NCBI GenBank assembly: GCA_003167475.1
Contig: PMTB01000093.1
Span: 1 to 33,396 of the forward strand
DNA: 33,396 bases
From: a candidate division FCPU426 bacterium
GTDB lineage: Bacteria; Oederibacteriota; PGYV01; Palsa-1178
Reading direction: 5' to 3'
Position numbers and translations under genes: made by a program. The notes beneath the pieces are model-generated. The model had not been told where the DNA came from. It searched no databases and saw nothing but the letters and a program-made list of their open reading frames with translations. Positions 1 to 33,396 of the stretch are shown piece after piece (the stretch's first letter is position 1; each line of letters starts with the position of its first letter).

Positions 1-158
1 AAAAGACAAAAGTAAAGTTGTAAGGCAAGTAGGCAAGTAGGCAAGTAAGGCAAGTAAGGCAAGTAAGGCAAGTAAGGCAAGTAAGTTGGCACTACTTAAC
101 AACTTGACAACTTGAAGTCAACTTTACTTTTGTCTTTTGGCTTTTGGCTTAACAACTT
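1..158. repeat. Long inverted repeat, family A, left part cut by window edge; contains a GGCAAGT tandem array
   Basis: aaaagacaaaagtaaagttg (1-20) is the exact reverse complement of caactttacttttgtctttt (119-138). The right arm (126-158) is the exact reverse complement of the left arm of the copy at 3592-3624. Confidence 0.85.
24..82. repeat. Tandem repeat, 7 x GGCAAGT with 8-9 bp period
   Basis: GGCAAGT starts at 24, 32, 40, 49, 58, 67 and 76. Confidence 0.9.
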
Positions 159-189
159 AACAACGACGCATAAATAAAGGAGGCTCTTC

Positions 190-1044
190 ATGGACAACAT
201 TTTTGACCGCAAGGGCGAAACCGCCTGGTGCCCGGGCTGCGGGAATTTCGGGATACGCAATATAGTGCTCAACGCATTGGCGGAGCTGGGTTTAAAACGC
301 GAAGAGGTTGTTTACGTTTCCGGCATAGGCCAGGCAGCCAAGGCGCCTCAATATTATAATGTAAGTTATTTTAACGGCCTCCACGGCAGGAGCCTGCCTC
401 CGGCGGCCGGGATCAAGTCCGCCAATCCGGGACTCAATGTTATTCTGGAAAGCGGGGACGGCGATATGTACGGCGAGGGAGGGAACCATTTTATACACGC
501 TATCCGCAGGAACCCCAATATAACCGTGATAGTCCATAATAATATGGTTTACGGACTGACAAAAGGCCAGGCATCGCCGACATCAAGGCTTGGTTTTACC
601 ACGCCCATTCAGGTTAACGGCGTTTCGGAAACACCTATAAATCCGCTGGCTTTGGCCATATCGCTTGACGCCTCCTTTGTGGCGCGCGGAACGGCCGGCG
701 AGCCGGAACTGACAAAAGAGATAATAAAAAAGGCGATACAACACAAGGGGTTTGCCCTTGTCGATGTTTTTCAGGCCTGCGTATCGTTCAATAAACTCAA
801 TACGCACAAATGGTTCAAGGAACACACTTACAAACTTGAGGACAATTATGACCCGAAGGACAAAGTAACGGCTTTCAAGCGCGCCCTCGAAGAGGACCCG
901 ATGCCTTTGGGAATTTTCTACGTGAATGAAAACAAGCCGGTGTTCGAGGATAACCTGGCTGCCTATAAATCAAGCAGGGAACCTTTGTACAAGAGGACAA
1001 CGGATATGACGAAGATAGCTGAACTGCTTGAAGCCAAAAAATAA
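190..1044 (+). CDS. 2-oxoacid:ferredoxin oxidoreductase, beta (TPP-binding) subunit
   Basis: N-terminal [30 protein letters not shown] and [16 protein letters not shown] are typical of the KorB/PorB family; ribosome-binding site aaaggagg just upstream. Confidence 0.92.
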
Positions 1045-1068
1045 TTTAAAATTATCGAGGAGGAAAAA

Positions 1069-1536
1069 ATGGCAAGAATCAAAGTAGGGGAAAAGTTCGG
1101 GGATTTTACATTGAAGAACCAGTTGGACCTGGAAGTCAACACAGAGGGGCTGGAAGACAAAAAGATTCTGCTCTCCTTTCACCCGCTTGCGTGGACATCA
1201 GTTTGCGCGAAGCAAATGCAGTCGCTTGAGGATTATTACGAGGTATTTGAGGAGCTTAACACTGTTCCGCTCGGGATATCCATTGACACGTCTCCTTCGA
1301 AAAAAGCATGGGCGGAAAGCCTCGGGATAGAAGAACTTGACCTGCTGGCGGATTTTTGGCCGCACGGCGGGATAGCCGCAAAGCTCGGGATATTCCTTGA
1401 AAAATTCGGTTTTTCCGAGAGGGTAAACATCATTCTTGACGAGCAGAGAAAAGTCATATTCATGAAAGTATACCCGATGAAGGAACTGCCTGACGTAAAG
1501 GAACTTGTCGCGTTTTTGAAAAACGGGTCCAAGTAG
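1069..1536 (+). CDS. Peroxiredoxin-like (AhpC/TSA) protein, one cysteine only
   Basis: HPLAWTSVCAKQ matches the Prx PxxxTxxC active-site pattern; GISIDTSPSKKAWAESLGI follows; RBS gaggagg. Confidence 0.85.
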   Translation: MARIKVGEKFGDFTLKNQLDLEVNTEGLEDKKILLSFHPLAWTSVCAKQMQSLEDYYEVFEELNTVPLGISIDTSPSKKAWAESLGIEELDLLADFWPHGGIAAKLGIFLEKFGFSERVNIILDEQRKVIFMKVYPMKELPDVKELVAFLKNGSK

Positions 1537-1594
1537 GATCCAATTGCCAATTACGAATTACAAATTAAACATAAAAAAACACCGGGAGAGAACA

Positions 1595-2011
1595 ATGAAA
1601 AAAATTACGATGTTGTTTGCGTTGCTTTTTTTGGTTTGTTTTACCGTATCGGCACATCCGCCCAGCGATATTATCATCACTTTTGACCTGGTTAACAGCA
1701 CTGTTACGGCCAAAATAATGCATGACGTAAAGGACGTTAAGGACCACTATATAGCGCAGGCGGTCATTACGGTGAACGGGAAAAAGGCAATAACCCAGTC
1801 CTGCACCACCCAGACAAGCAATGAGTCCCAGACTTTGGTATATGTCATACCGGGCCTGAAAGTCGGCGATGTGGTGTCTGTTGACGCGGACTGCGTCAAG
1901 TTCGGGGACCTCACAAAAGAGGCCACCGTCAAGGAAAGTAAGGCATCGACTGTGAAATCGAATAATCCTGTCCCGGTAAAAATGTCAAAACCTGCGGTAA
2001 AGGGGAAATAA
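1595..2011 (+). CDS. Small exported protein with desulfoferrodoxin/superoxide-reductase-like (SORL) sequence pattern
   Basis: Signal peptide MKKITMLFALLFLVCFTVSA; HPPSDIIITFD...MHDVKDVKDHYIAQAVITVNGKKAI...VIPGLKVGDVVSVDADC. Start moved from 1544 to ATG 1595, which begins a clear signal peptide. Confidence 0.6.
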   Translation: MKKITMLFALLFLVCFTVSAHPPSDIIITFDLVNSTVTAKIMHDVKDVKDHYIAQAVITVNGKKAITQSCTTQTSNESQTLVYVIPGLKVGDVVSVDADCVKFGDLTKEATVKESKASTVKSNNPVPVKMSKPAVKGK

Positions 2012-2013
2012 CA

Positions 2014-2583
2014 ATGGATGTAAAAGAAGCAATAGAAAAAAGAAGGGCATACAGGTCCTTCGAACCGGTTGAAATAACCGATGAAATGCTGAAGGAACTC
2101 GGCACGGCCGCGCAGCTTATGTGCTCATGCAACAACAACCAGCCGTGGAGGTTTGTATTTGTCCGTTCCAAAGAAATGCTTTTTAAGATGAGGGAGGCTT
2201 TCAATAAAGGGAATGCATGGGCATTTGAAGACTCGCTGATAATCGCCGTATTCGGAAAAAAGGAAAAGGACTGCAATATACAGGAAAGGGAATATTATCT
2301 TTTTGACATAGGATTGGCGTCAGCCGCCATAATACTGCGCGCGACCGAGATGGGGCTTGTTGCGCACCCGATAGCCGGGTACTTGCCCGAAAAAGCCAAA
2401 GAAATACTCGGCATCCCGGCGGAAAACATGCTGATAACCCTGATTAATGTCGCGAAAAAATCGGACAAGATCAACCCGGTCATGAGCGAAAAGCAGATTG
2501 CGCAGGAAAATGAACGGCCATTGCGCAGGAAGCTTGAGGAAATATATTCAGTGGATGTTTTCAGCGCCGAACTGGATAAATAG
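2014..2583 (+). CDS. Nitroreductase family protein
   Basis: MDVKEAIEKRRAYRSFEPVEITDEMLKEL N-terminus, CNNNQPWRFVFV and GLVAHPIAGY are characteristic. Confidence 0.9.
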   Translation: MDVKEAIEKRRAYRSFEPVEITDEMLKELGTAAQLMCSCNNNQPWRFVFVRSKEMLFKMREAFNKGNAWAFEDSLIIAVFGKKEKDCNIQEREYYLFDIGLASAAIILRATEMGLVAHPIAGYLPEKAKEILGIPAENMLITLINVAKKSDKINPVMSEKQIAQENERPLRRKLEEIYSVDVFSAELDK

Positions 2584-2626
2584 GAACTTTAAAAATTATA
2601 CGGCCTTAAAAGCCGGTGATAAGCCA

Positions 2627-2725
2627 CGTCCGTTGCGGCTGGGAATTTCTTTATGGATTGGACGCCCGGTATTATAAAGGTTTTAGTGGCGCCAGCCATA
2701 AAGAAATCCCCAGCCACAACGGACG
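2627..2725. repeat. Inverted repeat, 30-bp arms with 39-bp spacer
   Basis: cgtccgttgcggctgggaatttctttatgg (2627-2656) vs reverse complement of ccataaagaaatccccagccacaacggacg (2696-2725): 28/30 match. Confidence 0.85.
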
Positions 2726-2760
2726 CGGGAAGGATTCACTATATTATTGAGGGGGAAAAG

Positions 2761-3519
2761 ATGAAGAAACTGGTATGGATGGCGGTTTTATTTCTAGCCT
2801 GCGCCGCAGCGCGGGCCGAGCAGTTTGAAAATCCAATGTTAAATATGACGGTGCCTTCCGGACTGGAGAGCGGGCAATCGTATCTGATGATAAATGTAAA
2901 GCCGGCACAGACTCTCCGGGATTATCCCAAGGACGACCTGTACGCTATTTTAGATAAAGGCGTAAACGCGGGGATTGAATTCAGGTATATGGCGGGTTTG
3001 AATATTGAGGCAAAAGCGGGCTATATAACGGGAAACAGGGAACAATATGCCGGTTTAAGCTACACGCTGCCGGCCCCGAAACTTTTCTTTAATTCGCAGC
3101 TTGATATGCAATTTTTTTCATACAAAGAAAGCCAGGGTTCGAGATATGACCAGAATTTATTTTATTTGCTTTCCCTGCAGTCTGTGCCGTTATTGGACGA
3201 AAGGCTGGCAATCTCGGCTGATCTTGGTTATGACGGTTTTAACGGGCACATAGGGCTCGGGCTGGGCGCGAGCTATGAAATAAGGACCCATGTCAGGGTG
3301 CTTGCCGAATACTACCCGGTATTCAAAGGCGGCGATCCGGGCGCGGTTATAGGAAGCACCGGGTGTTACAGCGTTGGGTTAAAATTTGACACATTCGGAC
3401 ACCAGTTCATTTTCAAGGTTGGCAATTCCGGCGAAATCGGGACGCGAAGGATGATGCTGGGGACTTATACGCAGGATGTGTTTGTGGGGATAACTGTGAT
3501 GAGGCTGATAGCGTTTTAA
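2761..3519 (+). CDS. Exported hypothetical protein, probable outer-membrane beta-barrel
   Basis: Signal peptide MKKLVWMAVLFLACAAARA followed by alternating amphipathic strands ending in VFVGITVMRLIAF. Start 2761 preferred; the upstream extension to 2653 reads through the inverted repeat. Confidence 0.65.
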   Translation: MKKLVWMAVLFLACAAARAEQFENPMLNMTVPSGLESGQSYLMINVKPAQTLRDYPKDDLYAILDKGVNAGIEFRYMAGLNIEAKAGYITGNREQYAGLSYTLPAPKLFFNSQLDMQFFSYKESQGSRYDQNLFYLLSLQSVPLLDERLAISADLGYDGFNGHIGLGLGASYEIRTHVRVLAEYYPVFKGGDPGAVIGSTGCYSVGLKFDTFGHQFIFKVGNSGEIGTRRMMLGTYTQDVFVGITVMRLIAF

Positions 3520-3591
3520 GGAATCGTCGGCGTAAAGCATATGTAAATTTTGCATTTGTTGGGTTATAATAGTGGCGTTCACGGCCATGAT

Positions 3592-3740
3592 AAGTTGTTA
3601 AGCCAAAAGCCAAAAGACAAAAGTAAAATTTCAAAGGGTTAAAGTGGTTAAGTTGTAATAACTTTTGGAAGACACTTGCTCTTCCACTTGAACTTCTTCT
3701 TTACTTAACTTTTGTCTTTTGGCTTTTGGCTTAAAAACTT
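3592..3740. repeat. Long inverted repeat, family A, complete copy
   Basis: Arms 3592-3624 and 3708-3740 match 32/33 as reverse complements (aagttgttaagccaaaagccaaaagacaaaagt). Confidence 0.92.
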
Positions 3741-3758
3741 AATTTTGAAGGGAACACA

Positions 3759-5765
3759 ATGAAACAAAAAAAGAAAAACATAGACCAGCTCTCAATCGAC
3801 ACGCTAAGGGTATTATCCGTGGACATGGTGGAAAAGGCCAAGTCGGGCCATCCCGGACTGCCCTTGGGCGCCGCGCCTTTTGTGTACACTTTATGGAGCA
3901 GGTTTTTAAGGCAGAACCCGGCAAACCCCAAATGGTACAACCGCGACAGGTTCATATTATCAGCGGGACACGGCTGCGCGCTTTTATATTCGCTCCTTCA
4001 CCTGTCGGGTTTCCAACTCACAATGGACGACCTGAAAGCTTTCAGGCAATACGGTTCCAAAACACCCGGCCACCCGGAATATGGGCTGACGCCCGGGCTT
4101 GAAGCCACGACCGGGCCGCTGGGCCAGGGGTTTGCCATGGGAGTCGGCATGGCCATCGCGGAGCGCGCCATGGCAGGATGTTTCAATAAACCCGGTTTTG
4201 ACCTTATAGACCATTTCACATACGCGGTAGTTTCCGACGGGGACCTCATGGAAGGCATAGCGTCAGAGGCGGCTTCGCTTGCGGGAACACTCAAGCTCGG
4301 CAAGCTCATATATCTTTACGACGACAATGATATTTCCATAGAAGGGAATACTTCCCTGGCTTTCACCGAAAACGTGAAGGAAAGGTTTGATTCTTATGGC
4401 TGGAACACACAGATCATCACGGACGGCAACAATACAAAGGCTGTGGAAGAGGCTATAAAAAAAGCAAGGGAGCACAGGCACAGGCCATCGTTGATAATAA
4501 TAAGGACCCATATAGGTTTTGGATCGCCCAAGCAGGACGACGCTTCGGTTCACGGCGAGCCGCTGGGATGGGACGCCGCCAGGAAGACAAAGGAATATTT
4601 CGGATTTGACCCGGAAAAAAGTTTTTACGTGCCGCAGGAAGTCACTGACAATTTCGCGAAGATGGGAAAAAAATGGGCGCATGAAGAGGCCGCATGGGAC
4701 AAACTGTTCAATTCGTATAATAAAGCGTACCCGAAAGAGGCAAAACTGCTTGAAAAATACGTCTCCGGGCACATAAACAGGAACTTAAAGGACAACCTTC
4801 TCCCTTTTAAAACGGAAGAGGGGCCCATGGCCACCAGGACAGCATCGGGAAAAATAATGAACCAGATCGAGATCTACATGACGGAATTCATCGGCGGCTC
4901 GGCGGACCTGGCGCCTTCCACCAAAACGATGCTTAACGGTCACGGCAGTTTCGGCATAGCCGGCATGGTTGAACGCAACCTGCACTTTGGCGTGAGGGAA
5001 CACGCCATGGGCGCCATTGTGAACGGCATGGCATTGCATAAAGGTGTCATACCGTATTCCGCGACGTTTTTGACATTCTCGGATTACATGAGGCCGGCGA
5101 TCAGGCTGGCAGCGCTTATGAAAACGCATTCGATATTTATTTTTACCCATGACTCCATAGGACTTGGGGAGGACGGGCCAACGCATCAGCCCATTGAGCA
5201 CTTAAGTTCTTTGAGGCTGATCCCGGGACTCACAGTCATCAGGCCCGCGGACGCCAATGAAACTGTGGGAGCATGGTATTATGCCATAGTGACAAAGAAA
5301 CCCATAGTGCTGGTCTTTACCAGGCAGGACCTTCCCGTAATAGATGAAAAAAAATACAATGTTGTTGAAAACACCCGGAATGGCGGTTATATATTAAATG
5401 ACTGCGCAGGCCGCTCCGAGATACTTCTTATCGCCACCGGGTCGGAAGTGCAGCTTGCCATTGGGGCATATGAAAAATTGACGGCCAAAGGCATTAAAGC
5501 CAGGGTCGTTTCCATGCCGTCATATGAGATATTCATGGCCCAGCCCGACCAGTACAGGGAATCGGTCATACCTTCAAATGTTAAAAAAAGGCTTATCATA
5601 GAAGCCGGTTCCACTCCTTTTTGGAGGGGACTGGCCGGCGATTTTGGCGACGTCCTTGGCGTCGACACATTCGGAGCGTCGGCTCCGGGGAAAGTTGTAA
5701 TGGAAAAATACGGTTTCACGGTGGACAACACGGTAGCCAGGGCCGTGAAACTGCTGGATAAATGA
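3759..5765 (+). CDS. tkt: Transketolase
   Basis: [76 protein letters not shown] and ATGSEVQLA motifs; full length 668 aa. Confidence 0.98.
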
Positions 5766-5788
5766 AAAGTATTTTTAAGAGTGGCGCC

Positions 5789-5918
5789 GTCATTGCGAGG
5801 AGCGAGATTTTCAGCGACGAAGCAATCTCTGTACTTTTGTAGGACCGGTATTAAGATCTTATCGGTGGAACTGAGATTGCTTCGTCGGCATGAAACTAAT
5901 GCGCCTCCTCGCAATGAC
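5789..5918. repeat. Palindromic intergenic repeat, family B (GTCATTGCGAGGAGC...GCTCCTCGCAATGAC type)
   Basis: gtcattgcgagg at 5789 and cctcgcaatgac ending at 5918, with an inner inverted pair gacgaagcaatctc/gagattgcttcgtc. Confidence 0.9.
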
Positions 5919-5969
5919 GACGCAACTATTAGACGTCGCAACATTAGTAAAAAATGGGAGGTACTTTAT

Positions 5970-6941
5970 ATGCAGATAGGGATGATCGGCCTCGGCCGGA
6001 TGGGCGCCAATATGTCGCGCAGGCTCATCAAGGACAAACACGATGTTATCGTTTATAACCGGACACTGGAAAAGTCATTGAAACTTGAAAAGGAAGGCGC
6101 CACAGCCGCCGCCACCATAAATGAGTTTGTAAAAAAAATGAAAGCGCCAAGGCTCGTCTGGATAATGCTTCCGGCCGGCGATGTGACAAAAAAACAGATA
6201 CAAGACCTGATACCTTTGCTTGAAAAAGGCGATATTATTGTGGACGGCGGCAACAGCAATTATAAGGACGACATCTTACGTTACGGAGAATTGAAAGAAA
6301 AGGGGATCTTATACCTTGACGCCGGGATATCCGGCGGTATATGGGGATTGAAAAACGGATACGCGACAATGGTAGGCGGGGATGAAGAAGTTTTCAAGTA
6401 TGGCGAGCCAATATTCAGGTCCCTTGCGCCTGCGGACGGTTATATGTACTGCGGAAAAACAGGAGCCGGGCACTTCGTTAAAATGACGCATAACGCTATA
6501 GAGTACGGGTTGATGGAAGCGTACGGCGAGGGTTTTGAGATCCTCAAAGCCTCGCAATACGGCGCGGACCTGGATTTAAGCGGCGTGGCCAAAATGTGGA
6601 ACGCCGGATCGGTCGTGAAATCATGGCTTCTTGAACTGCTTATAGACGTCTTTAAGGACGCCCGGGAACTTGAACAGATACAGGGCTATGTGGAGGACTC
6701 GGGCGAAACGCGCTGGGCGGTGAAGGAAGCGCTTGATACGGGCGTCGCGGCCGACGTTATCACCACCGCGCTTTATAAAAGGTTCAATTCCAGGCAGAAG
6801 GACACATATTCGAATAAGGTCACGGCCGCCCTGCGAAATGAGTTTGGCGGCCATAAGGTGGCCTTCGAGGGCGAGAACGTAAAAACTTTTTCAGCCGGTT
6901 CCGGGCATATAAGACACGCCGAAGCCGACAAGAGAAAATAA
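5970..6941 (+). CDS. gnd: 6-phosphogluconate dehydrogenase, decarboxylating, short (~323 aa) form
   Basis: [15 protein letters not shown] nucleotide-binding motif, [31 protein letters not shown] and [24 protein letters not shown] 5970 preferred; the 5781 extension translates repeat DNA. Confidence 0.95.
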
Positions 6942-6942
6942 A

Positions 6943-8484
6943 ATGGAATTCAAACCAAGCATAGAACTCAAAGTGTCCGGTGTCTGCGAACTGTCAAAAG
7001 CAGGCCCGTCCGGAGTGGTCATATTCGGGGCTTCCGGAGACCTTGCCGGCAAAAAGCTTATCCCGTCATTTTTTAACCTTGTGAATCTCGGGAGCGTACC
7101 CGGCAATTTTTTTATCCTTGGCGTCGGCCGCACCGTATTGGATGATGATTCATTCAGGGCAAAGGTCAGGCTGGCCGTGTTCGCAGCCGGGGAAAGAAAT
7201 GAAAGCCTCATAAATAATTTTTGCTCAAAATGTTTTTATGCGCACGGCGATTACGCGGACCCAACAGCATATAAAAGCATCGGGGACAGGCTCGGCGCGC
7301 TTGAAAAAACCTTTTCGACGGCCGGAAACAGGGTCTTCATACTCGCGATACCGCCGACTCTCTACAAGACGGTCGTGTCGAATCTCGGGAAAAGCGGCCT
7401 TATGGAAAAAGGCAGGATTGAAGGCCCGTTCCACAGGCTTATGGTTGAAAAACCGTTTGGGCGGGACTTGGAGAGCGCAAAGGATTTAAACAATGAGATC
7501 CTCAAATATATCGACGACACCCAGGTGTACAGGGTGGACCATTACCTCGGTAAAAATACGGTGCAGAACATACTTGTCTTCAGGTTCGCCAACGCAATAT
7601 TCGAGCCTGTCTGGAACAATGAGTACGTGGACCACGTGCAGATAACTGTCGCCGAGGCGGCGGGTGTTGAGAACAGGGCGGGATATTTTGAGGAAGCGGG
7701 CATGATACGCGACATGCTGCAAAACCATATACTTCAGTTGGTTTCGCTTGTCGCTATGGAGCGGCCCAGGACGCTCGACTCGGAGGAAATAAGGGATTCG
7801 AAAAAAGATGTCATAAACTCCATACGGCCTTTTGATCTCGATAAAATTTATGAGAATATACTAAGGGGACAGTATAAGGAAGGTTTCATAGGCGCGCGCA
7901 AGGTGCCGGCTTACACCTCTGAACCCGGCGTCGGGGAAAAATCATGCACCGAGACTTTTTTCGCTGTAAAACTTTCCGTAGACAATAAAAAGTGGAAGGG
8001 TGTGCCTTTTTATGTCAGGTCGGGTAAAAGAATGTCAAAAAAATATTCCGCGATAACGGTTGTTTTTAAGCCTGTTAAGGACCATATTTTCAGCGATGCA
8101 GGCACAGATCCCCAGCCTAACGCCCTTACATTTTACCTCCAGCCGCAGCAGGGGGTATCCATTAAGTTCATGGCCAAAGTCCCTGGCTCAAAAATGTGCC
8201 TGTCGCCCCTGGACATGGATTTCAATTACAAGGACAAGTTCGGCTCCGACATAGCGGATGATTACGGCACCATAATACTGGACTGCATGCTCGGGGACCA
8301 GACGCTTTTCTGGAGAAAGGACGGCGTGGAAGCGTCATGGAAACTTTTAACGCCTGTCCTGCATAAGTGGGAATCATGTTCTTTGAATGAAAAGAACAGG
8401 ATGTTGCATTTTTACGCCGCAGGCACAAACGGGCCCAAAGAGTCGGATGAATTCATCAGGAAAGACGGCCGTGAATGGATCTGA
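6943..8484 (+). CDS. zwf: Glucose-6-phosphate 1-dehydrogenase
   Basis: [19 protein letters not shown] and [21 protein letters not shown] active-site signature. Confidence 0.98.
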
Positions 8485-8517
8485 ACTTGTCTTGCTGGTT
8501 TTGATCCGATCCGCGTA

Positions 8518-8559
8518 CGGAACGCATATCCAGCTCTGCAGGACTTCGTATGCGTTCCG
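8518..8559. repeat. Intergenic hairpin between zwf and pgl
   Basis: cggaacgcata (8518-8528) is the exact reverse complement of tatgcgttccg (8549-8559). Confidence 0.7.
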
Positions 8560-8585
8560 CCGCCGGCTTTTCTAACGGGGAAACA

Positions 8586-9305
8586 ATGAAAAAAACAATT
8601 ACAGAATTCAGGGATATTAATGAACTCAGCTCCGCCGCCGCCGGCTACGTTTATGCCGCGGCAAAGGCCGAGGTCAAAAGAAAAGGTTATTTCACTCTTG
8701 CCCTGTCCGGCGGCAAAACCATAATCCCTTTCTATAAAAAGCTCGTCAGGGAAAAGATGCCCTGGAAAAAAACCTATATATTCTGGCAGGACGACAGGTT
8801 CGTCAAATACTCCCACAAAGACAGCAATGTCAGGCTTGTATTCGACAACCTGATATCCCCCGCAAAAATCCCATTTGACAATATCTACCCCGCGCCGGCC
8901 CATGATAATTTCGCTCCAGCGCATAAGGCTGCATGGGTTTATGAACTTATAATAAGGCAGGTATTCAAACATTTACGGCCGGGCAAAGCCATGCCGTCGT
9001 TTGACCTTATTATCGGCGGCATGGGGGATGACGGCCACACAGCCTCGCTTTTCCCCGGGGACGTAAAAGCACTCAATGAAAAAACAAAGCTGATAACATC
9101 GGTCAAGGCCCCGAAATACGCGGCGATCAGGGAACGCATAACCATGACACTGAAACTTATGAATAAAGCGAAGAATATACTGATGCTCACCGAAGAAAAA
9201 GGAAGGGAAGCAGTTTTAGAGCGTGTCCTGAAAGGCGATAAAAGATACCCGGCCGCGCGCCTGAACCCAAAAGAGCGCCTGACGTGGATGATAGCAAAAA
9301 CTTAG
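8586..9305 (+). CDS. pgl: 6-phosphogluconolactonase
   Basis: LALSGGKTIIPFYKKL, FWQDDRFV, SNVRLVFDNL and FDLIIGGMGDDGHTASLFPG; start moved to ATG 8586 after RBS-like cggggaaaca. Confidence 0.95.
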   Translation: MKKTITEFRDINELSSAAAGYVYAAAKAEVKRKGYFTLALSGGKTIIPFYKKLVREKMPWKKTYIFWQDDRFVKYSHKDSNVRLVFDNLISPAKIPFDNIYPAPAHDNFAPAHKAAWVYELIIRQVFKHLRPGKAMPSFDLIIGGMGDDGHTASLFPGDVKALNEKTKLITSVKAPKYAAIRERITMTLKLMNKAKNILMLTEEKGREAVLERVLKGDKRYPAARLNPKERLTWMIAKT

Positions 9306-9344
9306 CATTCAAGACTAAAAACTTATGACCGGGGGTGGCTTTAA

Positions 9345-9641
9345 GTGGCGAAAGACGAAAAGGAAATAGTGGAAATGATCGTGAAGTACAACGCGCATAA
9401 AGGCGGGGCAAAAGGCGAGTGGTATGTGGGAGCGGCCAAGGACCCGAAAAAAGACCTGTTCAAGACCCATGGCGTGATAAAGGAAAAGGATTTCTGGGTG
9501 TACGATTTTGCAGTTGACGTACAGGAACTCGGCCGAGCCATGGACAAGTTGCTTATGATGGGCTACGACGGCGAAGCCCCGAAAGCCTATGATGGACTTG
9601 GGTTTTATGTTTACCAAAAAAGGCAGCATACAAAGGAATGA
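9345..9641 (+). CDS. Hypothetical protein, 98 aa, GTG start
   Basis: Intact ORF downstream of pgl in the same direction; no family recognised. Confidence 0.6.
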   Translation: MAKDEKEIVEMIVKYNAHKGGAKGEWYVGAAKDPKKDLFKTHGVIKEKDFWVYDFAVDVQELGRAMDKLLMMGYDGEAPKAYDGLGFYVYQKRQHTKE

Positions 9642-9668
9642 TAAAGGGAAATATAATGTTTTTGTATG

Positions 9669-9771
9669 TGTAGCCGCAACCTTTAGGTTGCGGATTTTGT
9701 TCTGCCGGTGTCAGCATTAATACCGTTGCTACGATCCAAACAAGATCCGCAACCTAAAGGTTGCGGCTACA
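9669..9771. repeat. Palindromic repeat, family C, nested hairpins
   Basis: tgtagccgcaacctttaggttgcgg at 9669 pairs with ccgcaacctaaaggttgcggctaca ending 9771; each arm is itself a hairpin. Confidence 0.9.
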
Positions 9772-9956
9772 TAATCAAAACTAAATACGCGCATTTAAAA
9801 TTTTTTTTGCGGAGAAAAAATAATGTTAATTGCGATGAAAGATGGGGCCGGGTCTTGATCTGATACTTGATAAAATATAGTCCGTCTCCGGAGCGCCGCA
9901 TAATTTCCGGCAAATGGCGGCCGTCTAATGAGGATTTCAAATCTATAATATAACAA

Positions 9957-9984
9957 TTGACAATATTGCGCGCAGGAGTATTGT
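9957..9984 (+). promoter_or_regulatory. Putative sigma70-type promoter for the methyltransferase gene
   Basis: TTGACA (9957-9962), 16-bp spacer, TATTGT (9979-9984). Confidence 0.45.
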
Positions 9985-10032
9985 AACTATCTGGCGTTTA
10001 TAAAAGACGTAATCCTGACAGGAGGAATAATA

Positions 10033-10638
10033 ATGAGCACATTTGACGGCAGGGCAAAGGCCTGGGACCAGCCTGATAAGATAAAACTCTCAATCGCGAT
10101 TTCCATGTGTATGACCGGGGTTTTGAATCCGGATAAAAAAATGACCGCTGTGGATATAGGCGCGGGAACAGGGCTGGTCACTATTGAGTTCGCAAAGCAT
10201 GTAAAAAGCGTCACGGCCATGGATTCCTCGGAGGGCATGCTTGCGGTGCTCGGGGAAAAAATAGGGTCCAATAAAATAAAAAATATAAAGACCGCGGTTT
10301 TTGACGCTGACAAGGACGAGCCGGGCATAGAACCGGTCGATATTGCGGTAAGTTCCATGGCCATGCACCATGTCAAAGACACCGCTGCTTTCGCCAAAAA
10401 AGTTTATAAAATGCTTAAAGTCGGCGGACGTATGGCCATTGCCGACCTGGAAAAGGAAGACGGGACTTTCCATGGCGAGGATTCCGCGAGCGTCAAGCAC
10501 CATGGATTTGAAAGGCCCGGGCTTGAAAAAAAATTCAAGGCAGCCGGGTTCAAGAACATAAGGTTTTCAACCGCTTATGAAATACCAAGGGGGAAAAAGA
10601 AGTACCCGGTATTCCTCATGATAGGGGAAAAGAAATAA
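10033..10638 (+). CDS. Class I SAM-dependent methyltransferase
   Basis: VDIGAGTGLVTIEFAK motif I; VSSMAMHHVKDTAAFAKKVYKMLKVGGRMAIADLEKEDG; RBS aggagg. Confidence 0.92.
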   Translation: MSTFDGRAKAWDQPDKIKLSIAISMCMTGVLNPDKKMTAVDIGAGTGLVTIEFAKHVKSVTAMDSSEGMLAVLGEKIGSNKIKNIKTAVFDADKDEPGIEPVDIAVSSMAMHHVKDTAAFAKKVYKMLKVGGRMAIADLEKEDGTFHGEDSASVKHHGFERPGLEKKFKAAGFKNIRFSTAYEIPRGKKKYPVFLMIGEKK

Positions 10639-10639
10639 C

Positions 10640-11644
10640 ATGGCTTGGATAAAGGAAAATATCAAAGGTATATTGCTTTCTTTCGTAATCGCATTGACTG
10701 CGGTTTTCCTCGGTATGTTGGTTCCCATAGTGGGAGGGGCTGTTTTCGGGATCTTGCTCGGTATATTATTCGGCAACACCATAGGCAGGCCCGACGGCAC
10801 CGCGCATGGTATACAATTCACCTCCAAAAAAGTCCTGCAGTGGGCCATCATAGCCCTTGGCGGGGGTTTAAGTTTAAAGCAGGTACTTGCCACCGGAATG
10901 ACATCGCTATACGTTATGATATTTACCCTGTCGGCCGCGTTTATCACCGCGTATCTTTTTGGGCGGCTGTTGAAAGTACCGCTTAAACTTACCAGCCTCA
11001 TAGGCATGGGCACTGCCATTTGCGGCGGCTCGGCAATCGCGGCTATTTCACCTATAATCGAGGCGGAGGACCAGGACATAGCCTACGCAATATCCACGGT
11101 CTTTATGTTCAATGTAATCGCCATAATAGTTTTTCCCGCGCTCGGCCATTTGATGGGCTTGAGCCAGCACGGTTTCGGGCTGTGGGCGGGCACCGCTATT
11201 AACGATACGTCATCGGTGGTGGCGGCCGCCTACAGTTACGGCAATGACGCGGGCGCTTACGCAACAATAGTGAAATTGACGCGCACGACAATGATAATAC
11301 CCATATCGCTTATATTCGCTGCGGTCGTATTTTTCAACCGTGAAAAAGACGCTGAAAAAAAACATGTCCATTACAGTTTCGTAAAGATATTCCCATGGTT
11401 CATCCTCTGGTTCCTCGCGGCCTCCCTGCTCAATACAACCGGGATAATCGGCCCTGACGCCGCGAAATTCTGCACAGAAGCCGGAAAATTCATGATAGTC
11501 CTCGCATTGTCCGCGATCGGCCTGCATTCGGACTTTAAGAAAATGATGAAAACCGGTCTTAAGCCGATGCTGCTCGGGCTCATAGTGTGGTTTGCGGTAG
11601 CATTGACCGGCATAATGGTCCAAAAGCTCACCGGACAGCTTTAA
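10640..11644 (+). CDS. YeiH/UPF0324-type putative sulfate exporter family membrane protein
   Basis: Multi-TM; LGGGLSLKQV, GMGTAICGGSAIAAISPIIEA and GTAINDTSSVVAAAYSYG. Confidence 0.9.
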   Translation: MAWIKENIKGILLSFVIALTAVFLGMLVPIVGGAVFGILLGILFGNTIGRPDGTAHGIQFTSKKVLQWAIIALGGGLSLKQVLATGMTSLYVMIFTLSAAFITAYLFGRLLKVPLKLTSLIGMGTAICGGSAIAAISPIIEAEDQDIAYAISTVFMFNVIAIIVFPALGHLMGLSQHGFGLWAGTAINDTSSVVAAAYSYGNDAGAYATIVKLTRTTMIIPISLIFAAVVFFNREKDAEKKHVHYSFVKIFPWFILWFLAASLLNTTGIIGPDAAKFCTEAGKFMIVLALSAIGLHSDFKKMMKTGLKPMLLGLIVWFAVALTGIMVQKLTGQL

Positions 11645-11702
11645 TAATTTGTGGGTTAAATTCCAAGCAGCTTGCTGCGGGGTAGTTTATTCCGGGGCAA
11701 TA

Positions 11703-13157
11703 TTATTTTTTCACCATATAAATAACTTTTACCTTCATTTTTTTCCCGGCAGGCAGGGTTATATACCCGTCTTCCGCGCTGAAATCCTTCCAGTCTTTGC
11801 CGTCTATGTCCACGCTTTTTATGACGACAGATTTGTCTTCCAGCAGGCTTACATACATTTTTTCTCCGGATGAATCCGCGCTCGGGTTAAAATACAGGGT
11901 GGCTTCGGTTTTGTTGACGTACAGGCTCAGGTAAAGGTATGAGAAGAGGCACTGTTCCATGGAATGATACGCTGATTTATAGGAATCGGCTTTTTTGCGC
12001 GACATGGGTTTTCCGTCGCGCGTGAGCTCGGCGTAGCATTCCCCGTTCTTTTTATCCAGGAAATTTTTGTCCCAGAACTGCGCGCATTTTACGAACTTAT
12101 CGAGATATTTGTTGTCGCGGGTGTTGTTGAACATATTGAGCATCAGCATATTTCCCTCTTCCTGCGTCCACCAGTCCTTCTGGTCCTCGTAACTTTTAGG
12201 GTCGTCCGCCAGAAATCTGAAGTACCAGCCGCCGTATTTATTGTCCCACATGTATTTCATCTGGGCCGCGGCAATTTTTTGCGCCGTTTCGAGGTACTTT
12301 TTATCCCCGGTCAGGTTATACATGCGCATCATGATCCAGCCTGTCTTCAGGTTATGGCCGACCCAAAGGTTTGATTCGGTCCGGGTCCAGTCCTGCGAAA
12401 ATGTTTCGCCCACAGAAGAAGTTTTTGGGTCCACCATGTGCGCGGCGTCCGCGTTGGCCGCGGCTTTTAAGTCTGCGAGGATTGCCGGGTCTTTGGTGGC
12501 CATGTAATAATAGAGCAGATAGGCCGTGAAGGTGTCTATCTGCGAATTGAATGATTTATTGGTCGTGACAATTTCCCAGCCATTGCCCACGGACGCGTAA
12601 TAACCGCCGTATTCTTTGTCCCAGGCTTTTGTCTGCATGAGTTCATGCGTTTTTTTGACATAAGAAAATGCGTCCTTGTCGCGGGTGACCAGGTAATAAA
12701 ATACCGGGCCGAGGCTGCCGTAGGTCTCGTCAAAAAGGTTTTTATTACCGGAGTCGGGTTCATTGGACTCATCCACATTGGTATGCCAGCCGCCGTTCTC
12801 CTTGTCAAAGCAGTACTGCCCCAAAAAGTCCATGCCGTGTTTCGCGAATTCAAGGTATTTATCGTCGCCCGAAAGCATATAGGCCGCGCAGAAGCCGTAT
12901 ACAATACGCGAATTCATGCGGGTGTATTTGTTGCTTGAAGGGGAGACTGTGCCGTCTTCTTCCACGTCGGTAAAAAATCCGCCGTTGTCCTTATCAATGG
13001 TCTTTTCCCAGAACGGTATGAGGTTGTTTATCGCCTGCGACTGCCAGTAGGCAGGGGCATTGACATCAGCCTGCGTAGAGGCATGTATGGTTGGAACCGC
13101 GGAAAAAATAACAATGAAAGTCAATAAAGTGAAGATCCTGCGTGCGGGGTTTATCAT
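11703..13157 (-). CDS. Exported AGE-family-like (N-acylglucosamine 2-epimerase fold) (alpha/alpha)6-barrel protein
   Basis: Signal peptide MINPARRIFTLLTFIVIFSAVPTIHA; recurring DKDNGGFFTDV, DKENGGWHTNVDE, DKEYGGYYASV and DNKYGGWYFRF; C-terminal beta-rich extension. Confidence 0.8.
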   Translation of the reverse strand: MINPARRIFTLLTFIVIFSAVPTIHASTQADVNAPAYWQSQAINNLIPFWEKTIDKDNGGFFTDVEEDGTVSPSSNKYTRMNSRIVYGFCAAYMLSGDDKYLEFAKHGMDFLGQYCFDKENGGWHTNVDESNEPDSGNKNLFDETYGSLGPVFYYLVTRDKDAFSYVKKTHELMQTKAWDKEYGGYYASVGNGWEIVTTNKSFNSQIDTFTAYLLYYYMATKDPAILADLKAAANADAAHMVDPKTSSVGETFSQDWTRTESNLWVGHNLKTGWIMMRMYNLTGDKKYLETAQKIAAAQMKYMWDNKYGGWYFRFLADDPKSYEDQKDWWTQEEGNMLMLNMFNNTRDNKYLDKFVKCAQFWDKNFLDKKNGECYAELTRDGKPMSRKKADSYKSAYHSMEQCLFSYLYLSLYVNKTEATLYFNPSADSSGEKMYVSLLEDKSVVIKSVDIDGKDWKDFSAEDGYITLPAGKKMKVKVIYMVKK

Positions 13158-13299
13158 TTAAGCTCCTTAAAAAAGTATTTGTTGTGCCGGTTTAATATAA
13201 AAACAACAGCCTATATTAATAAAACGGACATTAAACAGGAACGTTGCAAAAAAACGGCCCGCCCGGATAGTAAGTCCAAAGCGACATAAATTGTCAGAT

Positions 13300-13329
13300 T
13301 TGACAAAACCCTTTTCGGTGAAGTATACT
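13300..13329 (+). promoter_or_regulatory. Putative sigma70-type promoter upstream of the small DRR-motif ORF
   Basis: TTGACA (13300-13305), 18-bp spacer, TATACT (13324-13329). Confidence 0.6.
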
Positions 13330-13393
13330 TATAGTGTAGGAAAGAGGGACAAGCGAAACGCAGGCTGGACCAATAAGAAAGGCGGTGAGTTAT

Positions 13394-13582
13394 ATGTCCG
13401 CTTACAATGACAGAAGGACCGGAAAAGACAGGAGAGAGGGCGACCGCCGCTGGCTCGGGACTTTTAAGGATTTTGTGAAAGATGATAATACAGGTACCGG
13501 GTTGGGAAAGCGGAATTTGGGGCGCAGGTTGCATGAAGACAGAAGAGCGAAACACAATTCCTTAAGTAATATGGGTTTTTAA
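13394..13582 (+). CDS. Small basic protein (62 aa) with DRR repeats
   Basis: MSAYNDRRTGKDRREGDRRWLGTFKDF...GRRLHEDRRAKHN; RBS-like aaaggcggtgag upstream and a promoter about 65 bp further up. Confidence 0.5.
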   Translation: MSAYNDRRTGKDRREGDRRWLGTFKDFVKDDNTGTGLGKRNLGRRLHEDRRAKHNSLSNMGF

Positions 13583-13736
13583 TTAAAAAACTTCCCAAGG
13601 CCGCCGTACAGCCAGGGGACGAGGGAAGATATCGTCTGGAAAAAAGTCCATCAATAGCGGAAATACAACCTGTGTAAACAACCTCCCTGGGCATATATTA
13701 TAAATGGAAACAAAATATATGTTATGGGAGAAAAAA

Positions 13737-14552
13737 ATGAAAAAAATGAATTTACTTGTCCTGGTCCTATGCATGATGCCTTTGGGATTGGCCGCGGAAG
13801 ACGCAAAACAGGGTGTTGCCCAGGATCAGGCTATTGTTACGCCGCCGGTTGACGCGCAGGAAAAAGCTGCGGACACCCAGTTCTTTAGCATGAGACTTGA
13901 TGTGGATTATACATCCGTAAATATGAAACAGGCCAATGACTCGATGAACGCCGCTTATAACATCAATAAATTCGGATCAGCCATCATAGGCACGCTGGAT
14001 ATGGGTTTTGTCGTTAATTCGTTTTTGACTGCAGGGCCGAAAGCAGGGTATTTATACTGCTTTCCCGCGTCTTACGAGCGTAATTACGCCGGGCCGCTTA
14101 ATTTCAAGACAGTCATGGACGCTTCCCTGATACCTCTTGAAGCAGGCGCGACATTGAAGTTCAACCTGGCTGATACCTCGGTATCAATAAGCACGGGCGC
14201 TTACGCCGGAGTCGGGCTGGCCCACGTGGCAAACAGCGTCGACGTCACCAACGCGGCGAGCCAGAAAGTAAGTTATGTCCAGCCATTTGACGGATTCGGG
14301 TTTTGCGGCGAATTAAACGCGGCAATTGAATTGAAGCTTTCAAAAGGGATAGATTTTAATATAAACGGCGGTTACAGGCTCGCGAATATAGATTATGTGA
14401 CCCAGTCCAAAGACGTCCATTACACTTTTGACGGTATCACAACCACGCAGATAGGCAGCAAAGGCCTGGCTTTAAGGGACGCGGGAAATACCAATGTTCC
14501 TTTTGATTTTTCCGGCTTGAATATCGGAGTTGGAATAAGCATGGGGTTTTAA
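13737..14552 (+). CDS. Exported hypothetical protein, probable outer-membrane beta-barrel
   Basis: Signal peptide MKKMNLLVLVLCMMPLGLAAED; RBS gggag; barrel-like C-terminal strands ending GVGISMGF. Confidence 0.65.
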   Translation: MKKMNLLVLVLCMMPLGLAAEDAKQGVAQDQAIVTPPVDAQEKAADTQFFSMRLDVDYTSVNMKQANDSMNAAYNINKFGSAIIGTLDMGFVVNSFLTAGPKAGYLYCFPASYERNYAGPLNFKTVMDASLIPLEAGATLKFNLADTSVSISTGAYAGVGLAHVANSVDVTNAASQKVSYVQPFDGFGFCGELNAAIELKLSKGIDFNINGGYRLANIDYVTQSKDVHYTFDGITTTQIGSKGLALRDAGNTNVPFDFSGLNIGVGISMGF

Positions 14553-14579
14553 CTCAAATCCCAGCAAAGGAAGAGAACT

Positions 14580-14618
14580 TGTAGTCGCAGGCCTACGATC
14601 CATCGGCCTGCGCCTACA
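14580..14618. repeat. Palindromic hairpin (TGTAG-CGCAGGCC...GGCCTGCG-CTACA)
   Basis: tgtagtcgcaggcc (14580-14593) vs ggcctgcgcctaca (14605-14618): 13/14 complementary. Confidence 0.75.
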
Positions 14619-14802
14619 GAAGGTAAATGAGATAAGGCAAAATATCCGAATGGCATCGACCAAATAACCTCCCAACGTCCCACCTCTTTTATATTGCATC
14701 CAAAAACACAAAATGTTAATATTATTCCGATATAAGAAAATCCGGGATAATCACGCCTCGTTTTGCCGCATCATTATGCCCGGGAAAATATAGGGGGGTA
14801 AT

Positions 14803-15585
14803 ATGAAAAAAAGGTATAAGCTTGGATGTTTGAGGGACAAAAAAGACAACCGTGACCACCTGATGCGGGCTTACCTGACGGTGAAAAAAATCCCGTCAAA
14901 AATCGACTACACTCAGGCCATGACGCCGGTGCGCGACCAGGGGGACGAGGGGACTTGCGTGGCGTTTTCAACCGTTGCCGGGATGAAGGAGTACCAGGAA
15001 CAGCAGGACTGGAAAAAGTACATGGAGTTATCTCCACGGTTCCTATACTCCGAATGCAAAAAGATCGACGGCTCCCCTGATTCCGAAGGGACCAATATAA
15101 GGTTTGCCATGCAGGTGTTAAAAGGGCTGGGTACATGCAGGGAAAGTTTCTGGCCGTACATCCCGCACCAACAGGACAAGCCCAAAACCGGGGCAAAGGC
15201 GGACGCCGCCAAATTCAAAGAACTATCATATGCCAGGATACTTGACCTGGACGAGCTGCGCATGGCCATCGCGCAAAAAGGCCCGTGTGTTATAGGCGTT
15301 GAAGTTTACCAGGGAATGATGGATACCAAAACAGGCAAAGTGCCTATGCCAAAAGCGGGTGAACAGGTCTTGGGAGGCCACGCCATATGCGCGGTGGGTT
15401 ATGACGACACGACAAAACTGGTCAAATTCAAGAATTCATGGACGGAAAAATGGGGGGACAAAGGTTACGGATACCTGCCGTACGCATATATAAATAAGTA
15501 CATGATGGACGCATGGAGTTCCGTGGATATAAAGGACGCAAACCCGATGACGATAGAAAAGGTTTTAAAATATTCACAGGGTTAG
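14803..15585 (+). CDS. Papain-like (C1A) cysteine peptidase, no recognisable signal peptide
   Basis: TPVRDQGDEGTCVAFSTVAG (Cys block), GGHAICAVGYDD (His block), VKFKNSWTEKWGDKGYGYLPYAYI (Asn block). Confidence 0.93.
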   Translation: MKKRYKLGCLRDKKDNRDHLMRAYLTVKKIPSKIDYTQAMTPVRDQGDEGTCVAFSTVAGMKEYQEQQDWKKYMELSPRFLYSECKKIDGSPDSEGTNIRFAMQVLKGLGTCRESFWPYIPHQQDKPKTGAKADAAKFKELSYARILDLDELRMAIAQKGPCVIGVEVYQGMMDTKTGKVPMPKAGEQVLGGHAICAVGYDDTTKLVKFKNSWTEKWGDKGYGYLPYAYINKYMMDAWSSVDIKDANPMTIEKVLKYSQG

Positions 15586-15610
15586 ATTTAGAATGTTTTT
15601 GAATTTGATC

Positions 15611-15672
15611 GCGTAGGGGCGGACTCACGCTACGCGTGACTTCGCATGTGCCCACCCGCTGCGGGCCCGCAA
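15611..15672. repeat. Family D repeat (GTAGGGGCGGAC...), partial or degenerate
   Basis: cgtaggggcggactcacgctacgcgtgacttcgcatgtgcccacccgctgcgggcccgc resembles the copies at 17863 and 20866. Confidence 0.65.
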
Positions 15673-15732
15673 GAAGAGCGAGGCTTTTTATGTTATAATA
15701 ACACACATAAAAAACCTGAATATGGAGGACGT

Positions 15733-16944
15733 ATGAAAAAAAGAGCCGCAGTTCTGCTATTATTCGCTATCCTGCCTTTCATCCTGAACGCCGGGAACAC
15801 CGATAAAAAAAGTTTCCTTGACCGGCTAAAAATACTGCTTGGCGGGCCGAAGATAGCGCCCATGGAGCTTATCAGCAGGAATGTCCCCGCTTTTACAAAC
15901 GACGATTGCGGCGGCAAGGCTCCCGCATCCATGGCAAACAACGCCGACTATGGGGACGAGTGGCGCGCCTGCGCGAAACCCGGCGGCAAAAAACCCGTCT
16001 GGCTGGCTTATGACCTGTCAAAAGCACCGGATGAAAAACGCTCGGACATCCTGCTCGTATGGTACAACGAGGACACTTCCCCCTATGAGCACGGCCTTAT
16101 AACGGCCATAAAAAATCCGGGATACAACAACCCCGGTGATTTCAGCATCGAGCTCAATATGGCCCCGGGAGGGGCTGTGCCGGACAAGGGTTGGCTTAAG
16201 TATGTAAGCATCGGAAATAACGGCGACCATTCGGGGCAGTACAGGATCAGGATGAAAGGATGCAACTGGGTCAGGTTCACGGCCTACGGGTCGGACGGCA
16301 CAAAAGGCAATGAAGGCATTGCTGTGAATATGGATGTTTACGACGCGTCAAAAGGCGCCGAAGACGACTGGATATTCATAGGGGACTCGATAACGCAGAT
16401 GGCTATGAACCACGGCTATTTTGAATGCAAGGCGGGCAAAGGCACATTCGCGGAATTGATAAATAAACATAATGAAAAATATTTTCCTGTCCAGGAAAAT
16501 GGCGGCACAGGCTATATGACCAGCGCTGACGGCGCCAAAAATATTGAAAGATGGGCCGCGTCATTTCCCGGCAGGTTTGTGGTTTTGAGTTACGGCACCA
16601 ATGACGCGTGGAGCGGAATGGCCCCGGCGGAATTTTACGGTAATTATGAAAAAATGGTAAAAACCGTCCTGGCTGCCGGAAAGATCCCGGTCATTCCCAG
16701 GACAATACCATGGTCGTCAAGCCAGAAGCAGATACAGTTGAACGGCGCGATACTGGACAGGGAAATACAGAGGCTTTTCAGGGCATATCCGTCCATAATA
16801 AAAGGCCCGGACTTCAGGAAATATTTCAATGAAAATCCGAAATTGCTATCGTCTGACGGAGTTCATCCGGCCGGGCCTGACGGGCTTTTTATGTACAGGA
16901 AGTTATGGGCCGAATCGGCAATTAAGCAAGTGTACGGCAGGTGA
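15733..16944 (+). CDS. Exported SGNH/GDSL-type hydrolase
   Basis: FIGDSITQMAMNHG (block I), LSYGTNDAW (block III), SSDGVHPAGPDG (block V); signal peptide from ATG 15733. Confidence 0.9.
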   Translation: MKKRAAVLLLFAILPFILNAGNTDKKSFLDRLKILLGGPKIAPMELISRNVPAFTNDDCGGKAPASMANNADYGDEWRACAKPGGKKPVWLAYDLSKAPDEKRSDILLVWYNEDTSPYEHGLITAIKNPGYNNPGDFSIELNMAPGGAVPDKGWLKYVSIGNNGDHSGQYRIRMKGCNWVRFTAYGSDGTKGNEGIAVNMDVYDASKGAEDDWIFIGDSITQMAMNHGYFECKAGKGTFAELINKHNEKYFPVQENGGTGYMTSADGAKNIERWAASFPGRFVVLSYGTNDAWSGMAPAEFYGNYEKMVKTVLAAGKIPVIPRTIPWSSSQKQIQLNGAILDREIQRLFRAYPSIIKGPDFRKYFNENPKLLSSDGVHPAGPDGLFMYRKLWAESAIKQVYGR

Positions 16945-16960
16945 CGGTTCCGAATTAGTT

Positions 16961-16994
16961 TATGTAGCCGCAACTTTCAGGTTGCGGCTACATA
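16961..16994. repeat. Family C hairpin, short form
   Basis: tatgtagccgcaac (16961-16974) / gttgcggctacata (16981-16994), perfect 14-bp arms with 6-nt loop. Confidence 0.88.
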
Positions 16995-17021
16995 GGTAAA
17001 AAGAAAGATACAGGAGGATAT

Positions 17022-17807
17022 ATGAAAAAAATATTGGTAACCGCTGTTACGGCTTTGTTTCTGACCGGCTGCGCCGCGAAGTATTCTCTCAGGCACGAGT
17101 TCCCGAAAACATACGAATACGACAGGCTTTACTCGGCCGCAATGCTGGCTTTAAATGACAGCAACTTCGGTTTGACCGAGCACAATAAGGCCGACGGCGT
17201 CATAGCGGGGCAGGACCTTAAGGATTCCTATTTTGACCTTAACGCAGGCGTATTCATCGTGCTGCCGTGGGTGGGCGCGGCCGGCAGGCATCCGTTGATA
17301 TCGGTGGTCCTTGTAAAGGCGCAGGAAAAAATCCTCATGAGCGCGGCGGAGATAACTTCGGGCTCGCTGAAAAACACGCTTCCTGATTTTCTGGATAGAA
17401 TCGAATATTTTTACTCAAGATTTGACGGCAAGGAAACTGCCGTACCGCCGGGATCCGCCCCCGCGGCCCGGCCCGGAACCCCTGTACAAGACCGTGAGAC
17501 TGCCATAGTTGCGCCCGCAAAGAAAATGCAGGCAAATGTGAACTGGGATAACAGCGTGGGCCTTTCGCTGCGTAATACGGGCAAGGATGACTGGAAAGAC
17601 CTGGCGATTACCGTTGAATACGGCTCAATATTGGAAACAAAGGTTTATACCTATAAGGCGGTATCGTTGAAGGCCGGGGAACTTTTGACAATCAAAAAAA
17701 GTCTGTTCAGGTCGGAAGATAACGGTGAGATCAAAAGAAATGACATGCCCAAGATCTCGCTTCAGTGCGGGTTTGAAGACGGGACGGAAGGCGGATTTTC
17801 CAATTAA
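17022..17807 (+). CDS. Lipoprotein of unknown function
   Basis: MKKILVTAVTALFLTGCAAKYS has a lipobox (LTGC); RBS aggagg. Confidence 0.75.
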   Translation: MKKILVTAVTALFLTGCAAKYSLRHEFPKTYEYDRLYSAAMLALNDSNFGLTEHNKADGVIAGQDLKDSYFDLNAGVFIVLPWVGAAGRHPLISVVLVKAQEKILMSAAEITSGSLKNTLPDFLDRIEYFYSRFDGKETAVPPGSAPAARPGTPVQDRETAIVAPAKKMQANVNWDNSVGLSLRNTGKDDWKDLAITVEYGSILETKVYTYKAVSLKAGELLTIKKSLFRSEDNGEIKRNDMPKISLQCGFEDGTEGGFSN

Positions 17808-17862
17808 GGTATAAAAGCCGGACATAGGATGGCGCATGATATGCGCCGCTACGCTTCGTTCT

Positions 17863-17940
17863 TGTAGGGGCGGATGCAATCCTGAGCCCGCCATGAGCCT
17901 GTCGAATGGCCTTTCGAAGGATAATCCGCCACGCCGCGGG
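17863..17940. repeat. Family D repeat with embedded TGAGC-CTG-TCGAATGG-like module
   Basis: tgtaggggcggatgcaatcctgagcccgccatgagcctgtcgaatggc...ataatccgccacgccgcggg. Confidence 0.65.
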
Positions 17941-17974
17941 CATTCAAAACCAGCCGAATCAATTTAAAAAAACA

Positions 17975-18003
17975 TTGACAAAACCACAACTGTATAGTAT
18001 ATT
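17975..18003 (+). promoter_or_regulatory. Putative sigma70-type promoter for fur
   Basis: TTGACA (17975-17980), 17-bp spacer, TATATT (17998-18003). Confidence 0.65.
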
Positions 18004-18030
18004 GATATTGAGACACAGTATCAATATCAA
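18002..18030. promoter_or_regulatory. Dyad operator overlapping the fur promoter; candidate Fur-family binding site
   Basis: TTGATATTGAGAC (18002-18014) / GTATCAATATCAA (18018-18030): 12/13 complementary around ACA, between the -10 and the RBS. Confidence 0.7.
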
Positions 18031-18039
18031 GGAGGCTTT

Positions 18040-18462
18040 ATGGATTCTTCAGGGATGCTTAAAAGTTACATAGAAAAGAAAGGCCTTAAAAAGACATCGG
18101 AACGGGCGGTTATGCTCGAGATAATCAAGAAAATACCGGGTCATTTTGACGCAGAGGGGCTTTTGTCACAGGTAAACAGGAATAATACAAAGGTATCCAG
18201 GGCTTCGGTATACCGTACCATAAAACTTTTTGCCGAAGCCGGTATTATCAAGGAATCCCTGCTGCGAGGGGGCAGGAAAGTATATGAATACGGGCCTGAA
18301 AAGACGCACCATGACCATATGATATGCGTCAAGTGCGGAAAATTATTCGAGTTCAGCGACCCCATGATAGAGAAGCACCAGGAAGAGATATGCAGGAAGC
18401 ACAGGTTCCAAATGACAGGGCATAAACTGGAGATACAGGGAATATGCAACTCGTGCAAATAA
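18040..18462 (+). CDS. fur: Fur-family metalloregulator
   Basis: KTSERAVMLEIIKK, SRASVYRTIKLFAEAGII, HHDHMICVKCGKLFEF and GICNSCK. The exact subtype (Fur vs Zur/PerR) is not settled by sequence; linkage to feoAB suggests iron. Confidence 0.92.
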   Translation: MDSSGMLKSYIEKKGLKKTSERAVMLEIIKKIPGHFDAEGLLSQVNRNNTKVSRASVYRTIKLFAEAGIIKESLLRGGRKVYEYGPEKTHHDHMICVKCGKLFEFSDPMIEKHQEEICRKHRFQMTGHKLEIQGICNSCK

Positions 18463-18481
18463 TTGACCCGGAGGTGTTTAT

Positions 18482-18727
18482 ATGAAAATGTCAGATCTCA
18501 AACCAGGCGACAAGGGTACCGTATTAAAGGTGGAACATATGGGCGAGACCACGGGAAGGCTGATGGACCTGGGGCTGCATAAGGGCGCGTCATTTAAAGT
18601 CGTGCGCAAGGCCCCGCTTGGCGACCCCATGGAGATAAAACTCAGGGGCACGCTGCTGGCGTTAAGGATGAAAGAAGCGGAAAGTGTGGTCGTGGAAAAA
18701 GAGATCCCTGCCGCAAAGGAGAAATAA
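18482..18727 (+). CDS. feoA: Ferrous iron transport protein A
   Basis: 81-aa SH3-like: LKPGDKGTVLKVEHMGETTGRLMDLGLHKGASFKVVRKAPLGDPMEIKLRG; followed by feoB. Confidence 0.93.
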   Translation: MKMSDLKPGDKGTVLKVEHMGETTGRLMDLGLHKGASFKVVRKAPLGDPMEIKLRGTLLALRMKEAESVVVEKEIPAAKEK

Positions 18728-18728
18728 T

Positions 18729-20870
18729 ATGGTGAAAAAATTGAAAAGTATGACCATAGCCCTTGCCGGCAATCCCAATTCAGGCAAGACGTCGCTTTTT
18801 AACGCGATAGCCGGGACCCACCTTAAGGTCGGCAACTGGGCCGGCGTCACGGTCGAGCGGTATGAGGGATACGTGAATTATAAGGATTACAGGATAAAAC
18901 TTGTTGACCTGCCCGGGACTTATTCGCTCAACGCCTATTCCCCCGAAGAAACTGTCGCCCGGGATTTTATAGCCGGAAAGCAGGCTGATATAATAATAAA
19001 CGTTGTGGACGGCACAAACCTCGAGAGGAACCTGTACCTCACGCACCAGCTTATGGAGCTTGAGCCCGAGATGGTCATAGCGCTGAATATGTACGACGAG
19101 GTGCAGAAAAGCGGGATAACCATAGATTTCAAATACCTCCAGAAACTGCTGGGCTGCCACATAGTGCCGGTAAGCGCCGCTACAAAGAGCGGGATAGATT
19201 CCCTGCTTGACCATGCGGTGAGGGTTTATGAGAAAAAAATATCCATCGCGAAGAACAAGATCTTTTACAGCGAAGTTGTCGAGGAAGCCATATCAAAGGT
19301 AAAGGCGCTCATTGAGACGGACACAGCGCTTACGGCGGCCTATGGCGCCAGGTGGCTGGCTGTGAAACTTTTCGAGAACGACGAGGCGGTCTATAAAATG
19401 CTCAGGGAAAAACCGGTGTGGATGCGCCTTGATGGAAAGCTTGGGCCCATACTTGCCGGGTTGGAAACGGCGATACAGGGAAAGATACCGGAGAGGATAC
19501 TCGAGGATAGGTATGCTTTCGTAAGGGGCGCCATAAAAGAGACGGTGAAAGCGCCCAATGAAGGCAAAGTAACAATGACCGACAGGATAGATTCCGTGCT
19601 GATAGGAAAATACACCGGCCTGCCGATATTCCTGCTTATCATGTGGCTGATATTCCAGGTGACATTCACACTCGGCAAGGTGCCGATGGGCTGGATAGCG
19701 GCGTTTTTTAATTTTGCCGGGGCGCAGGCCTCAGTGCTGCTGCCCGCGGGAAATATACGCTCCATAGTGGTCGACGCGATCATAGCGGGAGTGGGAGGCG
19801 TTGTCGTATTTATACCCAATATACTCCTGCTTTTTTTGGGATTATCCTTTCTTGAGGCCACGGGATATATGGCCCGCGCCGCGTTTGTTGTGGACAAGGT
19901 GTTCCATAAGATCGGCCTGCACGGAAAATCATTCATACCCATGGTCACCGGTTTCGGCTGTTCCGTCCCTGCTTTTATGGCGTGCAGGACGTTAAAGAGC
20001 CGCAGCGACCGGCTGGCAACCATGATGGTCATACCGTTCATGAGCTGCGGCGCGAAGCTCCCGGTGTATATACTCCTGATAGGGGCTTTTTTTCCTGTGC
20101 AAATGGCCGGGAATATCCTCTTCGGGGTATATTTGTTCGGGATACTCGTGGCCATACTTTCCGCCAAACTGTTCAAATCGACGATATTCAGGGGGCAGTC
20201 CGAGCCTTTCGTAATGGAGCTGCCGGTTTACAGGATGCCGTCCATACAGAGCGTACTCATGCAGATGTGGCTTAAGGCCTGGATGTACATAAAAAAAGCC
20301 GGGACCACCATTCTTGCCGCGTCGCTTATAATTTGGTTTGCGGCGAATTATCCCGTCAATAAGGCGCTTGAAAACACGATGAACGCGGACGCTGTTTTAC
20401 AAAGCGCGGGTAAAAGCCCCGTGGAAAAAAGCGTTATAATGGAAAAATATAAAAATGAATACGCTGCCGCGCGGCTTGAGCACTCTTTTGCTGGCATGAT
20501 TGGAAAGGGATTCGAGCCGGTCCTGAAGCCGCTGGGTTTTGACTGGCGTATCAACACCGCGCTGGTGTCAGGCCTGGCGGCAAAGGAAATAGTTGTGTCG
20601 ACCATGGGCACCATATATTCCATGGGGCAGATAGGCCATGAGACCGGCGGGCTTGTGAACAGGCTCAGGCAGGACAAGGCATACAACCCGGCTGTCGCGC
20701 TTTCGCTGATAATTTTTGTCCTGCTCTACGTCCCGTGCCTGGCCGCGACCGCTGTGTTCCATAAGGAAGCCGGGGAATTAAGGATGACCATTTTTTACAT
20801 AGCATACGCAATGGCGACGGCCTGGGTAATGGCGTTTATGGTTTACAGGGTGGCGCTGTTGTTTTTGTAG
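18729..20870 (+). CDS. feoB: Ferrous iron transport protein B
   Basis: ALAGNPNSGKTSLFNAIAG, VERYEGY, LVDLPGTYSL, and MVTGFGCSVPAFMACRTL in the permease domain. Start ATG 18729 preferred over 18684. Confidence 0.98.
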   Translation: MVKKLKSMTIALAGNPNSGKTSLFNAIAGTHLKVGNWAGVTVERYEGYVNYKDYRIKLVDLPGTYSLNAYSPEETVARDFIAGKQADIIINVVDGTNLERNLYLTHQLMELEPEMVIALNMYDEVQKSGITIDFKYLQKLLGCHIVPVSAATKSGIDSLLDHAVRVYEKKISIAKNKIFYSEVVEEAISKVKALIETDTALTAAYGARWLAVKLFENDEAVYKMLREKPVWMRLDGKLGPILAGLETAIQGKIPERILEDRYAFVRGAIKETVKAPNEGKVTMTDRIDSVLIGKYTGLPIFLLIMWLIFQVTFTLGKVPMGWIAAFFNFAGAQASVLLPAGNIRSIVVDAIIAGVGGVVVFIPNILLLFLGLSFLEATGYMARAAFVVDKVFHKIGLHGKSFIPMVTGFGCSVPAFMACRTLKSRSDRLATMMVIPFMSCGAKLPVYILLIGAFFPVQMAGNILFGVYLFGILVAILSAKLFKSTIFRGQSEPFVMELPVYRMPSIQSVLMQMWLKAWMYIKKAGTTILAASLIIWFAANYPVNKALENTMNADAVLQSAGKSPVEKSVIMEKYKNEYAAARLEHSFAGMIGKGFEPVLKPLGFDWRINTALVSGLAAKEIVVSTMGTIYSMGQIGHETGGLVNRLRQDKAYNPAVALSLIIFVLLYVPCLAATAVFHKEAGELRMTIFYIAYAMATAWVMAFMVYRVALLFL

Positions 20871-20983
20871 GGGCGGACCCATGTGTCCGCCCGCTGTGGG
20901 GTTTGATTTGCCGGGTTCCGGCGTATAAACCGCGACGGGCGGACACATAGCGAAATCACGCAAAGCGCGAGCCCGCCCCTACA
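20866..20983. repeat. Family D palindromic repeat, complete copy, overlapping the feoB stop
   Basis: tgtaggggcgg at 20866 and cccgcccctaca ending 20983; inner pair ggacccatgtgtccgcccg / cgggcggacacat. The feoB TAG (20868-20870) lies within it. Confidence 0.9.
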
Positions 20984-21119
20984 GGAACATTTCTAATCAC
21001 GGTAGTTTTGTTTTTACGTAAAATTGGAAAACCTTCTTGAATCCAAACAAACCTTTTTTTTAATTCCAGGTTATGCTATATTATCAAAATGATTTAAAAA
21101 CACTCTCAAGGAGAACAAC

Positions 21120-22292
21120 ATGAAAAACCTCACGATTTACAACCCGGTAAAGATACACTTTGGCGCAGGAGAGATAGAAAACGCCGGGCACCTGGCCAAA
21201 TCCCTGGGTAAAAAAGCCGTGATTGTCACCGGCAAAAGTTCAACAAAAAAAACAGGCCTTCTTGACAAGGTCGTCAAACTTCTTGAAAAAGAAGGCGTCA
21301 AGTCCGTTGTTTACGCCGGCGTAACTCCAAACCCGAAGAACACCGAAGTTGAGGAAGCCGCAGCCCTTGCCGTAAAGGAAGGTTGTGATTTTGTCATAGG
21401 CTTGGGGGGAGGGTCGGCCATGGACGCGGCAAAGGGCGTAGCTGTGGTTGCCGGAAGCGGCGGGAAATTGTGGGACTACATAGGGATGCCGGGAAAAAAA
21501 GCAAAGGACATAGGAAAATCGCTTCCGATAATATTGATACCGACATTGTCTGCCACGGGTTCAGAAGGCAATCCGGCGGCTGTGTTTTCAAATCCCGTAT
21601 TAAACCAGAAAGCGGCCATTTACAACCCGGATAAGATATTTCCCGCGATTTCAATTGTGGACCCTGACCTCACATTGAGCGTGCCGCCGAAACAGACTGC
21701 CGAAGGCATCATAGACGTCGTCATGCACGTGCTTGAGGAGTACTTAACCGGCGAAATTGACTGCGATATGCAGGACAGGTTTACTGAAGGCATAATACTT
21801 ACCTGCATGGAGCAGGGCGTTAAAGCCATAAAAAATCCCGGCGACAAACACGCCAGGGCGCAGATAGCGCTCTCGAGCACGGTCGCGCTGCAGGGCCTTC
21901 CTAATTCAGGCAGGGCAGGAGCCTGGGTGGTCCACCCGCTTGAGCACGCAGTTACGGCTTTTTATGACAACATAGCTCACGGAGCGGGGATAGCGGCAAT
22001 ACTTCCGTCGTACCTGAAATATCTTGGAGAGGTTAAGCCTGATAAAGTGCATCAGCTCGCGGATAGGCTGTTTGACGCGCCAAAAGACATAAAAGGCGAA
22101 CTGAAAACGGCTTTCTGTATAGAAAACATAAGGAAGTTTATCACGGATATCGGGCTTTCTGACAATTTCAAGGACCTCGATATCGGCATGGAAAACATGG
22201 AAAAGTTCGCGGACAAAGTGATAGAGGTCGGGGGACTGCCGTGGAAGCTTGACAGGGAACGGCTGATACAGATATTTAAGGACGCTTTTTAG
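21120..22292 (+). CDS. Iron-containing alcohol dehydrogenase (butanol dehydrogenase-like)
   Basis: FGAGEIENAG, GLGGGSAMDAAKGVAVVAG, PTLSATGSEGNPAAVFSN, HPLEHAVTAFYDNIAHGAGIA. Confidence 0.96.
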   Translation: MKNLTIYNPVKIHFGAGEIENAGHLAKSLGKKAVIVTGKSSTKKTGLLDKVVKLLEKEGVKSVVYAGVTPNPKNTEVEEAAALAVKEGCDFVIGLGGGSAMDAAKGVAVVAGSGGKLWDYIGMPGKKAKDIGKSLPIILIPTLSATGSEGNPAAVFSNPVLNQKAAIYNPDKIFPAISIVDPDLTLSVPPKQTAEGIIDVVMHVLEEYLTGEIDCDMQDRFTEGIILTCMEQGVKAIKNPGDKHARAQIALSSTVALQGLPNSGRAGAWVVHPLEHAVTAFYDNIAHGAGIAAILPSYLKYLGEVKPDKVHQLADRLFDAPKDIKGELKTAFCIENIRKFITDIGLSDNFKDLDIGMENMEKFADKVIEVGGLPWKLDRERLIQIFKDAF

Positions 22293-22430
22293 AATGTGCG
22301 TAACCGCCTTATTTGCACAGATGGCGCACGTTTCGCCATTTCCCGTCACCGGAAGGTAGTTATAGATGTTTTATACCATTTCTCTTGTGGGGTGCGATTG
22401 CGCCGCCACCCTGCCTAAATACATACAAGA

Positions 22431-22467
22431 CAAGAACCAGCCGGACATTTAGTCCGGCCGGTTCTTG
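22431..22467. terminator. Strong hairpin, likely bidirectional terminator between convergent genes
   Basis: caagaaccagccggac / gtccggccggttcttg, 15/16 complementary with loop attta, lying between the convergent ADH and BON genes. Confidence 0.8.
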
Positions 22468-22492
22468 TAATATAATTAAAATAATTTGTTAT

Positions 22493-23260
22493 TTATTTGA
22501 TCTTTTCTATTGTTATCATGTTCACGACGCTCTTAACACCGTCTATATCGTTAACAAGTTTTGCCGCCTTATCCTTTTCAGCCTGGTTCTTCGCGATACC
22601 TGAAAGCGTGACCACGCCCTTATCTGTTGAAACTTTTGCATCCAGCTTGCTTGTTGAACGGTGAAACGCCAGTGTCATCTTTGCCTGTGCCGTGACAGAC
22701 GCGTCGTCAATACTTTTGCCTAAATTTATTTTTTCGTCTTTTTCGGCCCGCAGTACCTTCATCTCATTTTTTACATCCTTTACGCCTTCGACATCTTTCG
22801 CGTATTCTTCTATCAGTTCTTTCTGTGCCTGCGTGTTTGTTATGCCCTTAAGGGTTACTATGCTATCCTTAACATAAACTTCAGTTCTGCCGTCCCTTAC
22901 GCTTGAATGGAACGTGAGGAGTGTTTTTATTTTCAGTCCAAGCCATGTGTCTGAAATTACATCCGTACTTGCGCCTTTGTATTCCAGTTTGTTCTCTACG
23001 CGTTTGACGCCCGGAAGCCCGGATACCGTGTCGTTGGCCAGCGACTTATGAAATTCCTGTGTTACCGTTCCGGTCAATGTTACAACGCCTTTTTTGGAAT
23101 CAATTCTGATGTCATCCCCGTTAAGGTACGTTTTAAAAACATAAGATTTCTCAGCCGATGATTTGATACGGTCATCGGTGGTGGATGCAAACAAAGACGC
23201 TCCCGCCGCGAACAAAACTGCCAGAACCGTTAGAACCACTACAGAACAAAACTTTTTCAT
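22493..23260 (-). CDS. Exported protein with three BON domains
   Basis: Signal peptide MKKFCSVVVLTVLAVLFAAGASLFA; repeated VVTLTGTVTQEFHKSLA, IVTLKGITNTQAQKELI and VVTLSGIAKNQAEKDKA, each followed by (D/P)GVKxVxN. Confidence 0.92.
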   Translation of the reverse strand: MKKFCSVVVLTVLAVLFAAGASLFASTTDDRIKSSAEKSYVFKTYLNGDDIRIDSKKGVVTLTGTVTQEFHKSLANDTVSGLPGVKRVENKLEYKGASTDVISDTWLGLKIKTLLTFHSSVRDGRTEVYVKDSIVTLKGITNTQAQKELIEEYAKDVEGVKDVKNEMKVLRAEKDEKINLGKSIDDASVTAQAKMTLAFHRSTSKLDAKVSTDKGVVTLSGIAKNQAEKDKAAKLVNDIDGVKSVVNMITIEKIK

Positions 23261-23415
23261 TTCAATTCCTCCTAGTTTTTTTGTCATGTCTTCCACCTGT
23301 GTTTGACAGCCTGATTGCATATGACTATATAGGATAAATATTACACCGGCGAGGAAATTTTGCGTATACTTGGATTCCTCATATAATGGACTTTATTCCG
23401 TCGCGAAATTTCGAA

Positions 23416-23661
23416 GTGCACCAGCTCGCGGACAGGTTGTTTGACGCGCCAAAAGATATCAAGGGCGAACTGAAAACAGCTTTTTGCATGGAAAATATGC
23501 AGAAGTTTATCACGGATATAGGACTTTCCGATAATTTCAAGGACCTTGATATCGGCATGGAAAATATGGAAAAGTTCGCGGACAAGGTAATCGAGGTCGG
23601 GGGTTTGCCGTGGAAACTTGACAGGGAACGGCTTATACAAATATATAAAGACGCTTTTTAA
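23416..23661 (+). pseudogene. C-terminal fragment of an iron-containing alcohol dehydrogenase paralog
   Basis: VHQLADRLFDAPKDIKGELKTAF...IYKDAF aligns to 22047-22292 over the last 82 codons with 4 amino-acid changes and roughly 30 nucleotide changes. An in-frame ATG occurs at 23386. Confidence 0.9.
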
Positions 23662-23699
23662 AGGCTGTGTACCTTCATTGGTTGCGTTCGATAGTTCCT

Positions 23700-24026
23700 A
23701 CGCCTTTGCAATATTACAAGCGGGGCGAAGGACTTGTGAGCAGATTGAACAGATTGAGCAGGTTGATTTAGCAAGCTTGGTAGGTATTATAATAGGGCAC
23801 TTCTTGTTCCTGCCTTTTCCGCTTTAGAATTTGTAGAGAGGGGGCTTGCCCCCTCTAAACAGGGACGGGGGAAATACGCTGGTTTGAGATCAATGTCTAT
23901 TGCTGCGGGCTTGGTCACTCGCATGCTCGTGACGCACGCCCTTGCAATATTATAAGTGGGGCAAAGGGCATGAGAGAGGTGAGCAGTAGAGAGTAGATTT
24001 AGCAAGCTCGGTAGGTATTGTATTAT
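23700..24026. repeat. Degenerate direct repeat pair (23700-23794 and 23936-24026)
   Basis: Shared acgcc(t/c)ttgcaatatta(c/t)aag(c/t)ggggc(g/a)aagg... and ...gatttagcaagct(t/c)ggtaggtatt. Confidence 0.75.
23837..23856. repeat. Perfect GC hairpin
   Basis: agagggggc-tt-gccccctct. Confidence 0.7.
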
Positions 24027-24117
24027 AGAAGGACAAAGCCACTTAATAAAACGCATTGGGAACCTGATTGGTTCAAAATTCGGGATTTGTTATTATGTAT
24101 TTGTCTTATAGCGATAA

Positions 24118-24145
24118 TTGACATTTTTAACAAAAATGCTATACT
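24118..24145 (+). promoter_or_regulatory. Putative sigma70-type promoter
   Basis: TTGACA (24118-24123), 16-bp spacer, TATACT (24140-24145), about 40 bp before ATG 24188. Confidence 0.6.
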
Positions 24146-24187
24146 CACCATGCTTGCAAAACACTAAATCATACGGAGTTAAAAAGC

Positions 24188-24547
24188 ATGGACAGGGTGA
24201 GGTTCAGGGAATTTGAAGGAAAGAAAATCATAGTGATGGACATTGACAACTGCTCAATAGAGGAGTTTGAGGCGGTTCTGGTCACATCAGCCGAAATGAT
24301 ACGCAAAGAACCGCTTGGTTCAGTGCTCTCCCTTGCCGCCGGCGGAAACGGCACCCCGATATTTACAAACAGGGAGATGTTCGCGGAATACCTGAAATTA
24401 AATGCGCCGCATATCAAAGCGTCCGTCGTATCGGGCCTGCCAAAGATGAAAGCCGCCTTGTTCCAGGCCGTTGTTTTTATCACCGGAAGGCAGTTGAAAA
24501 TGTTTGATACTATGGAAGAGGCTTTTAACTGGCTGGTAGAGCAGTAA
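24188..24547 (+). CDS. Hypothetical protein, possibly STAS/SpoIIAA-like
   Basis: 119-aa intact ORF with its own promoter; alternating beta/alpha pattern ending in RQLKMFDTMEEAFNWLVEQ. Confidence 0.6.
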   Translation: MDRVRFREFEGKKIIVMDIDNCSIEEFEAVLVTSAEMIRKEPLGSVLSLAAGGNGTPIFTNREMFAEYLKLNAPHIKASVVSGLPKMKAALFQAVVFITGRQLKMFDTMEEAFNWLVEQ

Positions 24548-24557
24548 ACCGTCGGCC

Positions 24558-24795
24558 GTCATTGCGAGGAGCCGTTCTTGGTTTATGGCGACGAAGCCTG
24601 CAGTCCATGGAACATGGAAATCTCAGTTCCACCGATAAGCTCTGTTTGTGAAGAACCTGTGTTGCTCCGCAGGCTTTGATTGAGACCAGATTGCCATGAA
24701 CCACTCGCAAGCTCGGGTTCATGGCGCGCTTCACCAGAGTAGAGCCTGCCATGTACCTGAGCTACTGCGAATGGTACATGGCTCCTCGCAATGAC
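24558..24795. repeat. Family B palindromic repeat, composite copy with nested hairpins
   Basis: gtcattgcgaggagccg at 24558; cggctcctcgcaatgac-type end at 24795. 24661-24795 is nearly identical to 27330-27464. Confidence 0.9.
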
Positions 24796-24831
24796 AATCA
24801 GCCGTAATACACTATGAATATCTTATTATCT

Positions 24832-25938
24832 TTAAATATATTCTTTGTTGAACTTCTGTATCCCTTTTTCCTTCTTCCACCACATCTTAAAAGGCGTTGT
24901 TATCTTCTGCGCTTTTCCTGTTTTTGACGCGAGGTATGCCTTGTCCATCACTTCCATTATATGCAGGCTCTGCTGCGCGTTATATACCGGCTGCGTGCCT
25001 GAGCGTACCCAGCCTATGAACTTGCCCATGATATCGTCCTCGGCCTCAAATTTCGGGAAATTGTCCGGGATATAACAGTCGTCAAAATTCCTGAAGGCGG
25101 TTTTTTTACCGGATATCTTGTGCTTTGTTTTCACTATAAGCGGCTGGTTGTCCGCGTTAATATAAACCGCTCCGTGCCTTCCGTAAATGGCCGTGTAATT
25201 CTCGTAATGGGTATGCGCCCAGGAGGCTTTGATGGTGGCGCAGACATTGTCCGCGAATTCAAGTATCATGAAAGCGTTGTCGTCCACGCTGGGGCGGATC
25301 TTATCGCCGTTGGGTAGCAGCCTTTTTGGCAAAAGCATATTGACGACGGCCGATACCTTTTTAACCGGCCCCATTATGGATATAAGCCGTGACAGGGCAT
25401 AACAGCCCACGTCAATTACGGCCCCGCCTTTTGCTATTCTTTTATCATAGTACCAGTTATTCCTCGGCGGGCCTGAAACCGAAAGTTCGGCGTGCCCGGA
25501 GAGTATCTTTCCGATATATTTTTCCCTGACAAAATCAAGGGCGCGCAGATAATGCGGGTAATGGTCAAAAGGCAGGCCCATCATGAGTTTTTTGTATTTT
25601 TTTGAAGCTGCCGCCATTTTTTTAGCCTCGGCAAATGTCGTGGCGATTGGTTTTTCCACTAGCACGTGCGCCCCGGCTTTCATGCAGGCGATTGCGTGTT
25701 CTGCGTGCAGCGAGTGGGGGGTGGTGATGACCACACAATCGGGTTTTTCCGTTTTCAACATCATATGGTAATCGTCATAAAACCTCTGTATACCGTATTT
25801 TTCAGCTTTGGTTTCCGCGTTCTTTTTGGTCCTGGAATAGATCCCGCAAAGGTGGAGCGCCTTTAGTTTTTGCGACATTACGATGAAGCGGTCGGATATT
25901 TCGCCGGCGCCGAGAAAAGCGACTTTTAATTCTTTCAT
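24832..25938 (-). CDS. Gfo/Idh/MocA family oxidoreductase
   Basis: KVAFLGAGEISDRFI, ALHLCGIYSRT, DCVVITTPHSLHAEHAIACMKAGAHVLVEKPIATTFAEAKKM. Confidence 0.95.
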   Translation of the reverse strand: MKELKVAFLGAGEISDRFIVMSQKLKALHLCGIYSRTKKNAETKAEKYGIQRFYDDYHMMLKTEKPDCVVITTPHSLHAEHAIACMKAGAHVLVEKPIATTFAEAKKMAAASKKYKKLMMGLPFDHYPHYLRALDFVREKYIGKILSGHAELSVSGPPRNNWYYDKRIAKGGAVIDVGCYALSRLISIMGPVKKVSAVVNMLLPKRLLPNGDKIRPSVDDNAFMILEFADNVCATIKASWAHTHYENYTAIYGRHGAVYINADNQPLIVKTKHKISGKKTAFRNFDDCYIPDNFPKFEAEDDIMGKFIGWVRSGTQPVYNAQQSLHIMEVMDKAYLASKTGKAQKITTPFKMWWKKEKGIQKFNKEYI

Positions 25939-25988
25939 TTGGAACCTCCCTGTATTTTTTTGACGGCAGATGCCGTATGCGGAGTGCT

Positions 25989-26119
25989 GTCATTGCGAGG
26001 AGGCGCACTTGGCTTATGCCGACGAAGCAATCTCTGTTCTTTGATAAGCCTTGAAACACGGGCTTCTGCAAAAAGACAGAGATTGCTTCGTCGCTGAAAG
26101 TCGTGCTCCTCGCAATGAC
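25989..26119. repeat. Family B palindromic repeat
   Basis: gtcattgcgaggaggc ... gacgaagcaatctctgt / acagagattgcttcgtc ... gctcctcgcaatgac. Confidence 0.9.
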
Positions 26120-26310
26120 AGACAACGCAGGGTGTTTAAACAGGAGTTATTATAATATAACAATGTTACAATTCATATAATAAAAGTATTTATAATGAGG
26201 AATTATTGAAACGTGAAAGGGGTTTGCATCCTGTTCCTGGAACTATTTTGCCTTGTTCATTGCCAATTCCTGTGATATCATTAATAAAATATCTTATAGG
26301 AGGCTTTTCA

Positions 26311-26472
26311 ATGAATAAATGGGAATGTTCTGTCTGTGGATACATCTATGACCCGGCAAAAGGCGACCCTGACGGCCATATAGCGCCAGGCACGCCTTTT
26401 GACAAAATACCCGCTACGTGGGTATGCCCCGAGTGCGGCGCAGCCAAGGCTGATTTCACAGAATTAAAGTAA
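26311..26472 (+). CDS. Rubredoxin
   Basis: [53 protein letters not shown], two CxxCG knuckles; start ATG 26311 after taggagg. Confidence 0.97.
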
Positions 26473-26475
26473 TCA

Positions 26476-27210
26476 ATGAAAAAAACAATAAAGTATATAA
26501 TAGCGGCGTGTTTTTTGGCCGCGGTTATATACATCCTGATATTTTCCCAGGCGTCCAAATACATTTTTGACGCCCACAGCCGGAATTTATTTATGGAGCA
26601 GTTCACTGTTTATATGCTGCAGATGGGAAATCTTGCCCCGGTTATCTTTATAGGTTTCTACGCGCTTTGCGTCCTGTTTTTTGTGCCGGCAAGCATACCA
26701 ACTTCGATCGGAGGGCTTGTATTCGGAGAGTGGTTCGGGTTGCTTTACAACATTGTAGGGGCCATGATTGGCGGGATGCTTTCGTTTTTTCTTGCCAGGT
26801 ATTTGCTCAGGGATTTTGCGATAAAACTGCTTACGATCGGGCACTTTAAAACCCTGGATGACAAGGTCGAGGAGCACGGATTTTCGATCATGGTCTATCT
26901 TAGGCTGCTTTTTGTGCCTTATACCTATCTGAGTTTCGCTTCGGGATTGTCAAAAATCCGTTTAAGCCAGTTTTTCTGGGGGACACTGGCGGGCATTATA
27001 CCCGGCCTGGCAGTGGTTACTTTTTTTGTAACGGCCATAAAAGAACTTTGGACCACGTACAAAACGCCCATGGATTTTTTTAGGTTCAATATAATATTTC
27101 CGATGGCGCTTTTCATATTTTCCTTCTTCATACCGGTGATCATGAAGCACTTCAAGAAGAAGTTCAATGTGACAAAGGAAATAGAGGAAGAGGCAAACCC
27201 GCTGGAATAG
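26476..27210 (+). CDS. TVP38/TMEM64 family membrane protein
   Basis: FVPASIPTSIGGLVFGEWFGLLYNIVGAMIGGMLSFFLARYLLRDF and SFASGLSKIRLSQFFWGTLAGIIPG. Confidence 0.9.
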   Translation: MKKTIKYIIAACFLAAVIYILIFSQASKYIFDAHSRNLFMEQFTVYMLQMGNLAPVIFIGFYALCVLFFVPASIPTSIGGLVFGEWFGLLYNIVGAMIGGMLSFFLARYLLRDFAIKLLTIGHFKTLDDKVEEHGFSIMVYLRLLFVPYTYLSFASGLSKIRLSQFFWGTLAGIIPGLAVVTFFVTAIKELWTTYKTPMDFFRFNIIFPMALFIFSFFIPVIMKHFKKKFNVTKEIEEEANPLE

Positions 27211-27249
27211 GCGGCGGAGGATTGTGCATGTAGTTTTTGGGTTAATTTT

Positions 27250-27464
27250 GTCATTGCGAGGAGCCGTTTTTGGTTTATGGCGACGAAGCAATCTCTGTTC
27301 CACGATAAGTTCTGTTTTAAACGGCCCGCGTTGCTCCGCAGGCTTTGATTGAGATCAGATTGCCATGAACCACTCGCAAGCTCGGGTTCATGGCGCGCTT
27401 CACCAGAGTAGAGCCTGCCATGTACCTGAGCTACTGCGAATGGTACATGGCTCCTCGCAATGAC
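27250..27464. repeat. Family B palindromic repeat, composite copy with nested hairpins
   Basis: gtcattgcgaggagccg at 27250, ggctcctcgcaatgac ending 27464; internal ccatgaacc/ggttcatgg and gccatgtacc/ggtacatggc hairpins. Confidence 0.9.
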
Positions 27465-27501
27465 GGTAACACCGTCATAAGTCATGAAAAAACGGTGACC
27501 C

Positions 27502-28227
27502 ATGATAAAACTTACAAACCTTAAAAAGAATTACGGCACTTTCACCGCCGTAAAAGAGATAAACCTTGAGATAGGCAAAGGCGAGGTTTTTGGTTTCCTC
27601 GGCCCCAACGGCGCGGGTAAGACCAGCACCATAAAAATGATGACCGGACTAACCTCGATTACTTCCGGGGACGCGGAAATAGACGGTATAAGCATCAGGA
27701 AGAACCCCGTGGCCTACAAGAAACAGTTCGCCCTTATACCCGACAAACCGTATATGTTCGAGAAACTGCGCGGGATCGAGTATATGGAATTTATAGCCAA
27801 CCTCTACCAGGTTGAAAGGCCCGAGTTCAAAAGGCTGCTGGACAAATACGCGCCGAGGTTCGGTGTGGACGAGTACGTTAACGACTTCATAGAAAGCTAT
27901 TCCCACGGCATGAGCCAGAAACTGCTCATAGTGGCGTCGCTTATACATTCCCCGAAAGTCTTTATACTCGACGAACCCATGGTCGGGCTTGACCCGCGCT
28001 CCATGAAGGTGCTGCGCGACGAGTTCAAAAAATTATCAAAAGAGGGAATGACGGTCTTTATGTCCACCCACTCGCTGGACACGGCCGAGGAGGTCTGCTC
28101 CACGGTCGGCATCATAGACCACGGCAACATACTCGAGTGGGGCAACCTTAAAGACATAAAGAAAAAGACGAAAAACACGAAACTTGAGGACCTTTTCTTC
28201 GAACTCACGGAACCGGTAGAAAAATGA
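27502..28227 (+). CDS. ABC transporter ATP-binding protein
   Basis: GFLGPNGAGKTSTIKMMTGL (Walker A), SHGMSQKLLIVASLIHSPKVFILDEPMVGLDP (signature/Walker B). Confidence 0.97.
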   Translation: MIKLTNLKKNYGTFTAVKEINLEIGKGEVFGFLGPNGAGKTSTIKMMTGLTSITSGDAEIDGISIRKNPVAYKKQFALIPDKPYMFEKLRGIEYMEFIANLYQVERPEFKRLLDKYAPRFGVDEYVNDFIESYSHGMSQKLLIVASLIHSPKVFILDEPMVGLDPRSMKVLRDEFKKLSKEGMTVFMSTHSLDTAEEVCSTVGIIDHGNILEWGNLKDIKKKTKNTKLEDLFFELTEPVEK

Positions 28228-29873
28228 AGGACCTGGCCTGGCTCATCAGGTTTTACTTTACGCAGTTCGTGAACAAGCTCCTGCACCCGACAAAGGAAAA
28301 CGTCATAAAGAACCTGCTCGTGCTTGTTTTCGCGGCAATGTTTTTTCCCATTGTATACCAGCTCTTTTTCTTCATTTTCAAACATTTTTATTCCGTTCCC
28401 ATCATAGGGGGGCTGCTGGTGAACAAACTTATCAGCACCTTTTTCCTGACGTTTTCTGTGATGATAATCCTCTCCGCCATTGTGGCGGCCATACCCGTGC
28501 TGTATTTGAGCCACGACATGGATTTCCTGTTTTCTTCGCCCTTAAAGACCGAGACCATATTCGCGACGCAGTGCGTTAAAGTGACCTTCGGCGCGAGTTG
28601 GATGATAATACTCATGGGTATACCCATTTTTGCGGCGTACATGGCTGTCATGAAAATATCCTTAGGCGTTTACTTTTTTATACTGCTCTCTCATATTCCG
28701 TTTTTTATTTCTTTGGCTTCAGTGGGGATACTTGCCACCGTGCTGCTTGTGCGGTTTTTCCCGGCCGAGAATGTCAGGAATATGGCCATAGCCCTGAGCG
28801 GCATATTCGCGGTCGTATTCATCATATACTTCAGGATGCTTCAGCCCGAGAAATTAACCGGCGCGGGCGTGGACCAGGTGAGTGATTTTATAAAAAATCT
28901 GCGCACCCCGGACGCGTGGTGGATGCCTCACGCTTATTTTGTAAGCATAGTGAAGAAGGCCGCCATGGGCGGGGTTTACGGCGGTTTGTACGATTTTTTT
29001 TATTTTCTATCCTCCAGCCTGCTTATACTGACGTCCGTGATTACCGCCTCCAAATACCTGTATTTCGAGGGTTATGGGAAAAAGGGGGCGAGACGCAAGG
29101 AAAGGCCGCTCTCCCCGGACTACAAATACATAAAGCACCACATGTTCACGGCCCAGTCCTTAAAAGACGGAAAATACCTGCTCAGGGACACATCGCAGTG
29201 GATACAGGTGGTTTTTTTGGCCGGCATAGTTTTCATATATCTTTTCAACCTCTACAAACTTCCGGCGGAGCTATTCGGCCTTAAGGATTTTATATTTTTT
29301 CTCAATATCGGTTTCATAGGAATGGTGCTCGCGGCAGTGGGAAGCAGGTTTGTCCTGCCCGTCATCTCAACAGAGGGCAATGGTTTCTGGATATTCAAGA
29401 CCGCTCCCGTCACAATGGCGCGCTATGTGATGTATAAGTTCCTGGTGTACTCGGTGCCGCTGATCCTGACAGGGCAGCTTGTCGCGGTCATATCCATAAA
29501 CATACTAAAGCCCGGGCAGTTCGTGAACTACCTGACCATGTATTCGACTTTTTTCATAACCCTTGTGATTGCCTCGGTGGGTATCGGCTTTGGGGCGTAT
29601 TTTGCCAATTTCAATATAAAAAATCCCGAGGACCTGATAACCGGCGCCGCGGGGCTTGCCTATATGTTTTTGTCTTTCATGTACGTTGCGCTTGTTCTTT
29701 TTATAGAGGCCGGGATAGTGAAGGATTATTACATGGCGCAGCTTGTAAGGGCGCAGGTCTTCAAGCCTTTCAGTTATATGCTCAATTACGCCCTGATCAT
29801 GATAACGGCGCTGGCCATATCGGTGCCGGCATTGCTCTCGGGTATAAACAAATTAAAGAAAATGGAGAACTAA
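28224..29873 (+). CDS. ABC transporter permease (exporter-type, multi-TM)
   Basis: ATGA overlap with the ATPase gene; 549 aa with many hydrophobic segments. Confidence 0.85.
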   Translation: MKDLAWLIRFYFTQFVNKLLHPTKENVIKNLLVLVFAAMFFPIVYQLFFFIFKHFYSVPIIGGLLVNKLISTFFLTFSVMIILSAIVAAIPVLYLSHDMDFLFSSPLKTETIFATQCVKVTFGASWMIILMGIPIFAAYMAVMKISLGVYFFILLSHIPFFISLASVGILATVLLVRFFPAENVRNMAIALSGIFAVVFIIYFRMLQPEKLTGAGVDQVSDFIKNLRTPDAWWMPHAYFVSIVKKAAMGGVYGGLYDFFYFLSSSLLILTSVITASKYLYFEGYGKKGARRKERPLSPDYKYIKHHMFTAQSLKDGKYLLRDTSQWIQVVFLAGIVFIYLFNLYKLPAELFGLKDFIFFLNIGFIGMVLAAVGSRFVLPVISTEGNGFWIFKTAPVTMARYVMYKFLVYSVPLILTGQLVAVISINILKPGQFVNYLTMYSTFFITLVIASVGIGFGAYFANFNIKNPEDLITGAAGLAYMFLSFMYVALVLFIEAGIVKDYYMAQLVRAQVFKPFSYMLNYALIMITALAISVPALLSGINKLKKMEN

Positions 29874-29874
29874 A

Positions 29875-31020
29875 ATGGACCTTACCGGAAAACGGGTGAT
29901 AGTGGCGGGACATGTGACCGAAGTGTACGGCCCGGTGCAGGCGCTGCGCAATTATCTTATTAACAGGACGGGGGAACTTATTTACATCACACATCCTTTC
30001 TCGTATTCCAAACTTCCAGGCAGCGCCGCGGAATTTTACGAAAAAGGCAAAGTCGAAAAGACCGTGAAGGGCCATAAGCGCGGGGCGAACCAGATGCTGC
30101 AATGGGTGAAGGATATGCTATTCAATATGACATTTGTAATGGGGTTAAAAACAAAGACGGACATATTTGTGGCAATAGACAACTTAAATGCCCTCACTGC
30201 CATCCTTCTCAAATGGCTCGGCAAAGTGGATAAGGTCGCGTACTATATAATAGACCATACTCCCAGGCGGTTTGAAAACCCGTTCTTTAACTGGTTCTAC
30301 ACCTCGATTGACGGCTTCGCGTGCAGGCATAGCGACTATATATGGTCGCTTTCAAAAAGGATAGCCGAGGCAAAAAACACCAAGTTCAAGCTTAAAGGCA
30401 CGAACAATCTGGTGGTCCCTGTGGGTGTGGAACTGGATAAGGTTGACAGGTTCACCGTAGAGGAAAAGGTCGCGAAAAAGACCATGATTCTCATGTCCAT
30501 GCTTGACGCCACAAAAGGAGTACAGCTTCTGATAGATTCCATGGAGGATATAATAAAGGAAGTGCCGGAAGCGGAACTCCTTATAATAGGAACGGGCCCG
30601 TACGAACAAAACCTCAAGGACCAGGCGAAAAACTTGAAATTGGAGAAAAATGTGAAGTTCCTTGGGCTTATGGACCACGAGTCGCTTTTCAAGTTCATCC
30701 CGCACCACAGGATAGGCATGGCGCCGTATATAAATGATTCGAATAATTACTCATGGTACGCGGACCCGACAAAGCCAAAGGAATACCTGGGCTGCGGCCT
30801 GCCCCTGGTCATCACGGATGTGCCGTGGATAGCGGAAGAAGTTGCGGCCAGGCCCATGGGAGTGGTATGCAAATACGAGCGCGCCTCTCTGGCAGCCGCG
30901 TGCGTTAAAATGCTTAAAGACGATGATTTTTACAGGCTTTGCCTGAAAAATTCCATTGAATTCGCCTCGGGGCTTTCATGGACCGGGATTTATGACAGGG
31001 TGTTTGAGGAAATGAAATAG
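29875..31020 (+). CDS. Glycosyltransferase (GT4-like / GT-B fold)
   Basis: VPVGVELDKVDRF, AELLIIGTGPYEQNLKDQAKNLKLEKNVKFLGLMDHESLFKFIP, KPKEYLGCGLPLVITDVPWIAEEV; directly abuts the permease gene. Confidence 0.9.
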   Translation: MDLTGKRVIVAGHVTEVYGPVQALRNYLINRTGELIYITHPFSYSKLPGSAAEFYEKGKVEKTVKGHKRGANQMLQWVKDMLFNMTFVMGLKTKTDIFVAIDNLNALTAILLKWLGKVDKVAYYIIDHTPRRFENPFFNWFYTSIDGFACRHSDYIWSLSKRIAEAKNTKFKLKGTNNLVVPVGVELDKVDRFTVEEKVAKKTMILMSMLDATKGVQLLIDSMEDIIKEVPEAELLIIGTGPYEQNLKDQAKNLKLEKNVKFLGLMDHESLFKFIPHHRIGMAPYINDSNNYSWYADPTKPKEYLGCGLPLVITDVPWIAEEVAARPMGVVCKYERASLAAACVKMLKDDDFYRLCLKNSIEFASGLSWTGIYDRVFEEMK

Positions 31021-31098
31021 CGTAAAAAACTGAATGGACCGGGTGCGTTTGAAGTTTGCCGGTATATAAATTTTGTCGTCCGGAATTTTGCAATCGGT

Positions 31099-31127
31099 TT
31101 GACGAAAAACAGTTTTTTTGATATACT
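31099..31127 (+). promoter_or_regulatory. Putative promoter of tandem family member 1
   Basis: TTGACG (31099-31104), 17-bp spacer, TATACT (31122-31127) in tttgatatact context. Confidence 0.6.
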
Positions 31128-31160
31128 CGAAATAGATACAAGACGGCTCAAAGGGGATAT

Positions 31161-31838
31161 ATGAAAAAAACATTCATTTACTTTATGACAATCATTTTTA
31201 CGGCAACGGTCAACCCGTCCGTGGTCTTCTCATATCAAAATACGGCTCAAAGCAATCAGAACGACTCCATGCAGCAGATGCTTCAGGATATGCCGCAGGA
31301 TGACGTTCCGACGCCTGTCAGCACGCCCGTGAAGAAAATCAAGACTGTTCTCCCCGGCAATCCGGCCGCAGGGAGTCCGGCGGTTATTCCAAAGGCGCCT
31401 CAAAAATATACAAAGCCGGCAGCATACACCCTGCCTCCGCTGCCTGATGACGCAACCGGTGAAAATCCCAAAACCAAGGCGGATAGTTATTCAAATAACC
31501 AGTTTTTTGCTCAGGACCTGTGCATAACGGCAAAAAGAGACGCGGAAAAAGACAATGGCGGATCATTTTGGATGTGGGCCGGCTTGGGCTGCCTTGGAAG
31601 CGTAGCCGGGTCCATATTGGGCATTGTTGCGATTATTTGCGGATATGCAATATCCATGCCTGTCCCGGTTTACAGGATATTGGGAAAATCATCGGATTAT
31701 GTAAATGAATACACATCCTGTTATCAGGAATATACCAGATCGGCAAACGGTAACTCCGCATTAGTAGGATGCTTAGCTCCATATGTCCTGGCGCTGGTTG
31801 CTGTCGGGATATACCTCATTTCTACGAACCAGCTTTGA
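31161..31838 (+). CDS. Exported membrane protein, tandem family member 1
   Basis: Signal peptide; Pro-rich linker; core CITAKRDAEKDNGGSFWMWAGLGC...IVAIICGYAISMPVPVYRILGKSSDYVNEYTSCYQEYTRSANGNSALVGC. Confidence 0.85.
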   Translation: MKKTFIYFMTIIFTATVNPSVVFSYQNTAQSNQNDSMQQMLQDMPQDDVPTPVSTPVKKIKTVLPGNPAAGSPAVIPKAPQKYTKPAAYTLPPLPDDATGENPKTKADSYSNNQFFAQDLCITAKRDAEKDNGGSFWMWAGLGCLGSVAGSILGIVAIICGYAISMPVPVYRILGKSSDYVNEYTSCYQEYTRSANGNSALVGCLAPYVLALVAVGIYLISTNQL

Positions 31839-31881
31839 GCTTTTCACCGGAAGTAAGGGGGCAATTGTTTGATTTGTTGGA

Positions 31882-31910
31882 TTGACGGGAAAATCGGGTT
31901 TTGATATACT
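31882..31910 (+). promoter_or_regulatory. Putative promoter of tandem family member 2
   Basis: TTGACG (31882-31887), 17-bp spacer, TATACT (31905-31910) in tttgatatact context, matching the member 1 promoter. Confidence 0.6.
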
Positions 31911-31946
31911 TGATATCATTGACGCTAAATTTCAGGGGGTGGAAAA

Positions 31947-32537
31947 ATGAAAAAAACATTCATATATTTTTTAATCTGCATTATCTCAATGACCGCCAAT
32001 CCGGTTGTCCTTTTTGCGTTCAGTAATAACACACAGTCAAAACCAGTCAAAAGTGATGTGCAGCCGACAAAACCGGCAGCGGATGAAGATCCACCGCTGC
32101 CCGGGGAAGTACCGCAGAATACTCCAACTGAGTACAAACCAGCCGGTTATCCAAACAGCCAGCAGGTTAATTCTCAGGAAAATATATGCGCTCTGGCGAA
32201 AAAAGACGCCAAGTCCGATAACGGCGGGTCATTTTGGATGTGGTCAGGGCTAGGGTGCGCTTCGGGGATTGTCGGGTCTCCTTTACTTGGGATTGTTGCC
32301 ATAATATGCGGTTATAATATTTCTATGTCCGTACCGTCAAATCGTATCATAGGAAAGTCTTCATCATATGTTAAAGACTATGTTATGTGTTACCAGGAAG
32401 AAACAAGGTCGGAAAATGGCGGATCGGCAATAGTGGGATGCGTTGGGAGTGCTTTGGTTTATTTGGCCGTAATTGCCGTATATTACATCATGTTTGCCTC
32501 TATTATGAGTTCCGCGGTTTCAACTTCAGTTTACTAA
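31947..32537 (+). CDS. Exported membrane protein, tandem family member 2
   Basis: MKKTFIYFLICIISMTANPVVLFAF signal closely matches member 1; core CALAKKDAKSDNGGSFWMWSGLGC...GIVAIICGYNISMSVPSNRIIGKSSSYVKDYVMCYQEETRSENGGSAIVGC. Confidence 0.85.
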   Translation: MKKTFIYFLICIISMTANPVVLFAFSNNTQSKPVKSDVQPTKPAADEDPPLPGEVPQNTPTEYKPAGYPNSQQVNSQENICALAKKDAKSDNGGSFWMWSGLGCASGIVGSPLLGIVAIICGYNISMSVPSNRIIGKSSSYVKDYVMCYQEETRSENGGSAIVGCVGSALVYLAVIAVYYIMFASIMSSAVSTSVY

Positions 32538-32571
32538 GTCAGCTTAAAACAGCTTAAAACATGAAATAATA

Positions 32572-32600
32572 TTGACAAAATATCAAACATTTGATAAGGT
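32572..32600 (+). promoter_or_regulatory. Possible promoter of tandem family member 3
   Basis: TTGACA (32572-32577), 17-bp spacer, weak -10 TAAGGT (32595-32600). Confidence 0.4.
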
Positions 32601-32645
32601 ATTTTTACAGGGTATTATGAATCTATTAAAATTAGGAGGATTACG

Positions 32646-33050
32646 ATGAAGAAATTTGGACTTGTACTGCTTGTAGTAGCATTACTTGCAACATGCGCGC
32701 CTGTTTTGACACTTGCTTATTCGACCGGAGGAGACGCTTGCGGCCAGGCAAAGACTGATGCAGGAATCGACAATGGAGGAATGCATTGGATTTGGTATGG
32801 GGCTGGTTGCCTTTTTCCGGTCATTGCTATTCTTGGCGGTTTTTTGATACCAATGCCGGTACCCGCTAACAGAATTATGGGAAAATCAGCTGAGTATGTA
32901 ACAAACTACACCCAGTGCTATCAGGAACAGACAAAAACGGACAATGGAATGGCTGCAATATGGGGAACCGTAACAGCCGGAGTATTATACTGTGCAGTAT
33001 GGATTTACTATGCATTTGTTGTGGTTTCAGTCGCTTCAACAGTATATTAA
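32646..33050 (+). CDS. Exported membrane protein, tandem family member 3 (lacks Pro-rich linker)
   Basis: Signal peptide MKKFGLVLLVVALLATCAPVLTLA; core CGQAKTDAGIDNGGMHWIWYGAGC...IPMPVPANRIMGKSAEYVTNYTQCYQEQTKTDNGMAAIWG. Confidence 0.85.
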   Translation: MKKFGLVLLVVALLATCAPVLTLAYSTGGDACGQAKTDAGIDNGGMHWIWYGAGCLFPVIAILGGFLIPMPVPANRIMGKSAEYVTNYTQCYQEQTKTDNGMAAIWGTVTAGVLYCAVWIYYAFVVVSVASTVY

Positions 33051-33083
33051 TTCATCTAAATAAAAATTAGAAATATTCTCTTG

Positions 33084-33122
33084 CTAAAGTGGGGCTCTAA
33101 CAAGGGCTCCACTTTAGTTATT
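33084..33122 (+). terminator. Rho-independent-type terminator after family member 3
   Basis: ctaaagtggggc (33084-33095) pairs with gctccactttag (33106-33116 region) with one G-U, followed by T-rich ttatttta. Confidence 0.75.
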
Positions 33123-33136
33123 TTAGGAGGAATAAT

Positions 33137-33396
33137 TTGAAAAAAATTATTTTAGCTTTTTTTATTTTCACCGTCAGTTGTCATACTGTCCATGCCGGAA
33201 ATTTAGCTTTTAATTTCTATAAAGAGTCTTATGAATCCGGGCAGGTGGACAAAACAGGCGGGTTCCTATACATGAAAGTCGGGACCCAACCCCAGGAGAC
33301 CGTATTTTATTTTCATATTACTTTTCCAGTCAACCAGATCCTTGAATTTACCAAAAAAGAAACGCAAATATATTACCCTGATGAAAAAAAAGCCAT
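33137..33396 (+). CDS. Exported protein, N-terminal part only (runs off window), possibly LolA-like
   Basis: TTG start after aggagg; MKKIILAFFIFTVSCHTVHAGNLAFNFYKESYESGQVDKTGGFLYMKVGTQPQETVFYFHITFPVNQILEFTKKETQIYYPDEKKA. Open to the window end; absent from the ATG-based ORF track. Confidence 0.6.
   Translation, partial: MKKIILAFFIFTVSCHTVHAGNLAFNFYKESYESGQVDKTGGFLYMKVGTQPQETVFYFHITFPVNQILEFTKKETQIYYPDEKKA

Follow-up and report, generated by a model that had tools for sequence, protein, structure and literature searches.

A Tandem Family of Small Exported Membrane Proteins Encoded with LolA-like, Exported YidD-like, and TPR Proteins: A Possible Envelope-Biogenesis Module

Three consecutive genes near the end of a 33,396-nucleotide stretch of DNA (contig PMTB01000093.1 of assembly GCA_003167475.1, from a candidate division FCPU426 bacterium), hereafter called the window, encode paralogous small exported membrane proteins. 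Their protein family, labeled FAM, was found to belong to a well supported gene module that also contains genes for a LolA-like protein, a YidD-like protein, and a TPR protein. No description of an operon of this type was found in the open-access papers that were searched. We tentatively propose, at a confidence somewhat short of even, that the trio is part of an undescribed module for envelope biogenesis in which FAM is the client and the LolA-like, YidD-like, and TPR proteins are its machinery. Computation established the family, the operon, the co-occurrences, the signal-like segments, the hairpin, and the joint presence of two cysteines; the disulfides, the unequal expression, and above all the client-machinery relation, and with it the role of FAM, are what we infer here.

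Results

The existence of three tandem genes, as claimed in the original prediction, is in agreement with the open reading frames, which are listed below. Residue numbers are those of member 3 throughout.

31161 to 31838, + strand: FAM member 1 (225 amino acids); signal peptide, Pro-rich linker, and core with the equivalents of C32, C55, C91, and C108
31947 to 32537, + strand: FAM member 2 (196 amino acids); signal peptide, shorter Pro-rich linker, and core with all four cysteines
32646 to 33050, + strand: FAM member 3 (134 amino acids); core immediately after the signal peptide; C32, C55, and C91, with Thr at position 108

Identity to member 3 is 41% for member 1 and 43% for member 2, and a search with member 3 as the query matched these two proteins at E = 2e-23 and 2.7e-21, which places the paralogy of the trio beyond chance. 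A fourth copy in the window genome (C139:17578) was matched by the same query at E = 2.4e-15 and is more distant than the members of the trio are from one another. Each of the three proteins starts with a signal-peptide-like segment, consistent with their earlier description as small exported membrane proteins, and the Pro-rich linker was found where it had been reported, in members 1 and 2, and is missing from member 3. The invariant features of the trio are C32, C55, C91, DA, DNGG, W-x-W-x-G-x-GC, GKS, two Tyr residues, and CYQE. The three cysteines that had been singled out as conserved are thus invariant in the trio, but a further one, C108, had been overlooked; members 1 and 2 have it, as do most of the exported relatives, and member 3 has Thr at this position. 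A C-terminal Tyr was found in 21 of 66 signal-bearing FAM members and is not universal.

The trio gave no significant profile match in Pfam, NCBIfam, PHROGs, or PADLOC, in line with the earlier view that no characterized family is involved. The best Pfam match (0.0068) is below the cut-off, the best PHROGs match has E = 0.088, and a fold search of the FAM model against the PDB and viral structures returned nothing below E = 1. The wider uncharacterized family that had been anticipated does exist: profile searches recovered FAM in five phylum-level groups, those of genomes G000, G168, G283, G256, and G359, whose family codes are disjoint. A profile built from eight FAM members gave matches in 13 of the 383 genomes sampled. 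With a broader profile, FAM was detected in 66 of 85 genomes from the phylum of G359, at up to 20 copies per genome; it was also found in 50 of 147 genomes from the phylum of G168. Within the phylum of the window genome, 5 of 45 genomes have a match, and the tail of an additional FAM gene lies at a contig edge in G011. The number of copies per genome ranges from 1 to 20 and tandem arrangement is common, so that the tandem layout of the trio is typical.

FAM also occurs without a LolA-like gene. This was seen in G001 and G002, for the fourth copy of the window genome, which lies beside a gene for a trypsin-like protease with TPR and those for two exported proteins, and in the phylum of G359 for FAM paralogs that have no signal segment and are mostly devoid of cysteine. 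The loci L012 (G000:C139), with the fourth copy, and L016 (G001:C65), with its G001 counterpart, share one gene order: a trypsin-like protease with TPR, two exported proteins without a Pfam match, and FAM. Short signal-less and almost Cys-free FAM paralogs were observed in tandem arrays beside exported ones at L030, L045, L051, and L053, all from the phylum of G359. In addition, a CsgG-like domain (PF03783, E about 1.7e-6) is fused to a following FAM domain in L087:2233-3102 and L088:988-1887, and these fusions of G467 and G465 are encoded in the same operon. No curli genes were seen, however, and the fusion is missing from the window genome. The CsgG-FAM fusions and the protease and exported-protein neighbors of the fourth copy also point to the envelope.

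The original prediction did not extend to the operon downstream of the trio, mainly because the window stops inside the next gene. The genes that follow member 3 are given below.

33137 to 33396, + strand: 5' part of a gene of the LolA superfamily, which extends beyond the window, across an intervening run of N, as far as contig position 33787
Contig positions 33784 to 34221, after the LolA-like gene: YidD-like gene whose product has a signal-like segment at the N-terminus
Contig positions 34243 to 35094, after the YidD-like gene: TPR gene, encoding exported TPR repeats and a C-terminal hydrophobic domain

Because of the run of N (window position 33396; about 2397-2403 of L011), the LolA-like gene is incomplete in the assembly. 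The order FAM, LolA-like, YidD-like recurs in all five of the groups named above, and one or two TPR genes come after the YidD-like gene wherever the locus is long enough (five groups). The association was also determined with the LolA-like profile as the query instead of FAM as the bait, which avoids circularity. In these searches, 13 of 13 genomes with a strong match outside the phylum of G359 were found to have FAM directly upstream. Within the phylum of G359, 63 genomes have both FAM and the LolA-like gene, 19 have neither, 3 have FAM only, and none has the LolA-like gene only; the three genomes with FAM only are 78-81% complete. Of six genomes in genus g344, three have FAM, and the LolA-like gene is found in these same three. 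Among the 45 LolA loci that were examined, FAM is directly upstream in 28 and YidD is downstream in 42, and FAM is often not adjacent to the LolA-like gene inside the phylum of G359; neither these locus counts nor the counts of co-occurrence are independent, owing to the relatedness of the genomes. The LolA-like gene is present in one, or rarely two, copies per genome, compared with 1 to 20 for FAM.

Other exported proteins were noticed around these loci. Two adjacent exported genes at L011:7056-8052, after the operon region, resemble NlpC/P60 peptidases by eye. In the phylum of G359, an exported protein that by eye is possibly an outer-membrane barrel is encoded near FAM or TPR genes at L131:6250-7278 and L134:7883-8951; the one at L131:6250-7278 has no NCBIfam match.

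Lipoproteins bound for the outer membrane are carried through the periplasm by LolA, and YidD of E. coli helps in the insertion of membrane proteins. By its sequence and fold relationships, the gene from position 33137 onward encodes a divergent relative of LolA. The Pfam LolA model (PF03548) matched two of eight members of the LolA-like family (best, 2.9e-6), and nine of nine matches to PDB profiles were to LolA, with E-values of 0.05-0.83. The LolA-like protein is comparable in size to LolA and is likewise exported, with an N-terminal hydrophobic segment in 66 of 70 open reading frames. It differs from LolA itself in that it scores 17.2 and 31.9 bits against the NCBIfam lolA equivalog model TIGR00547, far below the cut-off of 112, and in its linkage to FAM and YidD. 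Elsewhere in the phylum, genomes give only weak, generic LolA-like matches, and FAM is not beside these.

The YidD-like gene is well above the curated cut-offs, with 65.7 bits for PF01809 (cut-off, 27) and 65.4 bits for TIGR00278 (cut-off, 40), the models that describe the insertion efficiency factor of E. coli, and the conserved cysteines are kept. Canonical YidD is a short signal-less protein encoded in the arrangement rpmH-rnpA-yidD-yidC, whereas the operon copy has an exported-type, signal-like N-terminus and resides in another operon. The ordinary yidD of the window genome was located on C250, between the genes for RnpA and YidC, and the operon copy is therefore an extra, exported paralog. 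An N-terminal hydrophobic segment was found in 63 of the 67 YidD-like open reading frames that were scored, and the canonical copy is one of the four without it. Cross-linking of YidD is listed in PMC8082313. The TPR protein resembles BamD/YfiO and CpoB/YbgF in being exported and in having TPR repeats, and it gave weak matches to the YbgF and YfiO models. It falls below every cut-off, however, and possesses an additional C-terminal hydrophobic "PGSG" domain with a weak resemblance to DUF6677.

Two promoter-like sites and a terminator-like hairpin were located around the trio.

31099 to 31127, + strand: promoter-like site preceding member 1; TTGACG-17-TATACT and an extended -10, a consensus match only
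31882 to 31910, + strand: promoter-like site preceding member 2; TTGACG-17-TATACT and an extended -10, a consensus match only
33083 to 33118, + strand: terminator-like hairpin at the junction of member 3 and the LolA-like gene; 16 pairs, -24.6 kcal/mol

The two promoter-like sites are near-identical when aligned. The folding energy of a 53-nucleotide stretch at the hairpin was calculated to be -28.1 kcal/mol (z = -7.4), and the same junction in relatives gave z-values of -6.0 (G006) and -2.7 (G010). A hairpin of -16 kcal/mol or lower with a T tail is present at 14 of 49 FAM to LolA junctions, one of which (L088) lies inside the LolA-like coding region and is to be discounted, compared with 2 of 46 LolA to YidD junctions (p = 0.002). 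None of 20 FAM to LolA junctions from the phylum of G359 has a strong hairpin. In the window as well as in relatives, the hairpin separates FAM from the LolA-like gene, which suggests that FAM is probably made in excess over the downstream products.

The distribution of the cysteines was determined in 83 nonredundant FAM members. Of these, 27 have both C32 and C91, 56 have neither, and none has only one of the two (p = 2e-22, uncorrected for relatedness); all 27 members with the pair are signal-bearing. On a tree of the 83 sequences, C32 and C91 change nine times each; two independent pairs are on well-supported branches and both are concordant, and with only two such pairs the tree test is underpowered. 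Since the two residues occur only together, a periplasmic disulfide between C32 and C91 is predicted as the simplest reading. Among the same 83 members, C55 and C108 are associated with one another and with the signal segment, most clearly in comparison with the signal-less paralogs. Their association is significant by table and not by independent pairs, and a C55-C108 pairing is only suggestive.

The predicted C32-C91 bond would also speak against a simple two-pass topology. The proteins of the trio have two hydrophobic segments with a K/R-rich loop between them, and a plain two-pass hairpin would put the loop with C91 in the cytoplasm, in conflict with a periplasmic bond to C32. The first hydrophobic segment may fail to span the membrane, or the topology may be unusual in some other way. 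An interchain bond would still require C32 and C91 to be on one side of the membrane.

It had also been suggested that the core is internally duplicated, with C-x9-DNG before the first hydrophobic segment and C-x7-xNG before the second. This pattern is literally present in the trio, yet it is no feature of the family among the 83 nonredundant members. Position 43 is mainly V, T, or I, position 44 is a gap in 79 members, and position 100 is Q in 66. Outside the trio the first motif is mostly D-V/T-N-x and the second has Q, and both the DNG and the second NG are therefore specific to the trio. A profile of the first half matched the second half only around the common block of GC plus hydrophobic residues. 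The score of 17.2, compared with a mean of 9.2 for block-shuffled sequences, was reached by 1 of 150 shuffles, and after removal of the GC columns the similarity was indistinguishable from that of shuffles (47 of 150). Family-wide, the two halves share only the GC dipeptide that opens each hydrophobic segment. In an AlphaFold2 model made from a three-sequence alignment (pLDDT 74.6, moderate confidence), the first half is a broken short helix (44-56 and 58-67) and the second is a single long helix (82-133). By inspection, and at this moderate confidence, the two segments do not look structurally equivalent. Duplicated C-x-NG units were accordingly rejected as a family feature, the NG halves vanishing outside the trio and the similarity being lost without the GC columns.

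Discussion

In the mechanism that we propose, the module would consist of FAM, the LolA-like protein, the exported YidD-like protein, a TPR protein, and often a second TPR protein. The signal peptide would take FAM past the inner membrane, where a periplasmic C32-C91 disulfide may hold the protein, probably joined in most exported members by C55-C108. The terminator-like hairpin would restrict read-through into the downstream genes and generate a surplus of FAM. The LolA-like, YidD-like, and TPR proteins, normally encoded as one set per genome, would serve as low-copy machinery for the transfer or insertion of hydrophobic FAM proteins, or of a complex built from them, into their final membrane. 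FAM is variable in number and, judging from the hairpin, probably abundant, and the other proteins are normally single, which favors FAM as the client or building block.

The main rival to the client reading is that FAM is a membrane-bound partner of the LolA-like and YidD-like proteins, for example, a docking or release site for other lipidated or hydrophobic cargo, in which case the tandem copies would be docking variants. Every strong LolA-like match outside one phylum has FAM, as would be the case for an obligate partner, and members 1 and 2 could extend into the periplasm through their Pro-rich linkers. This docking role is nevertheless regarded as somewhat less likely than the client reading, because up to 20 copies of FAM face what is normally a single LolA-like gene, because FAM also occurs without that gene, and because the hairpin between the two predicts unequal amounts. 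The presence of FAM in other settings (the protease and exported-protein cluster, the CsgG-domain fusions, and stand-alone copies) would be explained if it were an envelope protein of general function, in stress or in structure, that only happens to be cotranscribed with an unrelated YidD/LolA/TPR operon. Such a coincidence would have to account for the conserved adjacency and for joint presence and absence at the level of the genus, across several phyla, and we regard it as quite improbable.

The perfect co-occurrence of C32 and C91 might instead reflect catalytic cysteines in a small redox or metal-binding membrane protein. These two residues are missing from 56 of the 83 nonredundant members, in which the remaining core is kept, and neither a CXXC motif nor nearby redox genes were seen; a catalytic function is considered to be very improbable. 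Even harder to credit is that FAM acts as a small membrane protein of the holin-like or toxin-like kind, or in a defense system. FAM is small, hydrophobic, and multicopy, as such proteins would be, but it has no PADLOC match, no PHROG match better than E = 0.088, and no fold match to viral or PDB structures with E below 1, and it is encoded in a conserved chromosomal operon with envelope genes of the housekeeping type.

The client reading can be stated more specifically, in a form that is itself rather unlikely to hold in every part: an as yet undescribed assembly system, common to at least five phyla of bacteria, would use an exported YidD, TPR proteins, and a LolA relative dedicated to the task to place a high-copy, disulfide-stabilized FAM in the envelope, with YidD-type insertion help coming from the periplasmic side. 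The role of YidD is poorly understood, and a signal-bearing paralog whose conserved operon also encodes a LolA relative provides a defined setting in which it can be tested. The perfect pairing of C32 with C91 likewise constitutes a direct and testable structural prediction. Should FAM prove to be the client, several phyla would have an abundant envelope membrane protein of a new class that is delivered by machinery of its own.
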